Below are positions 1-64,000 of a DNA stretch of 64,000 nt, piece by piece (within the stretch, counting starts at the first letter, position 1; every line of letters begins with the position of its first letter). The DNA comes from Schizochytrium sp. TIO01 (taxonomy: Eukaryota > Sar > Bigyra > Thraustochytrida > Thraustochytriidae). The notes under the pieces are model-generated. The model searched no databases, was not told where the DNA came from, and was given only the letters and a program-made list of their open reading frames with translations. The stretch spans positions 1,282,859 through 1,346,858 of the forward strand of contig SMSO01000006.1 in assembly GCA_004764695.1 (NCBI GenBank). The letters run 5' to 3'. Position numbers and translations under genes: made by a program.

Positions 1-2220
1 GACAAATCGCAGCCGCTGCAGCAGCTGCTCAAGTGACAATTTTGATGAAGCTACTAATTTCTGTGGAATCAGTAGGCCGTCGGGCGCTGCTTTCCTGAAA
101 AAGCCTCGCAGAGGCGTATGGCCAAGCTATCGGTGCTTTGCCGTATCTACGAAGGTGCTCACAGCTGCGTGAACTTCGGATTGTAGCTTTGCCTGTGCGT
201 CCGAGTGAGGTCTAGTCGCTCTTCTCTTCGATCTTGTTTTGTGCTTTCTTTATTTACTGAATGCATAGCTACATACTTCATTAGTTAAACTAGCTAGGTA
301 AAATTTAGTTTAGCATTCATTCATTTGGCATCCTGTGTGAACAAGCACTGATAAACCATCAACTGGATATTAGACGGCTTACCAGCCTGACATTTTGCAG
401 CTGCAGAGTGAACTATGCAGAGCAAAGGTCATTTCGCAACAACCAACAAATTGTCGCGAAATGGCCCTTTTCTATTTGAGTCATTGTCTGCAGCTTAGTG
501 GTCCTTACTGATATCCTAGTAATTAACCTATACAGTTTGCAAAAGTTGCATTTCTTAAGGTGGCCTATGACATGGGCGCTAAGGCCCAATTTGGGCTTTA
601 AAATAACTCGGGCTCAAGCACATTATAAAGTTATGTCCTTGTACAGATGATACAGAAAGGTGCCTCTGTCCGCGAAGATATCACGGCCGGCTACCTGGTT
701 GCATTGGGGTTATCTGAAGACTTTTTCTTTACCGTGTTCGATGTGAATGAGTCCGCATTCGTGGCAGGTTTCTGAAGTGAAAGCCTCTCGACAAAGAACA
801 AATTTACATCAGGAGAAGCGTTGTCTTTATTGCTCGACTAGTACCAGAAATGCTTTCTTGGATCCGAATCAAAGTTGGCCTTTTGTACAGTTGTAATTCA
901 GAACAGTAAGCACTATACAGGTCTGAGTCAGCCATGGCATAAAGTGAAGAATGAATGACGAGATTGGAGTGGAATGGAATTTACAGGGCATGCCACACGC
1001 AATATCGGTGAAAAGTGTTGTCTTTAAAGTGAAGTGAGACAAACTTTTTACGGCAATGTTCCGACTTGCATGGAGAAAGAATAAGGTGATTTTCAGTTGT
1101 GGCCATGAAATCCAAATCGCGACGAAGCTTCTCATATTTTAATACTTGTGGCAATTTATTTCAGTGCATTCAGAGGACGAGAAGATTATTTTGAAACATC
1201 TACAGACTTGCTCTTATTCTTCAACGAGATATCCATTGAGGAACTGACTTGCTCATTTGAAATTAAAACAAGTAAATGCAGCAACCTGCTCGTAACTTTT
1301 AAATCAAGCTAAGTTGTTATTTGAATCAACGGGCTGAGCTTGTTCATCTGAATAAATGAACCATAAGATACCAAAGCTGGTACTCTGGCGTATGAATTTG
1401 ATGCTCTTCTTTGAATGCGCCTCAGGATATCTGTGCAAGGCCTTTCTTTGACAAGCTCGAGCTCTCAAATTGAAAGAAAGCAGCGAGATTCTTTCTCAGG
1501 AGAAATTTAAAAGCTTCACGTCATCTTTTTAATAATAATAACAATAACGAATTGTAAATCAACAGATTTCGGGTCTCATAAATTTAATGATTTGTTTGAC
1601 ACAAATCATATTACTATGTAATATCGATAGATTCCTTGTAACGAGTTTATGTCTTTGACCCGAACTAGATGATGGTTTTGTTTCTTTCTTTTTCAGCTGA
1701 TACTCCCGAAACAAATCGAGCCAACATGCTTCAACTGTTTGGGCTATCCAACATACCCAATCTGGCTGAACTTTTATCCCTTCGTTTCTATCCAATATTT
1801 GCTATCTATTATGAGTGAATGAATATTTTCGTAAAATCAAAAGAGACTTCCAACTGCACGTATTTTGTGATCGGTCGAAGTTTACTTTTCTTCCCAATGG
1901 GTTTCTAAGTTCTCCAAATAACAGAGGACTTGGCCCCTTCCCAGGTATGATTTTGAGCTCTATTCCAAGATGCTGTAATTGTTCTTTACAAAGAAGACAT
2001 GGGATTCCTTTTTTATCTTTTTGGCGGCAATGATCATATTTGAGAGACTGCACACTGTGAAAGGCCTAAGCGATTCTAGTGCCCATATTAGATAGGTCTT
2101 TTACCCATATAAAGAATAGGCGCACGCATGTTGGCACGTGGTGCACGTGCTGAAGAGCGCAGTTCCGAATCGACGCTTCAGGTCGGCATCAAAGCCTACC
2201 GGCAGCTTTTGCTCACCACC
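1..2220. other. 5' flank with no assigned gene
   Basis: No gene can be assigned with confidence. One frame on the + strand is open from the window edge (base 2) to a TGA at about base 170 and could be the end of a gene entering from the left, but two other frames there are also partly open. A 16-bp inverted repeat lies at 427-466 (separate entry). At 1802-2053 both strands carry 70-80 codon open frames that look protein-like, so neither can be chosen. A small AT-rich run at 1530-1550 precedes them. The last 90 bases are the probable 5' leader of the armadillo-repeat gene, including an upstream in-frame ATG at 2128. Confidence 0.5.
427..466. repeat. Imperfect inverted repeat / hairpin
   Basis: Two 16-base arms (427-442 and 451-466) are complementary apart from one G-T wobble and one A-C mismatch, around an 8-base loop. 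The core is CATTTCGC paired with GCGAAATG. It lies in noncoding DNA and could be the tip of a degraded miniature inverted-repeat element or an RNA hairpin. No target-site duplication was recognised. Confidence 0.6.
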
Positions 2221-4098
2221 ATGGCGGACGAAGGCGCCGTGGGCGCCACCTCGTCACGAGACTCTCTTCTGCGTCGCTCCATGCGGGCTTTTATGGGTCC
2301 CGTTGCTGCTCTCTCGCGTGCTCACAATGCAGAGGCCCACGATGGCCTCGACGACGTTCAAAACGAAGACGCCAACCAAGGTCTTACTTCAAGTGAAAGT
2401 GCTAGCACTGACCATGGGGAATTGGAGAACGATACTGGTGTAGAGAATCATCTGCAAGCTGTCTTTAAAGACGCAACGAAAGACTCCATGAGCGCTGAAA
2501 ACGCGGCACCATCGAGCTCACCTCACACACGTAGCAGTGGCAAAACCGGACCTTTAGTGGCTCCGAGGAGATCACTTGTGCCTAAAACTCTCTCACGAAG
2601 GGTGTCGGGAGTTAGAATTGTTGGGCGGACGTTTCGTAAACGGGTTGCTGTCGTCGAGCACCCCAACTCACCTTGGATTGCTGAGGTTTGGGGTATATCT
2701 GAGGATGATGATGTTGAGGATCCGATGCCCTCAGAGCGGGTTCGCCTTCAGCGTATCGAGGTTTACCTCGAAGAAGCAAAGTCAGAGGATCCCGAGGCTC
2801 GAATAGTTGGTTTGAGATGCATCAGGCACCTTTTTATGGCATCAGGGAGAGTTCCAATATGGTTGTTGCTGGAGTCAGATTTGCATAGCTCACTAATTGA
2901 AAACCTCAAATCTGGCGCTGATGAAAAACTACTTTTTGAGACCATGTGGGTTGTCGCACAGCTGGCTAAGACTCGCTCTCGAGCAAATATGATGGCACTT
3001 CTGAACAAAGATGCAATTGGAGAAACTGCGCGTATTCTTGATATGTTTGTGAGTCCACGAGTATCCGAGCAAAGCTTACGAGCTCTCAGTCGACTAGCGC
3101 GGACTAGTCTGGACGTCCGTGACCAGATCCTCGCCAATGAGAAAGTTATTCCTGTTTTGACCAGAATTTCTGTCGCGACAGGTCCTACATCAATGTACTG
3201 TGCTCTAGCTTCCGCCATTTGCAGTCTTGTCCAAGGTTCACCTGCGCCTAGCACAGATGCAGTTGTAGACCCACTTATGCCAACTCTTGCTCGTCTCTTT
3301 GAGATACAAGATATCCATGCTATCAATAGCGTTCTGTTCTCCCTGGCTTATCTTTCTGAGAGCAACCCTTCAAGTCTTACTACGATGGTAGAGCTGGGTA
3401 TGACTCCAAAAGTGGCCGCAGCTTTAGATGGCACATTGGCACAAACCTTGAAAGACTTTGAGATGTCTGGATCGCCCGATCATGATGAAAACGAGGACCG
3501 TGAGGATACTGAACTTATGCTCTTAACTCCAGCGTTACGTACTGTTGTCGGTGTTGCATCTACTGGAGAGGACTTCATTCAAGCCATTTTAGATACTGAT
3601 GCGGCTGGCAGCATTGTGCAACTCATTGAACATCCTCGCCGAGACATTCGGGTTCTTGCTTCTAAAGCATTGGCAAACATGTCACTCGGCTCACAGGCTC
3701 AAATTCAAATATTGCTTGATTACGACCTTGCTAAATTGCTGCAAAACCATTTCGAACGGGAAGTGCACGTTACAGTAAAGAAAGGTATCGCTACGTTTCT
3801 TGCAAATGTTTGCACGCGAGGTTCTTCCGAACAAATATCTGAGGTGACTTCCCATGGAGCAGTTCGTATCATGTGGCATGTTGCTAGCCTCATTAATGTA
3901 GGGCGAACTACAGACTTGGTAGTTTCTGCCACTGAGGCAGTACTTGCAAAGATTGACCCTGCAAACATTCGCCAGGTCTTGATTGATATTGAAGAATCGG
4001 GTACATTCGAAGTCCTTGATCGTCAAGATATCAGCGAAGATTATTTTGAGCGCCTGACCGAGGCGATGTTTATGGCAGAGTCTAGAATTGTGGACTAA
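2221..4098 (+). CDS. Importin-alpha-like armadillo-repeat protein
   Basis: A single-exon 625-residue protein. The reading frame stays open back to an ATG at 2128, but the ATG at 2221 sits in a near-ideal Kozak context (ACCACCATGG) and is preferred. Residues 1-150 are Ser/Asp/Glu-rich and look disordered, followed by a basic patch and a short acidic cluster near residue 160. From about residue 170 to the end the protein is all-helical with armadillo-type repeats. The segment near residues 479-510, with ALANMS and QIQILLDYDLAKLLQ, closely resembles the importin-alpha repeat pattern, including the following KKGIATFLANV stretch. By family, such proteins bind nuclear-localisation signals in nuclear import. 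No clear importin-beta-binding domain is visible at the N-terminus, and an acidic insertion (HDENEDREDTE) near residue 421 is unusual. It could be a divergent importin alpha or another armadillo scaffold protein. Confidence 0.88.
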   Translation: MADEGAVGATSSRDSLLRRSMRAFMGPVAALSRAHNAEAHDGLDDVQNEDANQGLTSSESASTDHGELENDTGVENHLQAVFKDATKDSMSAENAAPSSSPHTRSSGKTGPLVAPRRSLVPKTLSRRVSGVRIVGRTFRKRVAVVEHPNSPWIAEVWGISEDDDVEDPMPSERVRLQRIEVYLEEAKSEDPEARIVGLRCIRHLFMASGRVPIWLLLESDLHSSLIENLKSGADEKLLFETMWVVAQLAKTRSRANMMALLNKDAIGETARILDMFVSPRVSEQSLRALSRLARTSLDVRDQILANEKVIPVLTRISVATGPTSMYCALASAICSLVQGSPAPSTDAVVDPLMPTLARLFEIQDIHAINSVLFSLAYLSESNPSSLTTMVELGMTPKVAAALDGTLAQTLKDFEMSGSPDHDENEDREDTELMLLTPALRTVVGVASTGEDFIQAILDTDAAGSIVQLIEHPRRDIRVLASKALANMSLGSQAQIQILLDYDLAKLLQNHFEREVHVTVKKGIATFLANVCTRGSSEQISEVTSHGAVRIMWHVASLINVGRTTDLVVSATEAVLAKIDPANIRQVLIDIEESGTFEVLDRQDISEDYFERLTEAMFMAESRIVD

Positions 4099-4593
4099 AT
4101 GCCTCTAAATGTCTGTGTCTACCTTCACCTCTTTGTTTGAATAGCTAATTATGTGGAAGAACATTGAGCGCACTCTTATCTCTGTCGCTGGCATTTGTTG
4201 AATACGATAAATTCCAAGACTCCAAGTGGATGGCTGCATTGATAAACATCAATCCTGTTTATTCTCTACGCGTGTAGCTATATCATTTTATCCGTGTAGG
4301 AGGGGTACATTACCCACTGATAAACCGAATATCTCGTGAATTTGAAATAGTTCCTTTGAAGCTTTAATCGGATTCTTTGAAGAGGGAGGTGAGAGCGCAT
4401 GCTTTGCGCCTGCATGTGACGACGAAATTCTTCCCTTTCGGTCAGAATCCTTATGGCGGTGAGATGCGCAACACTGCGCAGTGTTTCCGTGCATGCTCGT
4501 ACTACAATCGCCACTTTCCAGAAATGTGTGCGTACCTGGGCGGTGAGTTCCCGCCGCGTCCCGCCGCTTTAAAGGATTGATTCCAACTAAAAC
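4099..4593. other. Convergent intergenic spacer
   Basis: This spacer separates the 3' ends of the armadillo gene (+) and the nuclease-kinase gene (-). It must hold both 3' UTRs. I see no further gene; the 60-80 codon open frames at 4278-4580 overlap on opposite strands and are not convincing. Confidence 0.6.
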
Positions 4594-4628
4594 TTAAATG
4601 TTAAATGTTAAATGTCAAATGTTAAACT
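4594..4628. repeat. TTAAATG heptamer tandem repeat
   Basis: Five head-to-tail copies of a 7-base unit (TTAAATG three times, TCAAATG, TTAAACT) end 29 bases beyond the stop codon of the nuclease-kinase gene. It marks one edge of the unusual 4.6-8.4 kb locus. Confidence 0.85.
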
Positions 4629-4656
4629 TTGCTTGTCTTTTTGGGACTTCTTATTA

Positions 4657-6545
4657 TTATTCAACAAACGCAAAGAGTTTGTCAAAAGCAGCATTATCAT
4701 CTGCAATCATCTTGTCACCTGCTCCAACCGTTGCCATGCCGAAGTCAATCACCCTCACCGCTTCAATGTGGTCAACGACAAAGTTGTTCAACCGAATGTC
4801 ATTGTGCGCAACGCCATACTCGTGCACAGCTGACAGTGCTGCACGCGCCTTGTGCTTGATCTCACTAGTGATCGACGCTTTCGGTAACTGAGAAAGTGCA
4901 TCACCGTGGTACGAGACTGCAATCAGTAAATCGTTGAACATGTGCCTTCCACCGAACAAGTAGAACGGGATGTAAATGCCCATCAGCGGTCGCAGTTCCT
5001 CATACACAGCCATTTCATTCTCGAAGCTTGCAATCGCATCCATCTGATACTGTCTAGAGTCGTTCTTGGGAGTCATAACTTTGGCAACATAATTAACACC
5101 GAATGCCACTGTATGCGCCGAGATTGAGTACTGACCCATCGGGTACTGCTTAACGACACCTTCAAGTCCGCCTCGATACGGAAACTGTGCAACAGTGTAC
5201 GGCAGTGGGTCTTGGAGAGCTTTCAGCTTCTTGATCATTGATTCATCGCCGTCGCTCGAGGAAGTGGTAGTATTCATATTCTGAGTAGCACCCTTGTTAC
5301 CTCTACCCGTGATGCGCTTTGCTGCTTTGACCACTGAGGAAAGAAAACTACTACTACCACCATCACTTTTGCTGCAAAGCATGTCGTACGAGCCTTGCCA
5401 TTGCGTCATATCCTTGATCGCCGTATCACCGACAAACGGAACGGAAGCGAAGATCCTTTCTCGCTCCACATCATTCAAATCAAGTTTTGCATTTTTCAAC
5501 GCGTTCACAATAAAAGCAGCGTATGTAAGCTTGACAGATTTTTCTTCTGTATGCCAGTGCCATAAAATACCTGCGAAACAAGTAATATGTTGTCTGGGTC
5601 CAGTCTCAGAAACCACGTGCGATCCGTCGTACTCAAGACACCGCAGCGGACGCACATACGGAGCATGTACACATAAACCTGTACAATGGGCCACCTGAAG
5701 TCTCTAATTCGGGCGTCCGAGTACTTCTTGACTTTCTCGAAGTGATACCAGTAGTCCTCTAGATCATCATGCACGTTATGAAGAACTTGTTGTTGGAGAA
5801 CTTCTTGAATTTCAACGTGTTGTTCAGATGCGACTTCTTCAGCTTCTTTGAGAACGTCAGCTCGTTTGACGGAGTTGGGAAATTTAGCACAGGCTTTGTG
5901 TTCGTGCACAATTATAGCGTGTCGCAATTCGGGGCCCGTTGCTGGCATACCACAGTGCACGTCTACGCTGTCGGTGGGGACATTAGGATTAGCTGCTCTA
6001 GCGATCGTCCAATCGGTTCGATAACCAGGATGCACGTCTTCGCCGAAAAATTCCAGACCATAACGAGCGAATTCCTCGTTTGTATGAACAACATCATCTA
6101 AGAATGGACCAGTCAACATCCGGTCCATTATAGATACACAAAATTTTTCATTCGGCGTATTAGCATGTCTTTCTGTATTGAAAGGACGGAACAAAACGTT
6201 AAGGACTTGTCCATTCAGGAGCCCCTCTTGACCATCCATGATTTCTTCGATCCTCATTTCTTCGTTGAAGGTACACCACTTTTTCACCGCAGAGGGTACT
6301 AGGTTAAACTTTGACTGAGCGCTAGCTGCCGGTGGGTTGGCATCTGGGAGGCGTCGAGTCAAACTACTTACAGCCCCAGACTCACCGTAATCATGAGTCG
6401 TACCTTCACGAGCCTGTGCTGAGGCCTCTATAGACTCTATCTCTGTGAGTGCGGTTGGTTTCCAAAGTGTTATCAGCATATTAGTGACAAGTGGAAACTG
6501 ACACAACGCCTTGTGTGCCGGTACGAACTCTACGTTGTACGACAT
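4657..6545 (-). CDS. PD-(D/E)xK nuclease-protein kinase of Crinkler/CR type, frame-interrupted
   Basis: Two overlapping minus-strand frames make one gene. The upstream part (6545 down to about 5571) carries a restriction-endonuclease-like fold: Asp178 in YRTDWTIAR, the E215-x-K217 pair in VHEHKACAKF, then a helix with QVYVYMLR and the family-typical VLSTTDRTWFLR at 303-314. The downstream part (ending 4657) is a kinase: Lys in NYVAKVM, catalytic HNDIRLNN and the IDFG metal-binding motif. This REase-kinase order is known from eukaryotic CR/Crinkler-type effectors and transposon-linked proteins. The frame changes between 5570 and 5530. Either one base has been lost or gained (pseudogene or sequence error), or a 41-nt GT-AG intron (5530-5570) is removed, which would also delete part of the linker. 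The kinase ends soon after its DFG motif, so the C-lobe looks short. Start ATG at 6545. A lone kinase-fold pseudoenzyme is less likely. Confidence 0.75.
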
Positions 6546-6554
6546 TGCTCCTAA

Positions 6555-6980
6555 CCCGACTCATCTCAACACACTTCGATTCGACTCGACTCAACTCAAC
6601 TCTGCTCGCGATTCCCCAATTGAGGCTTTGCTTGCTCTTCTTTCTGCTTCGTGTTCACGTCACGTTGCGCGACGCTTTTGCCTGTGTGTTGCGCTACGCT
6701 TTTTGTCCGTGTGCATTCCGCTTTTATCTGTATCACCCGTTGCTCAACTCAACACAACCCGACTCAACTCAACTCATTCTGCTCGCGATGGCCCATTTGA
6801 GGGTTTGCTTGCTCTCTACTTCGTGCGCACGTGACGTTGCGCCACGCTTTTGTCTATGTTTTGTGCTACGCTTTTGTTGTCTCCATTCCCCTTAATCTGT
6901 ATCACCCGTTGCTCAACTCAACTCAACACAACCCGACTCAACTCAACTCAACACAACTCAACTCTGCTCGCGACGGGTAT
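6555..6980. repeat. Tandem repeat of about 180 bp with CTCAA-rich joints
   Basis: Two complete copies and the start of a third can be followed by the marker TCTGCTCGCGA at 6601, 6778 and 6963 (spacings 177 and 185). Each unit contains the pieces TTTGCTTGCTCT, CGTGCG/CACGT, CGTTGCGC, TACGCTTTT and TATCACCCGTTG, and ends in a run of ACTCA and ACACA pentamers. It lies between two divergent genes and begins within 10 bases of the ATG at 6545, so it contains the promoter or replaces it. Confidence 0.9.
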
Positions 6981-7147
6981 CATTAAACAAGCGCTTGTAG
7001 ATTGTGTTTCCTCTCAGCACGTACTGGTTCTTAAAAACATATCATTCCCCATATAGTGTATGTTGTATTGAATTACTATTCCTTTTAATCTATAGTGATA
7101 TTAATTGTGCTTCATTCCTGTAGCACCTGAAACGAAAACCTCTCACG

Positions 7148-8344
7148 ATGATTGATCATTGCCACGCGAACCATCCTCGCTCGTGGCAGCAGGCTAATGT
7201 TCTAGGTGATTATGAGAATGACGCCGAGAGTCACAGCACCGCTACCGTCACGATTGAAGACAATTTGACATCCATGAGTGTCACCAGCACTGATGAACAA
7301 TAGGAAAGGGAGAGCTTGAATCAAATTATGTGGGCTAGGAAACGCCGACATTTACAATATGTACCACCACATGGTCTACTCTCAATGCATTGTATAGAGA
7401 ATGAAACTAAACAATCAATGGCGGTAGACTTGGAGAAAAAAGACATTTACGTTCTTATCGATGGAGAACTTCGCGTCACCATCCATGCCGATAACATTCA
7501 AGCTACTCGTGTATCTCTTGATGGACCGGCTACGCGACTAAATAAAATTAAGCTTGATATTGCATGTGAAGCGATCGAGAAGATGAAGACGAATGTTGAC
7601 CATGGTTTGGTTAAATATCTTACCGAGGAAATTAATAGACAGGAAGAAAACGTCGACAAGCTGCAAGAAAAACAGCACATCCTCTTTAAGCATGCCATTG
7701 GAATTGAGAAAAGGCTACAACTGGAACGTGATGCACGCGAATTTGAAAAGGTATGCATCAATGCTATGTACCAAGGAGCCATAGATGTTAGCGAAGCATT
7801 TACTCTGAGGGCTCGTTACGAAGCAGTCAAAGATGGTGACGGAAATTATCCCAACAGCAAAGTTCCAAAGTTTTACTCTAACAATAAAAAGAATTTAGCT
7901 AAAGAAGAACCCAACAGACAAACCATTAAAAACGCGAAATTTATCGTTCTCAACGTTTTGGAGCCAGAGAATGTTAAGCAAGATCAGCGCATTAAAGTGT
8001 CTGAACAATTAAGCACGAACAGTATCGCAACAGATTTTGGAGGCAGCGATGAACTCATAGAAGCAATGAGATACATAGATGGACTCAAGAAGGAACGTGG
8101 CAATGAAGTGTATGGAGACGCACATTGGAATTTTATGAATATTTTGAATGGAAAGCTTGAGATTGATAAATACCGTCAAACATTCAAAAAACTTATTGAA
8201 AAAGAAACCAAGGAAGTCTATACATCGCTTGAATATAGAAAGGAGAAACTAGAAACGTTTGAGCGCATGATGGATATTTTGTCAAAGTTACGCAAATACC
8301 TCATGTTTAAAGAGCCAAAACCTCAGCAAAATAAAGAAAACTAG
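7148..8344 (+). CDS. Unrecognised basic helical protein, interrupted by an in-frame TAG
   Basis: An ATG at 7148 opens a 51-codon acidic Ser/Thr-rich segment that meets a TAG at 7301-7303. The same frame then continues for 346 codons to a TAG at 8342-8344, with its first ATG at 7328. Past the TAG the protein has a short beta-like stretch (IYVLIDGELRVTIHADNIQ) and then a Lys/Glu-rich helical region with likely coiled coils (EEINRQEENVDKLQEKQ and the C-terminal YRKEKLETFERMM). I do not recognise the family. The sequence before 7148 (a pyrimidine-rich run ending CCTGTAG at 7131) looks like a splice acceptor, so an upstream exon is possible. The gene may be a pseudogene, may start at 7328, or may be read through. 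It is divergent from the nuclease-kinase gene across the tandem repeat, so the two may belong to one element. Confidence 0.6.
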
Positions 8345-8431
8345 AGCATTTATAAAACGATTTTTTTTGTTTAAGGTAGGTAAAAGTATAGATAGTCCAT
8401 TTGACTACGTGTGCAAGCTTGATGCAATTCA

Positions 8432-10247
8432 TTAGTTTGCATGTGAAACTTGAACAAGCACTCGGACAATAAATGGCCTTGAAGACCCCGTGTGCATTTC
8501 AACGGCATTCACAAACCTCCAGAGGTTTTCGAGGTATCGAGGGTTTCGCAACGGCCAATGATACATTTTGAAGAGCGCCAATGCGAGAGCCTGTGAGGCG
8601 GATGCAACACTGGCTTGCGTAAGAGCATTAACGATGCCTGTTACAGAGCGTACTAGTTGCGTAACGAAGGGGTCGAGTTGGTCTCTTGCATCTTTGCGGC
8701 GCTGCACGCCAACAGAAGGTCATTTATGCACTGTCTCTTAGGACACAAGAATTCGTCTCAAAAAGTCAGTGCCTGTAGATTCTTTGATATTGTATTTCTT
8801 TTCCATCCCTGTTCGTCACACAATAATCAACAGTAAATTTATAACACAAAATTGAATACCAGACGAGAGTTAGCACGCATCATAGTTCTAAGTTGCATTC
8901 TGCACCATGAAGCAATCGGACACAACATCCTTTTCTACGATCATGGCTTCAAATAGCGAGCCAAAGCAATACAAAGGAGTCATGTCCATATAAACTGTAC
9001 AAATATCCTTGCCTGAATGTCTAAACTATAAAATTATCAAGCTAGCGATCGTAAGCATTTTCCAACCAAGTATATTCAACGTTTACACTCATAGTTGCTT
9101 CCAGAGCATGCTGAACTATTCTGTGCCGTAATGTTCAATACAACAAGTGAATTGGTCAAGTATATGATGTATGAGCAGCTTCCAAATAGGAGTCAAATTA
9201 TATTCAATAGGATACTGATTTTCTCTGTGATTCTTTGCAATTTGTCTGAGGTAATCCGTAGATTTGACAGACACCTGTTGGAGAGTTCACCATTCCATGA
9301 AGATACTGGATGGTTTTGTCAGTTATTTGGTCGATTCCAACACATTACCTTTCAAGAAAACATTTTAGTAGCTTAATTGATTGCGTTGGCTGGGCACTCA
9401 ATCAGTTGTGAACAACACCTGAAAAGTTTCGAACAGTAACAAAAAAACGAGCTCTGCTACCTCTATGATGAAACGAGTGCCGTCAGGTGCACTACTACCT
9501 ACAGATAGGAGAGCTGCACTGATAGGGGATGAAAAGCAAACATGTTTCAGTGAAACTAGAGCTGCTGCTACAGGCTATATGCGATATTTGCAGTACATAT
9601 TTCGATTAAAAGTCTCCTCTCGTGTACCTGCTATATGTTGACACAGAGGTTACACTATTCTTTCTCTCTCAGCGTATGAGCGTTGATAAAGGGACAAGAA
9701 AAGAAAAGCCTCCTCAGCCCCTTCCAAATTAAAGCTAGCTCGAGGGATTCTTCTTGCCAGTTGCTGGGCTTGATTCAATATGTTTTGGGAGGATCTTTTA
9801 AATCGGTGACCTTCGACTTCAAGTTGAAAAAAATTAAAGAGATAAAGACCTTCTGCACCTTATTGTTTTAGCATCGAGGAATGCCTTTGTTAAAATCATA
9901 ACTCCGAACGTTATAAAATGCTATCCTGCATTTCATAAAACTCTGAGCCCGTGCAACCATTCGGGCACGTCTAAAACCTTACATGATTTCTTCAAGTTGC
10001 TGGCCTCTCCCTATTATTCACTGCTCAGGCTTCATAGTTGTTCCACCCATGGTAAACTGCATACATCTTAACGATGTTGTTGCTACTTTCACAGGCATTC
10101 ATACTTAGGCTTATTCCAATTGGAATTTATTAAAGACGTAGGTACCACATGCTACTATGAGTGATTGTTGTAACTTGAGTTTTTACCAATCATGTCAAAG
10201 AATTGCGATGAGGAGCCTCTGACTAGTGAGAGTGCTTCGCCTCTCAT
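8432..10247 (-). CDS. Proposed six-exon gene, helical protein of unknown function
   Basis: This gene was assembled by reading the minus strand. Proposed exons are 10247-10187, 9852-9654, 9518-9419, 9274-9142, 9012-8906 and 8701-8432. All introns are GT-AG and the phases agree at every junction (1, 2, 0, 1, 0), giving 289 residues. The first ATG has a strong context (GCCACCATGAG). Internal introns are 129-204 nt; the first is 334 nt and could hide one more exon. The exons encode Leu-rich helical sequence, for example NQAQQLARRIPRASFN, GTRFIIEVAELVFLLLFETF and YNLTPIWKLLIHHILDQF. The last exon is the longest, with RYLENLWRFVNAVEMHTG. The pattern is compatible with a HEAT/ARM-like fold, but I do not recognise the family. 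It is divergent from the pdxT-like gene. Individual splice sites are weak (GTGTTG, GTATTG, GTGCAG), so exact borders may be wrong. An antisense 93-codon frame at 9095-9376 is codon-aligned to exon four and is probably its shadow. Confidence 0.5.
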
Positions 10248-10567
10248 GGTGGCATTGTTCCGGGAATGAGCTAAGGGCCTTTAGCAGGTCGTACTAGTAG
10301 CACAAAAAGAAAAGAAAAAGAAAAATGTAATAGAAATAGTGAACGAATGACTGACTGAATGAATGAAAGTGACATTAAATTCACGGCTCGCTCGGAATCA
10401 CTGCCGCCGAGATGAACTTCTCATTCTGAGCTGCGCAAACCTGGGTTTGAGTAAATCCCAAACTAGTGGCTTCACATAGACCTCATAGCTTTGGCAGGCA
10501 GAGCAGCTACGTTTGCGAGTGTAGAAGCAACAGACGTAGTTCTTACTTTCGTGAGGTAAAGGACAGA
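10248..10567. promoter_or_regulatory. Divergent intergenic region, probable shared promoter
   Basis: These 320 bases separate the ATGs of the proposed minus-strand gene (10247) and the pdxT-like gene (10568). They include an A/G-rich run at 10305-10330 and an (AATG)-like run around 10345-10370. No defined TATA box was recognised. A promoter role is inferred only from the divergent arrangement. Confidence 0.35.
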
Positions 10568-11640
10568 ATGGGTGGCGGTGCAGAGGAAAATGGCGGCGAT
10601 GTGGTCGTAGGCGTGCTCGCGCTTCAGGGTGCTTTCAAGCAGCATGTGCAGCTATTTGAAAAGCTTGGCATCAAGGCCATGGAGATCCGTGTGCCGGAAG
10701 AGCTTGCGCAAGTCAACGCTCTTGTACTCCCTGGAGGTGAGAGTACCGCCATCGCGCTCGTGGCTCGCCGCACCGGAATGGTAAGTGCACTGAGAAATAA
10801 TACAACGCGTACTACAAGGTAAAATGTCCTACGCAACGCACTGCAACATAGCCTAGTGCATCGAAGATGGAATGGGATCTAAATGTGATTGAAAAATCTG
10901 TGAAGAACTCAGGAAAACGTATAAGACTATTGAGGATGGACAACGTGGATGACTGACATGCTTGCAACTGGTTATGTGAATGAACAGATGGAGCCCCTTC
11001 GCGAGTGGGTGGCCAGTGGCAAGCCGATTTGGGGTACATGCGCTGGCATGATCCTTCTTGCCGATAAGATCACTGGCAAGATGAAGGTACGAGAACCTGT
11101 GAGCTGAAGACCCGACTCCAATTTGTATCGCCTTGTTGATCAATATATGAAATCAACGAGGAGCGGGTGCTGTCTCTGAGAACCAGGGCCCATAGACTAA
11201 CTTATTCGCACACTTTCATGTGTGGATTCCCTTTTTTTACATGCCTGCAATATTAAACTCGACAGGAAGGCCAAGAACTTATTGGTGGCTTCCATGGCGT
11301 TGTGAGCCGTAACTTCTTTGGTTCTCAGCTCGGCAGTTTCTCTGCGGATCTAGAGAGCCCTTTGAATGACCTCGACTCCTCGGAGAAGAAGCACTACCGG
11401 GCTGTCTTTATTCGTGCCCCGGTTCTTCTTGAGTATGGTGATGATGTGAAGGTTCTGGCCACTGTTATCCCGCACAAGGATTCTCAGGAAGCTGATGCTA
11501 AGGTTGATGCTCATGAGCCTGTGGTCGTGGCCGCTGAGCAGAAAAGCATCCTTATTACATCTTTTCATCCCGAGCTGACTGAAGATGCTACCTGGCACCA
11601 ATACTTTTACCACTTTGCTAGCAAGGTCCTCAAGGCCTAA
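10568..11640 (+). CDS. pdxT: Pyridoxal 5'-phosphate synthase glutaminase subunit (PdxT/PDX2 type)
   Basis: Three exons, 10568-10780, 10988-11086 and 11266-11640, encode 228 residues, the usual length for this family. Both introns are phase 0 with GTAAGT and GTACGA donors. The protein is a class I glutamine amidotransferase that releases ammonia from glutamine for the PdxS/PDX1 partner, which builds pyridoxal phosphate (vitamin B6) in the cytosol. Visible motifs: [13 protein letters not shown] at the N-terminus, the glycine-rich LPGGEST, the nucleophile Cys89 in [10 protein letters not shown], and His205 and Glu207 in SFHPELTED completing the triad. Exon 3 also has the family [13 protein letters not shown] stretch. 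An insertion rich in Asp/Lys near residues 165-185 is longer than in bacterial enzymes. The start chosen is the first ATG after an in-frame region lacking ATG. No PDX1 gene is in the window. Confidence 0.93.
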
Positions 11641-12414
11641 GGTGTGCAAGCTTACCACCTTTGCTTTCACGGAAGGAAATCTCATTCAAGATTACTATGC
11701 GGGGCGCTCAAGTGTTACGTTTCGCAAATTATGTATGGTATGCGCATAGGCAAAATATTCTGTTTTGAACTCGCTCTTTTTCTCGATCCTACCGTTTTGC
11801 TTAAAATGAAACAATGTGCTCAACTTCACATTGTTCATCTTGTTTTCAAATCTGTAATGACGCATTCATGAAAGCTCCATAGCATTTGCTTATGAGTCTC
11901 ACCATATTTCAAGAGGCCGGAAAAGGTACTCCTTTCCAAAGTGCCATCGGTTTGCCATATTTCGCAGTATATATATGCAGTAGACAACTGTCTAGGTAAA
12001 AAGTCAAATTTGCGAATGGGAGCCTATATGGAAAACAATCCCATGACTGCCTCAGTTCAACTGTCGCTCGCTCGGTGGTTGTGCATCTATAAGGCTCATG
12101 CGGTAAAGAGCATTAAGAAAGAATTGTTTAGTATCTCGAAGTAAGAAAAATGACATGCTTAAAATATTATCTTGAAAAAGAGCTTGTAAGTAAAATATCA
12201 TTAAGAGTATTTATTACATAGTAGGCTTTTATGCTAAGCTAGAGACTACTCACAGTCAGAGTTGACCTGTTTATATCCGGTGAGGGTACAAACATTTCAT
12301 TTGCCACTTGAGCTGTTGTTGTCTTACCAGTTCACAAAAGTATTATATATATTAAATTGTACCTTGACACTAAAGTAAAGAGGTAATGGATCAGGTGTAC
12401 ACATCTTTAAGATC
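11641..12414. other. Intergenic spacer between pdxT-like and channel genes
   Basis: The spacer holds the 3' UTR of the pdxT-like gene and the leader of the channel gene. A TATATATATTA stretch at about 12343-12353, roughly 70 bases before the channel ATG, could act as a core promoter element. The 60-75 codon open frames at 11644-12144 look fortuitous. Confidence 0.5.
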
Positions 12415-15306
12415 ATGACAGAGAGGCGTAGCGAAGATACGAAAGCACCTTTGATGAACGTAGTGCCACGTCCACGAAGGACGGAGCACCATGCTAAGCT
12501 TCCACCGGCCCCGCGTGATCCTCTCGAGCGCCGCACTACATTTATGCTTCGATGGGATGTGATCCAAGATGATATTCTAAAAGCTCAACCGCCAAGCAAA
12601 TCAAGCACCATGACACCTATACCGTCCATGTCATCTTTACCATCGTTCCGGCGTGGCCGCTCTACACGAAAGAGTGTCTTCGCTCGCAACCAAGCTCCAT
12701 CAACTTTCTTTCGAAGTATACGAAGGAATTCTCTAACAGAGGATGATGAGGATCCCGCAGAAATTCTGAATTACAAACTTCAAAATGATGACGTGATGTA
12801 CGAAAACCCTCTAACCTGCATCCAGAAAGTGCTTTCACTGTTCTTTACTACTCAACAAGGATTCGTCGTTCCCTCGAGCGAGGGTCTGGTGGCATGGTCA
12901 TTTCTAATTGGCTTTGCTATGTTGTATATCTTGTTGATTGCCCCCATGCGCTTAGCCACGAATGACTTAACATCATCACCTCCAGCAATTTATGTGGTGT
13001 TGGATGTATGCACGACCTTGATATTTATTAGTGACATTATTATTCAATTCCATTTAGGAGTGGTAAATCCGCGAACTCGCGAAGAGGATATAGAGCGAAT
13101 CCGTCACCGTTATATTCATACACGAATAATTCGCGATGTCCTTGGGTGCATTCCAGTTGAGATTCTTGCGATTCTCTTTACCGGGTCACATCAAAGCGCA
13201 AAATCTTTTTTCCGATTTCTAGGTGTATTACGTCTATCGCGTGGTACACATGTTTTAAGGCTTGAAACAGTGCTTGCTGGAGAACTGTTTAACTTTAACC
13301 GTGGAGTTCGCCGTCTGATTGTCACAGTAGTTTTTGTCCCACTACTATCGCATCTGGCAGGTTGCCTTTGGCTTTTCCTTTCGAATAATAAACATAATCC
13401 GAACGAGGTTGATTCATGGTGGGAAATTGCAGAACAGAATGTGTTCAACTATGTTGGGACTTCTGTAGATAAATATATGGCATCTATTTTGTGGTCTGTG
13501 TCAACGCTTACTACAGTTGGGTTTGGAGAATTCACAGGAGCAAACAGTGAAGAATATTTTATTTCATGTCTCACCTGCGTAAGCGGTTCTGTAATAAGTG
13601 GAATTCTCATTGCTCAGACGAGTAGTATCGTCCAAGATATGAACGAAGCCAGGCATCAGATTGAACTCCGAATGCATTCGTTACGTGCGTATCTACGTTA
13701 TCGCCGTGTGCCAAAGGAGCTACAAATCCGCCTTCTCAGGTATTTTAGACATCTCTATGAACGCCGAGCACATTTCGATGAAAAATCTATTCTGGAGTCG
13801 ATGACATCGGATTTACGTCGTGCTTTAAGTCTTTATTTATTAGAAGATACCCTCCAGGACTTGGACATTTTTCGTGGCATTTCCGACACACATCTAGTTG
13901 CTCGATTGCTTGCAGTGCTCAAACCAATGTCGATTACTTCAGGTACAATTATTATTCGAAAGGGAGAACCTGTCACAGAAATGTACTTTATTGTTCGAGG
14001 AACTGTAGAAGTGTTAGCAAGTGAGCCGAATAGCAACATTTCACCCGCTGATTCAGAGATTGAAAATAATACTAGAGTCATAGCAACATTGGGTGCAGGC
14101 AACCACTTTGGAGAGTTGTCATTGGGAGGTCTCGCAGCTAAGCGGAGCTTGCATTTGGTTACCGTGAGGGCAATAACAAGCGCTGATCTCTTTTCATTGT
14201 CCCAGCAGCACCTTATTGAACTTGCCCAGAAGTTCCCAGTTTTTAAAACAAGATTGGAAAGTTTTAAGAAACACAAGGAAGCAGCATTGAAGGCATTAGA
14301 AGAAGAGTGTAATGCCACGAAGGTTGTGGATGTTGGAGATAAAGTTGACTTGAGTAGTCTACAAGCCAAGTCAAGCAGTGGGAAAAGGCAAAGTATCATT
14401 CGTTCCTCATTTGAAAAGCTTCAGTCATCTTTTAAGCATGGTTTGCCATCTTTCGAAAAAAGGCCTACCGATGACTCTCTCTCTGAAGTACCAGTACTTC
14501 GGTCTGATAAAATGAAACCTGTTTCAAACCCTACGCGAAACTCAATAGTGTATACCAATTCGAAAACCGATACACTTGCTCTTTTATCAGTGAATATGAA
14601 CCTTGCTACGCAAAGTTCTACCTCAAGTTTGCCAATTATATCTGGAGCCGCGAGTGGAGAGGAGTTTCACAGCAAGCGTACGCAACACAATTTTGATACA
14701 GAAATCGAAAATGCAACAGTGGAACCCAAATTATCTATTAGAGGTAGTGATTTCCCAGAAATGTCTTTAGGAAATGATATTGCCAAGGGTGGGGACACAT
14801 ACAAAGAACATGATACGGTACCCTGGCCAGATCCAACTCAAGATGATCTTTTAGAACAGTCTGACATTCTGTCAATGACAGAGCCAACAGAGGCATGGTC
14901 TCCGAAAACAATAATGAGTCCAGAAGCCCCTTGGAATATGCCTGTGAGTCAACTCTATAAGCCACAACTTTTAAGCAGTGTTCTGGATGCTTCGGCTACC
15001 ATAGCAACAGCTAGAACGCTCAATATTGATCAAGAGGAAATCCCGATTCCCACATCTCCAAGTCCTGTTCCCGGTTTGCATCTTGAAAACATGACTGTCT
15101 TACCTCCAAACATTTTATTTTCTGACGAGGAAAATACTTCCATATCTCGGAGCACAAGTATCTGGTCCGGAGATTCTGAAACACAACGACATGAGTTGCT
15201 GCAGGATCTATTACAAGTGGCACATGAGCAGAGTACAAAGATTTCTCATTTAAGGGAGATGTTGCTGCGTCGCCAAAAGGTAAAAAGTGTAATTAGCCTG
15301 ATTTGA
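12415..15306 (+). CDS. Cyclic-nucleotide-gated / KAT-EAG-like potassium channel
   Basis: A single exon encodes 963 residues. After a basic Ser-rich N-terminus, six membrane segments can be placed at about 158-180, 192-215, 238-256, 266-290 (S4, with FLGVLRLSRGTHVLRLE), 300-323 and 381-406. The pore loop STLTTVGFGEF (about 364-374) has GFGE where most K+ channels have GYGD. A C-linker follows (RRVPKELQIRLLRYFRHLYE), then a cyclic-nucleotide-binding domain at about 485-615 with IRKGEPVTEMYFIVRGTVEV and HFGELSLGG. The final 340 residues are Ser/Thr-rich and disordered, and end in a short coiled coil (HELLQDLLQVAHEQSTKISH). The role inferred from the family is voltage- and nucleotide-modulated cation or K+ flux at the plasma membrane or an organelle. 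S4 is relatively poor in regular Arg/Lys spacing, so voltage sensing may be weak. Confidence 0.95.
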   Translation: MTERRSEDTKAPLMNVVPRPRRTEHHAKLPPAPRDPLERRTTFMLRWDVIQDDILKAQPPSKSSTMTPIPSMSSLPSFRRGRSTRKSVFARNQAPSTFFRSIRRNSLTEDDEDPAEILNYKLQNDDVMYENPLTCIQKVLSLFFTTQQGFVVPSSEGLVAWSFLIGFAMLYILLIAPMRLATNDLTSSPPAIYVVLDVCTTLIFISDIIIQFHLGVVNPRTREEDIERIRHRYIHTRIIRDVLGCIPVEILAILFTGSHQSAKSFFRFLGVLRLSRGTHVLRLETVLAGELFNFNRGVRRLIVTVVFVPLLSHLAGCLWLFLSNNKHNPNEVDSWWEIAEQNVFNYVGTSVDKYMASILWSVSTLTTVGFGEFTGANSEEYFISCLTCVSGSVISGILIAQTSSIVQDMNEARHQIELRMHSLRAYLRYRRVPKELQIRLLRYFRHLYERRAHFDEKSILESMTSDLRRALSLYLLEDTLQDLDIFRGISDTHLVARLLAVLKPMSITSGTIIIRKGEPVTEMYFIVRGTVEVLASEPNSNISPADSEIENNTRVIATLGAGNHFGELSLGGLAAKRSLHLVTVRAITSADLFSLSQQHLIELAQKFPVFKTRLESFKKHKEAALKALEEECNATKVVDVGDKVDLSSLQAKSSSGKRQSIIRSSFEKLQSSFKHGLPSFEKRPTDDSLSEVPVLRSDKMKPVSNPTRNSIVYTNSKTDTLALLSVNMNLATQSSTSSLPIISGAASGEEFHSKRTQHNFDTEIENATVEPKLSIRGSDFPEMSLGNDIAKGGDTYKEHDTVPWPDPTQDDLLEQSDILSMTEPTEAWSPKTIMSPEAPWNMPVSQLYKPQLLSSVLDASATIATARTLNIDQEEIPIPTSPSPVPGLHLENMTVLPPNILFSDEENTSISRSTSIWSGDSETQRHELLQDLLQVAHEQSTKISHLREMLLRRQKVKSVISLI

Positions 15307-15470
15307 TAATAGTATGTTCCAATGATTCCATTCCTTGCAATGAAGCAAGGGAAAACGGATTTGATCATGTTTCCTATCATACCGTTCAGGGTTGCTTACA
15401 TTGGAAGGCAGGAAATTAATCACAAAACTCGTACAAATTAGCATTGAATTTTACTTAACATGGAGATTTA

Positions 15471-17081
15471 TCAATTGCCGCTTCCTAATTGAATTTGTTT
15501 TCGATACCAGTCTTCAATATTTGAAGCCATGTCGTCGTCAGCATCGGTGCTCGTTTTCAAAGCGCCAGGTGTTGAATATTGGTCTTTATAGTGAAAGTTG
15601 GCTTCCATATATTTACTCTTGTGTGCAGCGGTGGAAGCGGCTGGTTCTATATTATCATTTTGGGGTGTCTTGGTTTTAGTATCCAACAAGTCACCATCTT
15701 GATGGTACGCTGAATAGAAGTCTGTAGAAAAAACATCTGAAAATGCAGTGCTACTTGGAAAGTCATCGGAGCTCGTTTTCGTTTGTATGGGCTGATCCCA
15801 GAGAGATGAGGATTGTTGTTCTGTTACTGAATCCACATCTTTAAGGCTATTCTTCTCGCCGTCTATTGGTGTCGTTGGGGCAAACGGTAATGAAAATTCT
15901 GGGGCAGGAGACTTGAGGAAGCTCATGTCATGAGGTAGTAAGCCTCCATCGGATGATGAGAGAAAATCTTCGGCTCCTTGGATTGCATGACCATTTTGTA
16001 CTATCTGCCTTGCCATTTCAACAATGTCACTGTCGCTCATTTTCTTTGCGCTCTTTTTGGTCATTCTTTTGCTGCCTTTGTTGTTATTATGGAGACTGTC
16101 TGACGATTGATCCCTGGGAATTTGACTAGCTCGTTGTTTCGCATGCTTAACATTGTTTGCAGAATTCACCTCGTATGAACTCTTGATTTGCTGAATTCTT
16201 GAGTTAAAGTCTACTGGGACTGTCAAATCTGCAGCAGGATCTTGGTATTTAGAGGCGTCTGCTTGAATTGGTGGCAGCTTTGTAGGCCGCTTATGCCGAT
16301 TGGCCTCTTCATGTTCTCGTAGCTGTTGAGCGTAGCGCTGCTGACGTTCCTTGAGTCCACGATCTAGTTCACGTTTATGCTTTTCTTTCCTACGTTGCTC
16401 TTTTCTTTTCTTTTGTGTTTCCTCTGCCTGAACTGAGCGCTTCCATTCAATGAGTTGCTTAGATCGTTCTTCTCTCTCTTTATCAAATACTCGGCGTCGC
16501 CGTTCTTGTTTAAGACGCTCACCTTCTGCTTCTTGTTCCCGTAGAGCCTCCAAATCTAGCTGAATTTGTTTCCTTTGGCGAATTTTCTCTTCAAATCGTT
16601 GTCGAGCACGGGCAACAGCCTCTGACTCAGCATTGTCAGAGGCTGGCAAGGATGCAGTGCTGCCGCTGCGATGAGTTGAAGACCCGGAGTTTAAATAGCT
16701 TGAAGCAGATGCTGCACGCATTTTCTTTTGGTTGAATGTGCGATCCTGATGTTGGGACTGGTGGTCATTGTTGTTGTTATTATTATTACTATAAATGCGG
16801 CTGTGGCTACTAGCAGAACCCAGGCTATTCGAGCTCGTGCTGCGTGGTATAATTTCATGGTTTCCATTGGGAGAGACATCAGATTTTAAGCTTCGAAGCT
16901 TGCCCCCCCGCACAACTTCCCGAGCTTGTAGGCCAGCAATGACTTCTTTCGCTGATCTTGAGCGCTCTAGCCTTTTCACGAGAGCTCCTTTAGTCATTGT
17001 GCTGCTTCCGCCTGAATGTTGATCGCGTGTGGACCCACCCAGCCGTTCCACCAAAGGTTTACGCATACGATGATACTCCAT
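15471..17081 (-). CDS. Coiled-coil protein with Lys/Arg/Glu-rich core
   Basis: A single exon of 536 residues from the ATG at 17081. The frame is open slightly further upstream, but without an ATG. Residues 1-150 are basic and Ser/Asn-rich, with an Asn run (residues about 101-107) and the segment LVKRLERSRSAKEVIAGLQAREVV, a helical motif that vaguely recalls RPEL repeats but lacks the RP-EL core. Residues about 153-273 form a long charged coiled coil (FEEKIRQRKQIQLDLEAL, REERSKQLIEWKRS). The C-terminal half is Ser/Asp/Gln-rich and probably disordered. Such architecture is typical of cytoskeletal or centrosomal linker proteins, but no family is assigned. The gene is convergent with the channel gene, with only 164 bases between the stop codons. 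Confidence 0.82.
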   Translation of the reverse strand: MEYHRMRKPLVERLGGSTRDQHSGGSSTMTKGALVKRLERSRSAKEVIAGLQAREVVRGGKLRSLKSDVSPNGNHEIIPRSTSSNSLGSASSHSRIYSNNNNNNNDHQSQHQDRTFNQKKMRAASASSYLNSGSSTHRSGSTASLPASDNAESEAVARARQRFEEKIRQRKQIQLDLEALREQEAEGERLKQERRRRVFDKEREERSKQLIEWKRSVQAEETQKKRKEQRRKEKHKRELDRGLKERQQRYAQQLREHEEANRHKRPTKLPPIQADASKYQDPAADLTVPVDFNSRIQQIKSSYEVNSANNVKHAKQRASQIPRDQSSDSLHNNNKGSKRMTKKSAKKMSDSDIVEMARQIVQNGHAIQGAEDFLSSSDGGLLPHDMSFLKSPAPEFSLPFAPTTPIDGEKNSLKDVDSVTEQQSSSLWDQPIQTKTSSDDFPSSTAFSDVFSTDFYSAYHQDGDLLDTKTKTPQNDNIEPAASTAAHKSKYMEANFHYKDQYSTPGALKTSTDADDDMASNIEDWYRKQIQLGSGN

Positions 17082-18007
17082 TGCGTTCTCTTCCCTCTCC
17101 AAATTCAAGCTTGCCAATGAGCTTGCCCTCCCCAGCGATTATGCCGCGAGGTAAAGGCCTCGGCGCCTTGGCTTACGCGTGAGATGATCTGTTCTTGGGC
17201 AATGTGTCAGCCAGTTCTCCTATTTCGAGCGTTCTTAAAGCGCAGGTTTGCGATCCGTTGAGATATTGTCATTTCCATTAGTTCTACTCTAATTTTTTCA
17301 ATTTATTATTTCCACTTTATTTACATAAAGTTTCTTTTAAAAATAAAAAGAAGATTCAAGTTGTTCAAGTTGAAGAAGCCAAGTTTTTAAAATCAAGACT
17401 AACATGGAAGGATGCTCTAGAAGAACCATGGTAATTTACTGCACGCACACACATTAAGAATGAATCTAAACAGTCCCTTGACTTGGAATCAAACAAGACA
17501 AGCTACCTCTGCAATATCTGTGATTAAACCTTTATTATAGTACATTTGCATTACTCTACAGTAGTAATTAAGGATCCTGCAATCGTTCCGGGATAGTGTT
17601 CTACACAAATGGATTGCACCAAGCCTTGTCTATCATCTGAACTATTTTAGTTTTCTGAGTAGCAAAGCTCTACTTTAGACAGGTAAGGTATCGTAGCAGT
17701 GCTATGAGATCTATTTTTTTTCAAAATTGATGTATTATTGTTTTTACAAAAGTCTATCAGTAGATTTGATGCAAAGTATCATCTGTTATTTTATCTTGTT
17801 CATATCAAGTGCACTATCTAACCATGTCAACCCTTTATTTGCTCTTTACACAGACTGGGTCATCTTCTTTGTGAAGTTCTTTATTCTAATTGATGGGTTG
17901 CCTAAGGTTAACAACATGTTGGTCTTCTATTTAGCATGCGTGTTTTGTTAGCGGAATCTCGTTCAATTCAGAACTCAACGTAATACTAACGTTTCTTTGT
18001 TAATTGC
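17082..18007. other. AT-rich spacer
   Basis: Upstream flank of the coiled-coil gene and downstream flank of the next minus-strand gene. It has direct repeats of TTCAAGTTG near 17356-17375. A 74-codon hydrophobic open frame at 17727-17951 lies in AT-rich sequence and is not supported as a gene. Confidence 0.5.
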
Positions 18008-18811
18008 TCAGGCAGCTGCATCCTCGGCAAGCTCTTCTGATATCTCCTGGATTCTGGGTTCACTATCTTCTGCAGCAGCAGAGCGCTCAGCTGCGGCCTT
18101 AGCTCGCGCATGGTGACGTTTGGCAAGGACGTCGGCAAGGTTCTTGGCCCATACAAGCTCACGCTCGTCCGATGGTTCTTCGATGTCTCCCAAAGGAAGC
18201 CAATCCGCAAACTCCCGCTCAATTTCCTCAATCGAGGAATCCAAACTTTTGGCAGACACATCAACTTGGGATCGAATTTGGGGCCAGACAATAGGAAGAT
18301 ACGAGGCTCCAAGAGTTTTCGTGATCTTGGCAGCGTTGCCTTGGCTTTGTACCTTGCCTGAGACGAAGTGCGCGACTTTGTATGCCATAATCTCATCCAT
18401 TCTGCTTGATGCAGATTGGTTTTCTTGTTGACCACTGGCATTTGACCATTGAAGTGGGTCTTGCAATGCATGAGCATTGATTGAGCGCAGTACAACTCCT
18501 GCAAGCTTGAGACGCTTAGCCGCATCCATCTGAGAAACCTTGGGTTTATCTTTGTTGAAATAATCTTCGATTTCCTGGCTGTCGAGCTTCTTTAATTTTC
18601 CATCAGCTCCAATGGTTGCTCCACCACGTGGGAATTGAGCCTTCACTTGCTCCGCAGATATTTCCGGTGCTTTATTTGGTGCTGTCTGTGCTTGTGCCAT
18701 GCGCAAGCTTAGCAAGTTTCGCATGGCGCTATCGAGTTTGGGCTGCTCTTGCAACAGGTCCGAGGCCGCTTCTTGCATACGGACCTCCGCCGATTTAATT
18801 GGGGCTGCCAT
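18008..18811 (-). CDS. Ala-rich helical protein of unknown function
   Basis: A single exon encodes 267 residues. The ATG at 18811 lies in a good context (AAAATGGC). There is no signal peptide or membrane segment. The sequence is mostly helical. The N-terminus contains LDSAMRNLLSLRMAQAQ, then a Gly/Lys loop (FPRGGATIGADGKLKK), a middle helical part (DAAKRLKLAGVVLRSINAHAL and MDEIMAYKVAHFVSGKVQSQG) and an Ala/Glu-rich C-terminus (AKAAAERSAAAEDSEP). I do not recognise the family. Codon use resembles that of the neighbouring genes and the frame is much longer than chance, so it is a real gene. It is transcribed in the same direction as the coiled-coil gene. Confidence 0.82.
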   Translation of the reverse strand: MAAPIKSAEVRMQEAASDLLQEQPKLDSAMRNLLSLRMAQAQTAPNKAPEISAEQVKAQFPRGGATIGADGKLKKLDSQEIEDYFNKDKPKVSQMDAAKRLKLAGVVLRSINAHALQDPLQWSNASGQQENQSASSRMDEIMAYKVAHFVSGKVQSQGNAAKITKTLGASYLPIVWPQIRSQVDVSAKSLDSSIEEIEREFADWLPLGDIEEPSDERELVWAKNLADVLAKRHHARAKAAAERSAAAEDSEPRIQEISEELAEDAAA

Positions 18812-21800
18812 TTTGTCAGTCCTATGCAGTCGCCGTCGGCTTTTGCGGATGCCGTGCGAACTTCTACGCTTGGCGACACAGTACCTAGGGGCTAAGTTTT
18901 TGCCAGACTTGTCGCGCTAAATGCGCAAAACGTCGAGAAGGATTATTGAGAACACTACCACTTTTATCTACTAAGGGTCCTTATAACTATCTTAGGATTT
19001 AAAAATATTAAAAACAATCTCCTGTGCCACATCATGGAGAAACTCTCCAAAGCTTATCATCTCGCGTTTTATTTCTCGAAGAGGCAGGCGCACTGAGAAG
19101 TTCTCCTTGCCGTATTTATTCGGATTCAGAGTTAACACAAAGAGGTCGACGGGGTTGGGGGCAATTATTTAGCATGCATATGATGCAGACCACTTTTTCC
19201 GAAGACAGCGTCGCAAATGTTGTTCGCGTCGCCTGAATTTGGCCGTCAGAGATCACTCAGAAGTCATAGAAAATATTTTCTTCAAAATTGAGCTAATATA
19301 TTGATGTGAAGAAAGTCTTGGCATGCATGTACACATGAGTGTGCTGTAACCATTCTAAATGTTGGCTACAAATATGGAACACTCAATTCTCTCAAATCAA
19401 AACAGTTTCGGTGATTCAGCAGATGGCAGTATACGAAAGAGTATATCATACACATGCCTGGAGTTATAATGTACTGCCTGTTTGCTACGCTATATTGTTA
19501 TTGTATATAGGTGAACCAATTATGTGCATCATCATCTTCTTCAAAATGTAGAGAGCAGCAGTGAGATTTTTATAATGAACTCCACAGAAATGAATAATTA
19601 TTTAAAGAATAATCGTACCAAGAGTATGTCTGATCTTCACACCTACATTGCAATTTTGCTAGAACCATGGGTGGTACATATGGCTGCTTAAAGTAATCAA
19701 GATCTATCATTCATGAGAAACGTGTACTTTTTCGCTTGCTTCTGGATTGGAATTGAGTACATCTCTTGTACTCCGCAAGACGTACTCCGCAAAAAGAAAA
19801 TGTAAGTACTCGTTAAATGCTTTCTTTTGATGAGTACTTCTGGGCATCGTACCTTTGGTAGAATCAAAATCATCATGATATTCTTCAAACTTGCTCTGCC
19901 TTGTGCGATTCCTTTAAGCGTTGAAAACCATAACATTAAAAGCCCATTCGTATGCAGCCGACTGCAATTTCTGAAAGTGCGTTATATTCTTGGTAGGCTG
20001 CTTGAAATTTATTGAAGTACATCTAATTTAAATTGAAGCCTTGCAAGGGTTGCAACTAGGCGGACTTTTCCTGATAAGTCCAGAATATTTTCCACAGCCC
20101 CCCCCAAATAAATTTAGAATGAGCTATACCGAAACAAGATCTGCATTCAAACCGTCAATTCTCGGCACGATATTTCAGCAGTTTTAGGAAAAGGTAGCAA
20201 CTCTTGAGTTAGTACTTAAAAAAGAAAAGAAAAAAAAGGATACAGACAGCACAAGCTGGAAGGATGGTGAAAACTATTGAAAACTTCAAAAATGTGTGGT
20301 GTTGTTCTCTAAATAATGTAGTTGCAGCCTACAATTAACGCCGATGGAGAACATGTTTCTGTAATGACGGAATGTCTGACCTTTTAGAGTCTTACAGTTC
20401 ATGGATTTAATTCGCTAAGGCGCCTGCCATAGTGTGGAATATTCGAAACGATTTAATGACCAAGATCCACCCTGCAACTTTTCGATTTTGATTCTGAATT
20501 AGTACGATTACAGGATGGACAGAAATGCTTTTATGAACTGAGACGAGGCAGTGAAGTGGACAATTCGTTTTATCAACTGAAGATGGGAATCCATATGTTC
20601 TGATCGTTTTATTTCACGAAGCAATACAGACAAAATAAGCAGTCTTTTTATTTGTTTACTTTTTGAGGTGGGTCGACTAGGTAAAATCCAGCCCGACCGT
20701 TTTCACCACACTTGAGCCGATGTTTTCTATTGTTGAGAGCACTTAAAAGATCATGATAGGGGGGAGGGTCTTGTTTGCACTTTGAGGGCACTCTGGCTAT
20801 TAATTTAACTTCAATTTTAAAGATTTTTTCGTTTTTGCTTTAGGATCATTGCGTTTGTAATCGCTGATCATGCAGTCTAAAGAATGAAAACTGATTGCGC
20901 AGGTATTCTGGAGCGGAGTATTTTTCATTATTCCGAGTGCTTCCAATTTACATTATAGGTAGCCAATGACAGCATTTATATGTGCCTCATGCTAAACTTC
21001 TTCCCTTCTCTCACTAGCTATCTGGCAGTAATAGCGAAGCCTCAAGTAGGTAAAGTACCCTACCTACTTAACTAGCTACTGGGGTAGGCCACGCCAGAAG
21101 CCATTATAACATTTTGAAGTATGCTTATCAGGAAATAAAAAGACATTGGCTTTTGTCTGTGCGAGTCAAAGGATAGGCTGACCAAAATATTGGCGGCAGC
21201 ACAGAGCGGACAAGGGATCGTTTAAAGTTTCAAGTAACAGACCGAAAATGATAAAAAGTAGCAAAAATTGTAAGCAAACTATGCCGCATTTGTCCCAATG
21301 CAAGTCAAGTCCTACTGTAGTAGATAGCAACCTATTATGTACTTGAGAAGTTTTGCTATTTAGAGGAAAAACAGTCAGCCAGTAAAACGAGGACATATTC
21401 AATAGCATCGTCTTGTTGGATTACCTCCATCCGTTGGAGCGAAATAGCTCAATACTGAGGAAGTTGATTCAAATAATGATGGTTGCTAAATAGAGACGAT
21501 GGATAGTGGCAACCGTAAACTCTTCCGATTTCGGGCTGCACAGGATTCAAGAAACGGTTTGACTTCTATTAAGCGAGCAAGAGAAGACAAATACTGGAAG
21601 GTATAGGAAGCGTATTTCCTTTCATTTCAATTTGATTAAACAAACTCAAAGCTACGCAGGCAGCTCAAATGAAGTCCATAACTTAACGAAATCGCATCGT
21701 AAAAAGAGGGCGTGCCAGAAGTAAGTTCGCCATGTAGTTTATCACTGTATTATGACCAGATCCCCAACTGTCAAAATCATTTATAAGAGTTATAATATAT

Positions 21801-23290
21801 CTGAAAAACAAATTAATTTAATAAGAAGAAAATGCCAAGAAGGAAAATAGTACAGCAATTAAAATTAAAGAAAGGTAAAAGTAAAAAGATATAGACAAAG
21901 GAAGAGAAAAGGCAACCCTTCAATTACAAAGGTATTGATTGATTCCTTCATCAATCAATTGCAAGCAAGGTGGCCATCGTTCAGTGATACACAAATGGTG
22001 TTCCACCTCAGACGATGTCAATACCTTAATATGGCGAGCAGGACTGCATGTTGTCCCATTAGATGTTGGCGTAACAACGAAACAAAAACTCAAATAAATT
22101 GGATTGAGAAAAAAGACGTCGCCCTGTTCCCTGCAAGCCATGACTCATCAATGGGGATACAACTAGCGAATGAGGTTAAATGCTTCCCAGTATTTGTATA
22201 TGCTTAATTGGGTTAGGCACATGTCTGAAAATTAATCAAGGCACCTTCATTAAACCGAAAAACGAAGGCGGTCCCTAATTCATAACCAGGCAAAATCAAA
22301 GCACATCGAAAAGCCATAGATTAATTACGTTCATGCTGCTCTAGAGGTCATAATGGCTCCTGCTATGCTCTGCACTATCCACTTTCATTCCATTTCGACT
22401 CATCGAGATTGTGATTACGCATAATCCTGAATTGCCAATCAAGTTTAGAGAACAAAACAAAAACTAGCCCGTGGAAAGTATCATCCTTGGAGGAATGCAC
22501 TGTATTGAGCAATGCAACGAGCACAGCCTGAAATAGTATCTACCAATTCTGCTGCGTTATCACGTTTGTCTGTACGATCACCTGCTTAATCTCACTCGCC
22601 TAGAGAGGGATGATCTGTATTCCGGACCTATCTATACTCACATTTCCACAACAGCACAAGAAGCGGAAAAAGAGTAAGGCAAACGAAATCGAAGACGAAT
22701 ATCAAATGCCTGGTGGTTTCGCTAAAGCGAGCCCGCGATGCATCCAGCACCATCGTCTTGCCAAGCGAAGATACCACTAAACTTTTATATTGCATGGATC
22801 CTTCTACAGATGCGCTGTTACTTCGCTCAAATGGAGCGGTATCACACCCAAAACCAATGATAACAAAAAACATAACATTCCTCTTCTAGCTTACTCGTTG
22901 TGATCCATTGTAATAAAAAAAGGCCCTTCGCTACGATTTCGTCATTCCTAGACAGCTCTCAAAAAGGCGGCTTCATATTACACTTGCGAAACCCAAGAAG
23001 TGTTTGTCCTACTTGCACTGAGAGGGCGGATTGTCAATTCATTTCGATATTGCTCAGAGGAAAGCGCATAAACGTGCTGGTACCTAGTATTTTCATTAAA
23101 AAAAATAAATAAATGACTAACAATATTCAACAAAGAATGGTGGCATGTGTGGATTGAGTCTCGCTAGCGAGTTTGCAAACCGTTACTCTGTAGTACATCC
23201 CACTTTCACTGTCATGACTCACGCCAGTGACTGACTCTGCGCTTAGTTCCTACCTATTGTTTCCTCAATCGCTAGTGCCCCAATCAATGA
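18812..23290. other. Intergenic region with no assigned gene
   Basis: About 4.5 kb at moderately low GC. Seen: a 9-bp perfect inverted repeat AAGTAGGTA/TACCTACTT at 21044-21069, A-rich runs at 20220-20240 and 21830-21905, and a repeated GTACTCCGCAA near 19769-19795. The open frames of 60-90 codons (for example 21935-22207 + and 22628-22873 -) have no recognisable domain. I see nothing else. Confidence 0.5.
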
Positions 23291-24127
23291 CTGGCTGCCC
23301 GATGGCAGGTTTGCCGTATAGCTCACTGGCTGGTTCACTCTTTCAAGACTCGCTTCACAGAGGCCGAGATCGTTCGTTTTGCCAGCGAAGCAGAAGCGCC
23401 TGCAGAAAACGAAGGAATATCCGGACTTCAAGTTACCAAACCAGCACGCCTTTGCGACCCCTCTGATCTTTCAGGTACCTAGGTGCTAACAACTCTGAGT
23501 ATGGAAGTCGAACAACTATGACTGAGGAAAGAGGAAGAGCAGAAGTAAGTGGAGTGGGATGCTCCAGCAATGCTGGTCTTCGGCTGTCTTTTTGAGGCAT
23601 TGTGGTTTCAACTCGACTGTGAGACTCAATCTCAGAGTGCATCAAACAAACCTATAATCAAACAAACCCAACAACAACAACAACAAAACAATGGGAACTT
23701 TATGAGCAGTTTCTAATAATCCTCCCAACAAATAAAAAAGGGAAAAAACGAAGAGGAAAAACCAAATCAGGTGATTTCAGGAGGAGTAAAGAGCTCTGCA
23801 ACACTTAGGCGAAGTTTCCATCCCATCCATGTACCGACGTGAGCATTAATACCCTATGGATCATTAGCTACTATGATTAAAAAGGCGGCTAGAGATCATC
23901 GTGCTTCTTTGAAAGCGAAAAGCGAAAAAGTGATTCAAGCCAGAAAAAAGAGGTTTGCGGCGTTAGATGTGGGTTCTCCCCGCAGTACTAATTCCGAAGG
24001 GTGTAGATCCATTGATGCAAGCCATTCACTTCTCGATGAAAATGAGATGAGAGGGGATCCTTCTTCCCTTTTTAAATTCAATTATCTACATATTAAATTT
24101 AACGTTTTTTTTATTATTTTCTTTTAA
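23291..24127 (+). other. Coding-like segments, possible exons
   Basis: A 63-codon frame at 23291-23482 without an ATG contains a charged, protein-like run (FTEAEIVRFASEAEAPAE) and is followed at once by a possible donor (CAG|GTACCT at 23474). An ATG at 23873 opens an 84-codon frame whose first 60 residues are charged and hydrophilic (DHRASLKAKSEKVIQARKKR) before running into AT-rich sequence. Acceptor-like AG sites precede it at about 23844 and 23866. The two could belong to one spliced gene, but I could not find phase-compatible joins. Function unknown. Confidence 0.25.
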
Positions 24128-26197
24128 ATTATATACAATAAAAACAACATGTTAAACAGTTTTCTTTTCTTTTCGATAATAATATTGAATAAATGTATCA
24201 ATTTATTGACAAGCTTGGTAAGATTGCATGCAATGACTATGTTCCTCTCTTCGAAACCGTCTTCTGCAATATATAACTAGCCGATAGTCTGGCGAGCTTG
24301 CATGCATGCCGCATTTCTTCATAGGTTGCACATCTCGATTTGATTGATCCCTCTGCGCGCTCCTTTGGGTAAGTTTGCCTATGCTAATGCTTATAAGCGA
24401 CTGGATGAGAAGTCAAGTCAATAAAGGGTCATGGTTTGTTCTTTACGAATGATTATGTTCAGAGACTGAGAAATTCAGCGTTTGCAAGTCCACCATACAG
24501 ACCATTACAGCACCTGTCAAAGGCAGCACTGATTACTGCCCTGACATCCCCTGTCGGAAAAGTAAGACAGTGCCTGGATTAAGGGTTGTTAGCCAACATG
24601 AATACAATAATGAACAGCATTTCCCCAAGTAGTAAAACATCACAGAAAACAAATCGTATATTTTCACCCTCCGCTATAAAAGAAATGATTGATACTGTAC
24701 CAAAGGCCCAATAGTATCTCTGCTGAAAGACTAAAGTTAAAACCACTGCTTTAGAATTTTCGTCGGTACATTCAACAAAGAATGTTGGAGAAAGCTCGTT
24801 CATTTCGATTTGTTAACATACAATCTTAGCTGCTCTCTTTATGAAACCACTGTTAATTTTTTTTTTTTCCTAAAATAATATATATATATTAACATTTTTT
24901 TCAACTTAAAAGTTAAGAATGAGAGCCAGGATGAGATGAATAAATACTAGCAAATAAATGAATAAATACATATAAATAAATAAATGAATGAATGAGAAGA
25001 TGATCTATAATAAAGAGAAAAGTGGAAAGTGCTAAGTTCTCAATTTGCCTGTTTGCGACGTTGTCACTCTTGCTGGGAAAGAACAGTGTCTCAACTCGTG
25101 AACTGAGCAGTGTGCAACCGTAGAGAACCTCCCGCGGATGATAAATACAGAGCTATATTCGTAACCAGATAGTTGAGGCCGGCTTCGAGTTTGTCTCTCT
25201 GCCAGGTATGCATCAATGTGTATGAGTGTGATGAATGTATGATTGTAGCTAGCTAGCGAGCTTGCTACGCAGAAAGAACAACTCTGTCGCCGCTCACACC
25301 AATCTCAGTGCCTACATTTCCGTTGTGTTCCATTCTACAAAGGTCACCTCGAAATGTTAAGGTGAATGAATCTTTACCTTTCTGTGTATACGTCATTAAT
25401 TGATTGAAGATACCTTCCCCCGAATGTAACATAATTTAGCTGAAGTGCCAGAAGATCCACTGACCTGAGTCACTTTCGAAAAGAAAGAAAGAAAGAAAGA
25501 AAGAATGATGCTGCAAAGTGGCACTTCTTATTACCAGAGATTGCCATTGATGCTTTCTGGCTGTAGCGCTTGCCCTCAAGCGAAAGTTCTTCACTTCACC
25601 TAATTAAAACAGTGTCTTAGGCAGGTAGATGTCAACGCCCTGCAAAATCGACGATGCACGGGTTTGACTCATTCACGCAAAGTTAGTGCTATCGATTGTC
25701 TTTTTGTTGCCTCCCACCGGAATGCGCTATCCCTAGGTGCCTGGTTAGGTAGTTACCTACCAAGTTGATAATCAGACTGAGCCAACTGTAACCCGCCTCA
25801 TTCGCTCAATAACTCGCAGTGCATATGTATCTACGAGCTTGCTAGCTAAATTGAATCACTGATGGGCTGCCTTCTTCGCGCTATTCCCCGTGGTTTATCA
25901 CTGCAGCTCGCTATCTACTCCGCCTTGCGCGATGGATGTGCATGCGATGAGTGGCTCAAAGCTCAAGGCACACGAGAGAGGGAGACAGGGGCCCGCTTTC
26001 CGCCTATCCACACAGCTGGTGGTTGATTAGAGATGTCACGTGGAAACCATGTGCTTTCAATAGCTGCCACTGTGGGCTGGGGGAGTGTTGAGGGGACCCG
26101 ACCAGCAAGTTTTGATATCATCATTGAAAGCACTTCCCATGATCGAAATTAAGTTTGATACTTATTATGGTGGAGTAATTTTGAAACGATCACGTCC
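24128..26197. other. AT-rich spacer with simple repeats
   Basis: No gene seen. It includes poly(T) and (TA)n at 24858-24890, an (AATA)/(ATGA) run at 24938-24996, a (GAAA)6 microsatellite at 25480-25505, and a GGTTAGGTAGTTACCTACC near-palindrome at 25744-25762. Confidence 0.55.
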
Positions 26198-26329
26198 GTG
26201 GGAAGATTTCTTATACATTTTAAAACTATCAAAGGAAAAGAAAGGGTAGTATTTCTTTTGATCAAACAAAAGAATAAGAAACAAGTGGCTAGCCAAAAGT
26301 TGTCGCAGGAAGGCAGAGAAATAGAAAAG

Positions 26330-26608
26330 ATGCCATCGTGTGATTTCATTGTTGGCTTTTCGTCACAACAGAAGATCAACATGCGCGGAGAACTGCGGAG
26401 CGGGCTTAGAAGAACTTTAGAAGCACAGATATCTTTTAGGGGCATCAAACAAAGAAACAGACACAACATGTGCTTCAACTCCACTTTTGATACTACGGCA
26501 AGCCAGAAACCAGTTTGTTGCTCATTTCTGCTACAGAAAGACGCTAACAAGCATCAACGAGAATACTTTACTACTTGGCGATGTGTCATGATGAAAATTC
26601 ATTTTTAA
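26330..26608 (+). CDS. Isolated hypothetical ORF
   Basis: The frame is open for 136 codons (26198-26608) in DNA of low GC, where chance open frames are usually short. The first ATG, at 26330, gives 92 residues. The product is basic and hydrophilic (MPSCDFIVGFSSQQKINMRG, GIKQRNRHNM) with several cysteines near the end. The opposite strand is open over nearly the same span in a different codon register, so the strand is uncertain. No domain recognised. Confidence 0.28.
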   Translation: MPSCDFIVGFSSQQKINMRGELRSGLRRTLEAQISFRGIKQRNRHNMCFNSTFDTTASQKPVCCSFLLQKDANKHQREYFTTWRCVMMKIHF

Positions 26609-29600
26609 AAACAATAGGGACGCGTTTAGGTTTTTTAAATGATAGGGATGAACACCTTGGTTAGCATCTTGATGGGCTATGCTGAGTAAATCGGTTGACA
26701 TATGGGATTTGGCTGTGTAGTTATTCATATTATTCCTGTAATAAATCTTTGCATGTTTACAAATACATCAACATCAGTAAACAAATGTCCTTGTTTGATA
26801 TTACTCATGGTATCTTGGCAATCTAATGTAAATCTTTCAATCAACAGCTGAAGATCCTTTCGTAAATGCTTCATTTTCCCGGTATTTAAAGATACTCATA
26901 GTTGTAAACAAAAAATGAAAAAGAAAAGAGATTAGATTTCATAGAATACTCAATCATAGGGTTCGATTAGACTTCAGCAGATATGTTTTATTGATATCTA
27001 TTTAATCATGGCTATTCCCTTTAAAATGTAGGATTCCAATAATGCAATTGAGGCCTCTAATTCGTTCAAATCTGTTCGTTTTGAAAGCCCTCTAGAACCT
27101 TGCATTTTTCTATATCAAATAGAAATCATCACGAGTCTGCGGTCCTCAAATTGTCTTACAACGCTCAATGATGGAAATATCTTCCCATTATGTATAACTT
27201 TACGTCATGGTAGGGCGATAGCAAAAAATTGGCATTACAACGAATCGAAAATAATAAAAAGATGATCTAAATGTCATCGTACTTGCGGTATTGGTTGACA
27301 ACAATTATGGCATTCTCTGAGTGCTTGCTATGAGCGTTTGGGCAGAATCATTCTGATACAGAGACATCAACATATTCTATTTAAAAAAGAAAGCTATAAA
27401 ATAAATAATAGCATGACCATTTTATTTCGAGGTATTTATTTTTAAAATGAAAACTTTTGTAATGTAGTTTAAAAAAAAGAAAAAAGAGGAAAGATCGTTT
27501 AAGTTCAGAATACAATATCGACAGACTTAGGCATGAGGCGCGTGTACAGACTGTGGGTGTGCTGATCTCATTGGAAGACTATTTGGGGCGAGTCATCATC
27601 TCACATGCCTAGAACCATTTTTGCGAAAGGTCTCGCAATGAGATACTACATGATTAATGATAGATATAAACTCACCTGTTTGTTAAAGTTGTGATAAAGT
27701 GTTAGACGTGCTCTCGGTAGAGCGGACGCAAGATCTCAGAAGCTCAAAAGATTGAAGAAACAGTTTTTGGAATATAACTTTTTTTTTCTTTTTTCATCTG
27801 AAGCATTTTAAAAACGTTTTTAAAATAGGACAGTTCTAGCTAGATGAAAGGGAAAACTGCGCCATCGCAAATCAGGCACGCAAATAGTCAGGCGACACTC
27901 TGATAACCTGGATGCTTAAGGGAGGATGTACTCTGCAACCACTGGTAGTGCTCTATTTTGACCGGACGGCTTGCGAAGAAATATGCACGGCACCAAGGCA
28001 CAGAAGGCAACCTAGTCCCAATTTTTTTTAATTTTATTTTTTAACTACCTGCCTAGAATAATATTAATAAAATCAATAATATGCTTTGTTTAATCTTGAA
28101 AACAGTATTATATAATATTTGTAATATCACTTCGGAAACCATTGCCCCCCTTAGGCTAGGGGCTTGAGAGTTATTTATTAGAAAAAAATGATCATATTTT
28201 AGTACGATTATTTCTTTTAGAGTTAAAAGTAGACTTATACTGACAAAATTTATTGTTTTCTTTATTTTAAAAATAAATAAATATGAGAAATAGAGAGAGA
28301 CCCATAGTGGAGTTTGTTCTCGCTGGAAAGGAAAGGAAGTTGTGATGTTATTCAAGTTTAGCACAAGTGCAGGTCGAGAGGAACCTTCTTTGTAAGTAGG
28401 TATATTTCCAAAGCAATGCTAATTCATGTGAGCCAAAGTGCCTCCCCACTTTGATGAGTACTAGTCCTTTTGTTTCTTCGTTAAAAGTGCACTCAGTAGT
28501 TGCGAAATGGAAGAGCGGCGCTGTTTCTGCAGGTACCAAGAACTTGGTCGGGGCAATCTGTTGAAAAAGCACTCGAGGAAATACGCTTGTTGCGTTATAT
28601 GCTTTGGAAGCAGACTATGTGAGCTTGCTTCCGCACAATCTTCTCAGGCTACTGAATGCGGAGATTTACAAGTGAGTAGTAGAACGGAGGGTTGTTAATT
28701 GAACATTACGTTTGCTCCAGCTGCCAGCTGACCCCCGAGGCGACTGGTTCAACACCGCGCCAACATAGTGTGGAGCTGTCCTAATGAGTGGTAAATGGGG
28801 CTACATAGTGCATGCTTTCCAGAAGAGGTGCCATCGTGCCAGCTTAATCAATCTCGTCGGCGGCTACCAAGCAGGCAATTGCCATTGATGGTGCCTGGAG
28901 AATGAGGGCCCGTGCACCTTCTTCAGGCGAATCACTTGGTTCTTCAGGCGAATCACTCGGAGCTCTGAGTTACTGAAGCTCATCTATGATAAACCCTACG
29001 AGTGCACATAGACCTGACGTTCGTTTTCTGAAGCATAACATTGTGTGGCCTCGTTACAAATTCGGAAACTGCACTTTCGAGGTTCATTGCTTCGTATTTG
29101 CTGCTCTGCGCTGATCATGTTCTTCAGTTTGGGCACGATGTAAGTTGTGAAGAACTAAGTAAACAGCAATGTTACGGTCGGGGGATTTTCTGGAGAAACG
29201 TAAACGAAAGTGTTTTGCAGCTTTGGGACATCTCGCTTCAGCCTAAGCTGGACTGTTTGCTGTGACTGGCTCACGGAGAAAAGGTCCACGAGCTCAGTTT
29301 GTACACCTTACTATATTCCAACTTCGTACTCTAAACATCAAAATCACCCGCCCAACAAGAGATTTGTGAAGTTTAGGAAAGCTTAAATTCTAGGTATCTA
29401 TCTACGTAGTGAATTTGCAGTTGCTCCTAGTGCTTTGATTTTATTTGCCTGCATAGATGATAATAGTATATCATTGACTTTCTACGGTGTACTCTGGAAA
29501 TGCAAACTCTAGTGTGTGACGGGACCAAAAGTGTTCTATACGCTTCAACCTTTGATGCGTCGCTTTTTTTGTGATAATGTCCAATTGCCATTGACGCAAA

Positions 29601-32600
29601 ACAGACACACGAACAAAACACGCTAACGACGCATTGATTTTTCATACAGAAACAGTGCTATTTCATAATATAGATTTGCGAGGAAGTCAAATAAAAAATG
29701 CGTTGCATCAAGTATTGGAAAACCACTCTTCCTAACTACGACCTATAATTTAAATCAAACAAATGCGCTAAGAGCTGCTACTTGGCTCCAAACCGAGACC
29801 CGTGCGAAGACTCTTATTTAAGATGTTCAGAGGATGAGAATATTTCTACCGTAAAACTACACGGAGGAATCGGGAAAACAAAACCCAAGCGGTGCGGTTA
29901 CATGATAGCGTCATGATCTACATGTTCTACTGCTTCAATTGGGTTCTCCACTCCAACAGCAAAGTATAAGCAGCACATTTTTATCTTTAAAAACAAATAA
30001 TAAAAAGATTCTGTGACAATGTTAAAATATACCTACCTCTGAGCTTGTCTCTTGCAACTGCTTCTGTATTAACTGTAGACCATCTGCGATAACACCCTGA
30101 TAGAAAAACTTAATTATTCATTTGATGAATGACTCAAGCGTTTCTGCTTTTAAAATCCAAGTTGTATATGTCACATAGATCAAAGTTGAAAGGCCAATAA
30201 ATGACAAACCTTGCGTAGAAAGTTCCGAAGATCAAAATAGAAAGGTTTCATCGATGCAAACCGCTAAGCTATAGCTTTAATAGAACTCAACATGATGCAG
30301 AGTGAAATGATATAGTATATAAATATATAATAAAAGTTTCATTCGTAAAAGCAATTACATTTGTCAGATATGAAAAACATCATTTTAAGATGCATGAAAT
30401 CGCATGTACTTTCAATTGAATGAGAACGTTATGTATATTTCTCTGAAAATTCGAGAAGGTATACTTAGAAGCTCATGGTATTGACATTTTATATTTAGGA
30501 CCGTTCTCGATTTTCTCAAAGGCTATAGTTTTCAATTATATTTTCTGATAGAACATCGCTTGCAAATATCAAGTTTGAATTCAGCATCTTCAATTTTACA
30601 ACGCAGATTCTACTCAGCAGTAAAATTAACAAATAGACCATTGCTATTCTTTAGGATGTTGATGGGGAAACGCGTAGATAGGTTTGTGCAGGCGACCTAT
30701 AATTTCGCTTCATTTGACAAAATAGAAATCACTATCTTAGATTTTAAAGAATGCTCTTATGGTTTAAATATTGGTTTATATATTCTTTTAGAAAGGGAAG
30801 GAAACAAAATCAGAATAAAAAAGCGATATTTTTAGTTTTTATTAAAACAATATGTATATATAAAATAAAATGAAATGAAATATTTTCATTCTACAAAGTA
30901 ATGTTTTTTTTTTTGTTTTTTTTTTTTTTAAAATTAAATTAAAATACATATACAAAAATTGAAATTAAACCAGCACTTACTTTCTCACTATCCCCGTGCT
31001 AGAGTAAATTTTAGGAAGTAAGTAAGCAAAACTGACGAACCGTCTACTTATCTTAAAGAGGCTGAAAGCTCAAAGCAAGGAACTTCCCTCATATCCCGGA
31101 AAGCACATGAACAATGGAAGAAAGAGCTATTCATCATTTTGAACATCTAACAAAATCATCGTTTTGAAAATGTCATGAGAAGAGCATGCTTTTTATTTCA
31201 TTCTTTTCCTTTACGAGTATGTGAGTATTTCCTTTGAAAACTTTCCTCAGTAGACTAAAGTAATAATAAAGTCAAAGAGAGCTTTTTCCCTCTCCCTCCT
31301 GCCTTTGTTTTAGATTAAATCTTATAAATTATAAATCATGAAGAAAAGAAAAGAACTCCGTGTTCGAAAGAGTTTAATTGAACACATATTGAACTTAAAC
31401 TTCGTGCTTCAACCTGAGAGTAAGTGGTTGTAGTCCTGCCTGAATCCACAGATTGCAAGCCAGCCACCCCAGGATTCAACCACCTTCAAGAGATTGTTCA
31501 CTCGATTGGTTTAGTCGCATTCTGAAGAGAAATCACAATGCGTTTTGCAATTATACAGATTACCACGTAGACATACCCATCCCGAGTGAGCTAAGATTGT
31601 GAAAGAAAGGCAAGCGGCAGACTCGAGAGGACAGGATTCACGCATGTCGAGCCTGAGCCGAGAGCCGCTGTGCGGAGTTTAGTTTTCGTGCTCCAAGGTT
31701 AGTTAAACGTGTAGTGAAGATCCGAGTTCCCCAAATTCTAAAAGCAACTCAGCCAACACATTGCAGATGTCATCGCAGCACCCTGCTATCGGAGTCGCGG
31801 CTGCTATGAAAGGCCGTTGACTCGACACATGAAAAGGTCTCAACGAGGGTGCTCTCTATCGCTCTCAGCTTGAAATATTGGCTACAGATATAGTAATTCG
31901 TACATCATTCAAAGACGCATTGCATTACATTCTTAGAACAGCGCAAGGGAAAACGAAACGAATTCATGCATGCATGCCGAGACAGCCAAACAATTACGAG
32001 TCTTGAAGTGCTCTCACCGTTGCTAGTGTGCTTGCTCGGACTCCAAGTAAGAGCCAGGCTCTAACGCCATCCCGACCGAGTTCGTCGAACAACTCCTGGC
32101 ACCAACCGTGAGAAGCTTTCCTTGGTGCAAAGGTCATTCATTTACAATCACAAGGACTGCTGCTGCTGCTGCTGCTGCTGGCTGCTGCTGCTGCTGGAGG
32201 TCTGCCGATTTATTTGTGTCTGTGACAATGAGCCCGAGGGACGTTTGTTTGTTTGTACGTGTAAGCCACGTGGCCTTCCTGCCACAGCAGCCTGCGCCCA
32301 CACAGCTCCAGCAACGGATGGCCGTGCGTAATGCTCTGCGAGGAGTCTCACAAGTGCAGTGCACGTAGTAGAACATAGTGAGTGCAGTGCAGCGCAGCGC
32401 AGACAAGCTGTCCCTCTCTCGACCTCGGACTACACGGTCAGCTTTCGACCGCTTTGGCACTCCTGCAGACGACAGATGAATCATTCGTCTCGATGGCTGG
32501 TTTCTGGCCGACTCGTGTGCTCTGCTTGAGGACGTCGTGGCGGCGGGAGGTCTTACACCAGTGGGCTCGATCCAAGCAGTGGGCACTTGGCACGACCAAT

Positions 32601-32689
32601 CGTGCTGTGTTGGATTCTGTGGGTGGATAGGCACATACATGCTTCTACAACGTTGTCTACGAAGATGTGTAGGTAGGTAGCAAATTGAT
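26609..32689. other. Gene-poor AT-rich region
   Basis: No supported gene in about 6 kb. Seen: a perfect 22-bp palindrome at 27805-27826, poly(T) and poly(A) runs at 27779-27795, 28022-28040 and 30903-30932, and an 18-base direct repeat (TTCTTCAGGCGAATCACT) at 28919-28957. A (CTG)n tract lies at 32157-32196 within a GC-rich island at about 31600-32690 where both strands are open for 80-190 codons, so the coding strand cannot be decided. Confidence 0.5.
32157..32196. repeat. (CTG)n / (CAG)n trinucleotide tract
   Basis: About 13 CTG units with one interruption (CTGGCTG). On the minus strand it would encode poly-Gln then poly-Ala in an open frame (32134-32715), and on the plus strand poly-Ala/Cys. 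A triplet repeat keeps frames open, so it is weak evidence for coding. Confidence 0.9.
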
Positions 32690-33751
32690 TTGAGCAGACA
32701 CTCGGTAGCAGGCACCTGCCTTTATCTTAAAACAGCAGAAGACCCCACGGATACCACGAAAAGTTCCCTTTCCCTCTTCTTCCCGGGCATGCATGGCCCA
32801 GGAGTCATCACAATTTCTCCGCAGGGAAAGCAACATGAAATTATGGCGGAAGCTCCCGTTCCGAATATCAGGGCATTCACTCACTCCCTTGGATGGAGGC
32901 ATTCCTCGGTAGGGACATATTATATTGCGAGGCATTCTATGATGATAAATAACGTCAGTACAGAGGTACCTACTGGAGGAAACAGTCAGCTTTTGTAATT
33001 TGGAGATAACTGTAAAATTGTGCTGCAAGCTTTAACCGCCGGGAACTTATTGGAGCAAAGCAGGATTTCAAAGTAGCCACTTACTTTCGAATCAAGCACG
33101 CCCCGGATCGGTGTGCAAATGGAGACGAAATAACGTTGCTTACGACTTCTTCACGGAGTGATGAACTTTCACATGAAATATCCCGAAGTGATTCTTTCAC
33201 ACATAACGTCTTTTTGTAAGTCTTGACCACCCAGATATAGTTAAGGTTTGGTTGACTCTTCGGTGTAGATCAAAGCCTCTTGAGTAATGGCTGTGCACTG
33301 GTCCAGCATCAAAAATAGTCCTACGCAGTATACAATTCAAGTTTGTCTCAACGAAGAACTCTTTCTGACGCGTTAAGCTTGGTGAGCTTATGTAAGTAGA
33401 AAGAATCCCTTCGCTTTGCTGTACTGCACTTGAACTCCAGAAAAAGCTTCATCAACAGCCGCTATATGCTTAAAATGAAGCGTCAGCGGTAGAAGATGGA
33501 AGCGATACTCAAACCCTGTAATTTGTCCAAACTTGGTATTGTGTAAGGCGGATGTGCAAATGTACCAGAACTGCTACTACTACTTCTCCTGCGCAACCTC
33601 TGACACTGCGTTTGACACCTGCACCGACCACCTCGGCCCGGACTCGGGCTGCTTTGGCATTCGATCATATCCTCCGGACTTTGAAGCCGGGAGCGTGCCC
33701 TGCAGCTCCCAAGCTGTTGCCTGCAGCGTTGGGACCCCTGTCCGCTTTTGA
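32690..33751 (+). CDS. Possible multi-exon gene with a Cys-rich last exon
   Basis: Three plus-strand coding-like stretches follow each other. The first is open at 32690-32998 (GKQHEIMAEAPVPNIRAFTH). The second, 33030-33215, has an acceptor-like CTGCAAG before it and a consensus GTAAGT donor after it, and encodes GAKQDFKVATYFRIKH. The third, 33548-33751, ends in TGA and encodes a Cys-rich segment (CYYYFSCATSDTAFDTC, then DSGCFGIRSYPPDFEAG) with a strong preference for C-ending codons in its first half. Phases of the second and third do not join directly, so a small exon near 33330-33387 would be needed. The cysteine spacing suggests a secreted or extracellular protein. No family is recognised. 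The first exon and start codon are not found. Confidence 0.33.
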
Positions 33752-36021
33752 GCTCGATCAGTCTGAGAACGCATAAATAAGCTGCAAGCTTGAGCGGAGC
33801 CTTTCGTGGGGATATCAGACCTTCTGTCTTGTAGCTCCGAGTAAAATACAGCATGGATGCATCGTAACTGGCAGCCCAAGCGGGCCCGAAGTACGAGCTC
33901 GAGCTCTAAGGACTGAGGCACGCGGTAACCTGTACCGGTGCTAAGCAAGTCTCGCCGGATTTTCAGTTTGATTTTCGTTTCATGTATATTCTCTTTTTTT
34001 CTTTTTTATTGTAAATAAATAATTAAAAAGACTTTATTTATTCTAGAGAGAATTTGAATGAAAGCTGTATTCATAAATGAAGATTCTATTAATTTTTAAA
34101 AATTAATAAATAAAATATTTAATTCATGATACTTCTTATCTATGCCCTTATTTCAATTGACTACTTTACAATTAACTATTTTGAGCTAAGAAATTAATTT
34201 TTTTGTCCAAGTCTTTATTTATTTGAAGAAAAAAAAATTAGAAAAAAAATTGAAAGTAGAGTAGAGAAGTTTATTAAGAAGAACCAACTAAAAGGTATTC
34301 TTTTCCCTGTCGAAAAAACTCCAAGAGTGGGTCTTTCCCCAAGTTAAAGAATCGATTAATAGTACTAGGTAATAAATAATCCCTCTAGTACTTAGTGGCA
34401 CCTCGACAAGCCTTATTCCTATCGGATCTTCGTTGACATATATTCTGCTCGAAACAACTTTTCTGAAACAATGTATATATAGAGATAGGAAATCACCAGG
34501 GTATAAAATCATATAATGTGACCAAGCCTGGGCTACACTCTCTCAAGCGAGTCATTCATTAGTGATGCTTCACAGTATGAGCAACGCTCATTGCAAAGGC
34601 GTTTGTTGCCTTGAATATGCAAGGCCATTATGAATTAAGCGATGATACTTCAAAGCACTGGGTTTTCGTGAAATTTTACTCAAATTATGACTAGATTAAG
34701 GAATATTCTAAAACTCCACTAGACATTTTAAAAGTAGTCTGTCCTATGGAGCCTAATAACTACACCGAATAAACCATCACGAATATAAACATAATAAGAC
34801 CATGCCAAGGGAGATAACGTCTGTAACGTTCATAGCGTCCGTAGCATTTGCAACTAGCACTTTACTATATATAAGCCCGACTTGTCAAATCTGGCATTAG
34901 GGTTTTTAACTTATCAAATACCTTTTTGGTTGTAGAGACGTCTACTCTCATGTTAATTTTAGTCTTTAAAGGATAAATATTTCTAAACTTTTAGTTGATG
35001 AAATCTCCCCTCATTAATTCGAAACAGCTTGTCGAATTAGTTTATTCCTTGCCATAACTACTCACAATTTCATATACGAATTCGTTGTACATTGCAAGGT
35101 ATGCAAAGTTGAATCTTTTCATCGTGGGCATGTGAACGCATGGCAGCGAACAAGAATAGTCTTGTTGCTGTGTATTTCCAAAAGATATGTCTGTACTCTT
35201 GTGACTTCGAATCAGAGTATTCATTTACTCTTCTACTTTACACCAGTAATCAGGAATGGGTTCGCGGAATAAACAAAGCAACGAAACGCACAAGGCTTCA
35301 TTCAATGGTTGTGGCATAAAGTGGAAATTTCAACTGCTAACGCCTTATTGTTGATTCATGTGAAAAGCATCTCCTCCATGGTTCTCATTTACCGCTGTGA
35401 GACCAAACTTCGAGAATTCCAGCTTCGTTATCCCTCCAGCTTCTCTACACAATTAGTCAGAAACCGTTTGACATACCAAATTAAATCGCCTCAGACGCCC
35501 CGAGTCATGATTTGTGAGTGACCCATCCACGCATGTATCATGACCTCCTCTCTGTGACTAAGAAACCCCCTTCTCGCAGGCCCTTTCAAGTTGCCTCTTA
35601 TTTATAGGGACAGGTCGGGTCAGTCATTCGTCCTGCAGATTGCCGTTCCAGAGGCCATCAGAAGCATCTGAGAACAGAACACCTTACTCAGTTTGCCTCT
35701 TAGTACTCATTAACAGGTGCCAAGGCATTCATAAACGCTTATACCACGAGATTGCTTTTTACTCGGGACTGCAAGAACTTTTTTCACATTGAAAGGTTGG
35801 GCCGGTGGGCAGAGTCTGTGTCATGAGAGGAAGAGCCGTGCTGTCTCAGGCGTCCTCAGTTCCCTGGTTAGCTTTTGCAGATGGTAGCAGTATAAGTAGT
35901 CAGTAGTCTTTCGATTCATTGCCTGCGGGTTTAGCTGTTTCGACTGCTTTGGTCCTTTACTTGTTCATTTACGTATTACTATATTTTAATAGAAACATGA
36001 GTATGAATCATTTTTTATTTT
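33752..36021. other. AT-rich spacer
   Basis: No gene seen. It includes a perfect 22-bp palindrome at 34087-34108 within a very AT-rich block (33975-34260) and an A-rich run at 34229-34250. Confidence 0.55.
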
Positions 36022-36108
36022 AATAAAATAGAATAAAATAGAATAAAATAGAATAAAATAGAATAAAATAGAATAAAATAGAATAAAATAGAATAAAATA
36101 GAATAAAA
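36022..36108. repeat. Decamer tandem array (GAATAAAATA)n
   Basis: About 8.7 near-perfect copies of a 10-base unit. It produces a spurious Phe/Tyr-rich open frame on the minus strand. The unit length is close to one helical turn, so A-tracts are phased. Confidence 0.95.
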
Positions 36109-38533
36109 CTATTTATACATTTTTTGAGGTACTGTGCTGAGGAAGCTCTGGCGTTTGATGAACTGCTCGCTTCCTGGCACTTCCTTGAGGAGCTCATGCC
36201 GAGGGTTGAAACCCTTTCTAAACATCGAGGTATATATATAATCATTCATGCGGACACATAGAGTCCGTTATCTGGGCCAGCTTGCTACTGACACCGGCGC
36301 AGGCAAACTTTGAAGGTTCAGGTGCGACATTTTAGCGCAAGGTATCCATCCCGCGGTTCCTTTTGTTTGTTTTGACTCTTTTTCGTTGATTAATCTTTTC
36401 AATTATACTAAAAACCCATTCCTTCTGCAGATCAATACCTTAGTAATCAGCAGATGAAGCCTATAATAGTATATATATATTATTAAAAAAAGAAAAGAAA
36501 TAAATGCACATTGTTAATGATTTTTAATGAAACATAAATACAAAGCTGAAATTAGCCATTCGTTCTTCGCATCGATTTAGAGGCCTCGGATTATACAATT
36601 AAGCCAATTAAACCATCTCTTTCTTTGATTAAATCGATGATAGCGTCGCCTTCGTGTTTGTCTTCGTCTTCGTTGCGGAGGCCTTTTGCCACCTCTGCGC
36701 TGGTTCTCTGCTCTGGTTCGGAAAAGTAAGAGTTCGCAGCTTTTGGATTCACAGCATCGATGCATGAAAGAATGAATGGATGAATGAATGGATGAATGGA
36801 TGGATCGATGGGTGTGTGGTCAGTATCAGGGTTCCCCATGAATAAAAGCGACGCCAAATTAGAGAGGGTCGATCTCCAGGTTCTCTTCTTGGGCGACGAC
36901 GGGATACCCGAGCGTTGCATCCGATTGGCACAAGAAGAACCCAGAGAGGGACAGTGCCGCGGCTGAAGTCGATGTCCACGATTGGTTGATCGGTTGGAGT
37001 GCTCGACGTTTGATTCAACAACTCGTTTGTGGTGCAGGACTTCTTGTATTCATATCCTCGTCGAGGTCGCTGCACAGAGTTTCTCGTTCTTGCAGCACTT
37101 GCAATCCGCGACGCAGCTTTGGAGAGCTGCAAAAGGTGTTGCACGGGTGGAGAGGCGAGGCGAGGCGAGGCGAGGCAAGGCAAGCCAATCCATCCCTGCT
37201 TTGCCCAGATCCGAGCGACGAGGCTATGCTCCACTTCTTGAACGATGCCGTGCGTCAAGGTTCGGTACCTTCATAGCGCCAGGATCGAAGCCGGGATCGA
37301 AGCCGGGATCTGTAGGGAACGCCTGCCCGAGTTCTCGCAGCTGACAAGCGCGGTGATCTTCGAACGCGCTCAAGGATGAATCAATCAATCAACTGATCCA
37401 CCGATCGGTCGACGAGTTGGTAAGTCGAGGCGCTGGGACCTGGCAGCGCCGGATACGCGCTCGAAGAAGGCCTTCCCTTCGAAGGCAGCGAGCTCGAGAC
37501 TTTAGTGAGACGATTGACTGAGCGACTGCCACATGCATGCAGCTACAAGCACTGGCCTCGTGCAGAGGCAGTCTCACTCACTCACGTACATACGTGCGTA
37601 GGTGCCTGCGTAGCACTTAAGTCTATCGTTTCGCTCCCGCGAAGGTTAGCGACATTTCTTTCTCGAAGTTGGCTCTGTGGGCGGTGTTACACACGAAGGG
37701 TCTACTTCAACATGTGCTGGTTCTTGAACTTCTTCCCTCATCTACAACAACTGCGAAATGAAGAAGCTAAGGCTCTCCTGTATTGGCAATGGCGGCGATC
37801 TTCGCTTCGCGATGCGCGAAGAGCTCCGACCTTCCTGCAGAAGGCAAGCAAGCTTTCAAGGAGGCCCTTGCGTCGAACCAAAACGAGGGTCTCCGCCTCC
37901 GTTCTTCGATCGAACGGAGCGCATCGATGAGTGCGCTGAGCGATACTTCTCTGTTGTTGTTTTGGTCTGGCGAGCTTGCTGCACTGACTTCGTTCGCGAT
38001 TGAAGCATGGAGCAGGCTTCTTCCTCTCTTGGCTCGGCCAGGCAGGCCATGCGTGCCTCAGGAACGTGCGGAGCCTAGCTAGCTAGAGCGGGTGCGACTT
38101 GGGCTCAAGCAATTAGCTGGATGACGATGATGGAGCATGAGATAACTTATGACTCAGTTCGGCGAAATGAGTGGGGGTGAGACGCCTGAACGCAAGATTG
38201 CTGAGGCTGCTTAAGCTAAATAAATCATCAAACGGATGAACAAGCAAACGAGCAGAACCTGAATGCGGGCAGTATAAATGCAGCAGGAGTATAAAACCCA
38301 ATCTTCGTTTGTTTGAAGAACAATAAATCATGGTGAACGATGAAAGCTAATTGAACAAGAACATGAAAAGCCTTTCTTTCTTTTCTTTGTTTCTACATTT
38401 ATTTGTCGACCAAATCTATTTGTGAATTTAAAAGAGTAACTTGAAAATAATTGGCCACTCTCTTTCACCGCAACATACATACGCATAGTCCTTAAAATAC
38501 GAAACGAAAATAGAAAGAAGAGTTTTTTAATTT
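36109..38533. other. GC-richer island with simple repeats and no assigned gene
   Basis: It contains (GAATGGAT)-type repeats at 36770-36812, a (GGCGA)n run at 37151-37186 grading into GGCAA, and a 14-base direct duplication (GATCGAAGCCGGGA) at about 37283-37311. Many overlapping open frames of 60-170 codons exist on both strands at 36577-38050. None has a recognisable domain and most are driven by the repeats. The minus-strand frame at 36591-36920 has a hydrophilic part that could be an exon (EPEQRTSAEVAKGLRNEDED), but its strand is unproven. Confidence 0.45.
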
Positions 38534-39094
38534 TTAAAAAAATAGATGTTTTTTTTTTTTTTTAATAATTAATTTATAAATAATTTTAAAAAGTAGAAGA
38601 CTGTGCCGTTGAAACCTGAGACAAGCGCCAAGATTTCGCGGCGTGGCACTTGCTTTACTGGCTTGCCCTACATAGCTCCCTACATCAGAGCTATTGAAGA
38701 GGAAATGAAAGAACTTAGGACCTGTAGCTTTAGTATGTAGGCACGCATCAAAAGACAGCGTTTCTGCAATCAGCAATGATTTTTTTATTCTTTCCCTGAA
38801 GGTGCCGATGTTAGAAAGCAACTTCTGTTCGAGAGAGTGCAACTCTGTAGGTACGTACACCAATGAACTAACCGGTCGATCGATCACGAGAGAGGGCTCT
38901 TGGGACGGCCAATCTCGTCCAATCGCAATTACATTAATGACCACCTCATGCGTTAACTCTGCGCAGAGGTCACTCAGACGGACAAGTCGTAGCTCAGGCA
39001 CAGCCGTGGCGAAAGAAAGAGAAAAAGAGAGAGAAAAAAGAGAGAAAAAAAGAATAAACGAATGAAAGAATCTCTTATTATATATTTTTTGCAA
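38534..39094 (-). other. Long open frame without ATG, possible exon
   Basis: The frame is open for 186 codons but contains no ATG at all, so it cannot be a complete gene from its own start. A long pyrimidine tract (about 39065 to 39008 on the minus strand) ends in a possible acceptor (CCTGAG|CTACGA). The following stretch reads like protein (LSDLCAELTHEVVINVIAIG, NIGTFRERIKKSLLIAETLS) down to a possible donor (CTCAG|GTTTCA, near 38619). This fits an internal exon of about 130 codons. No neighbouring exons were found and no family is recognised. Confidence 0.28.
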
Positions 39095-39355
39095 AGCGCG
39101 CGATAGTTACCCAACAATTAGTAGACAGCTTCTGCCAGCTCCAGGACAGCTCGACAGCTAGGACGCCCAACCTCCGAGCACGAGCCGGAGGCCAGGGGAA
39201 CTCCGAGGAGGCTCCGAGCGATGGACGCAGCGGTGCTGTTTGCTACGCCGCCATGGGCACCGGCATTCATTCTCTGGCTGTCTGGCTGCCTGGCTGACCG
39301 GAGGCAGAGAAAGTATAGTAAGCCTGGAATGAAGTGGCTTTTTCCTTTTTCCTTC

Positions 39356-39384
39356 CTCTTCTTCTTCTTCTTCTTCTTCTTCTT
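39356..39384. repeat. (CTT)n microsatellite
   Basis: About nine CTT units following a pyrimidine-rich stretch. It lies 170 bases before the large (GAAA)n array. Confidence 0.9.
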
Positions 39385-39551
39385 TAAAAATTGTTTTCAA
39401 GTGCATAAATGTATATAAATTAGAAAGGGAGGAAAAGCGATTTCATTCCTCTGGATAAATTAATTAATCGGGAGCGGAAAGAGAAAAGAGAATGAATTAA
39501 AAAGAAAAGAAAGAAAGAAACCACCAGTTTAACTTAATTGCCAATTTTAAT

Positions 39552-39781
<230 letters not shown>

Positions 39782-40716
39782 GGTTGTCTTATTTGAAAGT
39801 GAAGCTTGTTTATGTTTAGGTCTGACTCTCGCAGAGCCCTCTTCCTGTTCCTCTCTGAAAGGAAACGAGGTACCCCATATTGGTACGTAGGTATGGATGA
39901 CCTCGTCTTATTTGATCTTAAGATTGTTTTAATATAAAAATGAAGGTGATCTATCGATATTTGTTCATGACTTTATCATCCGGGCCCATGAAAATAAAAA
40001 GTATGACAGATCATTGAGCGCTTCAACTTTCCCCGTTTTTGTACAGATCTCATGCTGATTGAAGCAGAAGTCATCTTAGTACCTCTAGTAGTAGGTAGCG
40101 CGAGAGAAGAGTTCCCAAGCCTGGAGCCATTGTCTCTGTACTTTCCAAGTAGAACGAATGCAGGGAAAACCAGTAAGAAAGTCGCTTTTAATGATTGAAA
40201 TTTCTACTGGTTTTCTACAATCATGATGGTCAAACCGACCAAGCTTCTCGAATCTAAAAGTACAAACGAAACCACGAATCAACGGCATCCATGCACAGAA
40301 TTCGAGGAGTAGGCAACACAGCTAGCTTTACAAAGCGTTCATGCAAGAACCTCTGAACACTTGGCGGAGCTGTCACCGCCAACGTTGCTACAGATCTGAG
40401 TCCTACACTCTTTCACGTTGTTCGATACGTGAGGCCTGGCGAGGAGGCTGCTGTTGTCATGCTATCTCGCTTATCAATGTCTAGGGCTGCGGTTGACCAC
40501 TTAAACACACCATCTGCTTCTTCTTCTTCTTCTTCTTCTCTCTACTTGGCTTCAAGCCCTTTGATGAAGCATATACGTAGAAATAACTTGGCTGACGACG
40601 GCGCTCGACTGAAGCCATGGAAAGCCCAGCAAGCATGCAGCAGCAGTACCCACGGACTTCTTTCGAAGACTAAAGATCTACGGTGTCTTCTTCGCTGTGT
40701 ACGTAGAAATTAATCT
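39782..40716. other. Spacer with no assigned gene
   Basis: I see only a (CTT)n tract at 40515-40538 and a TAGTAGGTAG motif at 40088-40097. The plus-strand frame at 40429-40713 crosses the (CTT)n tract and is not convincing. Confidence 0.5.
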
Positions 40717-41013
40717 TCAGCCGCTGCCCAGATGGCCATCTGCCCTGCAAACGACCCGAAGGATACTCAACAGCTCCAAAATCACCTCCAAGAGACGCAC
40801 CGCCGACGAGCAGCATAAGCAGGGTTCAAGCATTTGATCAATCTCACCTGCACACTCAACGCGGTCGATCCTGGCTCTGCAGGCTTGCTTTGCTTTGCTT
40901 TGCTTTGCCTGCACGAAGTCGCGGAGTATGTCTTTCCTTGCAGGCTGACACGAATGCTCTGTGGAGATCCCAGCTCTGTCTAAAAGCTCACGAAGTCCGT
41001 CCTCATCGGAGGG
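40717..41013 (-). other. Coding-like open frame, possible exon
   Basis: An ATG-less frame of about 100 codons encodes a hydrophilic, helical-looking sequence (DEDGLRELLDRAGISTEHSC, then KDILRDFVQAKQSKAKQA). It contains a strong possible donor (GCAG|GTGAGA) near 40855, so the true exon may end there. Its upstream end lies in an (AAGCC)n run at 41018-41035. A (TTTGC)n run at 40884-40908 lies inside it and encodes the Lys/Gln/Ala repeat. No family assigned. Confidence 0.25.
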
Positions 41014-44000
41014 AACACCAAGCCAAGCCAAGCCATGCTGTGCATTCGCGGCAGAGCGGGTCTCGATCGAACGGTTGCTTCAGGCGGAAGCCTGTGGCAA
41101 GTGGTCTCGTTCTTGACGTCGAGCGAGCGACGAAAACTCGAGCGGATCAACGCGTAGCAGGTACCGTGAGCCACATTTATGACTTGGCTGTGCCAAACTT
41201 CGTGTGACCTGATCGTCTGCACCGTCTAACAGCCCCTCCGACTGTCTTGTGAAGTGCTTGGGAAGGCCTGCGGGATCCCGAGGGCAGCCGCAGCGGTATC
41301 TCGCGCAAGCAGGCCATGGGTCTGGTCGGTACCACTGTAGTCCCGAAGTCACTCCGTCAATCGATCGATTCGTTAACTTCGTTAACTTTGTTAACTTGTA
41401 CATTCTTTCTATTCTCACAGAGGCGAAAAGAGAGGGAAACGAAAGAGAGGCTTCAAATAAATATATATATATTTATATATATATTTATATATACATTTAT
41501 ATATACAGCATTGGGAAATGTGATCTAAAGAGTGGAATTTCTTTTCTTGGTACCAATGATAAACGAAAGAAATGAATGCACGTATGACTGGTTCATTCAG
41601 CTACCTGCGCGGCTCTTGAGTCTGCTTTGGCTGCCGCCGGCGCTGTTAACGCCGGTGGTGCCTATGCTTGTGCATACGCTGCCGAGAGCTAATCCTTTCT
41701 TCTGGAGAATTCGCGCAGTCAGTCAGTCAGTCAGTCCTCAAGCGCAATGCACGCACTCGATTCTTCTTTCATGTCTTTCCCGCTTCCTTTTAATTTTTAA
41801 TTTTAATGTCAAAATAAAAGTCTCTCTTTCTCCCTATCAATCATAACAGTGGTACTACTACTTTCCAGCACTCCTTGTAACACTGCGTATAGGTAGATCT
41901 CTAAGAGGGATGCTCCTACTTATTGCTGCCTGCAATAAAGAACACTGCAAGTGCCGAAAGGGCGGTTACTGGAGACAGAGAAAGCTGGAACGAATATCAG
42001 AAGGGTTTACAGAGTGGCTAATTCTGGATATTACAGAAATCAAGGCAAACCTGAGATCATGAACTGGAGCATCTACGAAATCTACAAAGACGTGAGGATG
42101 AGTGAAAGCGACGCTGCGCAGCAAAATGATACACCACCAAAGCAGTGCTGCCTCGGCTGGCACGGTGCGAAGTGCGCAAGAGTGAATGCTCAACGCTCAG
42201 TGCACGAGCCTGATTCGTTGATGATTAATTGTGAACATAGCTAGCGAGGTACGAGATTACCATGCCTAGTGCAAGACTATTGGAGTGGATTGGTCAATGC
42301 CCAAGTTTAGCTTTTTAGCTGGCGAAAATGCGTCTGTGTGACAATGATCTCACGCTCAACTATTCCACGTTTTCTCATAGATCAAGGCAAACGTGCATTT
42401 CGCGGGGCAGCAAGATTAAGGACCTGTATGTATGTTAGACGGTAATAATTTGCAATTTGAGAGTACGAGTGTTGGTATCAGTTGAACTTTGTAGAGCTAT
42501 TTGCAGAAAGGGACTCTCAGTGAGCCCTGTCTTGATTATGGTTGCAAGGCGCAGCTGCTGCGCAGGAGAGAATCTGCGTTTATTCAATCAAGTGGCGGCG
42601 AAATGCTACAAGAGAAGAAGAAGCCAGGCAGATGAAGAAGATTGAAGCCTGCTTGCTGCCCACCTCCACCGTATACAATAAATGCAATTCTAGATTGTTA
42701 AATAATCTTTCACAGTTTGTTTGTAGGCTCCTATTCTCGAGAAAAATGCCAGGTGGAGAATACAAGACGATGGAAGAGAAGTTGACATTTCGAAGTTGAA
42801 AAATATGTGGTGATTGATTGATTAACTGTAACTGATCGATTAAATGTAACTGAGAGGCTTCACGCTGTTCAATGCAATAATCTCCTCTCTGGCGAGAACC
42901 AAAGAGTCCAAGTGTTTACGAATCGAACAAGAACAAAAGTACAGTTCCGGCCCACCTCAATGTAATAATGTCATGTCCTGCAAACTTTGAAAGATCTGAC
43001 GAAAAACATCATTTGCGCCAGGCCCTTCCTTGCCCCAATCAACCAACTTTTTTCAATTTCTTGTTGCACCCTGAGGTGCCTATTACGCGGTATCTAGTAG
43101 TCTTAGTATCCACAAACAAATAAGTGTAGCCGCCTCCTTTATTTTTTGAGTTTTTACCATAAGCAAAACGTAGACGTGGGTAGAATAGACGGGCATAAAC
43201 TCAACAAAAAAAATTAGTATTACCCCTACCGAGTCGGTAAGACTCTTTAGTACGGTTGTATTCTTCACATGCTCTATGTGCGGGTATAATTTTATTTTCT
43301 ATGTTTTCAATTAAAATTAATCATTCCTGAAATTGTTTTAAAAGAAAAGAAATCGTTTTATTTACTTTCAATGAAAAGAAAGAGTATTATTTAAAATAAA
43401 ATAAAAGGAAAAGGAAAAGATAAAATAAAAAGGACCAAAGTAACAGAATTGTGACATGTCTTCCATAATCTGGTAAAAAATGGTCGGCAGAGCAAACAGT
43501 CATTCACTCACTCCACTCATCGATGATGTTGGAATGAGGCTCTGCAACGCTCTTTGAAACTCTTAGCACATTTACTGCCGCTGCTTTAACATGGATGATG
43601 AGTGGCAAGCCGACCTATTTTGGCACCGATGCAATGTGAAAGAAAAGATGAGAGTTGGTTTCTTCGTGCGCTTGAATTCTCCTGAGATAGGCTTTTGTGC
43701 GATGACGAAAACGTGTGAAGGTTGAAAACCTTTTCACTTGCAGCAAGTAGCCTTCCTCCTTCTTGATTGAGGCAAAAGATCAATCAAAGAGACTCTTCAT
43801 ATCGACCAAGACAGGTCACAGGACGACGGGTTGAGGGAAGAAGCAAGTCGAGCCTACTCGCTGCTAGTTATTTGAGCTCTCTTTGATTCACTCACTCATT
43901 CTTGGAAACATGTGTATTTCCTTTTGCTCTTTTGTTTGTTTATTTATTTGTTTGTTTATTTGTTTGTTTATTTGTTTGTTTATTTGTTTGTTTTCTTGTT

Positions 44001-44460
44001 TCTTCATTGCTTTCACTTTGTTGCTTTATTGCTTTCACTTTGTTGCTTTATTGCTTTCACTTGCACGAGCAGTGCTAGTGTAAGTAGTATCATAATTGTC
44101 ATTCGATTTTAAAAGTTTTTGATCACTTTAATTAAAAGTTTTATATAAGGATGTAACAAACGAACGATTAAAATGATAGGAGGTACCATCGCATTACCAT
44201 GTTGAAGAAGTCGGTAGGTAGGTACAATGTTGCGTCGCCTGACTCATTCAACGGCGGACCCAGAGAAGGAAATATATAGGCACTACGTATTCGTGCTTGG
44301 TCCTTGAGTTTACATTTAATTATTTCGCAATGGAGCACTCACTGTTGGGCGCTTCGAAGTCGTTTCAAGAAGGCCAAAACAAAGCTTTACTCTTGCCATA
44401 TATGCTACAGAACTCCACTCCGAGTCCCCAAAACGTAACCAGTGATATATAACCAGTGAT
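41014..44460. other. Repeat-rich spacer with no assigned gene
   Basis: It contains a nonamer repeat GTTAACTTC/T (three copies, 41372-41398), a TATATA-rich tract at 41460-41506, (AGTC)n at 41717-41737, A-rich runs at 43385-43430, a TTTATTTGTTTG dodecamer repeat at 43935-43998, a 22-base repeat built on GCTTTCACTTTGTTGCTTTA (44010-44061), and a duplicated AACCAGTGATAT at 44438-44462 just before the (AATC)n array. Open frames at 41951-42244 and 42457-42799 are short and without domains. Confidence 0.5.
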
Positions 44461-44660
<200 letters not shown>

Positions 44661-44733
44661 TTAGCCAGCAGCTGCAGAACACCGCTGCCAAAACGCAGTA
44701 CTGTGGCAACGATCATGGCATTCGTCCATTCGT

Positions 44734-45138
44734 TCAGTCTCCGTCACGAATGAGCCAGCGGTGAAAGGCAGCTTGAGATTTCGCTTTACCCATGGCAGCA
44801 GAGGCGACTCGGCTCACCCCGAAACGACTCAGAGCGGTATGTGCTGTACTGCAATACATACACATACACGCACACGTTCTAAGTGACACAGTGTGTCCAT
44901 CCATGTAAAGTAGTCGAGGCTTCTTCGTTTCATCTACCAACTCTTCTGTGCTTACGTATCGCAGGTCTGTGGAGCACCTGTGATCACGAAACTCGCTCTT
45001 CAAATGGACTCGTGCAGATTCGCGCCTCCAAGGCCAGCCAGTCAATCGAATTTGGCGTCGTTGGTCATAGACGTTGGCTAAAACCCTTCCAACGTCGAGG
45101 TTGCTGACCCTCACGGTGATGGCTCTTTCGCGGCGCAA
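44734..45138 (-). other. 134-codon open frame, possible exon
   Basis: The frame begins without an ATG and ends in TGA. It has a mixed hydrophilic composition (RERAITVRVSNLDVGRVLAN, then DLRYVSTEELVDETKKPRLL) and a short Cys/Met patch. GC is near 50%, so a frame of this length can arise by chance. No domain recognised. Confidence 0.22.
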
Positions 45139-48100
45139 GTGAGGAAGTATAAACTAAGTTCGTACTGCGACCAGAGCTCTCGTTGAGTTGAGCTGTGCCC
45201 ATTAGTACACGATCAATGGGCCATCGTGAGACTGATTGATTGCTTCTTCTGCTTGGACGCAGCAGCGGCTCTCGAAATTGCTTTGGACACGGACAAGGGC
45301 GGCATCGACGACGCGTTGACGATAAGGATGTGTTCGATACCGCAAGCCGAGAAGAAGCGCTGCGAGGGTCTCAGGAAGAGACCTGCGTCCGAGTAAGCAA
45401 GCCCTGGCCTGGTGGCTTGACTTACTTACTTCTTCTTCAAGTTTGGACCAAGCCGGTTTCGCCTCGCCTTCAAAGACGATCGCCGTGAACTTCAGGGAGG
45501 AAGCCAATTAATTCTCTCTTTTGAGAACTTGTTGAGTTGGATGTCCAAGCCTCTACTTGGCCACTTCGCTCTCAGATCAGCTGCTCGTGCTCGAAGATCG
45601 ATTGCAAGTGACGGCGCAATGCGATTGGCTGAGTTTGCAGCTGCTGATTGGCTAATGCATTGCCAGCGCTCCGAAAGAACACGTGCCGAGAGCACTCCTT
45701 CATCTATTCGAAGACACACACACTCGCAGGAGCGTGAATCAGGTTGACAAACGATATCGAATGCACAAACGCACGCAAGCATGCGCTACGAAAAGCTTTT
45801 CAGACCTCGGTTCGCATAACCGGCATCTTCTTCGTCCAGAAGAGCCATGTCAATGACGTCGTCCTCAGTCGGGAGGTAGCAGACTTCGAGCGCTGGGACT
45901 TGGGCAATAGCTTTGCTTTTCTCAGCCCTGTGCTAATAAGGTAGAGACGCGAGGTAAACCATGAGGTAGGAAATGAGACGAGACTTCGCATCTCCTACGA
46001 CACAATCAATCAATCAATCAATCAGCACATCAATCAATACATACATCAGAAAACCAACTCGAGTCAGCTGTTTCGATCATGCCAGGTGTATGTATGTATG
46101 TATGTATGTATGTATGTATGTATTTATTTATGGGTTTAACAGTCGCTGTCGCAGAGGCGGATGAATTCAGATGGTGGTGGCTGGTTCGTGAAGGGCCTTC
46201 CTGGCTTTTTCATGTTCTTTTAGCTATTCTTGATCTTTCTGTACTACTCTCTGTTCGTGTTTTTCCACTACTTCGTTCTTAATGAAATATCACATAATGA
46301 GTTTGCTTGCTATCCGCTTTTAATTAAGTTTTAGTTTAGTAAAAATCAAAGCGCTCGAGCACTGTTCCTCCCTTTCTTTCTGTTTTGTCGTCTCGCTGTT
46401 TTTCTTCGGTATTGTTTCGGTTTGGCGTGAGGAGAAAATTCAAAGAAAGCGGGCTTTCCAGAGAAGATGAGCACCCTCCCTTGCTCAATTTGATGATTTT
46501 ATAAGGTTTAGAAATATATACATATGTATGTTTGTTTTTGACTCAAAATTGCCGCGTTTGAGTTATTATGGAAGACGAAAACGTTGACTTCTTCGTTAAG
46601 AAAATATATATGGCAATGTGCCAGGTCATCCACGCTTCCTTTGAATTCCCTTTATAGCTCATTGGTATTGACATAATGGCATGTGCTATCCCAGTGTAGA
46701 GCAACTGCAGCTTGGTTGAGACTAGGTTCACTCTTCGAATTCTCACGATGGCGGTTTATTAGCAATCAGTATTGCTTCTTTGCTAAAAATGATTTTTTGT
46801 TTTTTTGTTTAACATATTGCACCAAAGTCACTATTTATAAAGTTTAATTTGAATTAAAAATAAATATTATTTGAAATTGAAAACATTAATTACTAGATGG
46901 GAAAGAAGGCCTCGCCATTTTCAATATTTAAAAGAAACAGTAATTAATAAGTTTGGTATACTTTAAAGAATCAGTGAAAGTGAGAAGAGTGTGGTAACAC
47001 TGTACAAATCCGACGGATAAAAAATGTTTTCGGATAAACATGTCGAATTTCTCCTTTTCTTTCAATTTTATCCTGTTTTTGAAATAAAAATAAAAATTAC
47101 CAACCCAAGTTCATTGTGGGATTTATTTAACTAGGTTTGCTGAGGTTTACCATGGCATTTTTCGTGAGAATGCAACAAATCTGTCCATCGAAGTGGCATG
47201 TAAGACTGCTGCTCTTCTGATGTCTCCAGCAGATATGTTTTTTTGAACTCGCCTTTGCTGCTGCGTTTGCGCTCGTGTTTCAATCTTAATTAGCATGGGT
47301 CAATTTATCGGAGCTATCACAGAAGCAAAAGCAGAAAACCCAGAAAAAGCCAAAAAGTAGGGTCAGCAATAGATGTTGCTATTTTATAAAGACTTCGAAT
47401 TCTCCATCAATTTATCAATGGCGTTGCTTTATAAGTATTATGAGGCCGTATTCAACATAGAAGTTGCAGACGACATTTGCGCAGCAGCATTCGTACACCA
47501 CCCCCCTCACCCCCCCTGGAGCTCCTCTTTCTTGGTGTCGCATTTTCTTTTACTTATCTTCTATGCGTTTGTTTTCACCCGCCGTTGGGAATTTGATGCA
47601 ACATGCCCACCAATGTTGAGCGTTATATGCAAAAAGAGATCCTTCAGCTTGTGAGTTGGGTGTTCGTGTTTCATGTTGATGGGTGTTTGTCAGCCAGAGA
47701 TTTGGACAATTTGATTCCATACAAAAAACAAGACAAAATAGGATCTCCTGATCCCTACGAAGGCACCATTTGGTTTCCTCAATGAACCGAAAGTATTCTG
47801 ACCAAACGGCTGTCCAGGTTTTTGATGAAGTCAATGAGTCTCTGCTTTTTTAAGTGCCACATCATAATAAGAAGAGTATACCAAACGAACAATACTTCGC
47901 CATCCTTTACATGGAATTTTGATTTTATAGAATATCACGGTACCTACCAAGGTATCGTCATATCTTGCTCGCTTATCCTCTTTGAGGTGAACTGTAACTC
48001 TACAAATTGTTTCCAATGCTTCTACTGTATTTTAAGTCTGCCGAAAGTATGATAATAGTAAGTTGGTGGGGGTATTGAAGTTTGCGCATTACTGATATTA

Positions 48101-48541
48101 GTTGACGTGCGTGTTGAGATATAGAAATGACATTGTACTAAGTGGCCAGAGGTTTCGTGCACGTTGCTGTTTGTGATTAATAAACCAATGAAGCATATTT
48201 GTGAGAAAACTCAAGCATCAACTTATTTTTATTAAGTACAGACATAAGTAAACATTTTTATTTTTATTAATAAATTTAAAAGCTTCCAGTTTCAAGTGCT
48301 AAGAAAGTAATGGTCTGTGCTATATATTTTGAGGTACTGTGTTCCCCCTTCTTCAGTTATGTGTGCCATTTTTTCCTTCATTGACACTTCGCAGTCGTGT
48401 TACTTCGAGATCTTTTCAATTTCCCCTAAACTTTTGTAAGATGATTATTTACAATTTTGGCACCTTTCATCAGTCAATCATATATTCAGATACGATTTTT
48501 GAAACGCTTTTATTTTTATTTATTTTTATTAACAACTAAGC
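45139..48541. other. Spacer with no assigned gene
   Basis: It contains (TATG)n at 46086-46120, (AATC)n at 46004-46024, and AT-rich stretches at 46790-46880 and 48220-48290. Overlapping open frames at 45202-45782 on both strands (up to 100 codons) cannot be assigned. Confidence 0.5.
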
Positions 48542-48913
48542 ATGAAAGAAAAAGGTCGTATTTTTAGGTTTGCTATGAACTCCGAGTCTTTTGTTGAAAA
48601 TAGAAATCAATTGCTGCCACTCGAGATACCAATAAAACTGGTCAGCGAGCCAAACCATCTATGTTATCCCAAACCAGCAACACATCATGATGATCTATTT
48701 ACTCTAGTATTTTTACTTCAAACATCTTTCACAATACACACTACAAACTTACACTATGACCTACTTTCAATTTTAAAAGTTTCTCATCCTTCTTCCTTCC
48801 TTCCTCACTTCCTTTTTTGCTCAATCCCTTTTCTTTTCTCAAAAAAGGTTTTTATATCGATTCATCTTGATTCTTCCGAACAAAAGCTGTTTATTTCTTC
48901 CTTCCCAGGCTAA
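48542..48913 (+). CDS. Isolated hypothetical ORF with ATG
   Basis: An ATG-initiated frame of 123 codons lies in AT-rich DNA. The first 60 residues are hydrophilic (SESFVENRNQLLPLEIPIKL) and the second half is hydrophobic and Ser/Phe-rich (SSFLPHFLFCSIPFLFSKKV), partly from a pyrimidine-rich tract, with one possible membrane segment. No domain is recognised. It may be a lineage-specific gene or a chance frame. Confidence 0.28.
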   Translation: MKEKGRIFRFAMNSESFVENRNQLLPLEIPIKLVSEPNHLCYPKPATHHDDLFTLVFLLQTSFTIHTTNLHYDLLSILKVSHPSSFLPHFLFCSIPFLFSKKVFISIHLDSSEQKLFISSFPG

Positions 48914-51261
48914 TCTGTCCCTCCGTCTTTGCTCTCCGCAAAAGAGCTGAATGCAATATCGACATGAGCTCACCTCATTGGCAAAGGTAGTGCTCATCAT
49001 CAGCGACCCCGCAGCCTTGTTCGAATTCCCTTGCGAATCGATGAATAGCTGTGCCCAGTCAGCTCTTTTCTCAAACAGTTATTTTTAGATGAAACCGGAA
49101 GGTCTGTTTTCTCTTTTCTTTTCTTTTCTTTTCTTTTTCTCTAATAGATTATTGTCGCTACATAAATAGAAATTTTATTTTTATTTTATTTTTTTCTAAA
49201 TCACGAATTAGGGACTGGCGAGGAACACCAGGTGATCGGCGACTGCACTGAAGCTCCGAATTTGTGTACGTAAGCAATTTGACATGGAACCTAAATTGAA
49301 AACTATGCAAATGTACTCAGCCTCAAGGAACACCGCCTTCATTTCGGGCAACATTCGATGACAGCAAATGTCACCCGACGCTTGAATCCCTACTAACCAC
49401 CGACTCACTACAAAAATAAATAAATAGATTTAAATTATACAACATTAATTAGTAGTAGTAGTAATATTTTTAGTATTTTAGTATTAATCAGCATAATTTA
49501 TGCTTTTGTTTAGATATATAAATATTTTCATTTATTTTATAAATAAATATTTATCTGTAAAAGTAAAATTCAAAAAGTAAATTCGACCTTTGACGAACTG
49601 AAAACCCATTCCGAAGGAAGAACGAACTCCCGTTGAATGAATTTTCACTCTCCCTTTGTAAGCGACGAGGCAACCATGAATAACGAAAAACAGTCTACTC
49701 TGGTATTTTAAAACAACACAAAAAACTGAACCGACCCGAAAGAAGTGATCCTATTCCCTCTTCGGCCTCTCCTTCGCCGCCGATTTTTCCCTCTAGCTTC
49801 ATAAACTCAAAGTACCACTTTGTTTGAATTAACCTCTGTGTCTTTCCAAAGAGTTGAGACCTCCTATTTGCAACACACACACAAATGCTTTGAAAGAAAT
49901 TTTCGAAGTCGACTATTGAAGAACCAACAATTATTGATTATTCAATTTATGGTTCATCATAGAATCACTACTATCATCACCAAAATCATTATTATTATCA
50001 TTCTTTTATTTTATCTATTGCATAAGGACTAACCATACGCCATTTGAAAACAATGTTGAAAACATACATGAATAGAGTTTTAAATAAAATTTTAAAATAA
50101 AATTTTAAAATAAGGAAATCATCGTCATTCATTCAATCAATCGACCGATCGATCGATCGATCAATCAATCACATAATCAAAAACAAGCAGGCCTCCAGCG
50201 AGCGAGCGGAGGCGAGCAGACCACGAAGAAGGAGCGGCGGTGAGGGAGCGGCAGCGGAAGCCTGCGCGAGCCCTTGACCGCGTGCCGGCGGAGCTAGGCC
50301 CAAGCAGCTGGGCGTGAAGTGGCGGTGCCTGGCGGACGATCAGACTGAGAAGCCGTCGATTGCTAACTAACTCACTCAGGCCTGTGAAGGAGGCTTCCGC
50401 CGTTCATCGCATCCGCACTCATCGCTCGTGTTGCATCACTCGTTGACAGAGGCAGTCGTGGTGGCGAGCCTCGAGCGTGTGCGGAGCGAAAGACTGTCGG
50501 AGAACCAATCCTTGCACTCAGTCGGCACGCTGCACGGCTCGAGCCGTGTCGAGAGACGAGCTGCGCTAATTGGCTAACCTGCGTTGATTGGAGTTGTTCT
50601 TCTCCTCTTCGCGTTTCTTTCTTTCTTTCTGTCTTTCTTTCTTTCTTTCTTTCTTTCTTTCCTCTTTCTTTCCTCTTTCTTCTTTCTTTTTGTCTTCTTT
50701 CTTTCTTTCTTTTTGTCTCTCTTTCTTTCTTTCTCTCTTTCTCTCTTTCTTTCTTTTTCCCCTCGCTCTTCAACGACCAGGAAGCCTCTTATTTCATTCG
50801 TTTCGACTCGCATTGCAAACCGCATTGCCGACGTCAATCAAACTCGGGTGACTGACTGCCTGTTGCCGAAGAGGTCTCCTCCTCCGGGCACGCGCAAGCG
50901 GATCTCGAGGGACGCAGACCCGTCGCTGGCCCGGAGCGAGTGGTATCTGCAGGAAACGTACAACCTCTCGTGAGAGACCGTGTGTGGCACTCCAGAGTTC
51001 TTGGCTTGAGCACGCACGTGCTTGCGTGAGCGCTCGTCGAATTCGTGTGGCTTGAGAGCCGTGGTGGTCCGTAGGGCAAAGAGTTTGGGCATCGTCAGTG
51101 GAGCTAGTTCTGGGTTGAACGTAGAAAGGCTCATACTGGTGGTGGTGTTCGTGAGACCACAGGATACACCAGCAAACTCAGAATCCCAGGGAAACGGGCT
51201 GTCGTGACTGCCTGCTGCTTTCTTGGTATACGTCTGGTTACGAAACACGAGGTAAAGCACC
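48914..51261. other. Spacer and leader of the zinc-finger gene
   Basis: It contains (TTTTC)n at 49110-49138, AT-rich sequence at 49420-49580, AAATAAAATTTT repeats at 50078-50112, (GATC)/(AATC)n at 50137-50170, a GC-rich island from 50185, and an imperfect (CTTT)n tract at 50615-50760. The last few hundred bases should include the promoter and 5' UTR of the zinc-finger gene. Confidence 0.5.
50615..50760. repeat. Imperfect (CTTT)n pyrimidine tract
   Basis: A 146-base, almost pure pyrimidine stretch with CTTT units broken by TCC, TGT and CTC. It lies 500 bases before the zinc-finger start codon and gives low-complexity frames on both strands. Confidence 0.9.
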
Positions 51262-53709
51262 ATGCACAGCGAGGAACCAGCAAGAGCGCTGCACAGCGAC
51301 GCTGCCTCTGCAGCCAAAAAACGACCCCGCGAAGAAGGAGCCTCCACCACAAATGCGAACAACAACAACGTTCTAGCGGGCAATGGCACGGACCATGGAG
51401 CACCTGCTCCTCCCGCGAAGAACGGCGGTGATAGCGCTGTTCCGAAGAAACACAAAATCACGGGCAAAAATAACAACAGCAACGATGACGACGAGGGATC
51501 TGGGCGTCAGTCCGAAAATGAAGATAACGGGGATGAAGATGAGGATGATTTTGAGATTGACGAATCGCAAATTACAAAGAAAACCGTCTACAGCAACACC
51601 AAAAACAAAACCGGTTATTTCGAAGCGCAAATATCTGAAAAGGTGAACAAGAACCTCAAGTATGGCTGTAAATACTGTGAAAAGGTTCTCAACAGCGCGG
51701 CAGAAGTACAGGCACATCTTGACAAAGTGCACAGGGACAGAAATCCCGCGGATAAGTGTATCCGTTGCATTATTTGCAACCGTTGCGTTCCCAGCACCTC
51801 TGACCTTGAACGCCACGCGTCCGAGATGCACCGCCGTGTACGTAAGTATGGCTGTCTGTCGTGCAAGAAACGTTTTGAGCGACTTGTGGACGTCCAACTG
51901 CATGTGGAAACCGCCCACAATGCGAACCGTCGTCACCGCTGCCCAGAATGCTCGAAAACCTTTGGGCGTGCTGGTGATCTCAAACTCCACATTCGAACTG
52001 TCCACCAAGGCGAAAGGCCACACACTTGTGAGCACTGTGGATCGTCTTTTGGTTATCGGAACAACCTCAAGAAGCACGTCGACACTGTCCATCGCGGTAT
52101 TCGACGCTTCCAATGTGACATTTGCGGAAAGCGCTTCGGGCGCAAAGACCACCTCTACCGGCACAGTGAAAATAAAGTTTGCCTTATGGAACGTTCGCGC
52201 CAAGATAGGGAAGGCGCGCCTACAGGTGCTGTTTCGGACAATCCTGGTGCCATTTCACAGATGCCAATGCTTGGAAATATTGGTCAATCTGGACTCATGC
52301 CCGGGACTTCGGCCCTTCTCCAAGCTCAGGCTCAGGCCCAAATTCAACTTCAACGGGCCGCAGCAGCCTTTCTAGGTGGCCATGCACCGCACTTTATGGG
52401 CCTTGGAGGTATGCACGGGGCGCCCTCTGGTTTTCCTCCTATGAATTCACAAATGGCAGCTCACTTGGCGAATAACCCCAATTTCGCATCTGCTATGCTC
52501 CCTTTTGCTTTCCAGCCGAATTTGTTTATGCATCAGCATCACCACCAGCAACAAAGAGCTGCGGGTAATGGATCGGAGACAGGAGCAGCTAGTGAACCTG
52601 GAACCGTTCCTGGGCCTTCTAACGCGGATGCCAGCAGCAGGGGTCTCCCGTCTCGTCAAGGGAGTAAAGGATCTTCTACCGTTGACACTGCCCAAGAAAA
52701 AAGCAAACAGGCAGCACCCGTGCTGACTGGCAAGGGCAGAAAGTCAAACAATACAACCTCTGAAAAGACTCATCGTGGTGCATCCAGTTCTAGTTCAACC
52801 AGCGAAAACGCTACTGGTGTTGTGCCAGGAAACGCTGAGAGTCGAGGCTTTGACCAAGACCAAACCAAGTCCGTAACTTCACATGGAGACAAGCGGGGCT
52901 TTCCTACCAGCAGTGCTGAAACTCACGATCCACATAATATTCAGCAAATGATTTATATGCAACAACATTTGCAAAGCCTACAAGGCCAACACCCACAACA
53001 AGCACAACATTCTCAACAACAATTTGGGCGCTCCCCGCACCACCCACAGCAGGACCATCGCCAACCAGACCAACAGGAGGATCAACATCACCAGATACCT
53101 CACCACGCAGCGAGTGTTCAAGGTCGCCGTGATGCAAACGAGGCACACCAACAGCAGCGACCGCTGCGCCAAGACTATTCTTCTGTCGGAGCAGATGCAG
53201 CGACATTCAACGTGCCTAATCCTCATCAACAACAACAGCACCGAACCCCAAACTCAGGCACAGGTAAGCATGGCTTTAGCGCGCAGCCGGGCAATTCTCA
53301 ACAGCAGAACCCAATTTTGCAACAATGGTTACAGCAACACGGTCCAAATTCTAGTGGCAACAACATCAGTAGTACCAAGTATTCTGGACCGAGTGTGGAG
53401 AACCCCTACGCACCAAGCCACTCAGGACAATACTACATGCCTCGTCAATCTCACCCAACTGCACACGAGGTTACTCATCGTCAGCATCCGTCTCAAACAG
53501 GGAATAACTCAGAATTGAACCATACACAAATGCAACACCGCCACCAACAACAAAATCACCATCCTCATTCACAAGCTAGTGATCTCCACCATCAATATAA
53601 CAGTCAGCACCACCACCAACTTCCACCGCAAGGCCGCGAAACTATGCAACTCCCCTCAGAACGCTCTTCGGTTCATCAGCAGCAGAAGCAACCGAGACGT
53701 AGTCGCTAA
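51262..53709 (+). CDS. C2H2 zinc-finger protein with Gln/His-rich tail
   Basis: A single exon of 815 residues; an in-frame TAA lies just upstream of the ATG, which fixes the start. Residues 1-125 are acidic and Asn-rich, with a basic nuclear-localisation-like PKKHK. Six adjacent C2H2-type fingers span about 134-310: YGCKYC...H, IRCIIC...H, YGCLSC...H, HRCPEC...H, HTCEHC...H and FQCDIC...; the last uses Cys in place of its second His (HSENKVC). Fingers four to six are joined by TGEKP-like linkers (HQGERPH, HRGIRRF), which suggests DNA binding. The remaining 500 residues are low-complexity, rich in Gln, His, Ser and Gly, as in many transcriptional regulators. Role inferred: a nuclear sequence-specific transcription factor. 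Confidence 0.93.
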   Translation: MHSEEPARALHSDAASAAKKRPREEGASTTNANNNNVLAGNGTDHGAPAPPAKNGGDSAVPKKHKITGKNNNSNDDDEGSGRQSENEDNGDEDEDDFEIDESQITKKTVYSNTKNKTGYFEAQISEKVNKNLKYGCKYCEKVLNSAAEVQAHLDKVHRDRNPADKCIRCIICNRCVPSTSDLERHASEMHRRVRKYGCLSCKKRFERLVDVQLHVETAHNANRRHRCPECSKTFGRAGDLKLHIRTVHQGERPHTCEHCGSSFGYRNNLKKHVDTVHRGIRRFQCDICGKRFGRKDHLYRHSENKVCLMERSRQDREGAPTGAVSDNPGAISQMPMLGNIGQSGLMPGTSALLQAQAQAQIQLQRAAAAFLGGHAPHFMGLGGMHGAPSGFPPMNSQMAAHLANNPNFASAMLPFAFQPNLFMHQHHHQQQRAAGNGSETGAASEPGTVPGPSNADASSRGLPSRQGSKGSSTVDTAQEKSKQAAPVLTGKGRKSNNTTSEKTHRGASSSSSTSENATGVVPGNAESRGFDQDQTKSVTSHGDKRGFPTSSAETHDPHNIQQMIYMQQHLQSLQGQHPQQAQHSQQQFGRSPHHPQQDHRQPDQQEDQHHQIPHHAASVQGRRDANEAHQQQRPLRQDYSSVGADAATFNVPNPHQQQQHRTPNSGTGKHGFSAQPGNSQQQNPILQQWLQQHGPNSSGNNISSTKYSGPSVENPYAPSHSGQYYMPRQSHPTAHEVTHRQHPSQTGNNSELNHTQMQHRHQQQNHHPHSQASDLHHQYNSQHHHQLPPQGRETMQLPSERSSVHQQQKQPRRSR

Positions 53710-55783
53710 GCCGCTGAGCAATAGATGCTGCTAGAATTTGTAGTTGCGTTTCAGAATGCAACCAATCGCAAACATCAGTTGTTCATTGCTAGAATCTAGT
53801 GACCTTTCAGCTTTTTTTTTCGAAAGAGAAAAAAGGGCTATCTTGCGTTGGTGTCTAAGGTGTCGTCACTGCTCTTCATGTTATGGACCTGGTAATCTGG
53901 CTTCCTCGACTCTCTGAAGTTCTATTTTTCAGAATGTTCATTCACTTTGCGATGTCCTGGAGCTGAACATCACTTGTGACATTAATTACACTCGATTAAG
54001 GTTTTGTATCACACCTTAAAATCTTCATTAAAGTAGAATGAAGCGTACGTAATCTTGTGAACTAGGACTTTTGAAGCAGCATCTTTCTTCAAGTTCTTCT
54101 GAGAGCTTAACAAGTTGGACTTTAAACGGCGAAAGTGCATAAAATATACTATCCCCTGCGGTCATCCTTTCTCTCTCATAGTTCCTCTACATGCAACATT
54201 GAAGCCTGGTATACTGTATTTTGCGCGCCTTCTTTGAGCATCGTGAACTGATCGAGACCATATTTCCTTCCGTTCGTTAATGCTTTTCATACAGGATCAT
54301 GCTTGAAGCTTCGTATAATTTTATTCATGTTCCAGCCTAGCCTATCGTTGAAACATTCGTTTCAAGGCCTGTGACAAGACCATTCGATTCCTTCATTTGC
54401 ACCTGCACTGCAGCCTCGACCTACAGTCTTGAACATTGAGGTGGAGGTGACGAGATGCAAAGTTCTAGCCGCAACCCAGCAGTACTACATTTCAAGATTT
54501 TTGAGATATACACCAATACATACCCATGAACAAACACACAGAACATCTCAAATTTGTCTGAATAGAAACTTTTAGCAGACTGATGGGATCTGGAAAAATC
54601 TCCAGCTGCAGTTGTTGCACACACGCCCCCTTGGACTTGTATCACAGGATACTCTGCGAGCTGCTATCTTGCTTGCAAAACATACCCATGCGTAGATAAA
54701 GCGTTAGGATCATGGGAAAAGCCACATTTTCTGTCTTGGTATTCTAGCAGGACAATACCATCTGCCACTGCTACAATAGCAAGGATAAGCCAAATTTGTG
54801 CACTGCTACTCATAAAAATATATTCGCAGAGAACGAATTGAATGGACCAAATGAATGAAACGGAATGCAGGCAACTTCAATCTGTTGGGAGTGTTGAGAG
54901 CACCTACGATGCAACCCCATTCTTGCCTACTTAAGTAGCAAGCATGTGTATTGTATACTGTGACACATTCCTTACTGAGATGCTACAAAGGCATCAAAAT
55001 TTCTTTATTTACATTAGCCATATTATGGACTGAATGATATTGTGCAACCTTCATAGTTGACACCTCGAATGATCTACATTATTATTTACTCTTTTAAAAC
55101 TAATTTTCTGTCATCAAAAGCCCAAATTGTTCGAGCAGCCAGCTCTACATCATTTCTTCGCATGATCTGAAAGTATTTCCTTCTAGTTTCTTTGCGGAGC
55201 TCCTTCTTCGTGACAATGTAATTACATGGATGAACATTCCCCCGTGTTGATCAAGAACAGGCCAATGACCATTTTCTATCTAGCATAGGAATGCTGCCCT
55301 ATTTCTGATGTGGATTCGTTGTTTTTGAATGCGACTGAGTCCTTTTTAAACAAATGAAGATTCCATGGGTGTGAAACAAAATAATATCCTACAAGGATGA
55401 ATGAACATGACAGATGGAACCATTCAACTTCAGATATGCTATGATCACGCTTAATCTTCTTCATCATATATTTATCGATGATTTCAATCATTTTTATTTT
55501 TTTTAAATTAAACGATTCTAGGGAATGAAGCAAACACATAATATCAATTGATATATCTGATAGGAAAATGGTTTCCTATTAGTGTTAGAAGATAGTAAGG
55601 TAGCAAAAGAACGGGAATAAGAAAAGAGTCTGTCTGCTCGATGTAGTTGGTTGCAAAGAAAGAAAGTGACAAGAGCGATGCGTAAAATGGCAAACATTGA
55701 AAATGCCATCATCGAGACCAACGCACTACACATGAGAGAGGTGATATGAAAAAAGAAAATCATATACGACGAATCCGGTAAAC
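53710..55783. other. Convergent intergenic spacer with no assigned gene
   Basis: It separates the 3' ends of the zinc-finger gene (+) and the kinase gene (-). Open frames are all below 90 codons and without domains. I see no structured repeats apart from A/T runs. Confidence 0.55.
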
Positions 55784-55799
55784 TTACTTGGATTCGTCG
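55767..55799. repeat. Perfect 10-bp stem hairpin at the kinase stop codon
   Basis: CGACGAATCC (55767-55776) and GGATTCGTCG (55790-55799) are perfect complements around a 13-base loop. On the minus strand the loop begins AAGTAAGT, which holds both the TAA stop codon and a consensus GTAAGT splice donor. Confidence 0.85.
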
Positions 55800-56995
55800 C
55801 TGTCGTCGTTGGGACCAAAGGAGACAAGTTTCCGCATACGATTTGCAGCAACCACAGTAAGAACGCCCTTTTTGAAACGGCGACGTGTCTGGTATTGCTT
55901 GAGTTGTGAAAGTGCAGGGGTAATATCTTTCTCCGCACCACCATTGACGATCCAAGGGTGATTGAGCACATCATCAACAGTGAAGCGGACAGAAGGGTCC
56001 ACAACTAAGAGACCACGAATAAGATCCTTGGCAGAATCCGATACGTCGGACCAAAACTCAGGATCAAACTTGTACTTGGCCTTCTTGATGAGACGAAAAA
56101 GACGAGACTGGTTCTCATCGTAAAAGGGAGGATAACCGCAGAGCAAAATGTAAGTAATTACACCGAGCGACCACATATCTACTTCCTTACCATATGGCCG
56201 ACCTGAGATAATCTCGGGGGCGACATATCCAGGAGTTCCACAGGTGGTTTTGAGCATGGCCTCCTCACTTGAGGTATCGAGCTCCTTAGCAAATCCGAAG
56301 TCTGCAAGCTTAAGCTGGTGATCATCTTCGTCGTCTTCCATGAGGATATTTTCTGGCTTTAAGTCACGATGGACTACGCCGTGTTCATTACAGTATTTAA
56401 GAGCTTCGGCAATTGTCTTTACAACCTGAGCAGCATCTCTTTCTTGATAGAACTCTTTTGCAACAATGCGGTCGAAAAGTTCTCCACCACGGACAAGTTC
56501 TGTCACAACATAGTAGTTGGACCCATCTTCATGCATGCCGTAGAGCTTGATAATGTTTGGGTGGTCCATACCAGAGAGAATGCGAACCTCCGCTTCAAGG
56601 CCCTCCCGATCCTCACGTGAGAGATGTTTCTTGCGAATGCATTTGATGGCCACAGTTTCACCAGTCACGAGGTCCTCAGCTTCACGCACAACACTAAAGT
56701 TGCCTTTACCGAGTGTGTTGCCCAGGCGGAAGCGCTCTTCAAATGTCAAATTCTTTTCGTGTCCTGAGCTGCCATCTCCTTCTGAGCGGCTTGAGCGAAA
56801 AAATGAACGAATGCTACGCATTGTATTGCGCATCATCTGGCCGGTCCCACTGCTTGCGAAGCTATCCTGTTGACCATGTTGTAAATGGTTTCGAGTACAT
56901 ATGAGTGATTTCATTTTCGACATGTTAGTTGCTGTTTTATCCATGCAATCACCATTTGCCTCTTGCAGCTGATCAATACATCCGTACGCTCTCAT
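55784..56995 (-). CDS. Calcium/calmodulin-dependent protein kinase, CaMKI-like
   Basis: Encodes 403 residues from the ATG at 56995. After an 85-residue variable N-terminus comes a complete Ser/Thr kinase domain: GKGNFS at 96-101, VAIK Lys118, the HRDLKPEN catalytic loop with Asp211, DFG at 232-234, and an activation segment KTTCGTPGYVAPE in which Thr250 matches the CaMKK site of CaMKI. The C-terminal part has a basic amphipathic stretch (LKQYQTRRRFKKGVLTVV, about 355-372) where CaMKI binds calmodulin and is auto-inhibited. No EF hands are present, which separates it from plant CDPKs. Role by family: cytosolic Ca2+ signalling. The TAA stop lies inside a GTAAGT sequence, so an alternative spliced C-terminus is possible. 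ATG codons further in (such as MSKMKS, residue 25) are alternative starts. Confidence 0.95.
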   Translation of the reverse strand: MRAYGCIDQLQEANGDCMDKTATNMSKMKSLICTRNHLQHGQQDSFASSGTGQMMRNTMRSIRSFFRSSRSEGDGSSGHEKNLTFEERFRLGNTLGKGNFSVVREAEDLVTGETVAIKCIRKKHLSREDREGLEAEVRILSGMDHPNIIKLYGMHEDGSNYYVVTELVRGGELFDRIVAKEFYQERDAAQVVKTIAEALKYCNEHGVVHRDLKPENILMEDDEDDHQLKLADFGFAKELDTSSEEAMLKTTCGTPGYVAPEIISGRPYGKEVDMWSLGVITYILLCGYPPFYDENQSRLFRLIKKAKYKFDPEFWSDVSDSAKDLIRGLLVVDPSVRFTVDDVLNHPWIVNGGAEKDITPALSQLKQYQTRRRFKKGVLTVVAANRMRKLVSFGPNDDSDESK

Positions 56996-57524
56996 TTGAC
57001 TTCACTATTACGCTCACCTTCCCCCCCCTTGTATTTTTGTTCCTACTAGTAATAGTACTATTAACACCTCCCTCTACCTTCTTTCTTGCATGCTCCTCTT
57101 CCACAACCTCACTACCACCACTGTGGCCGCTCGCCCTTACAGTACAGTACAGTACAGTCCAGGACCGCTACAACTATAAAAATAAAACGCATAACTACGT
57201 AAATGTAAGAAATATCCCCGTCCCAGGTTCCCCTCTTGAGGCCAACCGCTCCTCTCATCCATTAAAGGATACAGAGATCACGAATGGTAGGCCCCAAAAA
57301 AATACACACTCTGAGAGAGAATTTCCTTTTATCCGTCGTGCTTTCGCTGCTTTTGCTGCTATTGCTGCTATTGCTAACATCCTGGAAATTTGGGGAACTT
57401 CGGTCTCCATCATCTTCAGTTCCGTCGACTTAGAGCGTTTAACAAAGAATAAAAGCACAAGGAGCAATTGCCGAACTGATTTGGTTCCCACTCATCAAGG
57501 TGCTATGCAACCTCCTTTTCTCAC

Positions 57525-57907
57525 ATGCTACCAATGGCCACTAAGCGACAGCTGCGAAGATTTACGTTCCCCGTCTCACCCATCTCGGACCCGCTCAGGA
57601 ACCTTAAAGATAGCGGCCAGCTGGGTTCGAATCATGAGTTTTCTGCCCATTTACTTCTAAATCGCAAAACCTCCGCAGATAATGACGCCAGAGTGTGCTC
57701 TAGCGAGACCACGGAAAACGAACCCGATCATTCCACTCAGGTAGACATGGAACCTTTTTACCAGTGGTGACGACGTACGTATCCTTGCAAGCTAGAACGC
57801 CTTCCAGAGTTGGTCGCGATCATTTGTGTAATTGTTTTTCTCTTCAGCCTGCAATCAAAGCGCACGCCCATATTTCCCAGCTTGGGCCACAGCTCCTCCG
57901 TGCATAG
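57525..57907 (+). CDS. Possible small two-exon gene
   Basis: Exon 1 (57525, or the better-context ATG at 57534, to 57740) ends at CAG|GTAGAC. Exon 2 (57848-57907) follows a strong pyrimidine-rich acceptor (TTTTTCTCTTCAG) and ends in TAG. Both junctions are phase 0, giving 88-91 residues with a 107-base intron. The sequence is hydrophilic (KRQLRRFTFPVSPISDPLRN, then SSETTENEPDHSTQ). Without splicing the frame runs to a TGA at 57768. It is divergent from the kinase gene. No family recognised. Confidence 0.38.
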
Positions 57908-60498
57908 ATTCAACTCAGAGCAATTGACCGCATGCCAGCAACAGCGACAAATCTAGCTTCCAAACCTGCTCCTCCATGCAATCAATCATTTGCGCAACCT
58001 CGAGCAAGCCAAGCCAAGCCAAGCCAAAAAACTTGGCTGCACAACCCGAAGACATCCGCACGTGCAAGACCAGGCCACCATCCATCCATCCATCCATCCA
58101 CACCTTTATTTATTTCCCTCACTCACTCACTCACTCACTCACCCGCTCGATCGTTCCCTCACTCACCCGCCCAATTAATTACTACTCGCGCCCTCACCCA
58201 TCGCAGCATCACAAATCGCTGCTGCATACTCCGCCTCCTCCTCTTCCTTGTGCTGCTAATTTTTTTGCAGTTTGTTTGTTTGCTTGCTTGCTTGCTTGCT
58301 TGCTTCTTCGTGAGTCTCCATCTCCATCCATGGCGAGCTCAGACAGCAATCAATCTCCACGACATGCCTCGACATGGACTGCAATTGCGGCACTCTCACA
58401 ACTAAAATGGGGAAAAGGGTCGCAATCCCAGAGACAAAGAGACTCAAACTAACAAACGAACGAATGAGAGAAAGAAAATCAAAGAAAAACAAAGAAGAAG
58501 CAACCAAAAGGAAGAAGAAAAAGAAAGCGCGAGCGAACAAACTTCGTGCATGAATTGCGGAACGCAGCAGCAGCAGCGCCAGACAAGTGCCGCCTCCCGC
58601 CCCAGTTCTCGCGCAAAGCAGCAGCTTGAGGGCGAGCGGCGAGCGATCGAGCGACCAATCCACCAGCCACTGTTGAAGAAAGAATCGCTTGCGAGGATGG
58701 ATCGATTCAAAGATCGATATATATATAGTCGCGCCTCAGAAACCTTTGAAAACTCCATCTCCATCGCCAGCTCCAACGAAGACCGCCACGCAGCGCAGCG
58801 CAGCGTACAGCTCAGGCTCCGTGCTTGCTAACGTACCTTGGCGTGCCGCAAACCAGTTTTGGCCTTGGCGGCGGCAGGCAGCGATCGATCGATCGACGGA
58901 TCGACGGATTGATCGCTAGAATGAGCGAACTTGGATGTTTGATTTGATTTGATTGCTTTGACTTTGACTTTGTTTTATTTGAGTTACGATTCTTTCTCTC
59001 CCGCACTACTAGGACCTTTCTACCGCAAACGGTAGCAACTGCGCCACATTGGCCATGATATGATTGAGTGGGTACCTCCTAGGCAAAGCCTAGCAATGCA
59101 CTAGGAAGGAAGGTAGGTACGCCGCAGTAAGTAGGTACCTACCTAATTAGCTAATTGGTAAGTAAACTTTTATTTCATTAAAACTCTGTTTGATTAATTA
59201 ACTAATTAATTAATTAATAGATTGATTAAATAGTTTTATAAAATTGAAAACTGAAAATTCTACTTTTTCTAAACTCAAAAAGTATTCGCTTTTCGAGGTA
59301 TTTCTGAATTGTTTCTTGCGATTGTTTGCTTATTTATTCACTTTCTTACGTACATGCTTTTCTGACTTGCAAGCAGTACGTCTGCACGTCGTGCCCTGGT
59401 TCTTTCTTCTGGAGCTGAGTTTTTGAGGGGGAGAAGGGCCTCCTCGTCTGAGATAGATTCAGGTAAATCATGCTCATAACTTGAGGTTAATTCTTCAAGT
59501 TAAATCGCTTTCGCACACCCTTTCGTCTTCAGGCAATTAGCAGTTTTCCTGCGCAATTCTAGTCAGCACGCTTATCCTAGTTCGGGGGGAGGTTTTCTAG
59601 GGTTAAGCATAAGAGGCCCCTGCACCGCCATCACTTCAGGCCGCTTGCTTTTCGTACAAATCAAAACCCGAGTTTCATCCAAAGCTTGCGTCTCCTGTAT
59701 AAGCAAGTCACTTGCCAGATGAATTAGTTAAAAGGTATACCTTCCTACATTCATGCTTCATCTGTGAAACAACCTTCGATGGTTTATTTTTCTTTGCTCT
59801 ACGGACGGCTTTCGAGTCTCTGGAAGCAGGAAGGACAACTTTCTTTTAAGTTACTTGCAAAGGAACAGCAAAACAACTTTTTTCTCCTAGCTGCGATGGA
59901 TTGATGGATGGATGGATGGATTGACTTGTAAGAAATTGATTCATTGGCTGACTGGTTTGTTGTATGTCGGTGCAGAAAATATGACCTGAATTTCGAGATG
60001 CTGAAGATGGTTTTCATTTGAGGCTGGCTGACCTCTGATAAATTGATTGAGCTTTTCAAGTTATCGCCTGGACTTACGATATCTCTTACGCCCTTCGAAT
60101 GCTTTGTGAAGAGTTGGACTTTCTTTCCCCTTTTTATGATTCCTTCCTCACACTCACGCGCACACACGCACTCCCCCGCATCCCCCGCAGCCAACCTACT
60201 ATCTGTTATGAAATATAGATTGTATCACTACTGGTGTTGATACCACTGTGGGTATAGTGTGTGAGCGGTAATAGCACTATGGCTTTATGTAAGTCACATA
60301 AAGCCCCCCTAAAGAGCGGGAACTAAATGCATGTAAGGAAGAGAAAGGGGTGTACTGAATAACTTTGTAACAGCAGAACTGGAAAAGCGGAGAGCGCGGA
60401 TCCCAGGAGCTGAACCTTTCTAGTCTACGCCCAGAACTAGGAGTATCTATAGCATCGCTAGCACTAGTGTGTATAGACAGTAGCTAGGAGATTCTCGC
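57908..60498. other. Repeat- and hairpin-rich spacer
   Basis: It contains (AAGCC)n at 58008-58027, (CATC)n at 58078-58100, (CTCA)n at 58118-58141, (TTGC)n at 58277-58302, (TTAA)n at 59192-59218 and (GATG)n at 59897-59922. Short hairpins lie at 59020-59035 and 59079-59093, and there is a GTAGGTACCTAC palindrome at 59131-59142. The 130-158 codon frames at 57932-58776 are driven by these repeats. No gene supported. Confidence 0.5.
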
Positions 60499-61245
60499 TT
60501 AGTCTTCAAAAGTCATGTTCAACAAAAGATTGAATGCAGAAATTGCATGTTCAAGATTTGGGGTTGGACCATACGAGCATTGCGAACACATACAAAGGCC
60601 TTCAAGCTGGCTGGCCTTCTTTGAATTTCTGAGAGGTAGGTTATAATACTCACCGTCGTGGAAGCGTCTCAAACTGATGATGATCGCCTGATTAGACCTA
60701 GCTAGGGCATGCATCACAAAATAAATCGTTTCTTTGTGCTGTATGACACATGATCATGACAATCAAGATTGTTGAAAACAGCATTTGGTCTCGACCTTGA
60801 ACTGAGTGCCACTTCGGCTTTGCGGGCTTTGGACGCCGCTGCTTTTCAGGTGGTTGGGTGGGTGCGTGAGTGCATTGCATTGCATTGCATTGCACAGCTA
60901 GTCATGATCGGCACGGTGGTGGCCACCACGCTGGCCTGTGCTGGTTCACAAGGCGGAAGATCTGCAGCAGTTGAAGGTAGATACTCCAGGCAGGTATTAA
61001 CGATGCCTGGGGATTCTCCCTGATTCATTAAGTTCACCATGATCTGGGTCTGACTGGCGCTCTGAGAACCTGCTTGATCGCAGAAGCTTGTGCTAAAACG
61101 TTGAGTGCCTGAACGCTCACTTGCACAGCAAGTGAGAGCGGCTCGAGCAGCAGACGACTGGACTTCAATTTCCAAGCCGAGGTACTGCTCTGCGCCTTGA
61201 AGGCATAGCGGCAATGCCGGCTTGACGGCACTATCTTCATTTGAG
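60499..61245 (-). CDS. Possible spliced gene, 3' part
   Basis: Three minus-strand segments join in phase: 61245-60896, 60838-60718 and 60673-60499 (stop TAA). The proposed introns are short (57 and 44 nt) with GTGCAA and GTGATG donors and CAG acceptors. The first segment reads as protein over 116 codons (GAEQYLGLEIEVQSSAARAA, then NLMNQGESPGIVNTCLEYLP). The last contains SQLEGLCMCSQCSYGPTPNL. Upstream, the same frame as the first exon is open before a TAA (about 61251) and again carries coding-like sequence (STREDFKLVLTSAVLMESLF), so a further exon or a nonsense mutation must be considered. Other frames at 61290-61600 and 61800-61970 are also partly open. No family recognised. It could be a decayed gene. 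Confidence 0.33.
60872..60895. repeat. (TGCAT)n pentamer run
   Basis: Four to five TGCAT units lie inside the first proposed intron of the minus-strand gene at 60499-61245. Its position at the GTGCAATGCAATG end makes the proposed donor repeat-derived. Confidence 0.85.
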
Positions 61246-61971
61246 CTTTAAAACAATGACTCCATGAGCACAGCACTGGTTAAGACCAATTTAAAGTCTT
61301 CCCTCGTGGAGGTTTCTGAGTGCCAAGGTGTCCGTTCGATATATGATTCCACTTTCGGATCTTAGATGTTGTTTAACTTCTACCTCAACGAGTTTCAAGG
61401 TAGAAGCTTGCATTCCGGGGCGCTCGATAGTGGGAAAACTTGGGCGACTCGAAAAAGTTTCCAAGCAAACCGGCGAGTTAGGTTGGCTTGCGCCACTTTC
61501 ATCAAGCCTTTGCACTCAGGCTCAATCAAAGCTGTTTTGCAGTTCGGCTCAAAAGCCGCTTGAGCAGCCCCGCGAGGGTTCCCAAGGTGGACTTGGCTTG
61601 TCTAAGCAGCTGGCTGGCTGCAGCGACAGTACCTTCTACTAGCTAGCCTTCGTTCTGTAATGACACCCAGAAAGTGCTACGACTACACCTACATCAGCTA
61701 GGTTCCTGCACGTGATGATTGTTTTAGTCCTCCAGAGGATGGCAGGTTGGACGTCAGCCTCGAATGGATTAGCGACACCGCGCAGGTGTGCTCTTCACGT
61801 TCGCCGCAGCTTTGGCAGATTTGGAGACCTCAAGCAGGATGGATGATAGATCAACCCTCCCAGACGGCCACTATGAAGATGAAAATTATCAAGGTGCCAA
61901 CTTTTATCAATCAGAATTCGTCGGCACGTGCAGATAGATGCGTCCGGATCACCTCACGTGCAACTGCTTAA

Positions 61972-64000
61972 AAGGAAGTTTTGAAGAAGGGGTTCTCCAG
62001 TTTGACAGTTGAGCCAAAAGACCACTCGGAAAACTGCATTCTAGATACTGCATCAGTGGCACACATACAAAATCTGCGTGGAATAGTTAATACCGTGTCG
62101 TGTCATCTATCTAGCAGTCCGCCTTAGTGCGTTTGAGACTGCAGCTGGATCTTCACATTGCAGTTCTTTCATATTTGAGTCATCTTCAAGTTCTTCCAGT
62201 TTTTCAACTCGAACACGATGGCCATACTTGAGATAGTAAGCATCTGGATTCATGTATGGAACCAAACTCAAAACTCAGAGAAACAGCTGGCTACCTGTAG
62301 CTGCATAGCTACCAAGAACCGTTTCTTGCTGGAATAATGATGCTTTCCATGATGGAATGCAGTGTTTTCAGTAACCAATATCAACTTGAACGCTTGCACT
62401 TAGCCTGGTTACCACTCCAACTGCGAGGTAGTACTAGAGGTACCTTGGTACTTACTGTTTAAAGAAATCAATAGGGCAGAAAAGATTAGTTGGCTCATTG
62501 ATAAATCCCCAGGCCCAAATCCTATAACTCAAGTTCACTGCGAGAGTCAACTCAGCTTGATATTCAGCTGATGTCAATCATGATTACGTAGCAATCGCAC
62601 GAGAGTAGTATAACTTGAGGTTATCTGAGCTAATTGGCAACTTTTCGCTTCTGTGTTTAGCCTTTTACAGCACGTGTTAGAAGCTGAGTAATTACGTCAA
62701 TCCATTTACGAGGCAATGCTATACTGTGGCTATATCATATATACTCTGTGGAGGATTTTAAAAAATACATACCCACAGAGACCCACATACGGAAAATGAA
62801 TCTCGCATTCATGTGGACTGCTGCTACCAAGGGGAAGCACACCACCCGCAGTAGAAGTGCATTAGCAAGGAGGAGATGTGCCCTTTTAACGAGGTGTGCA
62901 CCATCGTGATCATTATTATTATCTTAGGTAGTAAGTATGTGTGCTGGTACATAGTCGTGAGCTCACCTATTATTATTCATCCTGTCACTCGCAAAGGTTA
63001 GCATCATAGTGTTTTGAACCGGGTGCAATCTGTCAGGCTGACATCTGAAAGTTGAAAGTACCTACTAAGATAAATCAAAAGCAAGATTCAGGATTTCATA
63101 TTATACTTCACATATTTATCGGCTGCAGAGTGCCAGCCCGTGAATTCTCAACTACAAGTTGTTTCTTATGGAATTTAAATTTTTAAAAGAAACAACTAAG
63201 AAGTAGTAATGCCAGCTCGAGTTGTTGTCATTAAGATACCGATCCAACTAACACTGAGAGCTAAAACGAGCCTACTTGCAAATGAGAAACGATCTGTAGT
63301 ATCCGTCTAAATTTGGAGAGCAAAGAGCTACTTCGTTCTATTAAGCCGATGGTATGTACATGTAATTAGCACATTTTGATATAAATACGGCACTTTTGCT
63401 CCGTCTATCAAGGTCCTTCAAGTCAGCAGAATTGGAACCTAAGGAATGCAATTTATCAGTACGCTCCCTCCTAATAATGAAAATATCAGTGACATTTTCC
63501 TACTATGAACTGATCATAGAATATGCAACACGGCGCCATGTCTTCGTATGTTATATCAGAGATTTTATTTTTTGTGAGATAGAAAGATCCATTTCCATGG
63601 AATGTCATTAAGACACAAAGTAAGAACGTGAGTATGAATAAATAAATTACATAGAATACACTTTTCAATTTCTTGTTTGTGTTGATATGGGTAGGATGCA
63701 AGATTGCTTTAACAAAACATCTCAGAGAGAGTTGGAGCTAAACCACAACTGCTTTCATATTCCAATACTTTCCTAGTATTTAGCCAACTTCTAAGGTTCG
63801 ACTATTTTCTATCAAGGAGATATGGCATCCGCCTACGTTCATCTTGATGATATTTGCGATGTTGTATTAAGCAACCTAGTTTAGGCAATGCTTTATTATA
63901 TGCAACTGATCTTTCAAAATCTTCTCAAATTTCTGCTGCTAGAAGCTGCAGTCTTTTCTTATCAAAATGCATACTAGTTTTAATCCCCAAAGTTCTGCTG
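61972..64000. other. 3' flank with no assigned gene
   Basis: AT-rich sequence with open frames of at most 71 codons on overlapping strands. Seen: GAGGTACCTTGGTAC at 62438-62452 and several TATTATTAT runs. I see no gene. Confidence 0.5.

What the first reader, a model, noticed from the sequence alone, without database searches (positions are those of the whole stretch)
4657..6545. Nuclease-kinase of Crinkler/CR type with a frame change between its two domains
The sequence directly shows a D178 / E215-x-K217 nuclease signature and VLSTTDRTWFLR in one frame, and a kinase with HNDIRLNN and IDFG in another, overlapping at 5505-5694. REase-kinase fusions are known as eukaryotic effector or transposon-derived proteins. 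The frame switch is explained either by a one-base indel or by a 41-nt GT-AG intron (5530-5570), much shorter than the pdxT introns (207 and 179 nt). Either outcome matters: a dead effector-like gene, or ultra-short intron splicing.
Basis: partly seen in the sequence, partly recalled or inferred. Interest (0 to 1): 0.75.

Follow-up and report, generated by a model that had tools for sequence, protein, structure and literature searches.

The report
Frameshifted copy of a nuclease-kinase gene
This is one broken copy of a gene family that joins a probable DNA-cutting enzyme to a kinase, in what looks like a free-living marine protist; the broken copy is ordinary, but some intact relatives show signs of an arms race centred on the DNA-cutting half.

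Summary
In detail: two same-strand frames (351 and 348 aa) carry a D...E-x-K half and a kinase half. It is not an intron. Three intact paralogues and one metagenome protein read through the switch in one 627-628-aa frame, and 6 of 6 copies carry the proposed 41-nt "intron" with 39 bases aligned. The window copy is frameshifted, by mutation or assembly indel. Its pieces keep 55 of 55 covered family-invariant residues.

The family resembles CR REase-kinases and fungal Spok poison-antidote proteins: D, E-x-K, QxxxY, then a kinase catalytic set. No profile or usable model confirms the nuclease fold. The genome looks like a thraustochytrid; "injected effector" is not supported.

Beyond the finding: in some close pairs, not all, the nuclease half changes amino acids faster than silent sites while the kinase is conserved. 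Two relatives flank a heliorhodopsin gene in a segment found at four places; the heliorhodopsin protein is unchanged in three, while the nuclease-kinases diverge. A poison-antidote or conflict role is the best inference, untested.

The parts
5505..6545 (-). Nuclease half in frame A, from ATG to the stop at 5505; about the last 16 residues lie past the frame switch and are not homologous to the family
   Evidence: ORF; 69-75% identical to L002, L003, L004 and P0001; 18 of 18 covered family-invariant residues kept
4657..5703 (-). Kinase half in frame B (stop-to-stop); homologous to the family from about 5544 downstream
   Evidence: ORF; 83-90% identical to L002, L003, L004 and P0001; 37 of 37 covered invariant residues kept; Pkinase PF00069 29.3 bits, cut-off 31.7
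5530..5570 (-). Frame-switch zone, proposed as a 41-nt GT-AG intron; matches coding DNA in the three intact copies
   Evidence: 6 of 6 copies (3 intact, 3 broken) align 39 of 41 bases, 31-37 identical, GT and AG present in all
6012..6221 (-). Window equivalent of the hypervariable block before the catalytic residues (family residues 109-178; D178 codon at 6012-6014)
   Evidence: block edges chosen after seeing the alignment; coordinates by arithmetic from frame A
5895..5903 (-). Catalytic E215-x-K217
   Evidence: coordinates by arithmetic
5667..5681 (-). QxxxY motif (Q289-Y293, QVYVY)
   Evidence: coordinates by arithmetic
6582..6950 (.). Tandem repeat (period about 170, 2.1 copies) in the 5' flank; the four paralogue loci examined show one unit per gene
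4205..7121 (.). Stretch shared with dispersed paralogue copies, from the 3' flank to the 5' flank, with gaps; the window loses the shared 3' flank at about 4205, where other copies go on sharing

Best explanation
The locus is a frameshifted copy of a multi-copy nuclease-kinase gene. A small length change, not a multiple of three, in the 5530-5570 zone puts the kinase half out of frame, so the gene as assembled would give a nuclease-only protein ending at 5505 (shown for the assembly; real mutation or assembly indel not resolved). The intact family members most likely work as a PD-(D/E)xK nuclease that is toxic to DNA and a linked kinase that restrains or neutralises it, as tested for Spok and as proposed for CR REase-kinases (inferred). 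In some pairs the nuclease half, above all the block before the catalytic E-x-K, shows more amino-acid than silent change while the kinase is conserved (counted, not in every pair), which suggests competition over target or partner specificity (inferred).
For: Three intact paralogues L002, L003, L004 (628, 628, 627 aa) and metagenome protein P0001 (628 aa, 86% to L002) run through the switch in one frame. The 'intron' stretch is present in 6 of 6 copies. 55 of 55 covered family-invariant residues are kept in the two window pieces (one listed position lies between the pieces). Motifs over 21 proteins: D 20 of 20 (1 gap), E 21, K 20, Q 21, Y 18 of 21; kinase K 21, E 21, HxD D 20, N 20, DFG D 21 of 21. 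Selection: L009-L010, 68 codons lying 105-37 residues before ExK: 35.8 nonsynonymous/162 sites against 2.2 synonymous/42, bootstrap 0 of 2000, kinase 0 and 0; three pairs of L002, L003, L004: block ratios 1.64-2.57 (bootstrap 8-71 of 2000), kinase 0.18-0.37. Window piece A against the three: block ratios 1.20-1.91. Repeated segment: gene 2 C7-C31 47 nonsynonymous against 3 synonymous (no bootstrap), heliorhodopsin 0 nonsynonymous and at most 2 synonymous in 3 of 3 pairs. Spok: nuclease needed for killing, kinase for resistance (PMC6660238 passages); SPOK1 acts on DNA (PMC9972908 passages). CR REase-kinase: toxicity put down to the REase, regulation to the kinase (PMC5289972 passages).
Against: No significant Pfam match to the nuclease half and only kinases in the 60 rows shown of 2344 of the PDB profile search. 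Both structure models are too poor to confirm the fold (mean pLDDT 40.7 and 40.6). No expression, toxicity or inheritance data exist here. Several pairs do not show the contrast: in five pairs among L062-L067 the block ratio is 0.80-1.13, and the kinase ratio is 1.01 in L062-L063, 0.81 in L064-L065 and 1.49 on 6 changes in L064-L066. Gene 1 of the repeated segment has whole-gene ratios of 0.89-1.78, with bootstrap 40-435 of 1000 in the five pairs bootstrapped. The counts are pairwise Nei-Gojobori, pairs share sequences, block edges were set after seeing the data, and no codon model was fitted.
Confidence: 0.6

Rival explanations
1. A 41-nt GT-AG intron at 5530-5570 is spliced out and the gene is intact.
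For: GT and AG stand at the right places, and by arithmetic removal of 41 bases would bring the two frames together.
Against: Six of 6 other copies carry the same GT, AG and stretch with 39 bases aligned, coding in the three intact ones, so the signals are part of coding sequence. Removal would delete about 13 residues including S336, invariant in five proteins.
Confidence: 0.05
2. The break is an assembly or sequencing indel and the real gene is intact.
For: All 55 covered invariant residues are kept. The PUFA synthase match on C4 also falls in two different frames, which could be an assembly indel or an intron. A neighbouring stretch has no second copy in the assembly to compare.
Against: Broken relatives are common in this genome: loci with internal stops at C36, C30, C31, C13 and C33, so decay is normal for the family.
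Confidence: 0.35
3. The family are secreted CR/CRN effectors injected into a host cell.
For: REase-kinase C-termini are about one sixth of CR C-termini in the review seen (PMC5289972 passages).
Against: No Crinkler header PF20147 and no elicitin found in the genome (neither search had a positive control). The genome looks like a thraustochytrid (free-living habit recalled). The same review says CR proteins occur in free-living eukaryotes too.
Confidence: 0.1
4. The proteins are intracellular defence nucleases against viruses, with the kinase as regulator or sensor.
For: The genome holds a heliorhodopsin-bearing segment that may be viral, and the nuclease half diversifies in some pairs.
Against: Members are also carried in that segment, more like a selfish or addiction module. 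PADLOC matches in the rows shown fall in the kinase apart from three weak ones in N-terminal stretches (SIR2, JetC, LmuB).
Confidence: 0.25

Closest known systems
Spok proteins (Podospora spore killers; PMC6660238 and PMC9972908, passages seen)
   Same: One protein with PD-(D/E)xK motif, QxxxY motif, then a kinase; multi-copy; in Spok the nuclease half kills and the kinase half protects
   Different: No Spok sequence was compared here; Spok's N-terminal coiled-coil and cysteine cluster were not tested; no drive shown; organism is probably a thraustochytrid, not an ascomycete
CR (Crinkler-RHS) REase-kinase proteins (Zhang et al. 2016, seen only through passages of the review PMC5289972)
   Same: REase domain coupled to a kinase; found also in free-living eukaryotes
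   Different: No Crinkler header found (search without positive control); secretion not shown
Protein kinase, APH, Kdo and Bud32 families
   Same: The kinase half matches them: Pkinase over its cut-off in L009, L010 and L013, APH over cut-off in L069 and Kdo in L063, others near or under; arch_bud32 21-34 bits in nine of nine proteins scanned
   Different: arch_bud32 is far under its cut-off of 125 bits; these families carry no nuclease half (recalled)

Membership tests
CR / Crinkler proteins | REase-superfamily nuclease joined to a kinase | tested here: met
   Met by motif in 21 proteins; nuclease fold itself not confirmed by profile or model
CR / Crinkler proteins | Crinkler header (PF20147, LXLFLAK/Ubl) | tested here: inconclusive
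   0 matches in the genome, but no control genome rang either; window piece A has no such Pfam hit
CR / Crinkler proteins | Secretion or transfer into another cell | not testable with these tools
   none
Spok | D...ExK, QxxxY and kinase catalytic aspartate in this order in one protein | tested here: met
   Spok features from PMC6660238 passages
Spok | Sequence homology to Spok proteins | not tested
   No Spok sequence was fetched
Spok | Killing and resistance by the same protein | not testable with these tools
   none
PD-(D/E)xK superfamily | Catalytic D, E-x-K | tested here: met
   D 20 of 20 with 1 gap, E 21 of 21, K 20 of 21
PD-(D/E)xK superfamily | Profile or fold match | tested here: inconclusive
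   No significant Pfam match; models pLDDT about 41; no fold search was run

The most novel reading that the evidence does not exclude
A free-living thraustochytrid and mirusvirus-like elements in its genome share a large family of single-protein poison-antidote genes. A hypervariable, shuffled block of the nuclease half sets specificity under diversifying selection, while the kinase antidote stays constant, so host and virus-like elements compete through gene-drive or addiction modules.
Probability: 0.2. Interest if true: 0.85.

Novelty: new member of a known kind. Interest (0 to 1): 0.5.

Why it matters
The window copy itself is a frameshifted gene of a known architecture. What makes it worth a look is the family: it offers a testable case, outside fungi, of a single protein that may be both poison and antidote, with the fastest-changing part pinned to a short block in several pairs and a natural control (an unchanged heliorhodopsin beside diverged nuclease-kinases).

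Tried and rejected
Rejected: the 41-nt intron. Rejected as unneeded: programmed frameshifting, since the three intact paralogues need none. Tried without result: a transposon around the copies. Ends differ between copies; the one inverted pair in 4000-7600 lies inside the gene; the ORFs of 120 aa or more in L053 (three) and L055 (none) were looked at by eye only and none looked like a transposase; L054 was not listed and no family scan was made of these flanks. Viral relatives in IMG/VR: 15 pattern matches, none confirmed; records near this genome may be left out there. Structure: two models, both too poor to search, so no fold search was run. A 22,359-aa frame at C35 runs into a stretch of N. 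Papers: none in the library holds both Spok and Crinkler as whole words; one holds thraustochytrid and Crinkler, seen as a listing only. Zhang 2016 and PMC12606086 are not held.

Row handling: the count of 20 open frames (no stop, frame over 400 aa, query start at most 455, end at least 740) leaves out one more match, C36:2273979, because its upstream half has stops; C34:518452 (477 aa) and C13:4901929 (431 aa) are counted though their frames are short. One search stopped before the last gene-1 pair and part-way through the first gene-2 pair through script faults; supply the missing rows. The 1503-aa control gene was compared for one pair only (C7-C35), and the broken C31 copy was left out of the heliorhodopsin comparison.

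Full report
Observation. On the minus strand two long frames overlap: A, 5505-6560 (ATG at 6545), and B, 4657-5703. Both are far longer than chance: in 1000 mononucleotide shuffles the longest frame was 180 aa and none gave a second frame of 300 aa.

What it is. The same genome (64.06 Mb, 37 contigs, unnamed) holds three intact paralogues in one uninterrupted frame: L002 and L004, neighbours on C6, and L003 on C4. Frame A residues 1-346 and frame B residues shifted by 280 fall on one 627-628-aa protein. P0001, from a metagenome, is 86% identical to L002 over its whole length. Many further copies are broken: matches with internal stops or in pieces lie at C36, C30, C31, C13 and C33, and a kinase fragment lies elsewhere on C5.

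Intron or frameshift. In 6 of 6 copies examined (L002, L003, L004 intact; the C36, C31 and C13 copies broken) the DNA matching 5530-5570 is present with 39 of 41 bases aligned and the same GT and AG. Over the 300-base span the length difference to the window modulo 3 is 1 in five copies and 2 in the broken C13 copy. In the intact copies the signals are coding sequence. Splicing would remove about residues 326-338, including S336, invariant in the five-protein alignment. The window copy is frameshifted. Whether the change is in the organism or in the assembly cannot be told. Its pieces keep 18 of 18 and 37 of 37 covered invariant positions of the nine-protein alignment, so the break looks recent or artificial. 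Private changes of the window copy are 2 synonymous and 19 nonsynonymous in piece A and 12 and 13 in piece B, more in total than any of the three paralogues in either piece; relaxation or simply a longer branch would both fit.

Organism. A Hondaea fermentalgiana protein is the only relative with an organism name (P0004), and a PfaA-type PUFA synthase stands over cut-off on C4. That such synthases and Hondaea mark thraustochytrids, and that these are free-living, is recalled. Elicitins and the Crinkler header were not found, but neither search had a positive control. A thraustochytrid is the likely source.

Domains. Over 21 proteins (16 open frames from this genome, 5 from the protein collection; several nearly alike) the nuclease residues D178, E215, K217, Q289 and Y293 are kept in 20 of 20 (one gap), 21, 20, 21 and 18; kinase K488, E510, D582, N587 and D600 in 21, 21, 20, 20 and 21. 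L002 itself has H at Y293; L022 lacks the kinase HxD aspartate and asparagine. Pfam sees Pkinase in 20 of 21 at E up to 0.5 and no nuclease; HSDR_N_2 at E 0.2 in one member is chance level. The PDB profile search shows kinases only in its 60 best rows of 2344. Both structure models are unusable. The nuclease assignment is thus by motif. QxxxY after ExK is what the Spok paper describes for SPOK3 (PMC6660238 passages).

Size of the family. With P0005 as query, 20 of 64 matches are single uninterrupted frames over 400 aa that match from the nuclease end to the kinase (one broken match left out). A search with L068's 701-aa member gave 71 matches; with the kinase piece, 108, some of which may be ordinary kinases. 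These lists are lower bounds by the tool's own words.

Selection. Pairwise Nei-Gojobori counts on nine pairs; block edges were chosen after seeing the alignment. In L009-L010 the 68 codons 105-37 residues before ExK hold 35.8 nonsynonymous changes on 162 sites and 2.2 synonymous on 42 (bootstrap 0 of 2000); the next 40 codons 8 and 0, ExK to VLST 10 and 0, the kinase 0 and 0. In the three pairs among L002, L003 and L004 the block ratio is 1.64-2.57 (bootstrap 8-71 of 2000) and the kinase 0.18-0.37. Window piece A against those three gives 1.20-1.91 in residues 109-178 (bootstrap 0.310, 0.036, 0.048). Against: in the five pairs among L062-L067 the block ratio is 0.80-1.13 and the kinase 0.30-1.49, so there the picture is relaxed or saturated rather than diversifying. 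The block also looks shuffled: L010 and P0002 are 97% identical at residues 151-187 where L009 and L010 are 59%, although L009 and L010 are 96% over residues 1-118, where L010 and P0002 are 78-90%.

Repeated segment. At C7:818500-834500 two nuclease-kinases (701 and 712 aa) flank a 1503-aa protein without Pfam match, a heliorhodopsin (PF18761, 110.5 bits, cut-off 26.7) and a 203-aa protein. The heliorhodopsin recurs, 100% identical, at C13 and C35 and, broken, at C31, with both nuclease-kinases at each of the four places; related pieces lie at C33, C34 and C36. Heliorhodopsins are listed among the core functions of most mirusviruses (PMC12768974 passages), which is why I call the segment possibly mirusvirus-like. 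That is weak: heliorhodopsins also occur in cells (recalled), this genome has others on C1, C2 and C33, and no capsid gene was sought; the 203-aa protein looks to me like a RuvC-type resolvase (recalled), but Pfam shows only INTS5_N at E 0.012. Between copies heliorhodopsin has 0 nonsynonymous changes in 3 of 3 pairs; the 1503-aa gene has dN 0.010 and dS 0.023 in the one pair compared. Gene 2 has whole-gene ratios of 1.27-4.52 in 6 of 6 pairs, not bootstrapped. Gene 1 has 0.89-1.78 in six pairs, bootstrap 40-435 of 1000 in the five done, so it is only suggestive; its C13 and C31 copies are identical from the nuclease block to the end but 77% in the N-terminal part, again a mosaic.

Mechanism. 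The best-supported reading is a toxic nuclease with a linked kinase that restrains it. Shown: architecture, motifs, copy number, the selection pattern in some pairs. Inferred: toxicity, antidote role, targets. Spok gives the tested precedent; the CR review proposes the same split of roles. The window copy, as assembled, would make a nuclease without its kinase, with intact copies elsewhere in the genome.

Verdict. The finding is a broken member of a known kind; the intron is rejected. The family-level pattern deserves follow-up.

Noticed in passing
L068 and L069 (C7:818500-834500); also C35, C13, C31: Repeated, possibly virus-like segment: two nuclease-kinases flanking a 1503-aa protein, a heliorhodopsin and a 203-aa protein; the heliorhodopsin protein is unchanged in three copies (broken in the fourth) while the nuclease-kinases diverge.
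   Followed up: partly
G000:C4:608161-617209: PfaA-type PUFA synthase match lies in two different reading frames (1031 and 2172 aa open); intron, assembly indel or real break not resolved.
   Followed up: no
P0005 residues 1-68; G000:C25:32339-32560 and G000:C3:34772-34993: The start of the N-terminal extension of the 789-aa nuclease-kinase matches at C25 and C3 (74-75%, one stop each) with no further P0005 match listed within a few kb; a match at C35 runs into N, and one at C13 lies beside broken kinase pieces. It may be a separate header-type module.
   Followed up: no
window 6582-6950: A unit of about 170 bp in the 5' flank is duplicated in the window copy; one unit per gene in the four paralogue loci examined.
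   Followed up: partly
L052 1392-1885 against window 4654-4940 and 8447-8704: On C7 near 975.5 kb a kinase fragment like the window's stands next to DNA like window 8447-8704, which lies 3.5 kb away in the window.
   Followed up: no
L022: A divergent nuclease-kinase of 735 aa whose kinase half lacks the HxD aspartate and the asparagine: a likely pseudokinase with the nuclease residues kept.
   Followed up: partly
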